A stretch of 64,000 bases of DNA from Albifimbria verrucaria (lineage: Eukaryota; Ascomycota; Sordariomycetes; Hypocreales; Stachybotryaceae). Below are positions 1 to 64,000 of the stretch, piece by piece; the stretch's first letter is position 1, and the number at the start of each line of letters is the position of its first letter. The notes beneath the pieces are model-generated. The model was not told where the DNA came from. It saw only the letters and a program-made list of their open reading frames with translations, and searched no databases. Location: positions 4,154,001 through 4,218,000 of the forward strand of contig JAHREC010000011.1 in the NCBI GenBank assembly GCA_020081605.1, in the 5' to 3' direction. The position numbers and the translations under genes are program-made.

Positions 1-2209
1 GAAGACACAGCTACAAGATATACGGAGAGCCATGGAGCTTGAAAGCGAAGGAAGTAAGTGCAACAATTCCAAAAATAATGCAAAAAAATATTCTAATTAT
101 ACCAAGAAACAACCACAATTTCGGAACTTCAAGAACGGGTTCGAGATCAGGAGCTCAACTTATCGTTAGAAAGAGGGTCAATGCGAACCTGCAGCAACAG
201 TTAGACTCACAGAACGACTTAGGAAGAATGGAAAAATTGCTTGTTGAGAAACTGGATTCCCTTCTTGAACTGTCTGCTACCAGGGATGATCACCTTGGTC
301 TTCATAAGGATGATGAGCAACCGCTCCATGATCAGTATGTCTAACCCGTCATGCTTTCATTTTATTACTGCTGATGATTCCCAGGATAAGTCTAATATTG
401 AACCATGTGTCCTATTTACACGACTCGTCCTCACAGCCGAACCTGGAGCCAATGTTTCAAGACGTTCAGGAGAACATCATCTCTCGGTACGCTTCGTAAC
501 GCAAACAGCACATACGATTTCACTGACCAATACTAGTCTTCTACCTGTAATCCTCACCATTGTCAACAAATTCGATGATGCAGGTTTGTTCATGGGCAGT
601 CTTCAACGAGAGCTGCAGTCGGCATTCGTGGCGTTCGATAAAAGATGGGCTCTGCGCTTGATCAACACGAGACTACCCTAAGTATAACGGAGCCGGTTGA
701 AAGAATGACGGAATATCTTGAGAAAATTTCGGACGACATGAAACATAATCGAGAAAGCCACGACCGACTAGAACACCGCCTTGAGGCTTATGCCCAAAAT
801 GAGCGCGCCATCTATGAAGCCCATCAAACGGAGCATGCTGGCTTGGTCAAACAACTTCAACAACGCGAGTTAAAGATCAATCAGTTGGAATGTCAACTCC
901 AGACATCTACCGCAAACTACACACGCGATGTTGAGACCATGCGAGCCAAGATCCACGGCCAAGACGAAAGATCCAAGAATGACTTGCAAGCTCTAGGTGA
1001 TAAATTACGTCAGAAGTTGAAGGAAGAGTTTGACCGCGAACGAGACTTATCCGAACAGAATCTTCAACAAAGCGAAGCAGTGAATAAGGCTCTTGTGACG
1101 GAATTGGAAGAAGCAAGAAAGAAGTTGGCGAGCGCTGGAAATATAGACAAGCTCCGACAAAGTCTTCAAGAGGAGCAGCAAACGTCCATCAAGCTCTCCG
1201 AGAAGATACATAGGCTCGAACACGAAGCCCAGGGTCGGGACGCTACTCAAAGCCGCTGGCAAGAAGATATCCAAGAAATTGACAGCCTACGGACAAAGGT
1301 CAAGTCCATCTTTGAGCGAGTTCCTGGTTTGGAGACATTCCGTGCCCAATTAGAACATATTGAGCAACTGAACAATCACATCACATCAACATCCGAGTAT
1401 CTGCAAACAGAGCGTAACTGGATTCATGAACAATTTCGGGATAGCACAGAAGCTAAGCCATCGGAGATTGGTTCGACTGACACCAAGTTTGACGCCTCAT
1501 ATGAGGTGGATGACGAAGAAATGAAACTCAAGGACTTACAAATTGACAAGATTCAAGTGAACATGGGGTTGTGTGAGCTTGATCCTTCAATGCTTGAGAA
1601 TGAGTCGATTCAACGAAGAGTCATGGTCCACAGCCCATGTGTCGACCCAAACTCCCTTGTCCACCACCATCGGTTGAGCAAGAGCAGAAGAGGCGACGCG
1701 AGGCCAACAAGCCTCGTCCAATCTTGAAGCTTCGAAGGGCTCGGGCCGTAGAGTCGAATGAGAACAAGGAATCGGTGCTTCGAGTTGCCCATAATCACAG
1801 CCAGTATAATCGTCCCGTTTTAGGAGGTATTAGTAGCGCGGCATCGCAGAAAGGTATCCAGGTTAGCGATTCTTCTATACTAACGACTAGCGAAAAGGTG
1901 GTGCAGCAAATTCGTGCCGGGCTGGTTCAGAAGAAAAGACCAAGTCGCAGCTGGGACTTTCCCACAGTTGCTGATTTCGAGAGACTGCACCAGTCCGCCC
2001 AAGATTGGAAGAAGACAGATGCAGAGGTGAAGGTTGAGATGGGCGCTGCTAGTGAACAGGTCATGAAGAAAGCCAAAACACTGGATGATGATACATCCCA
2101 GAGCATCATGGCTGAGCCCAGCAACCGCGACAGGAGTGTAGAAGCGAGCCAAGGCGCTGCAATACGGAGACCTATCACACGCAGATATTCACAGCAGATG
2201 GACATGTGA
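1..2209 (+). CDS. Coiled-coil protein, 3' part of a multi-intron gene (5' end outside window)
   Basis: The longest block (645-1727) is a highly charged heptad-rich coiled coil with many Q, E, K and L residues. The reading then moves to another frame for 1637-2209, which ends in a basic, proline-containing tail and a stop. Either an intron or a lost base between about 1560 and 1640 explains the change; a GTGTGAGC donor-like site lies near 1569. Upstream, short coding-like stretches (about 180-340, 430-480 and 590-660) are separated by intron-like GT..AG segments. One of these has a GTAAGT donor near 53, so the gene starts before base 1. I do not recognise the family. Long coiled coils of this kind occur in fungal structural, chromosome-associated and vesicle-tethering proteins, and the sequence gives no catalytic motif. 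It converges with the bL33m gene on the other strand. Confidence 0.6.
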
Positions 2210-2604
2210 TGCGAGCTACTAGAGGGCGCTTTATCTAGAACGAAATCAACTAGGAGGAGCCTAGAAAGCCTGGGTGGGATGAATCGAGACAAGATAGTTG
2301 CTGTATTTGCTCACGACACTGGGTTATTGAGCGCCATGTAGAATTGAGATGTGGCTGAAAGGAAGAATTGGCCGAAATGAAGGATTGCGTGTTTGTAGCT
2401 TCAACTCAATGCTCATATTTCTGGCAACACGTGCTGAAAGCGTCTATTCATTGTACAAGCGGGCGATTCACATCTATGATGCTGTCGCCGCCAAAACCCC
2501 AAACTCCAGAGATGCCCAATGTGTTGATACAATGCCCATGTACATAGCCTCGAATGAAGTCGAATCGCGTCATGCGAGAACGTGGTGACAAAACGTCGAG
2601 CTGT

Positions 2605-2906
2605 CTATTTGGATCGCTTTTTCGTTTCGAGGAACAGGACCTTTTGCGCACTGCGAGGGTGTCAGCTAACCTGAGACGTTAAAGATTCGGCATCGGAGCC
2701 ATGTCTTCATACCGATGGGATCGTATTTCATCATGCCCATGAGGGAGACGTCCTGGGTCGCTTGAATGTGTAGAAGAAACCGGTCATGGCCATGGAGATG
2801 AGGCGCACGTGGATCAGACGGGTCTTCGCTGCAGAGGAGGTTAGCGAGATTTGGATGACTGAGAGAATTGGAGGCTGCACGGGGAATGCGTACCTTTCTT
2901 GGCCAT
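2605..2906 (-). CDS. mrpl39: Mitochondrial large-subunit ribosomal protein bL33m
   Basis: This is a small protein of the mitochondrial 54S ribosomal subunit. The first exon encodes MAKKA (start 2906). An intron (about 2829-2893, GTACGC..CAG) follows, then an exon with the L33 hallmarks [15 protein letters not shown] and MKYDPI. A second intron (about 2651-2712) precedes the final [12 protein letters not shown] and stop at 2605. About 58 residues is the normal length for L33. Two breaks interrupt the frame, one in the CCC run after RPRTS (near 2735) and one in an AAAA run before KVLFLE (near 2646). Each is restored by one extra base, so I read it as an intact gene with consensus errors. The gene symbol follows the yeast name and rests on family resemblance only. 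Confidence 0.75.
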
Positions 2907-4971
2907 GATGGGCAACTTGTTAAGAGCTTGTCGAGCTGCTGGTGGTTGCGGGAGGTCGCGATGTTGTATGCGCTAAGGAATTTCGAGAGATGCAGCGGTT
3001 GGCGGAGAAAGGTTGGTCCGGGTATTTTCCTCACCGAGCAGCTCACCGATAATAACATTGCAGGTTAAAGATAGCTAAGGATCAGGATACGAAAAGTACT
3101 GCCTACCTTGCGATCTCCATTAGCGCAGAAATAAATTTTAAAGTATTTAGATAATTAATTCGACTTATTGGCTTGTTTATATTAATCTCTTAGATTTTTA
3201 GCCGTTTATTCTCAGAAATTCTGTTAAGCATTGGTTGAGATATCTGCATACTAGGTAAGTAGGTATGCGGAATTTCTGTCCTGGAGTAAGCGGTTCTGGA
3301 GACCCTGGCCTGGCTTAGTGGAGAAACTCAGCAGGGTCAGAGCTGTAGGGCGGTTAATCTCAGTGGCTCACGATGAGCATAAAAGACTATCATGGACATC
3401 TCATAAGTCAGAACGGATCAGAATCACAAACTGTGGTTTCAATTAATTGCCACAGAAAGCTACAGAAATACAATAGACGTCATACAGGACAGGAATGGCT
3501 GCTTCGTCACAGCGGTCACAAGGTCAGCGTAGCCTAACTCTGTACCTAGAGGCACAGTAGGTAGGTGGTTGAGGGCAGCGCTACTGAGTTGAACCGGTTA
3601 TCAATGTACCCGGAACCTGGCTTTGTTAGCGGCCGCAGGCTAATCACAGGTAGCCGGGTACCGCCAGGGCTCAGCAAGGACCCTGACATGAAGGGAACCC
3701 CTTCGATAAGCACCGTCTTCGCGACGAAGCCCTCACCAACCCTCCTCCTTTTTCTCAAGGAACGACGACCCCTCGAAAACGCAAGAATGCCAGTCACCAC
3801 GCTCTCGTCGCGCACGAGCGCGAGCGTCGCGGCCTCGAGCCGTCGCCTGCTTGGGCTCTCGCGATTCACGGGTAAGAAGCAGCTTTTGTTATCCAGCGCC
3901 CGCTCGTCAGATTGAGATTCTCTCCGACGTGGGATATCGTACGCCGGGTTGCCATCCAAGTGGCTGGCACCATCAAGGCAATTTGCTTGTTTTTTGTTTT
4001 TCTGTTTAATCCCTCGGATCGGAGGACGACCCACAGAAGAGACCCTTTCTATTTGCGCTCTCCAGCAGCACGTCGCGCGCTCTGGTTGTGCCTTGCTGGC
4101 CAGGACACACACCACGCAGTGCAGGGCTGGCGGTGATGGGAAAACCAGACGCCAGCGAGCGGCACTTGTCGGAAATAGCCACCTACGGGGAAAGCCCGCA
4201 CACACCCTTGCGGATCGATCGACACGCTTCTCGCTCTTTAAAACAACTCGGTCGCCTGGACCCATTGAATGACCCGGCTTTTCCTCCATGGCGCTGGCTC
4301 CGGTTTCGGGCTGGGCCGGCAGACAGACTGATGTTTAGTCTCCAGACAACAGTCTTCCCGGGTATATTCGGTTCAAGTCGAAGCCGAATTCCCATTTCTA
4401 ATCGCCATCCCACGTCACCGCGCGGCATCCATGGTCATGTTACCCATGGGGTGAGCAGCCTTGAGCCGTCTGGCTAGCGCATTGAGTCATGAGCTGTCCG
4501 TCAACTCACTCACCCACCCCGGCAAGCGTCGCAGTGGCTTGTTACACTGAGCTGCCTGTCCCTGGCTATAACATCCACCCAATGCCGTGACCGAGGCAAT
4601 ACACTACAAGGTTCATGTCCAAGCGTCGTGTCAAAGCTGACCTCGTTTTGCTGGATTTCTTGCATCAATAGCCAGCCTCGTATGACCATGAGGAGACCCT
4701 GTCATTCATGAGACGCCTAGCCTCCATCTTCCCTCAAGAGCATTACACCGCATCATACTCTCTCCTTTCTTCTCCGTATATACATACATACTGCTCTGTT
4801 CATATTTGCTTTTGCCCGCATTAGCCAGACTGCGTTGTTTATATTCACCCGGCATACATCGGCTTCCTTTTAAAACCCATTGACCAACCAGCGCTGTTAG
4901 AAAACACCTCGCGATCCTTCATTCCTTACACATCCAAGAATCAGCAGTCCTCTCACCGCCAGGTCTCGACC
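2907..4971. other. 2.1 kb intergenic region between bL33m and alanine aminotransferase
   Basis: No convincing gene is seen. Around 3110-3245 the sequence is distinctly AT-rich, then turns GC-rich from about 3560. Open frames exist on both strands at 3546-4289, but their composition is arginine- and serine-rich without recognisable domains. The region separates two divergently transcribed genes, so it holds both promoters. Confidence 0.5.
4720..4971 (+). promoter_or_regulatory. Pyrimidine-rich promoter and 5' leader of alanine aminotransferase
   Basis: CT-rich tracts around 4725-4775 are followed by TATATACATACATA (about 4778-4791). A C/T/A-rich leader then runs to the ATG at 4972. This is the usual look of a strongly expressed ascomycete housekeeping promoter. 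The exact transcription start cannot be read from sequence. Confidence 0.45.
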
Positions 4972-6457
4972 ATGGGACTGAAAGTTGACAATATCAACCC
5001 GCGCGTCCGCGCTGCCAAGTACGCCGTGCGAGGCGAGCTGGCCGTCAAGTCAGAGGAGTACCGCGAGAGGCTGAGCAAGGGAGACAAGTCCCTGCCCTTC
5101 TCTCAGGTCATCTCGGCCAACATCGGTAACCCCAGCAACTTGACCAGAAGCCCATCACCTTCTTCCGCCAGGTCCTGAGCTTGCTGGAGAACCCCAGCTT
5201 CTGGAGAAGGAGCAGTTCCTCACCAAGGAGCTCGGCTACGAGGCTGATGTCATCGAGCGTGCCAAGTTCCTGCTTGAGAACGTCGGTTCTGTCGGCGCAT
5301 ACAGTGCCAGTGCTGGTGTGCCGGCCATCAGGGAAAGCATCGCCAAGTTCCTTGAGGGTGAGTTCAACATCAAACGGCCTTGTTAATATGTCTCTAACGT
5401 TAATCCCAGAGCGTGATGGCTTCCCGCCAACCCCTCCAACATCTACCTCTCTGCCGGCGCCTCGTCTGGTGTCAACACCCTCCTGAGCGTCATCTGTGCC
5501 GACGAGAAGTCTGGCATCCTTGTCCCCATCCCTCAGTACCCTCTCTACACCGCTTCACTATCTCTCCTCGGCGCCACCTGCGTCCCTACTACCTTGACGA
5601 GGCCAAGAACTGGGGTACCGACCTCGAGACCATCCGCACCGCCTACGACAAGGCCAAGGCCGACGGCGTTGACGTCCGCTCCATTGTCATCATCAACCCC
5701 GGCAACCCCACCGGCGCCTCGCTGTCCGAGGAGGACGTCCGCGGTGTCATTGACTTTGCCAGCCAGAAGAACCTGGTCGTCATGGCCGACGAGGTCTACC
5801 AGACCAACGTCTTCGTTGGCAAGTTCCACAGCTTCAAGGGCGTCCTGCGCAAGATGCAGCAGGAGAACCCCGGCAAGTACGACGCCGTCGAGCTCGTCTC
5901 TCTGCACAGCATCTCCAAGGGCATGATTGGCGAGTGCGGCCACCGCGGCGGCTACTTCGAGCTCGTCGGCTTCGACCCTGAAGTCGAGGCCAACATCTAC
6001 AAGTTCATCTCCATCATGCTCTGCCCCCGTCATCGGCCAGTGCCTCGTCGAGCTCATGGTCAACCCGCCCAAGCCCGGTCAGCCCTCGTACGCGCTCTAC
6101 AAGAAGGAGTACGACGGCATCTTCGAGGGCCTCCGCCAACGCGCCACCGCCCTGCACAAGGCCTTCTCCCAGATGGAGGGCGTTGAGTGCGCCGAGCCTC
6201 AGGGCTCCATGTACCTCTTCCCCACCATCAAGCTCCCCGCCAAGGTCGCCGAAGCCGCCGCCGCCGAGAACCGCACCCCCGACGAATTCTACTGCATGCG
6301 TCTCCTCGAGGCCACCGGTGTCTGCGTCGTCCCCGGCTCCGGCTTCGGCCAGGCCGACGGCACCCTGCACTTCCGTACTACCTTCCTCGCCCCCGGCACC
6401 GAGTGGGTCGGCAGCATCATCAAGTTCCACCAGGAGTTCATGGACAAGTACAGGTGA
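4972..6457 (+). CDS. Alanine aminotransferase (glutamate-pyruvate transaminase)
   Basis: This is a PLP-dependent class I/II aminotransferase that interconverts alanine plus 2-oxoglutarate and pyruvate plus glutamate. Family landmarks appear in order: NIGNP then QQLDQKPITFFRQVL near the start, GAYSASAG, YPLYTA with the YYLDE stretch, NPGNPTGASLS, MADEVYQ, the PLP-lysine motif SISKGMIGECGHRGGY, LMVNPPKPG and the C-terminal GSGFGQ..TLHFRTTFL. One intron lies at 5358-5409 (GTGAGT..CAG). Frame breaks near 5133, 5204, 5427, 5588 and 6025 all fall in C runs. Adding one C at each (two at 6025, giving LCPPV) restores continuous family sequence. Corrected length is about 475-480 residues, normal for the family. 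It converges on RPN7. Confidence 0.93.
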
Positions 6458-6897
6458 ACAGATAAAAATGAAATCGGAGCAGCGATAAAAAGAACGAAAG
6501 AAAGGAAATGGAAAAGCCCCTTGTCAGTAACGAAAGGGACAGCGGGATCGAGACGATCTAATTAGATGCATTGGCATAGCAGGATAGAGAGCATTCGTCG
6601 AGTTTCAGCAGGTTTTTATTATGGCAAAATCCGCTCAAGTCGAGATAGACGTCAAGAGAAATCCAGGGACGCACACCCCTCAACACCTTCTGTACAAGTA
6701 GGCAAAAGAATACTATACGATCACAGCTTCAGGAATCATGAGAAGTTTTTGGTCTGTTTTCATCGAGAGTCATCATTTCCATGTCCCGGCCCCATGTTGA
6801 CGCCTCTAAGTTCGTAGCATACATATTTGCTTTTGGGGTTGTAACCACAATGCCCCAGTAACCACCGCCCCCATGCTAGACGTGAAAACTAACCCAT
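6458..6897. other. Intergenic tail-to-tail region between alanine aminotransferase and RPN7
   Basis: This 440 bp region holds the two convergent 3' ends. Nothing coding or repetitive is recognised. Confidence 0.5.
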
Positions 6898-8457
6898 CTA
6901 CGCGCGCTCGCTTCCCCTCAGCCGCACGGCCTGGCCGTACTTTTGCAGCTTCGTGATGAGCTGATCGCCTTGGCGGACGACGTCCTGGTACTGCTTGTTC
7001 TTGTCGTCAGGGCGGTTGGTTTCGATGACGCCCTTGCCGGTCACGCGGTCGATGGTGCAAGGGATGCGGCCAGCAGCGATGAAGCGTGCGAGGTCACTAT
7101 AACATGTTAGCTTTGAGATTAAAAGTTGGAGATATGGGACTAACCGGTCGAGGAAGTCAACAGTCACACCAAAGTCGTTGGCCATGCTCTCCAGGCCGAC
7201 AACGCGGTAGCTCTGCAGGAGCTGCTGGTACGCGCGCAGACGCATTTCACGGATGAACCAGCTCTTGTGCTCGTGGAGGTAGCGGTCCTGGTTCAAGAAT
7301 TGCTCCTCGACGGAGGCAAGGGACTGGAAGAAGGTCTTGTAGTTGCCGTTGTAAAGGCTGCTGACGAGTAGGGCCAGAGGGCTGAAGTCGATGGCCATCT
7401 CGGCTTCGGGCTGGTCAGTGCTGGTGCCGAGGGTGGTCAGGTTGACAGCAGTGGTAGTGGCCGCCTTAGGTGCCTCATCGCCAGTGGTGTCATCGGCGCC
7501 AGGGCCGGCGCTGAGAGCACCGCTGAGGGCCAGCAGCTTGTCCTCGCCATCACCGAGGATGGCCTTGATCTCGGGGCGTCCACAACCTTGGACTTGAAGT
7601 CGACTCGCTTAAGAGACACGGAGCCGGCCAGAACGGAGTACACGACTAAGCTGGAGTAGGTGCACAGTTCGTAGCTGGTGAAGGTGGAAAGAGAATCGAG
7701 CAGGAGCAGGGCGGCGAGGTTGTAGGAGCGGACGGTGAGGAGGTGCAGGCCCTCGTAGGCCTTTAGACGGTTGCGACGGTCCCAGTCACCGCCGCTGTCG
7801 ACGAGAGCCTTGGCGCGGTCGACGTGCTTCTTAACGAGGGGCTTATCGCCGTAAAACAGAGCCATACGTATTATGGCCAGGACGAGATCGATCTTGGTGC
7901 CTAGGATTCCGGTCTTTTCGAAGACGCTTTCGCAAGCGGCAATAGCTTTGTCCTATGGGATGTTAGTCGCAGACCTTGCACAGGTCGACATGAGCCATAC
8001 CTTGTCACCAACTCGAGCCCAGAACTCGGCCCTCTTGCCCTTGGCGGCCTGGACTTCGGTATCGCCAGCCTGCTCGACAGCCTCGTCCTCCTCCTTCTGG
8101 AACTCGGCCAGCTCAGCATCGTTGTCGTCCTTCAGCTTCTGGTAGACAGCCTCGTCCCAGGGCAGGTTGACGGTGGTGGTGGGGCCTTGGTCGCGATCAT
8201 GCCGACCAGGCTGGACTTCCTGCTCAGCGGCTTGCCGGGGGCGGTGGCGCCACCCTCACCGACGGAGTTGAGGATGCCGTCAATGGGATGGGCCAGGTAG
8301 CGATAGAAGGGGCCATCTTGTGCTCGGCGATGGCATCCTGCAGGGCCTTGACGGCGGCTTGTTGGGCCGTCTTGGTGGCGTAGGCGTTTGTGAGGGTAAA
8401 GACGTGCTGGGACAAGGGCAGCAACGGCCACTTGGCGTACTGGGGATCCGAACCCAT
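6898..8457 (-). CDS. rpn7: 26S proteasome regulatory subunit Rpn7 (lid, PCI domain)
   Basis: This is a lid component of the 19S regulatory particle and contributes to assembly of the proteasome lid. The N-terminus from 8457 (MGSDPQYAKWPLL) leads into helical repeats. The centre contains DRRNRLKAYEGLH and the TSYELCTYSSLVVYSVL segment. The C-terminal PCI region has SVEEQFLNQDRYLHEHKSW, YQQLLQSYR and DLARFIAAGRI, and ends near GVIETNRPDDKNKQYQ. Introns are at 7953-8000 and 7097-7144. Breaks near 7577, 8183 and 8317 lie in C runs (G runs on the plus strand) and one added base each restores the frame. Corrected length is about 440-490 residues. Upstream frames beyond 8457 are low complexity, so this ATG is preferred. 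Confidence 0.93.
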
Positions 8458-8617
8458 GGCGGGCGAGGCGGTGGGGGCGTAGAAGAGGGTGAGGAAGAAT
8501 TCAGAGCGGTCGAAGGAGAGGAGAGCGTTGGTGGTTTGGGCGTGTGGTCGGGCGTCGGCGGCGGGTGGTTGTGGTGGATGATGAGGTTGAGGATGAGGAA
8601 GCTGCCTGTGATGCAAG

Positions 8618-8642
8618 CAGAGCAGAGCAGAGCAGAGCAGAG
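8618..8642 (+). repeat. Pentanucleotide microsatellite (CAGAG)x5
   Basis: Five perfect tandem CAGAG units lie just upstream of the RPN7 start on the opposite strand, in its promoter or leader. Confidence 0.9.
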
Positions 8643-8759
8643 GCTACGCTGAGTGGGTCTGAGCTCTTCTGGGGAGGTACCTTGCGTTACTGGGTACGTA
8701 CCGATCCGCTGCAAGGCTGCCAGAGGTGACGCATTCCGAATCCAAAGGTACGTACCTTG

Positions 8760-9085
8760 GGTCGACCACAAAGAGGTCATAGTACTATCAAAAAGAATTG
8801 GCAGGAATATAATAGATATAATTCTGACAGATGAGTATATTGATTCATTGCCTTACTTACGAGAAGTGTTAAATTTTATGTTATGATGGAAGAAGATTGA
8901 AAAAAAAATTTAATCTTTTTTAAATACTAGTAACGAGACAAAACAAGACCCCGTAGGATCCTAGCATATGGTGCTTTGAAGCCGTCTTTTAAACAACGAG
9001 GCTCAAGGCACTGGAAAGACCTCATGAAAAAATGATATCTGACATGGATTTATTCTCTAATATTCTATTCTCTAGATCTAGAGAA
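8760..9085. other. AT-rich island between RPN7 and the F-box gene
   Basis: Base composition drops sharply to A/T (for example 8775-8935), with long A and T runs and a small palindrome TCTCTAGATCTAGAGA near 9071-9086. There is no open frame. It may be a degraded, point-mutated transposon remnant, but no terminal repeats or transposase motif can be read. Confidence 0.35.
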
Positions 9086-9117
9086 AGACAGAAATATCTT
9101 GAAATGCCTCTACATCG

Positions 9118-11013
9118 CTAACTCTTACTCGCAAGCCCCGTCCACGTTTCATCAAGCCGTCTCTGCGATGCCCCCAACGGCGATGCATCATTCCCCAAGT
9201 ATTGCGTGTAGTACCATAAAGGAGGGACGCCTCCCTCATCCATGTTTCCAGACTCATACTCTTTCTCCAGCCCAATTCCGGGCTCTTGGAGAGACACCTT
9301 GGGTCGGGGACGTTCCGCCTCCCAGCTGGGCAGTGTCACATGCTCAACTTGCCACCCAGGTAGTACCGCACGTTCAACACTCTTGGGCGTGACGTGCTCC
9401 GCAAGTGTGAGGTTCATCTCCATGACTGTGCCTCGAAGGCCGCAGTAGAAGGAGCTGGAGAGATCCGAGGCTTTGGCTAGGAGTAGACACGGTCGTACAT
9501 ATAGCTGTTGCCAACGTGTAGAACTGCATCTGGCCGCCACTCGTCCCGCTTAGACTGAGAGTGCCAGTTACATGTTATGTCACGGAGGTGATCACACTTA
9601 TCCGCTTTCAGGAGTCATTTCCCACGGCGCCATCGTCGTACTGGCGCACGACACGAGGCCAGGGCGGCGAGCCAGAGCACGGCAGAGCATCGGTGTGGTG
9701 ATATGACTTGGGAAAGCGAAAGTCAAAGAACCTAAGGTCAGGGCCAAAGTTGCTCCCCGACACAAATCGATTGGTTCCATACACTAGCAAAGAGCTGCCA
9801 CCCTGGAAAGGCTGGAATCGGTCGCGGTAAACAGATACCTTGTCAGATGGGGAGCGAATGTCGTTCAGTCTACAGATGGTTAGCTTCACTTGAGCCGCTC
9901 TTGTTGACACAGACATACCTGTAGGTTCCATCATCCCAAGCACTCAAAAGTAGGTTCTGGCTGGAGGGGTGGCCAACCGGTTCAATGGCCCTCACAGTCG
10001 TCTTCTCATTCGCTCCGTCTAATTTCGTAGAATTCGCAAGCAAGCCAGACTTGAGCGGTTCCAAACCTGTCGGCAAGAGTTTATAGAACCGTAAGGGCTG
10101 ACTGCTACCTCCGAGAGCGCATGCGATGATTCCGTTTCCCATAAACTTGACGTTGCGGAGAAGAGACGTCTCACCAAGAGCACTGAGCTCTGCTACGTCA
10201 GCAAATGTCGTTGGTGATAGTTCAGGTTCATCGTCATCGTTCAAGTCGTATAATGTCAACATGGAGCTTCGGCAGCCGGCAAGCATGTTTGTCTGAGGGT
10301 TCCATTCCGTCCAGGTCACGGCCAGCTGACCGGGCGACTTCTTGCCTATTGGGCCAGTCTCATCTGCGGTTGCGTCTGGTGCGCTTAACGTTCTGATGAC
10401 TTGCCCACAGCTTTCCCCGTTGCCGAAAGAACATGGATGTCGCCATTCGCTCGTCCAACGATCACTTCGGGGTGGAATTACGCTCGACTATGGACACGGC
10501 GGTGACATCTCCAGTTCCCGCAACGTAGCCGTAGGAGTTGCCATGTATGCGCTGCCACACATCTCCCGATTTACCCTCAGTTCGACGCAGTAGGAGGTCT
10601 TCTCCAACACCCCAGGCCACGAGTTCAGTTTGATCAGTTGCAACGAGGTGCGCATCTAGCACCGGATGAAACGGCACCGACTGACCCTTTGGTCGTCCTC
10701 GTCGCTGCGGGTGGTTTTGCTGGCGCTCAGCGAACATGTTGATGAAGAACCCGCGCTTGTCCCAGCAGCGGTCAAGGTAGGTCAGCCGATCCGCAACGCC
10801 ATGCCAGCCCTTGACAACGGCCAGCGAGTCGTCAGTCGCAGGGAAGCGAGACTTGACGAAGCTTTTCCAGCCGGCGTGCTGCGCCAGGCTGCGCATGCGC
10901 CTGGTGGAGGCGCCTGGGTGGGCGACATCGCGAGCAGTGTTCAGCTGCTGGATGACGTCCAAGATCAGATCGTCTGGTAGGCTGTCCAAAGAGGTGGCTT
11001 CCATCTTGTTCAA
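9118..11013 (-). CDS. F-box protein with WD-repeat/beta-propeller-like C-terminus
   Basis: This is a predicted substrate adaptor of an SCF ubiquitin ligase. The N-terminus reads as an F-box (LDSLPDDLILDVIQQL..) followed by a propeller-like body: VIVGRANGDIHVLS, VTWTEWNP, RNVKFMGNGIIACAL, LLLSAWDDGTYR and LRFFDFRFP. These are typical of degenerate WD blades. An intron lies at 9870-9918 (GTATGT..TAG). Four frame breaks (about 10472, 10416, 9602 and 9487) are each fixed by one base in a C, G or A run, giving a protein of about 610 residues ending at 9118. The start could be 11013 or the second methionine three codons later. The substrate is unknown. Confidence 0.8.
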
Positions 11014-12090
11014 GCCATGTGCAAGGCTTGGGCGCTCATTTTTAGATAGTGGCAGAGTTGCGAATTCGCTAGTCGGTCATTTGTGTGTCGTCAGAGACCA
11101 CGCGCTAAGCTGTAGCAGCTTCCGTCTGAATTTTCGTATTCAGGTTAAAAAAAAAATTGTTTAAATTTCTAGGACTTTCTCTCGGGTTGTACGGGGAAAT
11201 TATGCATATATATGAATGGAGAGACTGTGTTTTTAGCAGTGGTTCTGGAAGCCTTGCGCTGCCACACTCTATAGTTAGAGTCAGAGTCAGAGTCAGAGTC
11301 ATCTAGTTATGCGTCATAGCCAGATCCACACCCGCCTAGGATGAGATCAGGGATTCCTGGAGCACTACGAAATATTTTTAAGAGCCTGACATATCTTAAC
11401 CCTTGCTTGCCATGCTGCATAATACCTCTGACCAAAGCTGCTGTTGAATGCACTTCAATTAATAAGAGGTCCCTTTATAACTAGAGCCTACTTTGACCCT
11501 ACGATGGGACATATTTGAAGGTAGGTAGACGTCAATCCACTGGCGCTCCAAGTTTAGCTAGGTAGCTACCTATTAATTCTACAGCCCTATGAACTGTACC
11601 TTAGTTAAGTTATTGGCAAGCACTACGGGTTATTGTGTGATGCACCCTGTATCCATCCACGGACGCTAACATCCTGTCAGCATACACCTTGTCCCTTTTC
11701 TTGCACTACCCTGGAGCATTCAGACAACCACAGTATTGCGCTTAAGATATAATAAGCAGAGGCATATTGAAGCTCTTGTGCAGCCAAGGAATTTTTTTCT
11801 TTTTTTCTTCTTCTTCTTTTTCTATTTTTCTTCCTTTTTCCACATAAAACAGGCGCCTGCTTGGCTAGATTCACTGGGGAGAGTGATCTTCCGGTTGTAA
11901 TCATGGCGTCTTCATTGCTAAACCAATTGTTTGAATAGACTTAAAGAACACACCTTGTGTGTCCCAGAGCTATTGGAAAGCTTTTTCTAGAGAAATAAGT
12001 CAAAGTCTTAATTTAGATCCATCATCCCAAGCATCCGTTTGATACGAGTGAGTTGTAATAACCGCCCGGCTCAGAAGAAACCTCGCTCTC
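11014..12090. other. Intergenic region before the STAND gene
   Basis: No gene is recognised. It contains the hexamer microsatellite listed separately and a T/C homopurine-homopyrimidine tract at about 11788-11845. Short open frames here have no recognisable domains. Confidence 0.45.
11277..11300 (+). repeat. Hexanucleotide microsatellite (AGAGTC)x4
   Basis: Four perfect tandem AGAGTC units lie in the intergenic region upstream of the F-box gene. Confidence 0.9.
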
Positions 12091-15000
12091 TCAGTGAAAC
12101 GATTTTTCAGCAGATTCTTTCCATCTACGTGCCCAATCCTCAATACGTGCCCCGATGTGATACTGTATCCAACTTTCCAGCTAGTAAATGTGTCAATGGA
12201 TATACAGAAGATGCTATTGAAACGTGATTGACTTACGTGAAAGTACTTAAAGATGACCCAACCCAGGAATGTAAACACAAGCGACAACACCCCGTTAGAA
12301 GAGACCAACGCCAGTCTGGGTTGGCTGCCAATATGTTTACATTCATACCGAAAAGACTCTAACCAAAAACAATGGGAGTTTATGTTAGACAATAGAGCTT
12401 GACGAGTGAATAGTTGTTCATGCCAGACTTACCGATGCAAACATCAGCGGAAGAAAGACAAACTAGGTTATGAGTTAGTGACGCCTAGTTGATGAAGTCG
12501 TAACATACAGTTATCCAACTAAGCCGCTTCATACTAGCCGAAACCGTTGTTGATTGCCGAGCTTCGTTGATAGAGACTAAATTGAACTCCTAGATACTAG
12601 ATCAGTCGAGTGACTAAGGTTTGCAAATGGGAGCCACCTGACTTACGACCTGAATGAGACTTTGTAATCTCTCTTCGAGTGTGAGAATATTTGGTCGTAC
12701 AGCCTCATCAAATTTGTGTATTCTTGCCTCACACATTTCACTGGATCCTCTGAGGAAGAAGATAGTGCAGTAGTCTAAAAACCCTGCGGCAGATTTAACA
12801 TGCAAATTTAACTGCTCAAGAAGGAAGCCAGAAATGCGGCAGTTTCAGTAGCTCATCAAGGAGACTAGTGCTTCGACCTTTGCTCTCAAAGACCTTTCTC
12901 CTCTAGAATTCGGGTTAAAATCTGGAATGTCCAATCTAAATTTATGCCACTTACTATGGTGACCAGATGCTGGTCCGCACGCAGACATATACCTGTCCAT
13001 TCATCCGTGACATGGTCTAAAAGGATTCCGAAGAAGGCAAGACCATCATTTGGCAGGAAGCCCAGAGGTAGATTGGTGAGATGGTCTTTCGTAACCCATA
13101 ATGTATCGGAATCTATGAGTGTTTTGTGCAAGGTCCAGGCAATTAAAAACCCTGATTTTTAGAATGTTCCATTTGCTACCTACTCCGATGGAAAATCGAG
13201 CTTCAACGCAGTATATGTTCTCGGTAGTATCCCGTATCTTATGATATATGATCGTGGATTGGGATGCCGAAGGCGATTTCAGCCAGCGAGGAATATGTTT
13301 TATTACGCTGGCGCTATTAGGAGACAAGTAAAGCAATCTAAGGAGAAATACTTACCATATATTTCTCTGTCGCGGTGCCTCTGAAGGAATCGGCCAGTCT
13401 GACCAGTTGTTTGACCGGATGAATGAAATTGAATATTGTGGCTTCTCATACGCCGCGATCTTTGCAGAATCTAGAATTAACACAGCATTCTCTGGCTCTT
13501 TGAAAGCTGATTTCCAGTCTTTCACCGAAATGCCGCTTATATCTGAACCTGCTTTAAGCAGAATGTGAACGAGCTCACAATCTTGTTGTTGAATCGCGTA
13601 TTGAATGGGAGTTATACCATTTGTACACTTCTTATTAACATCCGCATTACGAGTGATTAAGAAGTGTAGCATCGGAATTGCTTTATGGACAACAGCCAAA
13701 TAGATTAAACTTCTGCCTTGATGGTCTGTCGAGTTGATATCACAACCCATGTCAAGAAGTGCCTCAAGAGGTTCCTTCTGGCCGTCTTTGACAAGAAAGC
13801 ATAAGGAAGTGTCGACAGTACTGAGAAGACATTTTAAAACTTTGAGATTGCCCATTTCCAAAGCTATCAGTAAGGCTGTATGATTGTTTTCGTCGAAAGC
13901 GTCCATATTTACGTGAGGAAGAAGTCTCTTAACGAGAGACCTTTTATTGTGCTTGGCTGCATAATGAAGGGCAGTACGGCCAAATTGGTCTTTCTTGAGC
14001 CCATTAGCTTTTACCTCAAGCAGTTGAGCCACAACCTCTTCATGTGCGCCCTCAGACGCCCAAATTAATGGTGTCCAACCATTTTCGTCCTCGGTATTTA
14101 CGCCAACAATGCCACTCTGTGTTAATATCCCAACGACTTCATTGTGTCCTCTTGCAGCAGCCCATGAAAGTGGTGTTCGTCCTTTGTTGTCTTTTGAGTT
14201 GAGGTTTATATCAGACCGTTTCATTAGCTGTTCCACTACGGAGACTTCACCAGCTTCTGCCATGATTGATAGCAGGGTTCGACCGGCCCTATCTTTCAAG
14301 TCTGCTTCCACATCTTTCACTGAAAGAAGAAGATTGATTGTGGTAATATCCTTTTTGAAGCAGCCAATAAAAGCATCGTGTAACCTTCTGAGTTCCTCAT
14401 ATTGACATCAATGATGTAATGCCCAAGTAGAAGATCAACAATTGAAGTTTGACCACATTCTATGGCAAAGAACACCAAATTTGTCCCACTACTACCTATC
14501 AAAGTTTGGAGTTCAGGATAGTGGTGCAGTAGTAACTTGGTCAGTTTCTCATGACCGAGTTTTATAGCGAATTTTAGTATAGCCTGCCAGTTTCGATTAC
14601 CAAAATTGTTCTTGCAACCACGCTCGAGAACTAGCGTAATGATGTCTAGCTTTGATCCTTCAAATATCCAAGAGCAGAATTCATCGTGTACTGAGATAAA
14701 TGGTGCCGTGTTTATGAGATTGACGATATCCATCTCCCGACCTTCATATGCGAGGGATGTAAGCTTTGCAGCAACGTAATCCTCTAGTTGCGAGCGTGAT
14801 GTACCGTTCGTGGTCAAAAGTTGGATGATGGGCATTTGGAAATCACCGGTAGCATAAGATGGCAGTGTTGTCGTGCTCAGATCCTCTGCGGGTGGATTGC
14901 TATTCAGCTCTATTAGCAGTCTTATCATGTCATCGTGTCCTTTTTGACGGCGTATGATAGAGCTGTCCTAATGCTTTCGGCTTTCAAAGGTGATTCGACA

Positions 15001-17284
15001 TTCGCTGCAAGTACTTGTCGTACCGCAGATTCATGCCCGTTTTCAGCACCATACCATAACGGTGTCTTCTTGTATGCATCTTCCAAATATGGATCAGCAT
15101 TCTTCTCAAGTAGGAGTCGAACGACAGACTCATGTCCATTTTCGGCAGCATATGAAAGTGGCGTTCTATTGCTATTATCCACTGCGTCTGGTTCCTGCTG
15201 CTCTAACAGGTCTCTCATCGCTTCTTGGTGGCCAAATAATGCTACAAGATGCAAGCTAGTAAATCCACCGGGGCCTTACGGCTGGATGTAGTATTTTCTA
15301 GCTTACACTCTCCTATAAGCGAGCCTTGAATGATGGCCTCAATCTTGGAAAATACTGTCAAAAACGTGGGCTTGTATTGACTGTGTGGTACTTTGTGCGT
15401 ATGAGCCCCCAGTAAGTACATGCATAGTTGAATAGTGGATGGAGCAAGAGCCTTTGTTCAAAGTCCAAATCGCTCGAATGCAGCCCATTGTTGAATATGT
15501 CGAACGCCAAATACGTCATGCAAGTTCTGGCAATCAATTCATGCCCATCTTGAATGATGGCTGGCTGGGTCTGCTTGAAGTACTGCTCTATTGTGAAGTG
15601 AGCTAGTCGCACGGTATTGCTCTTGTTATCGATTATAACCAGTCCATGACAGAGCGAAAGTATCTCTGAAAGCGCGGCAAGATTGCTGTCTTGAAATCCA
15701 GACCCATCAAGCATAAAACCGAGAGCGTGTTGTAGTTCTATTGGTGTTATTAGCCTTTTCGCACAAATAATCCATGACAGGGCTCCTATCGAAAGGCGTC
15801 TCTGTGGGGAAGATTGGCCACGAATTTGTTCCATGATATCTTTATATATTTGATCAAAAGCGTCCGAAACTCTCGCATGTTCCTTAGACGCCGTATCAAT
15901 GACTATAGGTAAAGATTTGTCATCCCAGGCGTCGCAATACAACTGTGCCAGCAGAAATCTAAACGGTTTTAGTATCAATCTGGGTACAAAATAATAGGAT
16001 ATCCTACTAACATCCCGTCGGCATATCTCAGAACGCTCTGCTTGATTTTATTGGCTAAATCGAGATCAAACCAGTCCACATTTCTGAAGCGCATGAGCCG
16101 ATGATCAATATATGAACTGATATCATCATCGACAGCCCGAATTTCTAATAACTCCGCGCTTTTGAAGCTGGCCACAATGTCTGGTAGAGGACGAGAAGTG
16201 ACGAGAATGTTGGATCCAAAATGAGACTGAAACCTCTTAAGCTCAGAAACCAATCGCGATCGACAAAGGCTAGATGAGTCACACTCATCAAGAGCATCGA
16301 CGATGATAAACACTCTAGAGTATTCTTCAATAACAGAGTGCAGAGCCCGGGAAAGCTCGTCAATGGATGGTCTGGTCTTTCTCTCCTCATGCTGACCATA
16401 GAGCTGATTCAGGATTTCAAGAGTCGAATTGCGTCCATGAGAGAGCTGCTTGAGAAAATTCGACACTACTTGTTCTAGAGTCTGTTGGTCTTTCCGTCGA
16501 GAATCGAAGTATATATAGCATATTCCCACTGTCTCATCAGCATTAAAGGCTTCCTGTAAGTTTCTCACAACGATAGATGAGAGCATAGTCTTGCCTGTTC
16601 CAGGAATTCCAGGACAAAACAATGTACTTGAAGTCGTAGTTTTCCATTTTCTATATTCCTCGGAATCGAGCAGCCATCGCCCTGTTCCTGGTAGCTGTAA
16701 ATGAATACAATATGATAGCTGAGTCTTATATGTGATTGGTGTCAGCCAGTCAAGGATCTCTTGAGGTTTATCGAGACTTAGACGTGTAAATGGATCTGTT
16801 TCTAAAGCCAAGAGGCTAGTTGTTTGGCAAGAACCCAGGTCTAGGCTGTTCAGATTTGTGATAATCGATTCAATCTGATCGATTGCAGCGGTAAATTTAT
16901 GGCTGCTAGGTGAAGATAAGTGAGTTCGTTTTCTCTTTTCTTTAGAAGTAAACCAATCCTATTAAAAACTATGGCATACCTATTCGGGGGTTTTAATATT
17001 CTTGAGGATGTTATGGCATGTGTTACCAATATCACGAAGATGGATTTCACTAGCTTCGGTAATGTTGCCTTTAGGAAAGAACACGATAATATCATCAAGC
17101 GCGGTTTTCAGCTTATCAATCCTAAATGTGAAATATTGTTAGCAGTGGCCTCATAAACGTGAACAGTTACGAACTTCAATGATATCCGTCGAAAATGTTT
17201 AGGCCGGCGCTTGAAATCGCCCTGAATCTCACGGGCTAGCTCAGGAAGAGCAAAAAAATCAGGGAGAGTGAACCGGGTACTCAT
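12091..17284 (-). CDS. STAND/NLR-like protein: N-terminal domain, NACHT, ankyrin repeats, CorA-like membrane domain
   Basis: The start at 17284 opens a helical N-terminal domain (LPELAREIQGDFKRR..) typical of fungal STAND proteins. NACHT follows, with Walker A GIPGTGKT (about 16587-16610), Walker B VFIIVDALDEC (about 16280-16316) and the LVTSRP sensor motif. Ankyrin repeats (TPLSYAAENGHESVV and similar, at least ten) occupy about 15260-13370. The last 1.25 kb encodes a CorA-like domain: DHLTNLPLGFLP, EFNLVSINEARQST, FLPLMFASSLFGMNVNIL with the GMN signature at 12341-12349, a second hydrophobic helix, and LESWIQ to a stop at 12091. Introns seen include 17122-17170, about 16910-16985, about 15975-16010, about 13310-13350, about 13155-13190 and three or four within 12180-12660. 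Homopolymer breaks occur near 14320, 14937, 15283, 15408 and 12283. A split into two genes at about 13340 cannot be excluded. Confidence 0.78.
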
Positions 17285-17754
17285 TATTCCAAAGTGTTGT
17301 GAGGATTTTGGTTCAACCTCATGACGGATGTGAAATGAAGTGTTTAATGTGAGGTGGCTGTGTAGCCGTGTAGGCAGCAGCCATATTTTCTGTGCATGTT
17401 GGGCACCAAGGAGTAATGATATTGGTTGATGGCCGGCCCGACAAGAATACTGCCTTGGGGCTGAACCTGCAAAGCCTGTGCATGTAGCATCCTAAGCTTG
17501 TAGCACGCGGCACACCCTTATTATCTCTACGATTTGTTCCAAGGCGTCTTAGAAGGGGTAAGCAAGTCGCAAACACGGATGAATAGTTGGATAAACTCAC
17601 ACAATGTGACTCATGAGGTTTCAGTCTGATAACCAGCGCCACAGCAATTGAGTTGTGATATATTTGGGCTTACATCTAGCAACATCGCAATGTACGAGAG
17701 CTAGTTGCAACTTAGGAATTTGCGCTACTCTATTTCGTCAGTCGTCTTTGGACT
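17285..17754. promoter_or_regulatory. Bidirectional promoter region between STAND gene and its head-to-head neighbour
   Basis: This 470 bp gap separates two divergent starts (17284 on -, 17755 on +). The spacing suggests shared control. No specific binding site is recognised. Confidence 0.35.
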
Positions 17755-18893
17755 ATGCATCTTGATCACAAATTACCGTGGACGACTCTAGCTTCACATT
17801 TCAAGCTGGAGCGTCTCAATAAAAGCCACACGCCTCTGCGTACCGATGTCTTTTCTCTCAAAAAGAGAATGAAGGCGTTGATCTTGGTCATTTTAAGAGG
17901 AAATTCATTGCAGCCATACGCGAATTCTCTACGACCGAGCAGCAAAAGCATACCCCAATCCCTGATTTGGAGCCGCCTGGGGACGACCTGTTTTCTGATG
18001 ATGTCCTGATATTTTCGGAGCAATTATACAAATCCATACCTTCCTCGGAAGATCCTTGGCGGAGAAATCATTTGGACAAGCGTCACCAGAGTCTACAGCA
18101 TTGGATTGATCGAGCCTCGGATGATGAAGGTAATGCAACCAGATATACCTCGGACGATTGGGATCTTGCCGATGCTTTTCAAGCGCTCATTATTATATCT
18201 GCTATCTCACCCGATCCGATGATCAGCAAAGACGCCATGTCGGCAATCTTCCGTTTGGCACAACATCCTAGAGTTCCATTTCGTAGCCTCGACTCCGCCC
18301 GCCGAAACAACAGCTATAATTTACGCTACATTTTAACAAAGGCGCTAGAATCTTATCTCCTATTCAATGTAGCAGATAAACTTCAAGAACAAGGAACCAA
18401 TGTAAAAATTAACGAGCTAAGTTGTTTTGATGCTTGGACATATTGCGGGTCTCTTGGTGATGGGTATGAGGTTCACAACTTACCCTTTCGGGCATTCTGC
18501 GAGGATTGTGGAGTTGAATTCAAGGCCGTTTGGCGCTCAATTCCTGTTGGCACCAACAAGGATGATTCTCATGAAATGGCTCTTGATCCACTGATTCATC
18601 ATAGAGAAGCGTGCCAACGTCATCTTCGTGTCTGTTTTGCTCTCATGTACAAGTTTCATGCGCTGCGAAGGTATTGGTATGATGACGAGGACAAGGCAGA
18701 TAAGTGGTGGGAATTCGAACTTTTTCACGTCTTTCGTAGATGGGGAAGTCGTCAAAGTTTTCCGGTTATGTAACGTGGCATGAGACTGATGGAAGTAGCG
18801 CTGTGGTTTTGTCATTGCCGAAGGCTATGTCAAACTCCGAGCTGGAGTTATCGAGAACTTCAAGAGACAGATACAAGGCAGATAGGGATAAGT
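17755..18893 (+). CDS. Unrecognised fungal protein, divergent partner of the STAND gene
   Basis: The longest clean block (17967-18773) is acidic and helical (DDLFSDDVLIFSEQLYK..), with an internal CEDC pair followed by several histidines and cysteines (HHREACQRH). This could be a zinc-binding element. Reading upstream from 17967 continues open, and one base added in the TTTT/CTC stretch near 17868 joins it to the ATG at 17755. One base near 18763 extends the C-terminus to 18893. The corrected length is about 380 residues. There is no signal peptide, no transmembrane segment, and no HET, HeLo or lipase motif that I can see. Its head-to-head position beside a STAND receptor could mean functional pairing, but this is only positional. 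Confidence 0.55.
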
Positions 18894-20460
18894 AGCAGAG
18901 ATATAGAAACAGCGTCTGAGATCCATCCCGAGCTTCTCCTATTACATAACTACATTCCACTCTTCTATGCGGGGAGTATGGCAGATCTAATTTGGCCGAA
19001 GGAAAGGAGCTGTCTAGGATAATGACAATCAAGTATCAAAGCATGGGGCAATTACGGCAAGTTGACCATATGCATGATCTATTTAGTGGAATATTCCATG
19101 GGAGAACTATCTATGACACGGGTATCAATGAATGTCAACCTCGAGACATGATGTCTTCATACCGAGCATTTCTCCTCATTGTCGAAGTCCTAGCTTTATA
19201 GGGTCAGAAAGTGCATAAGCCCCTAACTGAGCGACCTAACCTAACAGTTCTAGTGGTTTCGACTACAGCGATAAGGCTGCCTATGAAAGAGGGAACCATT
19301 GCTTGTAAGTTAAATAGGCCAAGAATTAATTTAGTTATCTTTATCATGCAGTTACAACGTAGAGAACTTCCTGTGTGAAATTCTCATTACAAAGTTCTGG
19401 AGGTTTGCCTTGCTAGTAACTCAGCAGTGGCACCTTCAGATCCCAAAGTTCGTGAGGCGTTCTTCACTGCAGAAATACACCTTTCCTGTTCGAGTTCTTG
19501 TTTACGAGGCAACCCAACAAACTGACAAGTCAGTGTCTTGGATTGGAGAACGATGGGCTCGTGAGGAGATGGTTACAGCGACCCTGCAACAGGACACATG
19601 ATGTGCGGCTCGCTAGGCCAACTTGGTACGCCTGAAGAACTAAGACGTCATTGCTTTTTAGCGAAATGAGTGTCTGGAAGCTGCTGGGCTCGTGACGGTG
19701 GCTTGCCGGAGTTGACGGAGGGCAATACGAGCTGAGAATGAGGTGACACCACATTCAATCGCGGAGCTACTATTCACATGGAGCAGAGAGTTAATCAAAG
19801 TGGTGTAACGAATATATAGTACCACGTGCAATGATTGTGATTGTCTTCATAAAAGGCTGTCTAGCAAAAAATCGGTGTCTTCATAGCAGCAACGAACCTT
19901 TGTTAACCTGCCTTTATCGTCCACTGGTCCAGCCCCGAATTCGGCAATAATCTGCGTTTGGGGTTTGGCCGAGGCAAAGCAGGGCAGCTGTTTAACTGGA
20001 TGCGGGTGGGGTAGGGGCAAAACGTCACGGAAAAAAAAAGGACTGGCAAATTCAGGGGCTCTGGACGTAACGTATCATTCTTCTGGTGTGGCCAGGCGTC
20101 TACGCAAAGTAGGGAAGAAGGAAGGTCTGTTCTCAGGCGAATCTTTTATGACAGAATGTAACTGGTCGTGTATGGAGCCTGTAGATCAAAGGCTAGCGGC
20201 TGGATTGCCATGGCGCACTGTGTGCAGCAATCATGTTATGTAAGTGGTTCTGGGGCTCTGGCCGTGAGTCGGAGCCACAACACCCCAGTCCAGTTCAACG
20301 TCCCGGCAACAATTAGGCTTCGTCAAGGCTTGCATTTGCTTTATAGGCTCTGCAACCAACTCGAGGCCAGACTGCTTAACTAGACATCGATACTCGGTGA
20401 GCATTGCTGAACGAATCAGGCCTGTAGTTTCTGCCCAGCCTCCTCGAACCCCTCACGAGA
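18894..20460. other. Intergenic region, no recognised gene
   Basis: Short open frames occur (for example 18992-19201), without domain features or consistent coding character. This could be decayed coding sequence, but I cannot name a parent. Confidence 0.4.
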
Positions 20461-21276
20461 ATGCCTGCGCAGATCACTTCTTCCAAATTGGCGGCGCTCG
20501 AAAGAGACGGCTTCGTCGTTGTCAAGTCTATAATTGACAGCGATAAACTGGAAGTCCTCCGGGCTGCCAGCATCAAAGCCGCGAGTCTTGCCCGTGGCGG
20601 CCAGTGGCCACACATCCGCACTCTCGGCAAGCAGTTCCCACCCTGGGATGCCTCGGCTGAGGACGGAATATGGGGCGTTCAGCATCTGATGAACCCTGAT
20701 CTTCCTGGCAGTGACGTCTTCACCAAGCTCTACTTCTCGGAAGAGGTCCTTGGAATAGCCAAAGAACTGTTGCAGTGTGGAGACGAAGATTTGGTTATGG
20801 AATTATTCAACATGCTCGTCCGGCCTGACAAGGACTTTGAGCTCAGGTGGCACCGAGATGACATACCGGCTACTGCCGAGCCCGAAGAGGAGATGGAGAG
20901 GCTGTCAGAGCCTGCATGGCATGCGCAGTACAATTTTGCCCTTTGGGAGGACGAGTCACTCGTCCTGGTACCCGGCTCGCACAAGCGGGCCCGAACGAAA
21001 ACCGAGAAGGAGGCCGACCTGTTCGAGGCATCGCTGCCCGACCAGCTGGTCGTAAAGCTAGAACCCGGGGATATAGCATTCTACAACAACAACATCCTTC
21101 ACCGTGGGGTCTACGACTCGCGCAAGGAACGAATGACGCTGCACGGCTCAGTGGGACACGTGAGTGGCAGCAGGCTTAGGGCGCGTAATGTGCTGCAACA
21201 CGGGGTCGGCAGCTGGGTTGAGAAATGCAACTTCACGCAGCTCGAGGAGGGGACAGGGCGCGGGCGGAGGGCATGA
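20461..21276 (+). CDS. Phytanoyl-CoA dioxygenase (PhyH) family Fe(II)/2-oxoglutarate oxygenase
   Basis: This is a single-exon 271-residue protein with no frame break. The facial triad is readable: H131 and D133 in WHRDD, and H214 in NNILHRGVYD. R224 (RMTLH) is in the expected position for binding the 2-oxoglutarate carboxylate. The N-terminus (LERDGFVVVKSIID) is the characteristic PhyH opening. Family members hydroxylate lipids or secondary metabolites in fungi; the substrate cannot be inferred. The neighbours are a gene-poor stretch and a transcription factor, so no pathway context is evident. Confidence 0.88.
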   Translation: MPAQITSSKLAALERDGFVVVKSIIDSDKLEVLRAASIKAASLARGGQWPHIRTLGKQFPPWDASAEDGIWGVQHLMNPDLPGSDVFTKLYFSEEVLGIAKELLQCGDEDLVMELFNMLVRPDKDFELRWHRDDIPATAEPEEEMERLSEPAWHAQYNFALWEDESLVLVPGSHKRARTKTEKEADLFEASLPDQLVVKLEPGDIAFYNNNILHRGVYDSRKERMTLHGSVGHVSGSRLRARNVLQHGVGSWVEKCNFTQLEEGTGRGRRA

Positions 21277-23930
21277 GGCAAAGGCTGGTCAAGATGGGAC
21301 GAGACACGGGTGAGGTTGGGTACTCGCTCGAAGGTTGATCCTGTCGCCATCCCCTCCCTTCCCCACCAGGTCCAAGGGCCCCAAAGGTATACTAAGATGC
21401 GCCATGTATAGTCGCTGGCATTGGGAAGTCCTCAACCATCTGGATTCCACAAATGACGAGCGGTTTGCGCAGCCAAACGTCTGGGGTTGGTCATGAGCGT
21501 TGCCGAAGAGAGAGGCCCTGTTCGAGGCCTAGGGTGTGATCGGCCGCCGCTTGGGTTACTAAGTTGGGGTTGCACTGGCTTGAACGTGTTGCCGAGTGTG
21601 ATGGGTGATCATGTTACCAAGGTTGTGGCTCCGGCATATCTCTCTGTCAGATGAATAGCATGTGGCTCACTGTACTTCGAGTGCCCTATATCGAACAAAT
21701 GACAATGGCTGAGCGTTTTCAGGTCCAGCATTTTTCTGAGGAAACCCCACGCCATCTTCCAAGGAACGGCATGCTTAGAACAAGCCTCGTGATTATCATT
21801 TTGGGAGAGGGAAGGATCAGTGTGATGCTTTTCTATAGGTTGCATCGCTTAACAGGGCTTGAAGTCATGATGCATCCTGACAGCAAGACGGGACTGACGT
21901 GTATGGGGAAGGCCGTCTCATGTTGCTGCAACGGAGGCACAGCCATTTAGTGCTTGCAGAGATGGCATTCGCCTAGTGTAAGTGAGGCGTTGAGGGTAAT
22001 CCGGGGTTAGCAAGATGGGACGCCGCCTGCACTCGTCCAAGAATAGTCGTGGCGATTACGGTTCCGCAGTGGCCTGATGTTATGGGAGGGCGGGCTTTTT
22101 GAAGATGCGATGCAGATACGGCTCCAAAGGTTCACCGCATCGAAATCCTGGCCTTTGACCCGATCGTGGAAGATCAACCGGGTCGGGGTCCTGAATCTGT
22201 GGAGGGTTACAGGCAGGCTGTTCCCCAACCCTTGGCATCACCGGCTCCGCATGGGACGGAGCAAGGCTGATGAGGTGTTTATGATTGTCACATGTACCAT
22301 ATGCAGAACGAGATTGTTGAGATGTTCTCGAAAGGGTACTAGAGCATGGCGCGACGCAGCCATTGCGGAGGGTGTTGTTCCCCACTTGAAGCGCACCCGC
22401 TTACCATTCAGCCTGGTGCTGGACGCGCATGCCATCGCACACAGAACCGTCATTTCGAGGTTATTTCGTCCTGGGTAAAAGCCGCATTAAAACGGCGGTT
22501 TCGCTGAGACCATTGCGGTCGTCCGTCGATGGGTGCAAACCGTTCTTTGCAACCTCCCGCTCCGCCGCCACCTCCACACTGCAGCAGCCCTGCCTTGCAC
22601 GAGGTGGTACCGACGGTACGCGGCGTACCATTTTGTCCATCGGAAAATTTCCTCGACGGTGTCACACTTGGCATGGGGTGCGTGCGGGACACCCTCCCCT
22701 GTGTCGCGGTGGCATTGGGTGCTCCGTCTTGCCGAATGAGGACAGCCTGAAGGGCAATGGCACTCTGGAGAAGGTCGCGGGCGGATAGCTGGACGCCTTG
22801 GCAGACATGCATATGTTTTGCTTATTTTGTCTCTTGTCGTGTGTACAGAGCAGATAGCGGGTGATTTAGCTTGGGCTGGAGCGGCTAGCCAGTGCGGGGA
22901 AATGTCTTTGGGGTTTGTTTTCTTTTCGTGGCATGGACTGAGGACGAGCTGGGTTGCCCGCATGTGCCTTGGATGTCGATCCTGACAGCAGCATGTTCGA
23001 CCTCCACCACCAGACTGGCCCCTCCACAAGCCTCCAGAGCTCAAACACAGGGTAAGGCCGACAGATCATGTACGTGTCAGGTCTACTTCCATGGTTAGGA
23101 AACGCCTTGTCAGTCACGACGCTAACCGATCGACCAGGGCGGACAGGGGATGCTGGTTTTGCGCTTCAACTCACATTAGCCCCGGATTAGAAGAGGAGCA
23201 ATGGTCCGAGTAGAGCAGGTAGTGGAGGAGGTGGTGGTTTGGCGCGGAGACGGTCGTGCCTAGCAAGTAGACGGCATCTCCAACCAGCAAACCCAGCTAA
23301 TGAGGGGCAGGCAGGTCTTCCATGGAAGACGAGAAGCTCCAGCAACGGGCCTGCATGGGCTGACGATCTCTTGAATTTTACCAGGCGAGCGCGGAGGATT
23401 CGAGGTTCCTTGCTGCGACGCTGCAGGGCACTCTCTCCCATGGGGTCGGTTCACCCGCATCTTTGCCGGGGGACCATTGGCCAGGGCCGAGCAGGCTGTG
23501 GCTGCTTGGCTGAATTGAGCTGTAAACAGCCTCGGACATTAGCAGCCGACGTTAATTGTGGGGGATAGATGGGGAGATGGCTGCGGAACCGAGCCGGGGA
23601 GATGGTTAGGCGGGCTAGAGAAGACGTGATTGGCATGACACGGGATGGGTGATTTTCCAACGGGCATGAAGCTAAACGGAGGCACGGCTGGTGATCGGAG
23701 GGTGCCTATTCACTGATATTAACCGGAAGAAGGGTTTGTCTTGGTGAGGTCGAGCCAAGCAACAGAAGGGACGGAAGCGGTGTCCTGGCCGGAACGAGCG
23801 AGGGTACAGACAGAGTAGCTTGATCTGACTCGGGTAAGCTGCAAATGCATCTTGTTAGCGTCGGGACTAACTAGCAGCAAGCCTGTGGTTCTTTTGGTTG
23901 GGGAAGCTTTGGGTAGAATGACGGGGATCA

Positions 23931-23977
23931 GGCAAGGCAAGGCAAGGTAGGACAGGGCAGGGCAGGGCAAGACAGGG
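23931..23977 (+). repeat. Pentanucleotide repeat tract (GGCAA)n/(GGGCA)n
   Basis: Three GGCAA units run into three GGGCA-like units and imperfect variants. Confidence 0.8.
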
Positions 23978-24571
23978 ATGAGAGAGAAGATGTCATTGAA
24001 GGAATTTCCCAGACGAAGCAAGCAAGTAAATAGGGCGAGGGAGGTACGTACTAGCTGGCCTGCCCCATAGTAATGTAAGTCAGTAAGGTAAGGTAGGAGC
24101 CGTCGGTTGTAACCTGTGGGTAGGTACCTAGATTAGTACAGTAGTCTTGGTAGGGTGGCAGGTACACAAGTAGGCATGCCAGCAGTACCTTGAGGCATAG
24201 GACAGTTGGGCACACCTAGGTGCATATGAGCAGCGATATACCTGGAAGCCACCGTTCAGGTGCTTCATGCCTCAGCTTGGAAGGAGCCCAGGGCTGCAAT
24301 GGGGCTTTCAGGTGGCATGGCTTTGTGGTGTGCCGCAGTGCTGCGCTGTGCTGTAAGGAGCCGTTTTGTACTGAGTTGTGCTATAACGTTACCGAAATGC
24401 GCCGCTGTACTCTGTAGCTGCGCTAGAGAGGAGCTGCCAGGTTGGTGGCTAAAGGTGGTCGGTACCTCTTCTCCAATTGCGGAGTCAACCCCAGATTGCC
24501 TTGCCCCATGGGGAAAATGAGAAGAGACAGTGGGAAAGCCAGGAAACCCCCACATTGTCCCAGCGTTTGCC

Positions 24572-24589
24572 TTTTTTTTTTTTTTTTTT
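24572..24589 (+). repeat. Homopolymer T18
   Basis: Eighteen consecutive T, followed by a CTTCTTG pyrimidine stretch. Confidence 0.9.
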
Positions 24590-24909
24590 CTTCTTGTACC
24601 AGAGGTTGTACTGCCTGTCCAAGGCAGGGTAGGTTTAGCTGTAAGGTACCTTTCCCATGCCACCATGAACCTTTTTCTGTCTCCCTCGGGCTAACATTTG
24701 AGAGAGAAGCGAGGCTCTTGTTCCGTCTCCACTGCTCCCCTCGTTTTCTCCCTCTTCATCTCTACTCCTCCTCCTCTTGCTCCCCACATGCAGCAAACAA
24801 CCAGCCAGAGGTTGGCGGGCCAGGACGACGGCACGGATCTGCGCAACGGCTGACTGGCTGCTCTAGACCTGGGCCTGGCTGGAGCCTGTTTGCCATCCAT
24901 TGCACTGCG

Positions 24910-24929
24910 TTTCATTTCATTTCATTTCA
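24910..24929 (+). repeat. Pentanucleotide microsatellite (TTTCA)x4
   Basis: Four perfect units in the pyrimidine-rich leader, followed downstream by CATC/CCAACCCT-type repeats (about 24950-25020). Confidence 0.9.
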
Positions 24930-25140
24930 TTTCTCGTGTCTGGCTGTCAGATCCATCCATCCATCTCTCTATCTAGGTGCCCATCCATCCACCCAACCCT
25001 CCAACCCTCCAACCACCCATCAGCATCAGGTATGTACATTGCGGTATTGTCCAGTCATTGTACATGCTCGCTCCCCATCTCATTTACCTGCTCTTCATTT
25101 AACTTGGTTTTCCCTACTGTTACATGTTCCCATCTGACAA

Positions 25141-25160
25141 ACGAACGAACGAACGAACGA
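25141..25160 (+). repeat. Tetranucleotide microsatellite (ACGA)x5
   Basis: Five perfect tandem ACGA units, then ACTAACCAACC. Confidence 0.9.
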
Positions 25161-26008
25161 ACTAACCAACCACCCACAGACACCCAACCCAAGCCGTCCT
25201 TCTCCATCTATACCCACACCCTTACCAATTGATTGATTGATCCTCGGCTACTCCCCACCCTTCTCTAACCGCTGCCGACCCGTCGTCGTCGTTGTCTGTT
25301 CGTCTTTCCACTCTTCCGTCATACCCTTGTTGGGCTGTTGCTCCGAAATTCCCCAGTCCACCTGTCGCCTGTTTGCTACAGCACATTCAAATCAACCGAC
25401 GACACACGCGACCACGTCCCCAAACCACGACGACAACGCAGCCAAAACTGCTCCCCTCCCGCTCTCTCTCCGCCAGGCCGACCACAGCACCATTCCCATC
25501 TGAGATCTTCGGTCTGGGTCTTCTCCGACTTCTGCTTGTTTTATTTTTACTCTCCAAGCCCAGCAGCGCCGTGTCTCTGAACCTGAACCCACACTCCCCC
25601 ATCCCCCCATCACCCCCTTCTCTCCGCAGGTACCAGCTCGGCTTTCCCTGTGCCACCCTCCATCTCCTCCTTCTCCTCCTCCTCTCTTCCTCCGCCTCAG
25701 GGATAAACCGAGCACCACCAGGACGCGCTGAGAAGGGAAATCCGGACCTTCTGCCTGGGAGTTCAACTCCTTTGATGCATGTGTTGCATGCATCACCTCA
25801 TCAATCCCCATCATATTCAATCACTCCTTGACCGCTCTCCCCACAGTCCCTTCTGGCCCTCCGAAACTCCAAATCCTCCCTCAACCAACTCGCAACTGCC
25901 GACCCAACTCCCCACTCCTCAATAACCCAGGAGAGGCGAGCTCCTGGGCGGTCATAGATTGAGCTTCGCGGACCTCTGCTTGCCGCTGACTCTCAATCCC
26001 TCCTCGCC

Positions 26009-29000
26009 ATGCTCTCCATTCCGTCCATGGAGGGCCAGCGCCTCACTCGACAGGGCCTCTGGGCGCGTCCGCCTCAGGCGAGATCCGCCAGCCCAAGCCC
26101 AAGACGCTGCCTTGCAAGTACTGTAGCAAACGCTTCAGGTCAGTATCGTCCTGCCCTTGTTTGCTTGTTTGGTCGCTCGCTCGCTCGCTCCTAACACTTC
26201 TCCTCACAGGCGCGTTGAGCACGTTCAGAGACACGAGAGAACTCACACCAAGGAAAAGCCCTTCTCCTGTCTCTGGGACCGTTGTGGCAAGACGTTTGGC
26301 AGACGGTGAGTAGCGCCCCCTTCGACATGTCCGCACTGGGCACTGTCATTATGATACAAGCCTTGTTTGCCGCCATTGTCCACCACTCAACCTCCTAGTC
26401 TCACCCACCCCTCCCGCAGAAGAGCCCACCCAGATCTGCCTGTTCCCGTCTTACACTAGACTATGCTGCTTCGTTTGCTTGCTATGCCTGCTATGATTTT
26501 GCACGACCCAGTCTTTCTCTCCCCAACCTTTGCCTCCCACGATAGCCTCTGTTGTACTCCAGTCCTCGGTTGACATATGCTTACATGGACATCAGCGATC
26601 TTTTGGTGAGGCACGAGAAGCTCGTTCATCTCAATGAGGGCAGCAAGGAGAACAACCGGCCAAGGAAGCTGTCCTCGGGAGCTGCTGTGCATAAGCACTC
26701 CATCTCCGAGAGCAGCATACCCGAAGATGTCATCGCCGTTCGTCGAGCATCCCAACAGCACCCGCCAACCCCCAGCAGCAGCATCGCCAACCGCCTCAGC
26801 AGCCCCAGTATCACCACGGCTCTCTGAATCATGGCAGCTCCGGGAACATCCCACAAGATCCTCGGGTTGCTTCGAGAACAGCTGCCTGCAACTTGGATCT
26901 TCTCTCGGACGCTGCGCTTGCCAGCGAGGTGAACCCCTTCAACCGATGGCCAGCGAATTACCCCAGCCGCCGCCGAATCATTCATCCGTCAAGACGTTTG
27001 CTGAAGCGATAGGGGCTTCTCGGAGCGGCCACGGGAAGATCACCAGGTTATTGCGCCTGGGTTCTCGCCGCAGCCGGCTCCTGGATCATTTGACGACTAC
27101 AATTTGTTCCTCGATGATTTCTCCACCTCTCAACATTTCCTACCTCCCCATTTTGATCCCGACCAGCAAATGGGTGGTTGGTCACGCTCGCCAGCTACGC
27201 TTGCACCACGCGGCCCCTCCAAGGCCTCGTCCCAGTTCCCTTCGCGGTTCGGCTCGATGGCTCCCGATATTAGAGATGCCGCAGACGTGGGCTCTCGAAT
27301 GCAAGACGATCTCAACCGCCCCTCTCCTCCGGATATCCATCAACGACCATGCCGTGATTAAGAATAGGCTGGAAGAGTTCTCCTCGGTTCTTCCAAACGA
27401 CTTTGTCTTTCCTTCTCGACACACGCTCACCAGATTCTTGGAGGGTTATATCAGTGGCTTTCATGAGCATCTTCCATTTCTGCATCTGCCGACCCTTTCA
27501 CCAGTTGAGCTCTGCTCCAGAGCTTCTTCTCGCAATACTTGCTGTCGGTGCTCAGTATCGTTTCGAGAGCAACCGTGGGTACGCCCTTTGGTATGCAGCC
27601 AAAGCCGTGGCCATGGAACAAATCCGCAGGAGACACAGCTCTGAGATACACGCCCTGTTGCCAACCCCGGCTGCCTACAGCCCACATTCAACCCGTCCAT
27701 CTCCGAGCACAACTTATCGCCACTCCTTTGCATCCGCACAGTCAGAGCGGCCCATAACACAGGATACACACAGGAGCCCTAGTAAGTTATACAGAAACTG
27801 ACAACCCTGATCCGACGCTGACACTTGTTCGAAACAGCTCGCCAAACACCCCACAGGCACGTCTTGAGACGATTCAAGCTGTCCTGCTCTTGTTTGCTGT
27901 TGGTTTATGGGGTGCTAAGACAATCCTCCACGATGCACTTTCCTTACAGAGCAATCTAGCCATTTTAATTCGTGAGGAGGGGTTAAGAGTAGAGACGAGC
28001 CCCAATGCGCTCAACGACTGGGATGCTTGGATACGACTCGAAGGAGCCACGAGGACGAAGCTAATCGCCTACTGTTTCTTTAACCTCTGCAGTACCGCTT
28101 ACGACATGCCTCCACTGCTTCTCACGTCCGAACTGAACCTCTACCTCCCCATGCGATCCCGTCTCTGGCGAGCAGAAAGTGCCTGGCAATGGCAAGAACT
28201 ACGCCAGTCCACTCCTGTGGCTGATATCACTGTCCATGAGGCTTTCTCTAGGCTATTTGGTCGGAGCAACCAGGGACTACCCTCCCAGCTGTCCTCTCTG
28301 GGCAACTACGTACTCATCCATGCTCTGATCCAGCACGTCTATTTGCTCAAGCAGACATCACTTGCAGCCGGTTCACCATACGATGTACAACGCACCCTGA
28401 AACCCGAAGATGTCGAAGAGGTGGCTCAAGCTCTGCGAGTCTGGCACCATAGTTTTGAGCATCGCCACCAGCTGCGTTCCGCCGAGTCAGGTCACTTTGC
28501 AGGCGCCGATTCCGTGCCAGGGGGCTCTATCGTATAACGCCACCGCGTTACTTCGACTTGCATACATCCGTCTGTACACGGACATCCCGCCCAGCAGATC
28601 CTTGGAGACTAGAGATTCGATGCTGATTGCATCTGCTCTGAGCGCAACTCCGCTGCTTATGCGAAGCCTGCGTCTACACCGAGCCGTCTTCCAGGCCACG
28701 CATGCGCTTTCTATGTTGGTTAAGGCAGGTGTGAACTATATCGCCAGAACAAAGTCCTCGGAGTGGAGCATACAGCATTCTTGTAAGTCATATCCCTTGC
28801 GTTCAGCTGCATCAACTAACACTTAATCAATAGTATGCAATTTTGAGTGTGCGATTCTCCTTGCCAAGTGGCTCCTGACCCTCGCAGCCATCACGCCTTC
28901 CGATCCGCCCGCATCCCCAGAGGAAAAGAACTTGCTGGAGATGGTACGCCGTATGCTGGATGAGACGGAGTTTGCAGTACCTGTGGACCCTTCGCTATCT

Positions 29001-29234
29001 GGTCCGGGGCCTTCGGGGTCCGGTCAGATGGAGATGGCTACGAACGACAGTGCAAAACTCAGACAGCTAGCGAGTGCTGTAGTCCGCCTCTGGGCTGAGA
29101 CATTCAAGGGCACTCATATTTTCGATATGGTCAAGGTTATGGGGCTAAGCCTGGATGGGTATGCAGACCTGGTAGAAAAGCCGCGAGACAGGACATCTCT
29201 AGCAAGAATCGCCCCGGAGGCGGGTATGGGTTGA
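26009..29234 (+). CDS. C2H2 zinc-finger transcription factor with fungal-specific transcription-factor domain
   Basis: This is a nuclear DNA-binding regulator. Two C2H2 fingers are spread over three exons. Finger 1 is CKYCSKRF..VQRHERTH and finger 2 is CLWDRCGKTF..LLVRHEKLVH. Introns are at 26139-26209 and 26306-26595. A long low-complexity linker follows, then a Fungal_trans-type helical region (LTRFLEGYISGFHEHLPFLHLP, LLLAILAVGAQYRFE, TKLIAYCFFNLCSTAYDMPP). Further introns lie near 27782-27837 and 28780-28833, with the stop at 29234. The frame is broken near 26030, 26975, 27040, 27325, 27505 and 28530, mostly in C/G runs. With those restored the protein is of the ADR1/Klf1-like class in architecture. 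The target genes are unknown. Confidence 0.85.
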
Positions 29235-29830
29235 ATCTTATGAAGAGCAGATTCTCTTATCTTGGACCTATTGCAGCTTTCTGTCTGTCTGATCCTGGCA
29301 TCTTGCCCTTATTTCTGGCAGTTCGGGTTATCCGATGACGGACTCGAACAAATAGCCGTATTCGTCAGTCGTTCGGCTTGTTAATTGTACTCTGAAGATT
29401 GCGAATGGCGATGCCAGGGTTAAACCTGAGCCGTGTATCAGGGCGAAATGACTGCCACATGGAGGTCGGAAGACACATTGGCGTTTGGCGTAACGGCTGT
29501 TGGATGAGAACGGCGTTTTCGCCTTCTGTGTGATAGATACCACGAGGATTTGACATAGCGTACAGCGATGACCTACTGCGTCGATGGTATTAACGGTCTG
29601 CATATGTCCATTCCTGATGCTTGTGCTTATGGGATGATGAATATAGGCTTCAGCAGAGACTGGCTCGGGTTTTGGCAATGAACTAGCATTGTTGGCTATG
29701 AGATGAGGCTATATACGTATGCAGCAATCTTAAGCAGCGCCCTTCCAGACTGAATCGGATAATCTCAAGATGTGTGTGTGAGACGAACTGCTTGAAGACT
29801 TACAAACAGTAGAACTCACCAATACCTAGC
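29235..29830. other. Intergenic region, tail-to-tail
   Basis: Convergent 3' ends; nothing further is recognised. Confidence 0.45.
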
Positions 29831-30659
29831 TCACTCAGTCTCCCAATCTGCCTCGTCCTCCTGCGCAACTTCTAGACCCACAAGGCACCTGCCTTTGTTA
29901 AAGTTAGCCAGGTCAGGCCATCCGTTTCTGCGATAGATGCCCTGCATACGCTCCAGTAAATGTCGGTTCTGACTCTCCCATATCTCGTGGCCTGGGGCCA
30001 GGCGGCCTGCCGGTACAGGCACACAGCGGAGACTGAGGATGTCGGCCTTGGCCTTTTCAAAGAAGTAAGGGATGGGGTAGCTGCGGTAGGCCTTCCACAG
30101 CTGGTCCTCTGGGTAGCTGTGGATTTCTGGGTTAGGACCAATACCAGTTATGAAACCTAACCGTAATAACTTAATCAGATCATGTTGAATTCAGTAAGTA
30201 GAGCTTTGACATACCAGTCTTGGTGTCCACAAGCAAGGCCGTGCCGAGGGAGCCTATCCCTACGGACAGCGAGGCCATATGCGAGGGCAGGTTTTCGGTA
30301 GGGTGAGGCTCCCAAGCCCGGCCATGCTGCTTGTAGTCGTTGACCCATTCAGCATGGGAGTCATCTTCGTCTCGCAACCATGACAGGCAGCGTGTCTCGG
30401 GCCAGATCTGGATCTCATAACGGGGCACGTACGGGATCTGCCTGTATAGGTCAATGACCTCTTCTGCGAAGTTCAAGCCCCTGAGCGCCTCAATGGCCAG
30501 GTCGGCATCGGTCCATCCTCCAGCAGGCGGGGTTTTGACTTCCCCAGGCGCAAGATATCCTGCTTGGCTCAGCAATTGGTAGTAGTCGGTGAGGCCTCGG
30601 ACAACATCGGCAGAGTTGTAGCTAGTTTCAGGCGTTGGCTTTGGGACCTTCCACCGCAT
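29831..30659 (-). CDS. Hypothetical fungal protein, two exons, intact
   Basis: Exon 1 (30659-30215) begins MRWKVPKP. It is joined through an intron (30157-30214, GTATGT..TAG) to exon 2, which starts FITGIGPNPEIHSYPEDQLWKAYRSYP and stops at 29831. The total is about 255 residues. No frame break is present, unlike most neighbours. The protein is soluble and tryptophan- and proline-rich, with a patterned acidic middle (WLRDEDDSHAEW). It shows no signal peptide or membrane segment. The overall look recalls SMI1/KNR4-like fungal proteins, but I cannot support that with a motif. It is divergent from the nitronate monooxygenase gene. Confidence 0.7.
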
Positions 30660-31437
30660 GTTGTAGGATAGCTACTGTTCTTATGGAGATAAAGAGATGA
30701 GATGGTGTGTAGGAAGGTGGTTCAACTTGAACCTTTAAGGATCACTGTTCATGTTGTTCATTTTAGAACCTGCACTCCTTAGTTGACAAGCACATGGCCA
30801 AGACAATAGCGCCATTGAAGAGTCAAAATGCAACTTGATTGGACGCTAGAGATTGACTGCTATGTAGGACCCTGCGGATTAATGCAAAGGACAAGCTTAT
30901 CAAGGGGACAGAAATAGTGGGCTTGCTGGCAAAAGATGATGGGCGAAGTGGAGCGAGAACGATGTGGTGTTCATGGGATTTGGGGACAATGTGCTTGCTG
31001 TAGGGTAAGCAGGTAAGGTAGTGAATAGAGACGGGCGATTGTAAGGTGGGGGTGAGGGTGATGGGTGCTGTGCTTAGTCACCCGTGTAGCGTACTGGAGG
31101 TACCTGTGCCTGTGCCTGGCTCCTGGCTCCTGGCTTCCCATGTGACTGCGACTGTGACTGGGTGACTGGACTGGGGAGGAGGCTGCGGGAGACCGAAGCC
31201 CGTTTGACGTGTGGAGAAGCTGGGGATGTGCCTCGGCACCGGACGGTCACCCGCGGCCCAGGCCTCCGACTACAAACAACCAACTGCATCTGCTCTCTCT
31301 CAACACTTAATCCTTTCTTGTTCCTGCGATTGAGGCGCCATTGCGATTTCGTATTGTCTATATCCTCTTGCTCGTCGACTTCCCTTCGTCTTCCCCGTCA
31401 CACAGCGTCGCCGACCGCACGCGTCCGTACAGCCAAG
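30660..31437. promoter_or_regulatory. Divergent promoter region of hypothetical gene and nitronate monooxygenase
   Basis: This 778 bp stretch lies between two divergent starts. A CT-rich leader (about 31290-31420) precedes the + strand gene, and there is an imperfect GTGACTG/CTGGCTCC repeat around 31105-31175. Confidence 0.4.
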
Positions 31438-32537
31438 ATGCCTTTCAACACAGAGCTGACCCGCCGTCTGGGCATCAGAGGTAGCTGATGAACCCGCCCG
31501 TCCTACGCGACCACGTACTGATGCACTTCTACCTACAGTCCCCGTCGTCCAAGGCGGCATGATGCACGTTGGCACCGCCGACCTCGCCTCCGCCGTGTCC
31601 AACGCTGGCGGCCTCGGCATCATCACCGCCCTCATCTTCCCCACGCCCGACGACCTGCGCAAGGAGATCCGACGCTGCCGAACCCTGACCAAGTACCCCT
31701 TCGGTGTCAACATTACCCTCCTGCCCGCCATGGTGCCCCCGACTACGGCGCCTACGCCCAGGCCATCATCGATGAGGGCATCAAGATTGTCGAGACGGCC
31801 GGCAACTCCCTGGCCCCGTCATTGCCAAGCTCAAGAAGGCCGGCATCATCGTCCTGCACAAGTGCACCACCATCCGCCACGCCCAGAGCGCCGTCAAGAT
31901 GGGCGTCGACTTCCTCAGCATCGACGGCTTCGAGTGCGCCGGCCACGTTGGCGAGACCGATCTTACAAATTTCATCCTGCTCAGCAAGGCCCGCCAGACG
32001 CTCAAGGTTCCTTCATCGCCAGCGGTGGCTTCGCCGACGGCTGGGGACTGGCCGCTGCTCTCTGCCTTGGTGCTAGCGGTGTCAATATGGGCACCCGCTT
32101 CATGTGCACTCAGGAGGCGCCTATTCACATCAAGGTCAAGGAGGAGATTGTCAAGGCCGACGAGACCGACACCACCCTGCTGCTGCGCCGCTGGCGCAAC
32201 ACCACCCGTCTCTACAAGAACAAGGTCGCCGAAGAGGCCCTCAAAATCGAGCAGGAGAGCCCCACTGGCAAGTTCGAGGAGGTCGCCGCCCTGGTCAGCG
32301 GCAAGCGCGGCAAGGAGGTCTTCGTGACTGGCGACCCTCAGCACGGTGTAAGTCGATATGTGTCTCTGTGTGCGAACGATAAACTGACATGTTTTCTAGG
32401 TCTGGACCACGGGCCAGGTCATCGGTCTGATTCACGACATCCCCACGTGCGACGAGCTGCTGAAACGTATGGAGAAGGAGGCTGCCGCTGCGCTGCAGGA
32501 GCGCCAGGCGCTGTGGGTTCCCGAGTCCAAGCTGTAG
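31438..32537 (+). CDS. Nitronate monooxygenase (2-nitropropane dioxygenase family)
   Basis: This is an FMN-dependent enzyme that oxidises alkyl nitronates to carbonyl compounds plus nitrite, a detoxification role. Exon 1 (31438-31480) encodes MPFNTELTRRLGIR. After an intron at 31481-31538 come VPVVQGGMM, SNAGGLGIITAL and FGVNITLLP. The substrate-site block DGFECAGHVGE with its conserved His follows, then the FMN-phosphate region IASGGFADGWGLAAALCLGASGVNMGTRF, which is split at a C-run break. A second intron is at 32348-32399 (GTAAGT..TAG). Breaks near 31737, 31808 and 32010 are all in CCC-type runs. Corrected length is about 345-350 residues, as expected. Confidence 0.92.
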
Positions 32538-34272
32538 ATTCCCATTTAGCATATAAACCGAAGCGTTATAAATTTTTGTACTTACATCAATCATGGCTGT
32601 TTTATGTCTATAACTGACGTGTTTCTTCGAGCCATTGTGCTCTTATCTGTACTGAGTATATACACCGGCTTGATGTGAATGTCAATGAGTTCGTCTGCCC
32701 TTGAGAAAAATCCAGGTTCTTCAGTATATTCACTAATTGCACTGCTGCTCCCAGAGTGCTTGGTCCATGGGTCCGTATTGGATCATGGAAGCTATGGATA
32801 AGGCTTCGAAGAAATGCACACTAAGCTGAAGAGTTGGCTACTATCTGGACATAACAGGTCTGGTTCTATATTTGTATAAGGAAAAGATATATAATAACGA
32901 GTAATAAACAGTTACGGTTATGTACAGCAACCATATCAACTTCTTGTTTCTCATACGTGCCTGTAGAGCCCTAACTTCTTTTCGACCACGACACCGGTGG
33001 CGTGGCAACCGGCGCCACACACAAACCCGAAGCATTAAGGAACTAGGAAGGTAGTCTGGAGCAGTTCTGCTGAAATGCTCTACTTATTGGGCCTAGATGC
33101 GTCATTTGGAATAGAGATGGTGGGTATCAAAGTTGTGATAAGATTGAAACAGTGACCTTTTCGTTTTGAGGGCAGAAAGAAACCTTCAACCATTAAACAA
33201 AAGCAAGGCCAGAGTAATGTAGGCTCTATCATACCAACTTCACCTCGTAGTCTTCAGCTGCAGAGCTTTCTCTAGAGGATTCTGGGGTAACGTATAATAT
33301 CGGTTATCCCATGTCAGTGGCTTCGGCCTGCTCTGCATATGCAGCCACATGATCCTCTGGCGGGTGCACCTTGCACGTGCATCGATTTGCCGTCGGTGGC
33401 ACTATCAAATATAGGATGCTCACCGTTCGATGCGAGATGGGTTGCAATTATGGAGTACATGGCTTGCAAGGGGATTGAGTGTGGGATGTCAACATCCACT
33501 CTCATGCAAGACATATTTGGACTAAGCCACCTCAGGCCGCAGACCGAAATCGAATGCTCGATCGATGCGAAAAGCCTACCAAGCTGGTGTGGCACTATCG
33601 GGCTCTCCATTCCAGCTGCAACTCTGTGTTCGTCATCGTCACTTTGATCCATAGCCATGTGTACACATAAGCTTCATCATATATATGTAGGACAATACGA
33701 GCTGGCTTTGTCAGAATGAGTCGTCTCTGGAGCGGATCTTACCATAGAATCATTTCTGAGATAACATTCCTTTGGAAGTCAAGAATACCGGCAAAGTTAA
33801 GACTACGCAACGAATCCCCACATCATAGCAACTCCCTGTTAACTTGCGGAGAATCGCCACCAGGAAACCCTGCCCCGAGCGGCCCGTGGCGGCATCTTAT
33901 TATAACGGCGCTGTCAACGTTTGTAATAAGTGGAGTGGCAAACTCAATTAATAGGGATTGACACATGAACCGTGCATGGCTTGTTGGTATGGCAAGAAAG
34001 ATCCAACGCTGATTCGGCGACAGGAAGAAACGGGATGAGAAAAGACAGAAAGACTTCGATGTGCTTTGGAGCTACGTCACCTGGTGGCAACGACTATTAA
34101 AGCTCAAATGAGTCTGGTGAGTAAATAGCTGGCCTAGAGTTTTATACCAGGTCAGCTCAGAGGTGAAGAAGCTGACGAGGCTTGACAGAGACGAGTCGGT
34201 GGTTCTGGGCGCATGACAGCAAATACTTGGCAAACTGATTCACGTGGTGTCATATAATTAATCATTAGGCTA
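32538..34272. other. 1.7 kb intergenic region
   Basis: Apart from the weak frame at 33314-33658, nothing coding is recognised. Confidence 0.4.
33314..33658 (-). CDS. Possible small protein or coding remnant
   Basis: This 114-residue open frame (MAMDQSDDDEHRV..) has a fairly protein-like composition but no recognisable family. A + strand frame of similar size overlaps it. It could equally be chance or a decayed exon. Confidence 0.2.
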   Translation of the reverse strand: MAMDQSDDDEHRVAAGMESPIVPHQLGRLFASIEHSISVCGLRWLSPNMSCMRVDVDIPHSIPLQAMYSIIATHLASNGEHPIFDSATDGKSMHVQGAPARGSCGCICRAGRSH

Positions 34273-35456
34273 TCAAGCATCTTCCTCCGTCGTGACGACC
34301 GTCACTGATACAGTGACGCTGGAGATTGCCGCAATGTCTCCCCAAGGCCGACCTTCGCTGCCGTACCAGCCGGACTGAATCTCTCCGCAACATACAATAT
34401 AGAGCTTTTTCTTTCCATCCGCAACGTGGAGTTGAAGCGTTGTCGAACTTACTAAATCTTCCATGATAATTTGTGTCGTTCCCTCCCCAGTCTTGCTATC
34501 GATGTCGACTCTCCAGAGTGACCCGTTGACATAGTTGATCATGTAAGCATGTTCCCTGTTGTCAGAGAGGATCAGGCCGTCGCAGTTAACAATATCGTCG
34601 ACAATACACTCGATGGGGCCTGTAAGGCGGACCGGGACTTCTGGGTCATTTTCGTTGACTTCCATGGGTATCTTGCATAGTAGCCCCGCGCTGTTGTTGG
34701 TGAACCAAAGGTAGCCACCACTGATTCGTAGTTGGTTGAGGCCAAAGAAGTCCTTCTCAGTTTCCACCTTCATCGAGTCATCCTCTATTAGGAGGCCTGA
34801 CTTCCCCGTCTCAAGGTTGAACCACCGTATGGAATGCTTCCCGAGTCGGCCAATAGTATCAGTCGTTCTGTCAATGCCGTTGCCGCGATCAATAGGCCAG
34901 CATCGGGAAACGCAGCAATTTTCGTGACAATAGGTGGACGGCTGTCATCAGGACTGAGCGATACTCTCTGAATGGCGAAGTCGTTGAAAACAACATTTTC
35001 CATGTCGACCCCTCCAGATATCACGAGGTAGTCTTCTTCGGCACCTAATAATGGGCAGAAATTGATGATGCCACCGATGTCGGGAAATGTGTGTATCAGT
35101 TCCGGTTCGGATTCTGGCGTGTCGACGTCCGCGGTCCACAGCTCCGGCTTATCCAGTCGGAACATTAAGCCTTTACCATTGGGTCGAATCGCCATGCCTC
35201 TGATCCAAGAATTCGAGGGAGTTGATCCACGAGGACAATGTCGTCGATCCACCTGTCGCTCACCATGGCTGCGGTCTACGATTGCGGTGGGTATGGAGTG
35301 TGCCAGTATCGGAAGGGTGCTCTCGATCCACCTCGGCGATTTTGACCGGACAGCAGCTACAACTGCGATGTGCTTGGTATCTTGAAGCTCTAGCAGCTGC
35401 GAAAGAGGACAACTCTGTTGTATGGACTCACGAACACAAGAAAGAAGGGAAAACAA
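34273..35456 (-). CDS. SMP-30/lactonase-like six-bladed beta-propeller protein
   Basis: The order of features matches the fungal SMP-30/gluconolactonase-like family: IRGMAIRPNGKGLMFRLDKPELW, then AAFPDAGLLIAA with LILLADSG, then GLNQLRISGGYLWFTNNSAGLLCKIP, CDGLILSDN and GSLWRVD. Bioinformatic families of this type hydrolyse lactones or are uncharacterised propellers. One base restored in GGG near 34850 joins the two halves into one frame. The C-terminus is GDIAAISS..EEDA. The N-terminal start at 35456 is uncertain, because the first 90 residues are less family-like and may contain an unrecognised intron. No signal peptide is seen with this start. Confidence 0.72.
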
Positions 35457-37211
35457 AGCTCGTCAGAGATCGGAAGCTACCAATTTTGACAGGCCACAGG
35501 ATCCCGCAGTCAATCAAAGACCAAGGCCCAGATTGAGTCCCAAGCAGACACCCTTGCCAGACGGGTACGGCGGGAACCCGTGCCATGATCGCCAGTGTTA
35601 CATTGGCTAATAAACCATACCCCAGTATCCGGTTAAGCTGCCCCCAAAGCTTACAAGGCCCCGACGGATACTGACCAAGGAAAAGGAATGGCGTCAAATC
35701 AGAAAGGCAGGCAGTGGGAGGGGCTATGCATGGGCCAGCCTGTCCTTGTCACAACAGTGTATGTACGATGGTCCCTCGGCATATATACCTGCACTGGAAC
35801 GCTGTTCTCGGGACTGTCAGGTTTGTGCAGATGTTGCGAGCTAGGCCTTCCTGATGCCGGAGCGATGCTGGTCCCGGCCTCTCATTTCGCTTGGGCACGC
35901 GACACAGCGACGCCCGCGGAGATGAAATGAGGCTCACCGCTTGTTCCAGGCGTGATTGGATGGAGGCTTGGAGGCCTGGAGGCCTTTCCAAAGTACCTTG
36001 AAGGATAGCAACTACCGTGCGCCGAAGCTGCATGGAGGGCCCGCTGGCGGATGTACCGCGACTCTTCCGCGCGCAATTAGCGGGAGGTATTTCGGTGCAA
36101 TTCGGCGTAGAAACTGGCAGGCGATCTGTCCTGATAGCAACAGAGGGCGAGGGGCAGGGGCCCGGAGCAGGCAGGGTGGCAACAAATCTGGCTCGGCGGT
36201 TCGCTTAGGACCCCATGTGATACCGAACCCTGGACATGGGTAGACCGAGTGCGAAGATCTTTACGATGTTGGTGGGGGTTCTTTGTGAAGAGACAAAGCT
36301 CCTGCCGCGCCATGGCGGCTAGAGAGGAAGCTCGGGATGAGGTGGCATGTTGGGTTAGCCGATATCTCAACAGTGGGAATGGGGGTGTTGAGCCTTGGTC
36401 CCTGTTGGCTTGACGCAAACAGAGTATGCAATGTCGGAAGCAATCCATGGCACGTGAGCTTAGGGTAGTCGAAAACAGGAGCGATACTTGGTCGTTTCAA
36501 AAATCCACTCTCGATGAGAACCCACTCGATAATGCACATGATGTATCAGATAGGTGGTAAGATTTGGTACAATTTGCTTGAGCAATGTATCATGTACGTT
36601 CCAAAACTTGTTCCGACCGATACCCGTGATTGATCGTACACCATCAGTTCGTCGCACTGCTCAAACACTAGACGTGGCATGGTGATGGCAGTTAAAGATC
36701 GCATGATAACGCCATGTGAAACGGACTAGATTGACAATTAGATGATGGAGAGCATTGAGAGGCATTAGAGATGTGGTTGTGGTGCTGCAGTGTATGAAGC
36801 GTAAGTGAAATAAAGAATAAAAAATAAAAATAAAAATAAAAAAATCTTCAGTCAGCCAACAGTCAGGAATATTCACCAAGGGGCGCGACATAAGTTGCAT
36901 AGACACCAATATCAGCCATGACAGCAATAATTGAGAAGATAAAGAACGATTTTCTCTCAAGAATAAGAATAAAATAAAATAAATTTCAACATAACACATC
37001 CACTATATTAGGTCCGAGCCTCGGCGTACATCAGACGAACACCACGGCTAATGGTGCTTAGTTTCCGGGCCGTAGTTGGTATGACTGTGGGGCTCTGTCC
37101 AACAGCTGCTTGAATCAACTTCAACCTACCAACAGCACCCGCACGAAAGCAGATACCTGCTGCTTTCAATTGGCGTCCCGGCCTCAAAAGAAAGTGGCCT
37201 ACCTGAGATAC
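35457..37211. other. 1.75 kb intergenic region
   Basis: No recognisable gene. An A-rich tract with AAATA units occurs at about 36813-36844. Confidence 0.4.
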
Positions 37212-38674
37212 ATGTCACAGACCCTCTCACCTCGCCGCAATAGCGAGGCACTTGACGCCTTCAATGAGGCGGCATCGGACCCTCCGTAGGCCGGTCCCCT
37301 GCTCTGGACGCGACCCCGGATGCAGCCTCGCCAACGCCAAAGCGAGTTCAGGTGCCGAGGGCATGTGAGAGATGTAAAAGGCTACGCAGGGGCTGCAGCG
37401 AGTATCGCCCTTGCAGACGATGCACCGAAGCTGGCCTGGGAAACCAGTGCCAGCCAACTCATCTGCCACCCAGCACGGCGACTCCGGGCTCCGATTCACA
37501 ACACGAGCGCCTCGCCATGCTTCTCGATGACCGTCTATTAGACCATTGCACTCGAAGCTTCTTTGAAGCATTGCACCCTACAATCCCCATACTGACTCCC
37601 GCTTACATCGCTCGTCTTCGTTCTCTAGCGATCCTCCTGACACAGGCCTCTCGGCGCTCTGCGTGTTAGGGAATGTGTGCCCAGGTCCTTCTGCAGATCG
37701 AGGAGCCGTCAGATTTGTTACGTCACGGGGAGGTGTCAGAGGAACATGACTCCTTTGGACGTCTCCTTCTTGACACAACAGCCAGCGCATACAGAAAGCT
37801 AGCTCTGAGTGCCCCTACAACCATAGAGTCATGCCTCATTGCATTCTTTCTGTACGCATGTGAAGCAAGCATATGCCACCATAGCCTGGCATTTCGATAC
37901 CTGCGGGAGACCACAACTCTGCTTGTGCTTTTTCACGTGCCGGAGGCTGACGAGGAAGTAAGGCTGGTTGCTCGTAGACTGTTCTGGGTCACCTTGATAT
38001 CAGAACGGTCGCACGCAATCAGATACAGACGTCCATTAACTTTACAAATCACAAGCGAGTCTCCAGGCTTTGACCAGGAAGATGAAGGGTTGGTCGGATT
38101 CTGGAGCCTTGCCTCTCTTTTCCGACCCCTAGATAGCCTTTTTGTGGCGCTGCACAACCAGGAAACGTTAGCCATGACCCCGTCTCCGGAGTCGCTAACC
38201 CTGATTGAAAACACGCTGAATTCAGCGTTAAGGCCAGGCTTGGATCTACACAACACTCAGAAAGCAAACCTGAGAATTACACAACTGTGGCTTCGGGTCA
38301 TCATCTGGCAGCTTCGTCTTCGATTAGGTCACTTGGTCGAAGAGTCTTACCAGCACAGCTTAACATTTGGATACCCGATTGAGGTGGCCAAAGATCTCGT
38401 GCTTTCAACTCGGGACCTACCACTTGAAAGCTTCACAGTCCACGGCGTAGGGCTAACGGAAAAGCTATTCGACATTGCCTCGGCATTAGTTGATGTCATG
38501 GCACGCATTCCCTGCAACTCTGCAACAATACGGATGTTGGGGCTCGGCACATTGCCAGAGCATAACTTGTATTACATACGAACGATGATCAGGCGGTTAC
38601 CCGGAGGCACTTCGGTATACGATGATCTCTTGGAAAAACATCTACAGCAAGCGGTTCCGAACATGGCAAATTAA
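37212..38674 (+). CDS. Zn(II)2Cys6 transcription factor, probable regulator of the maltose cluster
   Basis: The binuclear zinc cluster is explicit: ACERCKRLRRGC followed by RPCRRC and a last cysteine in GNQC, giving six cysteines with canonical spacing. The ATG at 37212 (MSQTLSPRRN) is preferred. One base restored in CCC near 37286 joins it to the cysteine cluster, for which no other ATG is available. The region after the finger (LDHCTRSFFEALHPTIPILTP) and the long helical domain from 37673 resemble sugar-responsive fungal regulators. The junction near 37635-37675 contains an in-frame stop and needs frame correction. It converges with the permease, with 114 bp between stops, and the glucosidase lies just beyond, so it probably activates these two genes. 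Confidence 0.85.
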
Positions 38675-38788
38675 ATAAATCCAATCGTGGATAAGCTTGA
38701 ATAATAATCCTATATCTTAATTTTGGTATCCCAACGCCTCCCGACCTATGATATCCAAAACATATCCACGTGTTTTTGTACAGCAAAA

Positions 38789-40536
38789 TTAGTTCTCGTT
38801 GGCATCTTTGGCCATGGAAAGTTTACGCTCGACAGCTTCATGTGCAAAAGGATTGACCTTGGTCTCTGCAAACTTTCGTGCAGGCACCCGTTGCTCAAAC
38901 AGCATATCCAACTCGGCATACGTACGATCCTTGGGCTCAGGGAGTCGGAAGAAGACCCAAACAACGCACAACAGACAGGTGCCGCCCCAGAAGAAGGCCG
39001 CTCGTGCACCCCAGTTCCAGGCACCGGACGAAAGCTGGTAGTTCGTCATGACGTTGACGAAAATATTGCTGGCGTTGTATGCTGCTCTGGCCATGACGAT
39101 GGTTTTGGCCTTGAGTCGGGTTGATGACAACTCAGAAACCAGACTGTAAGTGACAGGGCCAACAGCAAAGTCATAAACGAAAGTAAAGAGGATGAGCATT
39201 CCTCCAATGGCCCATACTGAGGCATTACTACCAGCAAAGGATAGTGAGCCGACAATGATGAGAATTAGACATTGTCCACATAGACCACTGAAATGGATTC
39301 TTCGTCGGCCGAATCGCGACATGAGGAACCATGAACCGGCAGTGCCAACGAGACCAAGAGCAGAGTTGGCCATGCTCAAGGAAAATGAGTTCTTCGAGTC
39401 CATACCAGCCTGGGTAAGGAAGTAAGAAAAGTAACCCATCAGGTTTTGTCCACCTAGAGTTTGCACGATCCAGATACCAATGACAATCTCTGTTCGGCGC
39501 AAATCGACACCTCTGAAGCAGTCCAGGTATCCAACACCTTCTTTGGCGTTCTTCTCCATCTCATTGGTATGTTCAATCATGGCAATGGTTTCGTCGACGT
39601 TGAATCCGGCTTGTTTGCGTGAGGTGAGGCGGAGCAAGGCGTCGCGAGCTCCTTTCGATCACCCTTTCTAATAAGCCACCAAGGCGACCTATACAGATTG
39701 TTAGTTGGCTGAACTTTTAACAATACTTCTCATGTAGTGGGTGAACTTACTCGGGGCGAATACAACACCTGAAAGAATCAAGACCGGCCATAGCCACTGA
39801 ACAGCAAATGGAATGCGGTAGGACCTTTCGTCGTTGTAGTCGATAGATCCACGGCTCACAGCAGCGGCGAAAAACTGTCCAATCACCCAACACATGTTTA
39901 TAAAGGTCGTTAAATACGGCCGAAGTATGACAGGAGAGACCTCGGATGCGTAGGCTGGGGTGATGCTTTGGAATGCTCCCCAAGGAATACCTGTTGACGT
40001 TAGCTTTGAAAAACTTGGCCTCCGAGACCGATTCGACTAACCGCAGAGAATTTCTCCAACAACAAGCACAGCAACATTAGGTGCGAAGAAGAGAACAAAG
40101 ATTGTACCAATCATCATGATGAGAAACCCAATCATTGTCTTCTTAGCCCCCATCGATCTGACGTCCAGCCAGCAATGATCAAACCAAATATCTCTCCAGC
40201 ACGTGCGCCATTTGACAGGCCAGACTGCCAAGCAGCTGAGACCTGGTATTTCTTTCCTGACTCAACCCAGGTGCCGTACTTTCTGTTGAAAGGAGCCGAA
40301 GCATACAGGTTTCCGAGCAAAGCAAGATCATAACCCTCCATAATGAGCGTAGTGCTGAACAAAACAGACCAGCCCACAGCATGAGGGTAGGTCTTGATGG
40401 CCTGCCACAAGCTCATCTGTTGTTCCGCTTCGGCAGCCTGCCGAGCTTCACTGGCGATGATATCAGGGTGGAGGTCCTCATTGTGCTCAGTGTGTTCCGC
40501 CTTGTCCATGGCACCGTCGGAGCGCTTGTCTGCCAT
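38789..40536 (-). CDS. MFS maltose/alpha-glucoside-type sugar permease
   Basis: This is a 12-helix plasma-membrane sugar:H+ symporter of the fungal Sugar_tr family. The N-terminal cytosolic segment contains LHPDIIASEARQAAEAEQQMSLWQAIKTYPHAVGWS, much like MAL61-type transporters. It is followed by the loop motif AGWTSDRWGAKKT, IPWGAFQSITPAYASEV after an intron (about 39992-40041), RSYRIPFAVQWLWP, and SPWWLIRKG after a second intron (about 39691-39752). The C-terminal half has MSRFGRRRIHFSG and GPVTYSLVSELSSTRLKAKTI, and ends in the cytosolic tail. Breaks near 40145 (GGGG) and 39655 (AAA/GG) are single-base. It is divergent from the alpha-glucosidase. Confidence 0.9.
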
Positions 40537-41272
40537 GGTTGGAATGGCTGGTAATGAAGACTGATGAAGTTTGTGTGTGAGTCAAACTGTGAGCGATGCG
40601 AGAAAGGATCGAGGTGCCGATGGGGGCCTTTATATGCGTTGTGCCGAAATGGCCATGTTCATGTGAAATTGAACTATGCCACGCAGGAAGTATGGGGAAA
40701 ATGCCCAGATTATCGCTTCCCAGAAACTTCACATCCAAGTAAAGTCATCGGTGCGACCCCTGCTGGAGTCAGCAGATTCTTTCCCCGGATGATGTGGGGA
40801 TGCGGAGGGAATCATGAATAGTGCCACCCCAACGCATCTGAGAACAGGAGCCTCCTGTGCCTCCTCTCCTTCACGTTCGGATGCTTTGATGAGGCCAATT
40901 AGTTAAAGACTTCGAGGTGGAGTTATGCGGGGCTTGCAATTGTCGAAGATGCGGAGTCTCCGCCGCCATCACTGGCTATTCCTTGGAATGACACGATGTT
41001 TGGTCAGTGGCTTTGCAGATCTCCACTTTGCATTTGGAGCATGGACGGAGTGAATTCGTTTAAACTGCTTCCCGGTGATCATGTGGAGCACCTTGAATAT
41101 CCGACAACCATCTCCGTGGGGAATTAAAGGTGGAGATGGTAAATGCTACAATACAAGAAGCATGGGATTCCAAGCTTCTGCGACCATCTCTGCTAAGAAT
41201 GCTTTCCTGGAGCGCCATCCTTACCAACTCTCCCTTTGAAGCCCCTCGCCTTGAGCATCGAAAAAATCCGCA
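40537..41272. promoter_or_regulatory. Shared divergent promoter of permease and alpha-glucosidase
   Basis: This is a 736 bp interval between divergent starts. It contains the palindrome CGGAGTCTCCG at 40952-40962, that is CGG-N5-CCG, the inverted-triplet type recognised by Zn2Cys6 dimers. ATGCGG occurs three times (near 40800, 40925 and 40949). These are candidate binding sites for the adjacent regulator. The assignment is inference from motif type only. Confidence 0.4.
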
Positions 41273-43076
41273 ATGGGGTCAATGGTATGGGACACAGCCA
41301 ACGGCTTTGTCGGCAAGAAGACATGGTGGAAGGACGCGACGTTCTACCAAGTTTATCCGGCCAGCTTCAAAGATTCAAACGGAGATGGCTGGGGAGATTT
41401 GCCAGGACTAATTTCCGAGGTTGACTACTTGAATGACCTGGGAGTAGATGTCATTTGGGTGTCACCTATTTTCGAGAGCCCTCAAAAAGATATGGGCTAT
41501 GATGTATCGGATTATCAGAAGATCTATGAGCCATACGGGACGGTAGAAGATGTTGACACACTCATTCGCGAGAGCCACAGACGCGGAATGAAGGTGATAC
41601 TGGACTTGGTGATTAACCACACCTCGGATCAACACGCATGGTTCAAGGAGTCTCGAGCATCAAAAAGCAACCCAAAGAGAGACTGGTACATATGGAAGCC
41701 TCCTCGCTACGACGAGAATGGCATACGACACCCTCCGACAAATTGGCGTGGCTATTTTGCCTGTCCCACCTGGACTTTTGATGAGCATACACAGGAGTAC
41801 TATCTGCATCTATACGCTCCTGATCAGCCTGACTTGAATTGGGAAAATGAGGAATGCCGTGAAGCAATCTATGAAAACACGATGCGGTTTTGGCTAGAAA
41901 AGGGTGTTGATGGATTCCGCATCGATACCGTCAATAAATACTCAAAACGCCAAGACTTCGTGGATGCGCCGATAACAGACGCCACTTTGCCGCATCAGCC
42001 AGCCCCAGAGATGTGGTGCAATGGTCCTCGCATACACGAGTTCATCAAGGAAATGAACCAAAGATGCTGGCGCCGTACAACGCCGTCTCTGTAGGCGAGT
42101 TATCCAATACGCCACTTCCATCTCAAGTCATTCCATACGTGTCTGAAGCGGCCAAGGAGCTTGATATGGTGTTTGAATTCTCAATTATCCGCTTAGGAAC
42201 AGGCAATATCCTAGGCGGCAAGTATATATACCAGCCTTATCCGCTTTCACGGCTCAAGTTTTTGACCGAGACATGGCAACGTTTCATTGAGGGCACCGAT
42301 GCTTGGACAACGGTGTTTTGCGAAAACCACGACAACGGGCGTGCGGTGAGTCGATTTGGAGATACATCAACTGCTGAATGGTGGGAGAAGTCAGCCAAGA
42401 CCATTGCATTGTGGCAGGCAACCTTGACTGGAACCCTTTTCCTCTACCAAGGACAAGAGATTGGAATGACCAACATGCCTAAGACGTGGGGATGGAAGAA
42501 TATAAGGATATCGAGAGCAGAAATTTCTACGCTGAGGCTGTTGAGTCTGGGGACAAAGAGCGCATGAAAGCCACCCTCGATGGTATTCGCATATTAGCTC
42601 GGGACCACTCTAGGATTCCCTTCCAATGGAACGCCGAGCCAAACGCGGGCTTCGCACCTGCAGGTGCCACACCTTGGATGCGCGTACATGATGATTTCAA
42701 ATTCATCAACGTGGCTCAGCAACGTGAAGATCCGCATTCAGTTCTGAACTTCTATAAAACGGCCCTACGGATGCGAAAGCAACATAGAGATATCTTCATT
42801 TACGGAAACTTCAGACTACTAGACTCTGGAGATGAGTCGATATTTGCATATGTGAAGGAGGAACCTGTACAAGTAGTCAATGAAAAGAGGACAAGGAGGA
42901 AAGCAGTCGTGGTACTCAATATGTCCCGCGAAGAGCGTCTGGCTCCGGATATCCAGAATATCTTGGGTAATGATGCACGGATGCTGATTAGCACGAAGGC
43001 AGGCGGCTCGGGTGTTTCGAGGAGTAAGGGGTCTTTGATAGAAGGTTGGGAAGGTCAGGTCTGGGTCAATTTCTAA
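41273..43076 (+). CDS. Alpha-glucosidase / maltase (GH13, oligo-1,6-glucosidase type)
   Basis: This enzyme hydrolyses maltose and related alpha-glucosides to glucose. There is no signal peptide, so it is likely cytosolic and acts on sugar imported by the adjacent permease. GH13 motifs appear in order: YQVYPASFKDSNGDGWGD, region I DLVINHTS, nucleophile D218 in GFRIDTVN, acid/base glutamate in SVGELSN, and transition-state Asp in FCENHDNGR. The YQGQEIGMTN motif of this subfamily is also present. Frame breaks near 42062 (AAA) and 42490 (GGGG) are single-base. The corrected protein is about 600 residues, normal for fungal maltases. Confidence 0.95.
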
Positions 43077-43268
43077 GTAGGGATTGTTATATAATAGTTG
43101 GTACAATTAAAATCATCCTGCTCGTCCGTCATTAAGTTGTGGAACCATCTGTAAACCTCATCGCTCAAACCACTGTCTATCCGACCGATGCTGCTCTGTG
43201 TACTTTACAGTCGATTGAGCAGCATCTCATCCTTCACACAAAGCTCATTCACTCAATCCTCGGAAGTT

Positions 43269-44698
43269 TCATGTATTAAAACCCTCTTGAATCACTTCAT
43301 TGTGAGGGAGCGTTTCTGGTCGGATCTGTCCAAGGGACACGCCCCTCACTGGCTCGTCCCATTCAATAAATTCGAACTTGGGCGATCTGGCAATTATTGG
43401 TGCCACTCTGTTAGCAAAGAGTTTCTGAAGGAAATGCCAGCTGATAACAAATCGATCGAAGAACCACATGAAGGTTGTTCCCCATGTGGCATTGGCTGTA
43501 GCTGAACCTGCTCTCTTGCAGCCCATAACCACAAGGTCGTATCTGATGCTTTGGTATTTTTCAAATGCTGAGCTCAGTGCTTCTTGAGAAGGCAAGGCCC
43601 CGGCCCGTTAGTGGCACGCACATTATCGAGAGTGCGACGGAGTTCGTTGACCAGAACCACGATATCAATGATACCGACATTACAGCCTTGGCCTGTGCTG
43701 GGTGTGAATTTATGAGCCGCATCGCCAGTGAGTACAATGCGACCATAATGCCAGTGGTCGAGCACACCTTCTTCGAGGCTGACCAAGCCACCTTCCTGTC
43801 GACCAGCCCATGCGTCTGCAACGCTCAAACGGCTTGTGATAGGTAAATGTCCCCATCGCTTGATGATTGCCTCCTCATCTGCAGCTGTATAACGAATGCG
43901 CTCGCGCGTTGGCTTGTCTAAACGTTCGTAGAGACCAATTACGGCACTCTTCTCGCCGGTAAAAAGCTGCGTCGTGGCAATCGGGCCATGCGTTTCCGAG
44001 CAGTAGCCAGCCTCGAGGCCCGCGGCACCTGTAGGGATACGCATCCAGATGGCTCGAAATGTGGTGAGGAAAGGCTTCTCGCCGTTGAACTCAGCATACC
44101 CATCTTCCAAGGCTAGTTCGCGCATGCGCTGGCGAGTCATGCTATGCGCACCGTCGGCGCCGATGATCATCGATCCGGAGTACGATGAACCGTCGGCGCA
44201 GGAAACCACAACTCCATCATCTGTGGTGGCTATTCCGACGACCTGCTTATTTGGGTGGATACGAGCCTGCAGATCGGACGATAGGTTGTTATAGAGCAGA
44301 CTTGTGAGCGAATGTCGGCTTAATGTGGCTGGGCTGTACCCATGACTAAAACAAGGTCAGGGCCCCTTCTGGTTGCAAGACTAGGAAGCGCCAACTTACT
44401 TCAAACCAACTTGAAGAATAAATCTCGAGCTCCCAATATTGCGACCGTGATGATCTATTCGTTGCAATTCGGCTAAAGGCGCAGAGACACGTTTCAGTTC
44501 ATCATAAAGACCGAGCTGGTGCAAAACGCGGATGGCCATGGGTAGCATAACTAGATCGGAACCGGTCTCTATGATCGCGGTCGGACGCTTCTCGAGTACC
44601 ACAAAGTCGATGCCTGCTCTCGAGAGAGCATGGGCGGCCGTTAGCCCAACAGGGCCACCGCCGATCACGACAACCTTGAAAGGACTAGCACCGTCCAT
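43269..44698 (-). CDS. FAD-dependent monooxygenase (aromatic hydroxylase-like)
   Basis: The N-terminal Rossmann FAD-binding motif VVIGGGPVGLTAAHAL..VVLEKR is followed by an intron (44346-44399). The body carries GADGAHSMTRQ (DG motif) and RIVLTGDAAHKFTPSTGQGCNVGIID, the GD motif that binds the FAD ribityl chain. A break near 43600 in GGGGCC separates the last 100 residues, which restore to PSQEALSSAFEKYQS with a hydrophobic C-terminal stretch (TFMWFFDRFVISWHFLQ) that may anchor the protein to membrane. Such C-terminally anchored enzymes act in fungal meroterpenoid and polyketide tailoring. Here it lies 9 kb from an NRPS, so membership of one cluster is possible but unproven. Confidence 0.88.
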
Positions 44699-46208
44699 GC
44701 TGGAAAGTTTTATTGAGCAGACAGATCCGCTGCGACGATCGAGTTGGATGGGAGTATTGTACCAGAGGCACGTTGGCCGTTGAATTTATGGAAAATTATC
44801 TCAACATATCTTATGATCAGGCCAACAAGGAGTCAGATCCCTGTGCGCGATACTGCCAATCATGTTCGGATCTCGGCAGCCGTTGGTCCAGACCATAGCT
44901 ACGTTAGCATTCAACATGCTCGTATTCACTGACCAACAGGAAGAGTTGCCCTGCTCATAATGTGGACAAAAGAGATAGAAATTAGCTGTTCTAACTACAG
45001 CACTCGGTTACCATTGAGTTTGATCATCATCAGTATTTGCGTGGTAAATTAACCATTACCCGGGTATCGTAAACAAAAGCCCCTAATCAGATATCATTGG
45101 GGCTTATAAAGCGGATACTGCCTCGGCCCATAACTCTCATATAGCCTACTATAGATCCTAGTCAGCCCTTGGCAGGTTTTGATGGTAAGATGGTCGAGAC
45201 ATTGGCGAGTCAGCGCCGCTTACGAAAACCCGGCCAGCAGGATGTTAACGTTACTGGGTTACCTAACCTGCATGGTGGGACACTGAACAGCAGAACAGAA
45301 ACATATGTGAATCGGGATTCTTACCAGATCGGTTGTGATATACGGAGCCTTGGGCGAAATTAGATGAGTGGTTATCACAAATGTCGACGAGAAGTCACCG
45401 AATTATTTGCGAGTAGATTGGCATATCCACTAAATGATGAAAGTGTGCAGAATACACCAGTGCTTTTGGGCGCTAGCCGTTGCACTTTGCTTACTTTCTC
45501 ACAATGGTTATGTGAGCATATTGAGTATCCTACAGCAAAATTAACCTGCACAGAGCTGCGGCACTATGCTACTCGTTGGCTGTCTCTGTGCAGCAGAGTC
45601 CTGAAGGAATCCGTGTTTCTTCTATTGCAAAGACATCGAGACATTTATTTTAGTTGTGTAAGTTATAGCAGCCGTCCTGTAGCATTAGTTCACTATTTGT
45701 CCAGCTACTGTGCTTCAAGGCGTACGATTGTATAACTACCAAGAAAGAGGACGAATAAAGAAAATAAGCCTACAGCTTAGCCAAGGATATGGCAGAAAAC
45801 TTTATCCTATCATTCAATAAGCACAGGACCTTGCTAATCTTCAGAATTCTTGGGAACAATTTATGCCAAGAGGAGATTGTTGGAAGCAAAAGGCGAGAAG
45901 ACATTGAAATTCAAGGCAGCATCAATGGCATAGGGGAAAATAAGCTAATACTTTGCAAGTAGCTAATATTAAAGAAAATGACAGTCAACTCAAACAAAAG
46001 TGATTTCGCCTTGCCTCCAGCATCAGACTCCCTATAGGACCTAGGCTGGTACATTATTGAGAAATACTCAGTTCAAACTAATTCATGGCCCGCATAAGCT
46101 TCGACTGGTGAAAAGCCTTCGTATGCTCGGATTTCACAGCCCCCTCTCCACTAGGTGTGTTGAACACCTTAACCTCCTGCCACCAACCGATAGCTCCTCG
46201 TATTGCTC
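44699..46208. other. 1.5 kb intergenic region
   Basis: AT-leaning sequence without a supported gene. A 123-codon frame at 45364-45735 lacks any domain. Confidence 0.4.
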
Positions 46209-48028
46209 TTAGTAGTACTTAGGGTTTTGTGGATCAGTGAGGTCAAAGATGACGCTGCTATGAGGACGCTGTAGACATGAATTAGTCACGTTGTTCATCA
46301 CTTGAGTAAATTATTTTGGCACGGGGTTGGGCTTACAGCACCACCACGACTCTGAGTAAAGATGTCCTCGAAGTCAATGGTACGGTTGAAGCTCAATGCA
46401 CCGTTAGGAAGAACATCGATCCAATGAGCCTTGTAATCTCCAGGGGTATTGAGCACAGAAATCTACCAGAGTGTCAGCATTCCCTGTACTCAGATCGGCT
46501 TCAAGGAATGATCTTACATCACCAGCCTGGACAAAGTATCCCGTGACCAGGAGGTTCTTCTTATCCGGAGACAGTTTGACGTAGTGAGGACCAATGATAG
46601 GTTGATCCTCATTGGGATCATCCAATCGCTTGACGTTGTTCAGATCGGAGATGTCCAAAGCTGCGACGTGGTTACCCAAAGTGATTGTAAAGTATGCCCA
46701 TTTGCCATCATCCGAAATATCAGAATAGATGGCTACGGACTTCTTAGCCTTCGGACCAAGATCCCAGAGCCGCTGAGCAACACCCTGCTTCCCACTCGCA
46801 TCTTTTCGGAATGGATAGATAACCCAGACCTCGCCAGTTTCAACAGCTCTACTATCTATTAGATCCACAACCTCAAGAGCAGAACTGGAAGCTCAACTTA
46901 CGTGGCAAGTGCAGCGCTTTCTTTATTTCCAGGAATAAACTTGACGTCCTGAATACCGCCGCCCTGAAAAAACTAGTTAGATTTATGCGCTCACGTTTCA
47001 CATGTGATTGTGATACCAACATTAGGGATCGTGATTGTCGAGATAATCTTGCGCGTAGACAGGTTCCACAAGCGGAGGGTGTTAGCCTTCTGAATGCCGA
47101 GAGCCGAAACTGGTTTAAGAATGCTCAAAGGCACAACAAAATCAGATGTGAGAATGAGTCCTTTATCCCAGTCAATGCTCAACCCGTGTGGGCTGAATTG
47201 TTGCCCAAGAATGTTTAGCTATCGGCATGTCAGACCAAAGATCATCGTGAAGTACCGACATTACTTACGGTTCCATCGAGGTCTTCTGGCCACTCGTGAA
47301 TGATGTTACCCTTGGCATCAGTCTCAACAAGACGACCGGGTGAAGTACCCAACGCGCTGCCCATGTAGGTGATGAAGAACCCTCTACAAATATGTCAGGT
47401 ATTAGCGTTGAATGAATTCTAGGCTCAGGACAATTACCCCTCAGGTTTTGCGCGAATCTCATCAGTAATCGAACTGAGCAATGCTCTGTTGCTGTGAGAA
47501 AACTTTGGGTGGTAGGGATCAGTATTGTCCCAATAGAAGGCAGTATCCTGTGTCTTCAGCAGCGACAGGAGACCGCCTCCCACGAGGGTCTTGCCATCCA
47601 AAGAAGTCCCAAGGTGGTGTGGGGAGTTTCCACTGGTTGGAACATCAGCAATATGGATGATGGTACCAAATGTGTCCTGTCATCTTGTAAGCTCAAGACA
47701 AAAAGTGTGAGTAGAGGAGAAGTTACATCATCAAGGCTAGTAACAACTAGAAAGTCCTTGTGGTTATTGTCACCCGCACCTGTCCAGAAATAGCCAATTT
47801 TCTTGGGCTTGATGTTGCTGACTGGGAACAGGGGCTTTCCAAAGGAGGGGTGGGAACCTGGAGAATGGGAAGTGGAGGAATGTTAGAGGCCAAAGGCTCA
47901 GTTACTCCAGGAATTGAAGGAATCAGTGGTGGAAGGGACAGGCCTCTCTTCTCAGCATTTGTAGGTGAAGCTTCTGCATTGATAGCGAACTCTGCGAAAA
48001 GAGTCGCGATGAGAGCAGTGGTCTTCAT
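46209..48028 (-). CDS. Secreted SBP56-like (selenium-binding/methanethiol oxidase type) beta-propeller
   Basis: The start at 48028 gives a signal peptide (MKTTALIATLFAEFAINAEA) and a proline-rich spacer. The exons then read SPHHLGTSLDGKTLVGGGLLS, GRLVETDAKGN, SPHGLSIDWDKGLILTSDFV, NTLRLWNLSTRKIISTITIP, then SDISDDGKWAYFTITLGNHVAALDISDLNNV and GPHYVKLSPDKKNLLVTGYFVQAGD. The last exon ends VIFDLTDPQNPKYY at 46209. The order and the histidine-containing PHH and GPHY motifs resemble SBP56 propellers, which oxidise methanethiol in known members. At least five short introns are needed (near 47390-47440, 47215-47270, 46870-46990, 46465-46520 and 46270-46335). A break near 47840 restores with one base. 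Most SBP56 proteins are cytosolic, so the leader is unusual. Confidence 0.65.
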
Positions 48029-49511
48029 AATGGAAAAGATAATGAGTATTGAAAACTCTACTCTGATGGATTGGATTGAGGGAGGCTGTTGAAGTAACGA
48101 TGGAAACAAAAGTTCTGGCCAGGTTATTGGCTTTATATAATTCCTTCACCACCTTCAATCTTGTGATTCCAATTTCACGATCAGTCACTGAAGCATGATG
48201 CTATTCAGCCTCATCATGATGAGATTGGAATATCAAGCTTCAACAGCGGCTAAAGCTGCATTATTTGCTTCTGTTCAGCTCATCCACGACAACTTCTGTG
48301 AACTTCATCGTCAAGATGTTCTCATCATCACCAGTGGGGCGAATCTGTGTGGTCCAAAACATCCTAGCTCAGATCATGCATGTCTCAGTACACTACTCTC
48401 ACGCAGTTGCGGCTGAATGAATGTCAAATCATAATCGATCCTGAACGCTCAGTCAAGGCCAAGATGAGGATCACAATAAGCTTTAATTTGGGGGCATATT
48501 TCGGTGTCATTAAAGCTCGCAACAAATCTGATTCGTTCAGGAAGATGTGATGCATTCGAGTATGTGTATTGAGCACATGAAATCATATCATGCTTTTTAA
48601 TAAGAATGTTCTAATGTATGGTGATAGGCGTAGGTAAGAGGCGTAAATGAGAGGCATGTGAACTAGTAGATTGGCGGAGAAAATCTCCCGAGATCTGGGA
48701 GAGACGAGAGCCAAAATTACTAGCTTGTATAAGGAAGAGATCTAAGGATGTGATGGGATGAGATGATGTGCCTTGACATGTAAAAATACCCCTTTAAGCT
48801 GTGACTCCGGTAGTTGGATGCATTATCATAACGCCCATCTATGGCGTGATGCGCGTTTAGTGGCTCTGGCCGACCACCCGCTCCTTCGTGTGGCACGTGT
48901 AGCTCGGCAGGTCGCCGGTTCATACAATGGGAATATTTTCTTTTTCTGTAATAATTCAATAGTTTCACCCTATTCTTCGGAACCGAAAGCCACTCCCACG
49001 ATGTCACCATTTTAGCTTCTATGTCACTTGAACTTGTTGGCGGTACAAGACGATGCACTGGGATGTGCCCTGTAATGCTAGTTCATCTGCTTCAGAGGAA
49101 AATTCACCAAACCAGCTATTTACATTGATGCTTCTCGCGTTGTTTATTAGCCACAACTTATGTAACGGAAGAGATTTGTAGATGGTTTGGTGTGGCTGGG
49201 ATGACACACTGATCAAGTTACCAGAGCTAATGCGGCTACCGGGTGCTTGCATTGGACAATCACGGCATTCTATAACGTGGCATTCAAGTTCAACTGTTCA
49301 GAAACTCATATTCTTGAACAAGTTACCATTGGCCCTCCAAAAACTATTTCCTGTGCTTTTCAAAACATATACAAACTCATGCAATTTGAAGCTGATGAAA
49401 GAATCCGTTATGGAATGAAGAATGCTCGACGCGCAACGACAGCGAAACGGTGATTTGTTAGTGGCCATGGTAAAACGAAACATGAAATGTTTTCCTGATA
49501 CGTATTCTGAC
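48029..49511. other. 1.5 kb intergenic region
   Basis: AT-leaning and without a supported gene. Confidence 0.4.
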
Positions 49512-50279
49512 TCAAATGGTCTCTGGGGCTGTGTTATCTTCGTCAAGTGGTCACTGAGGCACTCGTTAGCTCTCAGCTCCTGATGCAATGTACCTCAAGC
49601 CTGCACTCTTGCTGGCTGAAAGGATGTCTGCCTTACCCATTCAACTTTTTCATCAGAGCACCCAAGCCTTCATGAGAGTAGTCTTTTTCGTTCCACATGT
49701 CCTTGTGGTACACCACCTTCTCATCGTCTCCCTGACGCTCAAGCTTTAAGCTGACTAGACTATCAACTGTTTTGGAGACTTGTACGCCGGCAAACGTATA
49801 TCTCTGTCGCTGCTTCCATGTCAATTCATCATCAGTTGATGAGACTACTTCTGTTGCGAGGTTCTCTGATTTAGTAAATAGTTTCGGTATGCCGTACCAC
49901 TGGCCGGCTATCTTGTACCTGCACCATCAACAACATTTAGCATTGCAAGATCAATAAAACAATAAAACGAGAAAAAAACATCCTCATTGAGGGCTGAAAC
50001 TGGGACTAGGTTCACATAAGCTGTGGACTCACCTGGTATCGCAGTAGCTGAATGGATCGTCATACACAGCCTTTTCTGCATACACTTTCATATCCTTTTC
50101 TGAGGCACTGCCGCAATAAAGGTTGATGATACTCTGTTTAATAGATTCTCGTGAGGAAGAAATAGACTGCGACTCTTCTGGCTTTGGAGCGTAGTCAACA
50201 TCCCCGAAACGTTGCGCGGTCGCTCTGGATGTGGCTCGGCTTCACGTTGTGCGGGCAAGGGCGACGTTGTGGACGGCAT
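49512..50279 (-). CDS. NTF2-like/SnoaL-like fold protein
   Basis: The start at 50279 (MPSTTSPLPAQREAEP) leads into ESIKQSIINLYCGSASEKDMKVYAEKAVYDDPFSYC, a layout typical of NTF2-like domains: one helix, then an aspartate-bearing strand. After an intron (49919-50032) come YKIAGQWYGIPKLF and WKQRQRYTFAGVQVSKTVDSLVSLKLE, then KDMWNEKDYSHEGLGALMKKLNG. A second intron (GTAAGG..CAG, about 49537-49637) precedes DHLTKITQPPETI and a stop at 49512. Breaks near 50210 (GGGG) and 49525 (CCCC) are single-base. Length is about 180 residues. The fold family contains enzymes and ligand binders, and no specific activity can be claimed. It lies in the putative NRPS neighbourhood. Confidence 0.65.
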
Positions 50280-51917
50280 GACTTTAAAGTAAACACAGGC
50301 GATCTTGTTTTGTGGTTAACAACAATTCGTTTGAAGATGTCGCTAGTATTTAAATGAGAGGCGACGATGGAGAAGCAGCAAGCTTATACCTACCTCAGTG
50401 GATGCTTGGTCAAGAGGTCACGATGACATCACCACTAGATCTAAGCCATTTGGCCAATTATGAACACATGAATTATGAATTTTCATCACTGTAAGGGTCA
50501 TTACATATCAATGGGGGCTGCTTGTAATATTTACATTGTTGTGTCAGAGAAAGTTTCGGATCGTTTACCGAGGCAAGGGCGCCAGTTAACAGGAAATCGC
50601 CAGGGCCAGAGACGCCTTGACTCTTTTCGAAGTCTGTGATTTGTCTTCTCGGCTTGTTGGGACTATTTGGAATCATGGAAATACCTCCCAACAGCTTTAG
50701 GCGAGGCACTACAAGCACTTGGGACTTTGATCAGTGCCAGGTTCCCAGGAAGTCTCCAATGATAATCATTGGTGCCAGAGTTGAGCCCAGGGTACTCGGG
50801 ATTAAAAGCCATCCTTCGTCCTCGATACGCTGATGACGCCCGAGCACTGCAAGTTTTCTAACAAATTACTTACAATGAATTAATAGGCATTTGTATACAA
50901 GCGAAGGGTAGATTTAAAATCAAGTTTGGAGTGGCTGTAACGAAACGTGTTCATTTTCGTGCCTGAACGCATATTTTCAATAAAATCACGGAGAGAACAA
51001 TCATAGCTCATATTTGTCTTGAATATCTTGCACTTTTTTATGAGTTATAAAAATAATCCTAAATAATGCCCATGAGAGCCTCTGCCAGGTTTACAAAGAA
51101 ACTGCCGGGGAGAGCGATGTCGGGTAGCCACCAAAAAGGTCAGAGGATATACATACACATGTCCGTCACCACCTCAACGTGACCGAAAGAGGCAATGTCT
51201 TGTGGCACCATTAACTAGTCTCAATTTACGAAACGTGATAAATAGACGCGCATACCATACACGAGTCGTAAGCCCTAAGTTAGTTATCATGGATGTTGTC
51301 TAATGCAACCAGAATTATTTCCGAGACTGGCATTGTTCGGCGCTCAATGCATGCTAACGTACTGACAGGGCTCGTAATTGTTATCGGGCTTGTCCATGTT
51401 GACTCTCTACAACACCGCCTCGAGAGCTAGACTATCCAAAGGTTTCTAGATTTGACAGTTTAACGAGTTTTCACTATTAGAAGTTGTCGGCGTTTTGGGT
51501 AACCTTGTTAAGTCAGGCATTGTATTTTTAAACTCTGCGATGTTGTTTACAGTAACCTGGAATGTGGTTGTACAAGCCCTTTTCCATGTGACAAACAAGG
51601 AACTAAGAGTTCAAATGTAAGCGCTGGTAGGGTTCAAGGTGGAGAATTATGGATCAAGACTGAGAAAAACGGTCCATGAAGACCCTGGGATGGCCTTTGC
51701 GTGGCAAGTTGCTCAATTGAATCATTATACAGTAACAAATCTCGGATGTAGCGGGTCTAACCGGACATGTTGCCGGACACTCATGAACTCAGGCGCTGAC
51801 TATTTAGAGAGACGAGCGAACCTGTTCTTCACACTAACTCGAATATCTCATCTACATCTCATCTTCACTGAACTTTGCCTTAGTAGACATTGTGCTTTAT
51901 TCTATCATTTAGCCATC
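50280..51917. other. 1.6 kb AT-rich intergenic region
   Basis: Low GC, short dispersed A/T runs and no supported gene. It holds the divergent promoters of the NTF2-like gene and the aldolase. Confidence 0.4.
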
Positions 51918-53111
51918 ATGTCCTTCGAAACAAAACAAGGAATGGCGGCGTATGCTGCACCATCGCTTTTCCAGCCTCACCGAGCTCGTCAGGCCATACG
52001 AGACGCACACCAGAAGAAGATCGCACCAATTCTCTGTTATTATGCTGGCCTCAGCTCTCTTCCCATTACTCGCTACCTGGCCCCAATGGGTTACGATGCG
52101 GTATGGATAGATTGGGAGCACACTGCCTGCAATGTAGAGACTATGACCTCAATGGTCCATGAAGCCATCTTTATGAGCCAAGGGCGAACAATGCCTTTCG
52201 TACGCGTGCCTGATCACTCGCACTCTGCCATTATCTGGGCCTTAGATGCGGGAGCCAGTGTCGTCGTACCCCAGGTAAGATTTGCATCAAAACAACACTC
52301 AGGCACCAGGAGTTAGTAAGCTAATTGATGAATTTGCTATGCTTAGGTCAACACGGTTGAGGAGGCTAAGCATGTTATGTCAGCAACAAAATATGGAAAG
52401 AAACATAATGGCAGCAGATCTGCTCCGCCCTTCAGGTATGTTCCGGGCTTGACAGATACGCCATATGATTCAAGCCGGAATCTGCACCAATGCTTGAATG
52501 ATCAAGCAGCAGTTATGATTCAAATTGAATCACTAGAAGGTACGTTCGATGGCATGAAATACTTACGTATTGCTTCGTTATGCTAGTGCAATTGGTGTGG
52601 CTACTGGTATTAACCATTTTTTTGTTTTTGTATCTTTGTTTGAATGAGGACAATATGCGACGCCAGGCAGTTTTTCTACAGTTAGGCTAACGTTGAGGAC
52701 CACCACAGGCATTAACAATCTGGACGCCATGCTTACCGAAGTTCCTGATATCGATATCGTTTGGCTTGGGTCCCTTGACTGTAGGGTGTCTATGGGCTTG
52801 CCCGGCAACTTTGGAGCTGGCGCCGAGCCAGAATGGTTGGCTGCTAGAGAAAAATTCTTCGAAATTATGAAGAAGCATGACAAGCCGTATGGAGGGTTTG
52901 CTATTGCCTGTCCACCTTTCGGAACTGCCGAAACAGTTAAAAGGCCGCGGAAACGATGTCCTTCACCATCATTAGCGGTGATGTTTTTCACTTGGGTATG
53001 TTGGCAAATGACCTGCAACAGGCTAGGGAGTTAGTTGCCGTAAAGACGGACAAGGAAGCAAATGGAACAAATGGTCACCACAAGGCGAATGAAGACGGGG
53101 CAAGTTCTTAA
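51918..53111 (+). CDS. HpcH/HpaI family aldolase (2-dehydro-3-deoxyglucarate aldolase-like)
   Basis: This is a metal-dependent class II pyruvate aldolase/citrate-lyase-like TIM barrel. Exon 1 from the ATG at 51918 contains YDAVWIDWEHTACNVETM (metal-site D/E region), MPFVRVPDHS and ALDAGASVVVPQ. Exon 2 follows an intron at 52275-52346 and holds the IQIESLEG strand with the second acidic ligand. Exon 3 follows an intron at 52540-52708 and holds VDIVWLGSLDCRVSMGLPG-like sequence. One base restored in AAAA near 52935 carries the frame through MSFTIISGDVFHLGMLANDLQQARELV to the stop at 53111. A glycine- and asparagine-rich tail follows the barrel. It is tail-to-tail with the NRPS, 560 bp apart. 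Confidence 0.88.
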
Positions 53112-53672
53112 GTCAATCACCCAGCTGGGGTTATTCTCGAATACAACTATGGCAAAGATGGAATGAAACAAACAGGGCCAAATCCTCGTTCACCTGTCTG
53201 TGAGCTAAGGTCGCTAGAAATGCGATGGTGTAGCAATAGAAACACAATACCAATTTGGGCTCTTCAGAAGACCCAAAAATCCTAAGCTACATGAAGACTA
53301 ACTCATGTCAGCAAGATAAAAATGGCCTCATTACTCACTGCCAGAAATGGTAATATTTCTGTGTGAGACTACATTAATTTTGAACTACTTAAGTTACGTT
53401 CATATGATGACCTGAAAGTGGCAATCATGGTCGTCATAGATCATTATGCAAACATGCAAAGTGATGCTGATTTATCATTGTCAGACCTAAAGGTTACTTT
53501 CAAGAGGGCATGGCACGGAGTAGTTAAGATAAGGATTGTAATTTGAAAACTAACTAAGAGAACCAGAACAGTAAAAGACTAAGCAATAGCTAAACTAGCA
53601 AGACAAAGGAAATGGCTACATATAAATCAATATACAAAGGAAATATTCATAGTTGAGGGGTATGCCTTATAG
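53112..53672. other. Intergenic, tail-to-tail between aldolase and NRPS
   Basis: A/T-rich 3' flanks of both genes; nothing else is recognised. Confidence 0.45.
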
Positions 53673-54949
53673 CTACTGTGCCTCATCGGGATCTGGGACA
53701 GAGACTGCACCCAGGAGCTTCTTGTCTTGCGCTGTGAGCTGTTCAACAACACTCTGCATTTGACTGGTGACTGCATCGAGTTGAGGAACGCTGATGATGT
53801 TGGAGCGGTAGACGAAGAATAGCTCAATGTGATCTTCATGCACAAATCCGTGCAGGATGAGGGAGTATCTGCAAGAACGAAGCATACCATCTTCCGCCTT
53901 GAGGATCTCTGGACCCACTGGGCTGAGGAGCGGCTCGGCAGTGCTCTTTGTTGATGTTGCTGCCTTTTGGCCAGGCTGGATGACTAACCAAGTCGAGCCG
54001 GCAACTGCCTGACGAGCGTCTTCACTGAGATCACGGATGTTGTAGAGACCGTATTGCTCATGAGGAATCATCTCAGAGGCTTCTTCTTGCAGCTCCTGCA
54101 GGAAGGTTGAAACTGGCTTCTTGCTGTCCAGGCGGACACGCACAGGAACACGGCCAATTGCAGACGCTGCTATCCTTTCAAGTCCAGGAACAGGTGCTTG
54201 ACGTCCAGAAAGGGTCATACCGAAGGTTACGTCGTTTGTATCGTTGTATGATGCAAGGACCATAGCCCAAGCAGCGCGCACGATCGTAGCCTTGGTGATT
54301 CCACTCTCGGTCGAGTAAGAAATGGGGAATCTAGACGTGTGGAACTGTGTAACGTTCTTGGAACCGACAACCTTGGGGTCTAGCACAGGTAAGCCGCGTG
54401 GGAAAGAAGCACGCTTGGCGCCACGCATTTGCTCGAGCCAGTAATTCTTGCTGACATCGCGATCAAGGCCTTGAAGGTACTTGATAAAGTTGGAGTGGGG
54501 TACCAGACTGAGAGGTGTAATGGCTGCATAGTTGCGATGTAAGGTATCCATCACTAGACTGGTTGACCAACCATCGAACATGGAATGGTGAATCATCCAG
54601 ATGAAGTACTTGGCGCCGCTAGCCTCCTCGATGAGGGCGTAGCGGCAGAGTCGTGTACCGTAGCTCATCTGCATACCATCAGTTGATTCGAGGAATGATT
54701 TGGCATCCAAATTGGCGGTGTCCTCCCATTGGAGTTCTGTAGTTACAACTTGGAGATGCTGGCCACCATAGGTGACGATCCTTGTACGCAAGATAGTGCA
54801 GTTCTCAACGGTACGTTCCCAGGCAGATTTGAAGCGAGCCAAGTCGACGCTGTTAGGCAGGCGGTATGCTTGCTTGGATACATATGTTCCTGGTTGCTCG
54901 ACTGCAACTTGCATGAAGTACTCCTGCGATGTTGTGCAAGGATAGATAT
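53673..54949 (-). other. NRPS: terminal condensation-like domain (CT)
   Basis: It starts at IQDIYPCTTSQEYFM (about 54949), with HHSMFDGWS near 54590. It ends at the protein C-terminus with no following carrier domain, so it probably catalyses release and cyclisation. Confidence 0.75.
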
Positions 54950-57900
54950 CTTGAATGTCTGTTTCTGATAGGTTGCACTTGCTGCGAACCTCAGACGCGA
55001 CTGATTCCGTCTCGTCAGTTGGCAATAGGCTGAATGGCTCAGCATCAAAGGACTCGCTCTCAGCTACAGATGCGAACGAAGCCAAGCTATCGAGCCTTTG
55101 ATGTTCGAAAATACTGGCCACTGTAATGTTGATGCCCTCTTGTTGGGCCATCGAGGCCAATCGAATAGCATTGATGGAGTCACCACCAATCTGTAAGAAG
55201 TTATCCGTCTTACCAATCTCCTCCACTGAAACACCCAAAACCTCCGCCCATATATCACGCAACTTAAACTCCATCTCCGTTGTTGGCTCCACCTTGTTGC
55301 GACTTGCCAGAGAGTATGTGACGATTTGTTCCTGAGAAAGTCCATTGGCCAAGTCTCGTAGTCTCCTCCTGTCAATCTTCATAGAGGTGATGAATGGCAT
55401 GGTATGAAGAGGGAGGAAGAGTGAGGGCACCATGTAAGAAGGCAGTGCAGCCTTGAGGTCGTCAATCAGCTTGGCGAGGCGTTCCTCCATAGCTGGCTCC
55501 ATCGACTTGATTAGCTGAGACTTGTCCGATACCGAGTCTTCCTGGTCAAGGAAGCTCATGTATGCAACCAATGTTTCGCGTGAGCTTCCTCGCACAACTT
55601 CAGCAGCAACATGTTCAATGCCAGGAACAGCCTTCTTAATATTGTACTCAATTTCACCAAGCTCGATACGGAAACCACGAAGCTTGACTTGAGTATCCAA
55701 TCTACCGAGGTACTCAATTGTTCCGTCTGGGTTGTAGCGACCGAAATCGCCGGTCTTGTAGAATTTACGAGTGTCCTCAGGAGAAGTTTCGAGCCAGCTG
55801 ACAGACTTGATGAAGGAGCTGTTGGTTCGCTCCTCATCATTGAGGTAGCCACGAGCCATGTGTCGCTGGAGGAAGATCTCACCAACACATCCAATTGGTG
55901 CAAGGCGTTCGTGGTTATCAGGTTCAACGATCCAAAGGGCACCGCTGAAGCCTCGTCCGATGTTGGTTGGTATCTCATCTGCTGACGTGTAAAGATGCGA
56001 GGCACAGAAAATAGAGCATTCTGATGGACCATAAGCGTTGATAACGTTTACGCGGCTGTGCCAGGTTTCAATGGTATCCTTGTTTGGCGGCTCACCAACC
56101 AGCATCAGGGTCTCGAGCGAGGAACATCATCTGGACGGATGGTTCGGAGGAAGGATGATGTGAGTTCGGCTGTGTTGGTTTCACTAGCCTTGATGAAGCC
56201 AGTAATGTCCTCCAATCGTTCAGAGTCAGTTGGCACACAAACTGTACCTCCAAAGGCAAGGGTTTCGAAGATCTCGCTCAAACTGACATCAAAGACGTAG
56301 CTTGAGAATTGAAGAACTCGGGATCTTTCGTTAAATTGGTATGCTCTATCGTGGCCGATGATGCTCGAGGACAGAGCGGCATGGTCAACCACAATAGCCT
56401 TCGGCTTGCCTGTGGATCCTGATGTGAACAAAACATAAGCTGCGTTGCTCGGGACAGGTTTGTGTAGTGGTTCAAGGTTATCGGTTGAGCGTGCCAGGCG
56501 AGTAAGCCAGGCACCCGACAGCTCGATAACACGTGAGGTCATGTTCTTGCACGACGATGCAGTGGACGGCGACACAAGCATCAATTGAGCACCAACTTCC
56601 TTTACTAGTGCCTGTCTTCGGCTCGCAGGGTGAGTTGGGTCAACTGGAATATAAACACCTCCTGCCTTCATGATTCCGAGCATGCCAATAATAGCCCACA
56701 TTGACTTCTCGGAGCACAGAGGGACCATAGACTCTGGCTTAACGCCCAGGCGTGATAGATAGCTGGCCAATGCAGAAGATAGACGCTCGATCTCGCCGAA
56801 AGTCAGGCTACCTTCAGTGGAGTAGAGAGCTTCCTTGTTAGGCATAAGCGATGCTTGCTTGGAAACAAGGTCGTGAACACAAGCGTGCAGGATTGGATGC
56901 TGGTGGCTGTTCCATTTCTTGGCTTGCTGAAGATCCCAGGACCCGGCAACAGAGACATCGAGTAGCGGGGTATCATCCTGGGCAAGAAGCTTCTGCACAA
57001 CGTGGTTGAATTGCCTTGACAGAGCTGTCAATTGGGCCTCGCTGAGGACGTTCGACTGATACGTGAACAGAAGCTCCACGTGATCATCGTAGACCAAGCA
57101 ATCGTTGACAAGAGGATAACTGAAGTAGTTTTGCAAAGAATCCTCAGTATCGTGTAAGTTAGACTGCGCTGGTAGCAAGATTGTGTCCTCAGAGACATCG
57201 CCGGAAGCGCCCATGTGCTGAGCTGGCTGAATGACGAGAAGACTGGTGAAGTCACAAGCCTCCTTGGCATCAGGGCTTAATCTTGAGATGTTGGGCATGC
57301 CGAATTGTTCATAGGCAATCATATCGGAAGATTGGGTCTGAATATCCTTCAGGAACTTCGCCACGGACTGTTGCCTGTCAAGACGAACGCGGACAGGAAC
57401 AGTGGCTACAACAGGACCTGCCATAGTTTCAAGGCCTGGTACAGACGCGTTACGACCTGAAACAGTGGTTCCGAAAGTAACATCATTGCTGTCACTGTAA
57501 CGAGCGAGAACAATGGCCCATGCGGCTCGCAGAATCGAAGCCTTGGTGATGGCGGACTTTGTCGAGCGAGGGAAGTCGACGTTGCTCTTCATCATACGCG
57601 TTGCGCTTGGAGAACTGTTGGAGCTGTTGGCAGGCGGGAAGGCAGCTCGCTTGGCATCAGCAAGTTGAGTCTTCCAATAGTTCGTGGCAGCCTCGGAGTC
57701 GAGGTCAGTGACATATTTGATGAAGCCAGAGAAAGGCTGCAGTGGTGTCATTTCAACACCCTTGTAGGCTCGGTACAGTGCATCCATCATGATCTGAGTA
57801 GACCAACCATCGAACATGGCGTGGTGGATAATCCATACAAAGTAATTCTTTCCATTCTCCTGGATGATAGCGTATCGGCAGAGCGGAGATCCATAGCCCA

Positions 57901-60900
57901 TTTCGATGTTCTGAGTCTTTGCAAGGAAGTCACTCAGAGTCACATTTTCTGTCTTCTCCCAAGCAGCTCCTCCTTGGATTACTGCTTGGATGGAAGATCC
58001 TCCGAGATGTACAATCCTGGTGCGAAGATTTGTGCAAGCATCTAGCGTGCGCTCCCATGCAGCCTTGAACTGATCAAGATCGACATGCTGTGGTAGCTCA
58101 AATGCTTGTTTGGAGATGTAAGAACCTGGCTGTTTGACGGCTAAGGCCATAAGACCTTCTTGGAGACCAGTGCAGGGGTAGGCATCTTCAATCTTATCTG
58201 TATCCGCAAGAGCACACTGTTCTTGAACCAGAGAGAAGATGGCCTCGAGTTGGTCAGAAGGAAGGAGGCTGAAAGTTTCAACCTCGAAGGATTGAGCGCT
58301 TCCTTCGACGGCAATGGATGCCATATGAGACAGCCTGGAGTCTTCGAATATCTCTGCAACAGTGAGGGTAATGCCATTCTGTTGTGCTAGGGAAACGAGC
58401 TGAATGGCTGTAATTGAGTCACCACCAATTTGCAGGAAGCTGTCGTTCTTGCCAATCTCGTCGACCGGAGTTCTGAGAATTTGGCTCCAAATGTCACGTA
58501 GCTTGAGTTCCATCTCAGTAGTAGGGGCCACCTTGTCTCGAGCTGACAAGGAATAGGCTGCAAGTTTATCGCTCGAGAGGCTAGCTGCGAGGCTGCGCAG
58601 TCTCTTCCTGTCTAGCTTCATGGCGCTAACAAAAGGCATGGCTCCAAGAGGAATGAAGAGGGAGGGAACCATGTATGCGGGGAGCAAAGCCTTGAGATCG
58701 TCAACGAGAGTGATGACACGTTGTTGAAGCTCATTGTCCATTGGCAAGAGGAACTCAGAGAGATCACGTTCCTCGACACTAGCGGCAGTTTGCTTGTCAA
58801 CGAGATTGATGAAAGCAAGAAGGGTCTCGCGGGACTCGGATCGTATAACATCCACAGCAACATGCTCAACAGTTGGAAGAGCTCGCTTAATGGCATATTC
58901 GATTTCGGCGAGTTCAATACGCTGTCCGCGGATCTTGACTTGGGTATCCCTTCTGCCCATGTATTCAAGCGTTCCATCAAATTTGTATCGGACCAAATCT
59001 CCGGTCTTGTAGAACCTAGCTGGAGCATCTTGCTCTTCTTCATCATCGTCATCATCGTCCTGAGACGCTGGCAGCCAGTTGACAGAATCAATAAATGATT
59101 CCTTGGTGCTCTCCTCATTATTAATGTAGCCTCGAGCTAGGGTGTATCCCTGAACAAGAAGCTCTCCAATGCAGCCAATAGGTGTGAGTCGCTGATGATC
59201 GTTAGGATCGACGATCCAGCAAGCGTTGTTTGCACCACGACCAATCGTGGTAGGCGTATCCTTTGGCGATTGGAAAACATGAGTCGAACAGTAGATGCAA
59301 GCTTCGGCGGGACCGTAACCGTTGATAAGCTTGAGGCGGTTCTGCCAAATCTCAATAGTGTCCTTAGCTGGGGCTTCACCACCAACGACCAAAGTCTTCA
59401 GTGAAGGCACTTGATCAGGTGTGAAAGTTCGGACGAATGAAGGCGTAAGCATAGCCACGTTCACATCGGCTCTGGTAATAAACTCGGCAACATTTTGGAG
59501 TCGTTCAACATCTGTTGGCACACAGATGGTACCACCCCATGCGAGGGTTGTCATGATCTCTCCCAAACTTACATCAAAGACGTAGTTGGAGAATTGCAGG
59601 ACTCGAGAGTTCCTGTTGAGCCCATAGGCTTTACCGTGTCCCATGACACTAGAGCATAGGGCTGAATGCTCAACAACTACACCCTTAGGTTTACCAGTAG
59701 ATCCGGAAGTAAACAAGACATAGGCAGCATGGTGAGGAGCAGGGCGGAATCGAGCTTCCACTGTGCCCCGTGGAAGCTGAGAGACAAACGAGGGCGATAA
59801 CTCGATGACATTGCGAACCATGTTCTTGCAAGACTGAGCCGATGAGGGCGAGACAATCATGAATTCTGCTTTGACCTCTTCAACAAGCTCTTTGCGGCGT
59901 GTGACAGGATGCGCGGGGTCAAGAGGAATGAAGGCACCGCCAGCCTTCATGACACCGAACATGGCAATGATGGTCCACATTGATTTCTCAAAGCAAATTG
60001 GGACCACAGTCTCCGGACGAACACCCAGCTGTGAAAGATGGAAAGCCAGCTGAGTTGAGAGACGGTCAAATACACCATAAGTCATAGAGCCTTCCGTTGA
60101 GAAGATGGCAGGATGGTTAGGAGTGCGAGTGGCACGTTCGGAAATGAGGTTGTGGATGCATGCTTCCACCAGATCGGGTTCATCGTTCCACTCAATAGCT
60201 TGCTGCAGATCCCAAGGACCAGCAACGGTCACGGCACTTAGAGGAGTCTCATCCTGCGCTAGAAGTTGTTGAATGACATGCTCAAGCTGGTGCGAAAGGG
60301 CCTCTAGTTGTTGTTCAGCCAATATGTTGGCATGGTAGGTGAGGAGGAGCTCAACGTGCTCATCGTAGACGAGTCCCTGAAGCACCAGAGGGTAATTGAA
60401 GTAGCCCTCTAGAGCCTCGTCTTCGCCATATTCGTCCGCGCTGGCAGGAACCAAGACAGCAGCGTCCGAGGACTCATCAGTTGAGCCGGCTTGTTGAGCA
60501 GGTTGAACCAACAACAGGCTGGAGAAGTCGCAGGCATCCTTTGCATCAAGGCCAAGTTTGGAAATGTTTTGAATACCGAACTGCTCAAAGGAATGGCATC
60601 GTTGGCCTGTGTCTGAATCTGCGACAGGAACTTCGAGATTGCCTGTTGACGATCCAATCGCACACGAACAGGCACAGTTGCGACAACTGGACCGGCCATG
60701 CGCTCCAATCCGTAGACAGGTGCGTTACGACCGGAAACTGTGGTGCCAAAGCAAACATCGTCAGAATCACAATAACTGGCTAGCACAATTGCCCATGCAG
60801 CTCTGAGGACTGAGGCCTTGGTGATTGAGGTAGCCATAGACTTAGGGAAGGCAATCTTTCGCTTCAAGTTCTTTGTGATGCTTCCATCTGTCGACTCAAT

Positions 60901-63900
60901 AGTATGAGAGGTAGGAGGGAATATGGCTTTCTTGGCATCACGAAGCTCTGACTTCCAGAAAGCACCAGCCTTCTCGGGATTGATGTCAATAGTGTACTTG
61001 ATGAAGCTGGAATATGGCTGAAGAGCAGGAACATCAAGCTCAAGATACGCGCGGTAGAGTGTATCCATCATGAGGCTCATAGTCCAACCATCGAATATAG
61101 CGTGGTGCATTATGAGAGTGAAGTAAGTGTCGCCACTTGGTTCGTTGATAATAGCGTAGCGGGAGAGAGGTGAGCCGTAACCCATCTCAACGTTGTGCTT
61201 GGCACTCATGAAGGCACGCAAAGAGACATCTTCTGTTGACTCCCACTGAGCAGGGCCATTAACTAAGACCTGGATAGACTGGCCTCCAGCCAATACGATA
61301 CGAGTACGCAAGTTGCAACAGACATTGAGGGTTTTCTCCCATGCCATTTTGAATTTGGCAATATCGACACGGGATGGCAATCTGTATACGTACTTCGCGA
61401 CGTAAGAGCCAGGTTGTTTGGCTGCAAGAGCAAGAAGACCTTCCTGCAGCTTGGTGCAAGGGTATGCATCCTCAATTTCTTGTTTCTCGAGAAGGGCGCA
61501 TTGTTCACGGACGGATTCGCCAATTGCGAGGTCACGGCTGGTCTCGTCCAGGAGTTCGAAAGCAGCGATTGTAGTTTGGCCATCGCTACCATCGGTTTCT
61601 ACAGCCTTGGCTGCGATGCTCGAAAGCCTGGGATCGTCAAAGATATCCTTGACAGTAATAGAAATTCCAGCCTCCCGTGCAGTGGTGACAAGATGAATTG
61701 CCGTAATTGAGTCACCGCCGATACGGAGGAAGCTGTCGTCTCTTCCAATAGACTCCAACGGCAGATGGAGAATATCTCCCCAAATCTGTTGCATTCGGCT
61801 TTCCATTGGTGTCTCCGGAGGTCTCTTATTACCGTCGGAGAGTGCATACTGAGCGAGGGCCTCGCGGCTGAGGTCATTTGTCAGGCTTCGTAGAGTATTG
61901 CGATCAAGCTTCGTAGAGGTAATAAAAGGCATGAAGCGACAAGGGATGAACAGAGTAGGTATCATGTATCGTGGAAGCGTGATGCTAAGTTCTCCCACCA
62001 TAGCAGCAATTTGATCCTGTAATGTGGCGTCGAGCGGTAGGAAGACAGAGCTATCATCAGCAGCAAGGTTGATACCCGCGGTTCTTGACTCGTCGTTGAA
62101 GCAAAGGTACGAAACAAGGTTAACACCGGCTTCATTCTTGAAGACATCCACAGCCACCTGTCGTACGCCCTTAAGTGAGGCACGGATATGATGTTCAACT
62201 TCACCAAGTTCGACTCGCAAACCGCGAATCTTGACCTGCGTATCCTTTCTGCTAGAGAATTCGATAGTTCCGTCTGAATTATAGTAGCAGAGATCGCCAG
62301 ACTTGTAGAATCTGCCCCATTTAGCTTCACTTCGGCGTGGAGCCCAGCTAGGAAGATCTCGCAAGGTGGATTGCTTTGTTTTCTCGGGATCTGCAAGGTA
62401 CTCTCGGAGAAGGGTTGGGCCTTGGATAACAACCTCTCCAAGTGTTCCGACAGGGGCTAATTTCGCAGGGTTGTTTGGATCCACGATCCAGCAGAAACCA
62501 CCAATAGGTCTGCCAACATTGAGTGGTGACTCGTCCGCTGACTTCCACTCGTGGATTGAACTGAAGACACAGGTCTCAGCAGGTCCCCAACCGTTGAAAA
62601 GCCGCACCTTTCCGAACCAAGCCTCGAAAACGTCACGTGTGACTGCCTCACCAGCAAGAAGCATGGATTTCAGGCCTGGAAGGTCTTCAGGCTTGAGCGT
62701 TCTTGCAAATGACGGGGTGAAGAATGCGGTATTAACGCTGGCTTCTTGCATAAACTCCTTGAGTCCGTTCATTCTGCTCTCTTCTGATGGTACACACAAG
62801 CAAGCACCGTTAATCAATGGACTGAAGATTTCTCCGATAGCTAAGTCGAAGACGCATGCAGCAAATTGCAGCATTCGAGTTTCTTCTGAGATATCCAAGC
62901 GCTTGCTGATAGCAGTCTGACTGGTGCAAACAGAGCCGTGCTCCATAATCAGACCCTTTGGCGTACCAGTAGATCCAGAAGTGAACAGCACATAGGCAAT
63001 GTTTCTGGGCGTGACGTTGGAAGCAGGCGAGCTAAGAGCCGACTCTGGTGCTCTAGAAATAAGAGACTGGATGAGTTGAGGCGTCACTTCCAGAACATTA
63101 TCAACCAAGCCGTCACAAAGGTTCTTGTTTGCAGGTGAAGACAGAGCAATCTTCGCCTTTGTTTGGGACACGACTTGTTGCTGTCTTTGAAGGGGATGCG
63201 AGGGATCAAGCGGGACCCAAGCAGCGCCAGCCTTGTTGATTGCCAGAATTGATACGAAATACCAAGCAGACTTTTCGAAGCAGACGTGGATCAAGTCATC
63301 CGGCCGAATGGCTTCACTCTTGAAAAGGAAGTGCGCAAGAGCATTGGAGTAGCTATCCAGTTGGCTGTATGTGAGCTGTGCATCCCAAGCATGAATAGCG
63401 ACCGCATCAGGTCGGATCTGAGCTTGCTCCTCAATGAGTTGATGCAAGCAGCTATCCACAATCTCTGGAGTCTCGGCATTCCATTGAAGTGCCTGCTGTA
63501 CATCCCACTCTCCAGAAAGAGTGACAGCGCTCAAGCTTGTATCGTCTTGGGTTTGCAGTTGTTGAACGACATGATTGAAGTGCTCAGACAAGGCCTCCAT
63601 CTTTGCCTCCGACAGAACATCGGAGTTATAGATGAGAAGAAGTTCAATGTGGTCATCATACAGAAGACCCTGAATGACCAATGGGTAGCTGAAGTATCCC
63701 TCCATAGACTCCTCAACGGTGAACTTTTCGGAATCCACAGCGACGAGAACGGAATCGGCCGTCACATCAGTAGAATCCATTTGTTGGGCTGGCTGAACAA
63801 CCAACAAGCTGGTGAAATCACAAGCATCCTTGGCATTGGCTCCCAATTTGATGATGTTCTGGAGACCGAACTGCTCATAAGCAACCATGTCAGATGATTG

Positions 63901-64000
63901 GGTTTGAATGTCTTGAAGGAAGCGAGAGACAGTCCTATTCTGATCCAAGCGAACCCGGATAGGAACAGTAGCAATCATCGGACCGGCCATTTCGCTGAGG
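53673..64000 (-). CDS. Multimodular nonribosomal peptide synthetase, C-terminal part (N-terminus beyond window)
   Basis: Read 3'-ward from the right edge the order is (C)-A1-T1-C2-A2-T2-C3-A3-T3-C4, stop at 53673. All three A domains keep the ATP-binding core (LFTSGSTG.PK) and the YK(T/S)GD(L/F) and RVELGE/RIELAE-type cores. All T domains keep the phosphopantetheine serine (IGGDSI). The three complete C domains keep HHxxxDG (HHAIFDG, HHAMFDG, HHSMFDG). No epimerisation, methyltransferase, thioesterase or reductase domain is present, and the protein ends shortly after C4 (VSVPDPDEAQ). Such terminal C domains release fungal peptides by macrocyclisation. Frames break near 60590 and 56125, each fixed by one base, so this is one ORF of at least 3,430 codons with no intron seen. 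The product is unknown. Confidence 0.95.
54950..58189 (-). other. NRPS: module C3-A3-T3
   Basis: C3 starts at EDAYPCTGLQEGLM (about 58189), with HHAMFDG near 57825. A3 spans about 56890-55355 and is split by the single-base break near 56125 (DDVP..ETLMLVGE). The code reads D-V-S-L-M-V-A-I-F-K. T3 serine is at about 55176-55178. A2 and A3 share long near-identical blocks around the A4 core. Confidence 0.8.
58190..61489 (-). other. NRPS: module C2-A2-T2
   Basis: C2 starts at EDAYPCTKLQEGLL (about 61488), with HHAIFDG near 61107. A single-base break lies near 60590. A2 spans about 60170-58580 and contains an unusual acidic insertion (six D then three E) at about 59014-59065, before the YKTGDL core. 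The code reads D-V-G-L-V-G-G-I-Y-K. T2 serine lies at about 58415-58417. Confidence 0.8.
61490..64000 (-). other. NRPS: end of upstream C domain and module with A1-T1
   Basis: The first ~165 visible residues are the C-terminal end of a C domain (VRVRLD..FLQDIQTQSSDM). A1 spans about 63470-61880, and T1 has its serine at about 61708-61710. Aligning A4-A5 cores with the GrsA positions gives the specificity code D-L-G-F-L-A-G-V-F-K, suggesting a small aliphatic substrate (inference). A1 is the most diverged of the three A domains. Confidence 0.8.

What the first reader, a model, noticed from the sequence alone, without database searches (positions are those of the whole stretch)
12091..17284. 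NLR-like gene combining NACHT, ankyrin repeats and a CorA-like membrane domain
One minus-strand gene appears to join a fungal STAND N-terminal domain, a NACHT with intact Walker A and B, at least ten ankyrin repeats and a C-terminal CorA-like domain with a GMN motif and two hydrophobic helices. Ankyrin-CorA proteins and NACHT-ankyrin proteins are each known in fungi. All three together would place a sensor/NTPase on a two-helix membrane channel-like module. Ligand sensing could then gate ion flux or membrane damage, an uncommon layout for a fungal immunity or allorecognition receptor. This is the strongest candidate for an undescribed system here.
Basis: partly seen in the sequence, partly recalled or inferred. 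Interest (0 to 1): 0.78.

Follow-up and report, generated by a model that had tools for sequence, protein, structure and literature searches.

The report
Fungal immune-type receptor with channel-like tail
A fungal gene joins an immune-receptor-type switch and a long ankyrin-repeat arm to a membrane end resembling that of a magnesium channel; the same combination turns up in several other fungi and could tie non-self sensing directly to a membrane.

Summary
It reads: SesA-like N-terminus, NACHT with Walker A and B, winged helix, long ankyrin array, CorA-type tail with GMN and two hydrophobic segments. A 42-base GT-AG intron (13355-13314) joins ankyrin and tail in frame, and tail splice sites agree with single-protein homologues, so two genes are unlikely. 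(1) The frame changes about eight times. A relative's predicted protein runs through four of these, and similar breaks litter a giant NRPS elsewhere in the assembly, so assembly errors are likelier than decay; a dead gene is not excluded. (2) The architecture is not unique: 11 of 75 database proteins found carry NACHT, ankyrins and CorA (Apiospora, Pseudogymnoascus, Fusarium, Colletotrichum, Alternaria, Boeremia, Whalleya). NACHT and tail trees disagree, so the tail seems to be a swappable module. The papers searched do not mention it. Best reading: a membrane-anchored NLR-like receptor whose CorA-derived tail may carry the output; ion flux is untested. In four CorA-tailed members fewer than 70 residues precede the NACHT, little room for the usual N-terminal effector. 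New variant of a known kind.

The parts
16983..17284 (-). N-terminal SesA-like helical region; ATG at 17284, GT-AG intron 17174-17122; the reading from about 17000 to 16885 is unresolved (two frame changes or an intron)
   Evidence: fsalign 52-114 against N-termini of P0002, P0080, P0004 and P0076, shuffles at most 37; SesA PF17107 33.3 bits in P0080 (cut-off 26.3), weak in P0076, P0077, P0002, P0004, not listed for P0078, P0082 and P0003; no Pfam hit in the window piece itself; splice
16191..16688 (-). NACHT-type NTPase core (NPHP3_N PF24883), Walker A about 16610-16587, Walker B about 16310-16284
   Evidence: E 5.3e-37, 128 bits, profile 1-164 of 164
15959..16011 (-). GT-AG intron between NACHT and winged-helix region
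   Evidence: splices in frame to ...YADGIFLLAQLY...
15574..15804 (-). winged-helix domain (GPIID_WHD PF22939)
   Evidence: 28.2 bits, cut-off 27
13356..15266 (-). ankyrin-repeat array, read in three frames in this assembly (changes near 14945 and 14352; two more just upstream near 15408 and 15274)
   Evidence: Ank_2 E 1.4e-18, 1.7e-17 and 5.6e-57; predicted protein P0001 runs through all four, 717 of 873 identical
13314..13355 (-). 42-base GT-AG intron joining the ankyrin exon in frame to the CorA-like part
12091..13313 (-). CorA-like part: cytosolic stretch, stalk and two-segment membrane end; introns 12954-12903, 12646-12590, 12508-12463, 12432-12359, 12236-12181; stop 12093-12091; frame changes near 13150, 12840, 12820 and 12290
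   Evidence: the first four introns recur in alignments to P0002, P0003 and P0004, the fifth in those to P0002 and P0004; scores 246-422 vs shuffles at most 42; composite PF01544 21.6 bits, E 1.5e-4, below cut-off
12299..12358 (-). exon with SLFGMNVN (GMN motif) and end of hydrophobic segment 1, which begins in exons 12589-12509 and 12462-12433; segment 2 in 12299-12240
   Evidence: spliced reading; hydropathy

Best explanation
This is a fungal NLR-like (STAND) receptor gene whose C-terminus carries a CorA-type two-helix membrane module. Shown from sequence: the domain order, splicing into one reading, shared ancestry of the tail with single-protein homologues of the same order, and the presence of the same kind of tail on several NACHT lineages and on ankyrin proteins without NACHT. 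Inferred: the tail puts the receptor in a membrane and brings subunits together in a CorA-like ring; ankyrins (and possibly the tail's cytosolic part) sense a ligand or a disturbed partner; the NACHT nucleotide switch frees the complex; the output is membrane-borne, either through the CorA-like helices or by aiming the SesA-like N-terminus at that membrane. The breaks in this copy are most likely assembly errors.
For: Domains, frames and introns. NACHT + ankyrin + CorA in 11 of 75 proteins found, eight of them re-scanned, PF01544 over its cut-off in 8 of 8. Tail tree of 68 rows: window with Apiospora P0002 and P0003, SH-aLRT 95; NACHT label 3 changes, at least 2 forced. NACHT tree of 71 rows: CorA label 4 changes, at least 3 forced. 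GMN in 65 of 68 tails holding the helix-1 motif, the other 3 ending before it. Nearest solved structures to the tail of homologue P0028 are CorA channels, 4eeb E 9.1e-7. The NACHT match starts at residue 32, 37, 56 and 69 in P0016, P0028, P0008 and P0015, against 172-180 in P0002-P0004; P0025 begins inside the NACHT and is not counted (gene models unchecked). Break background: at least 28 frame changes in 39.3 kb of a giant NRPS, mostly deletion type (17 of 21 rows, 16 of 20 distinct places, in stretches chosen because they looked broken).
Against: No expression, localisation or ion data. Structure prediction could not be run. The window tail is below the PF01544 cut-off. At Kyte-Doolittle 1.6 only 7 of 12 homologues show both tail segments, 2 show one and 3 none, and 4 of 6 controls without CorA show some segment. 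The window's nearest NACHT relatives carry no CorA (none of 120 listed rows of 685 hits, read by eye), and its NACHT branch is long (1.46 against a median of 0.34), as for a fast-changing or decaying gene. Breaks are denser here (4 in 2.6 kb) than the NRPS average; 18 of 123 NRPS windows of that size have as many, while the NRPS in the window has only 2 in 10.3 kb.
Confidence: 0.45

Rival explanations
1. Integrated sensor or decoy: the CorA-like tail is bait or ligand-binding surface at the usual C-terminal sensor end, and the SesA-like N-terminus is the effector, as in ordinary fungal NLRs.
For: The window gene has a SesA-like N-terminus. Three of the four nearest NACHT relatives fetched (P0076-P0078, not P0082) end in a zinc-finger-like sequence (by eye; Pfam only weakly, PF25299 E 0.017 in P0078). 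Sordariales NLRs carry 185 non-canonical domains in 378 NLRs, the commonest being C-terminal binding domains proposed as sensors, with some kinases proposed as decoys (PMC12258605, passages).
Against: Four CorA-tailed homologues have under 70 residues before the NACHT. GMN is kept in 65 of 68 tails with the helix-1 motif, more than a bait surface would seem to require (inference).
Confidence: 0.27
2. Regulated transporter: the protein is a Mg2+ or other cation transporter with an ankyrin and NACHT regulatory front, serving ion homeostasis rather than recognition.
For: Tail is homologous to CorA; most tail relatives found are ankyrin-CorA proteins without NACHT, and genome papers count fungal CorA proteins as magnesium transporters (PMC10694956 and PMC3897900, passages).
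Against: TIGR00383 far below its cut-off in 5 of 5; first third of the CorA profile not matched in 8 of 8; NACHT and tail joined or exchanged repeatedly.
Confidence: 0.13
3. Decaying gene: the frame breaks are real and this copy is a pseudogene of a receptor that is intact elsewhere (not exclusive of the other readings).
For: About eight frame changes in 5.2 kb, four of them in 2.6 kb, against an NRPS lower bound of 0.71 per kb; long NACHT branch.
Against: No substitution stop in 873 aligned codons; all four changes there are of deletion type, the type that dominates in the NRPS control; splice sites and motifs kept.
Confidence: 0.2
4. Two adjacent genes, a NACHT-ankyrin gene and a separate CorA gene.
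For: The predicted protein P0001 of a relative ends where the window's intron begins.
Against: In-frame 42-base intron; P0002 is one database protein that aligns across the join, P0003 is one too although its alignment jumps the join; both are unchecked gene models.
Confidence: 0.03

Closest known systems
Fungal NACHT-ankyrin NLRs (T-NACHT/Ankyrin class of PMC12258605)
   Same: N-terminal helical domain, NACHT, winged helix and ankyrin array; nearest NACHT relatives in Apiospora, P0076 46% identical over 504 residues
   Different: No CorA in any of the 120 listed rows (by eye)
NACHT-ankyrin-CorA proteins of Apiospora hydei (P0002) and A. aurea (P0003)
   Same: Same domain order; tails group with the window's, SH-aLRT 95
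   Different: Uncharacterised gene models; their NACHT is not the window's closest (40% and 37.5% against 46% for P0076)
Fungal ankyrin-CorA proteins without NACHT, such as P0013 (Fusarium) and the C10 locus of the same genome (L050)
   Same: Homologous tail with FGMN; C10 shares the three exon junctions around GMN
   Different: No NACHT in P0013 and none at E 1e-5 within L050
CorA magnesium channels (PDB 4eeb, 3jcf; Thermotoga maritima recalled)
   Same: Stalk end, helix 1 with GMN and helix 2 align with the tail of homologue P0028
   Different: E only 9e-7 for that homologue; first third of the profile not matched in 8 of 8; a NACHT-ankyrin front precedes it
Plant resistosomes such as ZAR1 (recalled)
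   Same: NTPase-driven receptor that may end in a membrane pore
   Different: There N-terminal helices enter the membrane on activation; here a two-helix domain sits at the other end

Membership tests
Fungal NLR (NACHT class) | NACHT-type NTPase with Walker A and B | tested here: met
   PF24883 E 5.3e-37; PF05729 NACHT itself 24.2 bits, just under its cut-off of 26.7; motifs read
Fungal NLR (NACHT class) | C-terminal repeat array | tested here: met
   Ank_2 E down to 5.6e-57
Fungal NLR (NACHT class) | annotated N-terminal effector or signalling domain | tested here: inconclusive
   no Pfam hit in the window; alignment to N-termini of relatives above shuffles; SesA at or over its cut-off in P0080, P0131 and P0150, weak in P0002 and P0004
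Fungal NLR (NACHT class) | role in recognition or cell death | not testable with these tools
   needs genetics
CorA family (PF01544) | score over the curated cut-off | tested here: inconclusive
   window composite 21.6 bits, cut-off 27: not met; NACHT-bearing homologues 8 of 8 over it
CorA family (PF01544) | GMN at the end of helix 1 and two C-terminal helices | tested here: met
   SLFGMNVN exon; hydropathy 1.73 and 2.13, by a threshold that also rings in 4 of 6 controls elsewhere in the protein
CorA family (PF01544) | N-terminal alpha/beta cytosolic domain | tested here: not met
   profile match begins at position 105 or later in 8 of 8 homologues; a diverged version is not excluded
CorA Mg/Co transporter (TIGR00383 equivalog) | score over 200.75 bits | tested here: not met
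   26.4-44.4 bits in 5 of 5 homologues scanned; the window itself was not scanned
CorA family | pentamer and cation transport | not testable with these tools

The most novel reading that the evidence does not exclude
An all-in-one immune channel: the CorA-derived tail forms a ring-shaped cation channel in a membrane, and the NACHT-ankyrin front replaces CorA's own Mg2+-sensing funnel as its gate, so that ligand recognition opens or closes ion flux with no separate executioner. Fungi would have built this more than once by attaching different NACHT lineages to the same ankyrin-CorA module.
Probability: 0.2. Interest if true: 0.85.

Novelty: new variant of a known kind. Interest (0 to 1): 0.52.

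Why it matters
Fungal NLRs are usually thought to kill or signal through their N-terminal domain, with the C-terminal repeats as sensor. A recurrent class with a CorA-type membrane end, some members having little room for an N-terminal effector, would put the output or the anchor at the other end and could link non-self sensing to ion flux in one protein. It also warns that counts of 'CorA magnesium transporters' in fungal genomes may include receptor-like proteins.

Tried and rejected
Two-gene reading: rejected. Pfam on single window pieces of the tail: nothing; only the joined reading shows CorA, weakly. Genome-wide CorA scan: 23 matches, none in the window. DNA search with the tail: only itself. 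Counting ankyrin units by regular expression: too strict, dropped. AMP-binding scan as error yardstick: only 14 of 341 candidates scored, all high scorers, not usable; replaced by the NRPS control. In one search I chose stretches because they looked broken, two of them overlap and one place is counted twice, so its 21 changes (20 distinct) and 2 stops in 14.7 kb are no mean; the 28 in 39.3 kb is a lower bound. The first alignments against P0002-P0004 used permissive introns and give nonsense introns in the ankyrin part; only the tail introns on which they agree are used, and the intron at 13355-13314 comes. P0012 (ankyrin-CorA-HET) may be a fused gene model and was left out of the argument. 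Tail tree: of P0001-P0075, 66 went in, plus the window and C10; 3 were dropped as cut short (P0044, P0074, P0075) and 6 for lacking the helix-1 motif (P0001, P0026, P0041, P0046, P0048, P0049); P0015 was added by hand. NACHT tree: the window, 10 CorA-tailed proteins (P0024 and P0025 left out) and the first 60 of the 119 new proteins listed. Both trees are quick ones with long branches flagged.

Papers: PMC4986451, PMC12258605, PMC12881547, PMC10694956, PMC3897900, PMC9815663 and PMC10197012, passages found by term only. In PMC4986451 and PMC12258605 'cora' at word start matched only 'coral(s)'. Supplementary tables were not open to me, so CorA may be in the domain list of PMC12258605. The statement that I found no description rests on the searches (open-access papers only) and on those passages.
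Full report
What is there. The window is part of contig C8 (4154001-4218000) of a 48.4 Mb assembly in 41 contigs, a fungus by its genes (inference). Between them are an N-terminal helical piece, a NACHT-type NTPase (PF24883, E 5.3e-37), a winged helix (PF22939, 28.2 bits) and ankyrin repeats (Ank_2, E down to 5.6e-57), then a CorA-like tail. Splicing at GT-AG sites 17174-17122, 16011-15959 and 13355-13314 reads in frame; the last one, 42 bases, leads from the ankyrin frame straight into the tail. Alignments to P0002, P0003 and P0004 agree on tail introns 12954-12903, 12646-12590, 12508-12463 and 12432-12359, and those to P0002 and P0004 also on 12236-12181. Tail scores against five homologues are 246-422, while 40 shuffles each reach at most 42. 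The two hydrophobic segments and GMN survive splicing.

State of the frame. The frame changes near 15408, 15274, 14945, 14352, 13150, 12840, 12820 and 12290, and the stretch from about 17000 to 16885 is unresolved: it needs two frame changes or an intron. The places downstream of 13355 and upstream of 16943 rest on distant homologues and are approximate. A relative from an unnamed metagenome contig is held as a predicted protein, P0001, of 879 residues; it runs through the winged-helix and ankyrin exon and is identical to the window in 717 of 873 aligned positions, with no substitution stop in the window. Its DNA was not seen. Is this decay or assembly noise? A giant NRPS on another contig needs at least 28 frame changes in 39.3 kb; in stretches of it chosen because they looked broken, 16 of 20 distinct changes are of deletion type, like the four in the window exon. 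Against the noise reading, 4 in 2.6 kb is high (18 of 123 NRPS windows of that size have as many), and the NRPS in the window has only 2 in 10.3 kb. I take noise as likelier and decay as possible (0.2).

Relatives. Two searches aimed at the tail found 75 different proteins. Eleven carry NACHT (PF24883), ankyrins and CorA (PF01544) together: P0002, P0003, P0004, P0008, P0015, P0016, P0017, P0020, P0024, P0025 and P0028, from Apiospora, Pseudogymnoascus, Fusarium, Whalleya, Colletotrichum, Alternaria and Boeremia. One more, P0050, has a partial NACHT and CorA with ankyrins below cut-off, and most others are ankyrin-CorA without NACHT. A search aimed at the NACHT gave 685 hits from the 7985 candidates scored; none of the 120 listed shows PF01544 (by eye). 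Three of the four nearest that I fetched, from Apiospora, end in a zinc-finger-like sequence (by eye; weak Pfam support in P0078 only). In the same genome an ankyrin-CorA locus lies at C10:6959559-6961788, with the same exon junctions around GMN and no NACHT match within the fetched 9.5 kb.

Trees. In the tail tree (68 rows, quick method) the window groups with P0002 and P0003 (SH-aLRT 95), and the NACHT label needs 3 changes, at least 2 forced by well-supported branches. In the NACHT tree (71 rows) the CorA label needs 4 changes, at least 3 forced; the window sits with four Apiospora proteins lacking CorA (92), on a long branch. Long branches make both trees uncertain in detail, but together they suggest that NACHT and tail have been exchanged or joined more than once.

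What the tail is. In 8 of 8 NACHT-bearing homologues PF01544 passes its cut-off, but the match begins at profile position 105 or later of 292. TIGR00383 is far below its cut-off in 5 of 5. The best solved relatives of P0028's tail are CorA channels (4eeb, E 9.1e-7; 11 distinct sequences at E up to 1). So it is CorA-derived at the membrane end; it is not shown to be a CorA transporter. Seven of 12 homologues show both tail segments at the hydropathy threshold, 2 one and 3 none, and 4 of 6 controls without CorA have some segment over the threshold, though no C-terminal pair, so the transmembrane claim needs experiment.

How it most likely works. The NACHT and ankyrin front makes it an NLR-like switch; the tail probably makes it membrane-bound and may assemble it. 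The window protein resembles relatives with a SesA-like N-terminus, a family that a Sordariales survey merges with HeLo-like domains, which it lists as pore-forming (PMC12258605, passages). In P0008, P0015, P0016 and P0028 the NACHT match begins at residues 56, 69, 32 and 37 (gene models unchecked), which leaves little room for such a domain and points to the tail as output. I commit to a membrane-anchored receptor with membrane-borne output (0.45); decoy or sensor (0.27), transporter (0.13) and decay of this copy (0.2, not exclusive) are the main rivals. No step beyond sequence has been shown.

Novelty. I call it a new variant of a known kind, interest 0.52.

Noticed in passing
C36:1155001-1195000 of the same genome (L034-L037): What looks like one minus-strand giant NRPS with at least 28 frame changes in 39.3 kb: the assembly seems to carry many indel errors, a warning for every gene call from it.
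   Followed up: yes
window 53673-63998: NRPS with three long open frames and two frame changes; Pfam on the middle frame shows AMP-binding, carrier and condensation domains.
   Followed up: partly
window 41255-42567 and 31460-32617: Alpha-amylase-family gene and nitronate monooxygenase (Pfam), each apparently with frame changes too (by eye).
   Followed up: partly
C10:6959559-6961788 (L050): Ankyrin-CorA locus without detected NACHT, sharing the exon junctions around GMN with the window gene.
   Followed up: yes
C9, C17, C18, C19 and C37 of the same genome: Ankyrin loci with identical search scores on five contigs, as in a recently copied block, perhaps subtelomeric (guess).
   Followed up: no
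P0035 (Thelonectria olida): NACHT_N (PF17100) followed by ankyrins and CorA but no NACHT: an NLR-type N-terminus set directly on the ankyrin-CorA module.
   Followed up: partly
window 17823-18773, plus strand: Divergently oriented open frame of 316 residues next to the receptor gene, with no Pfam hit; a possible head-to-head partner.
   Followed up: no
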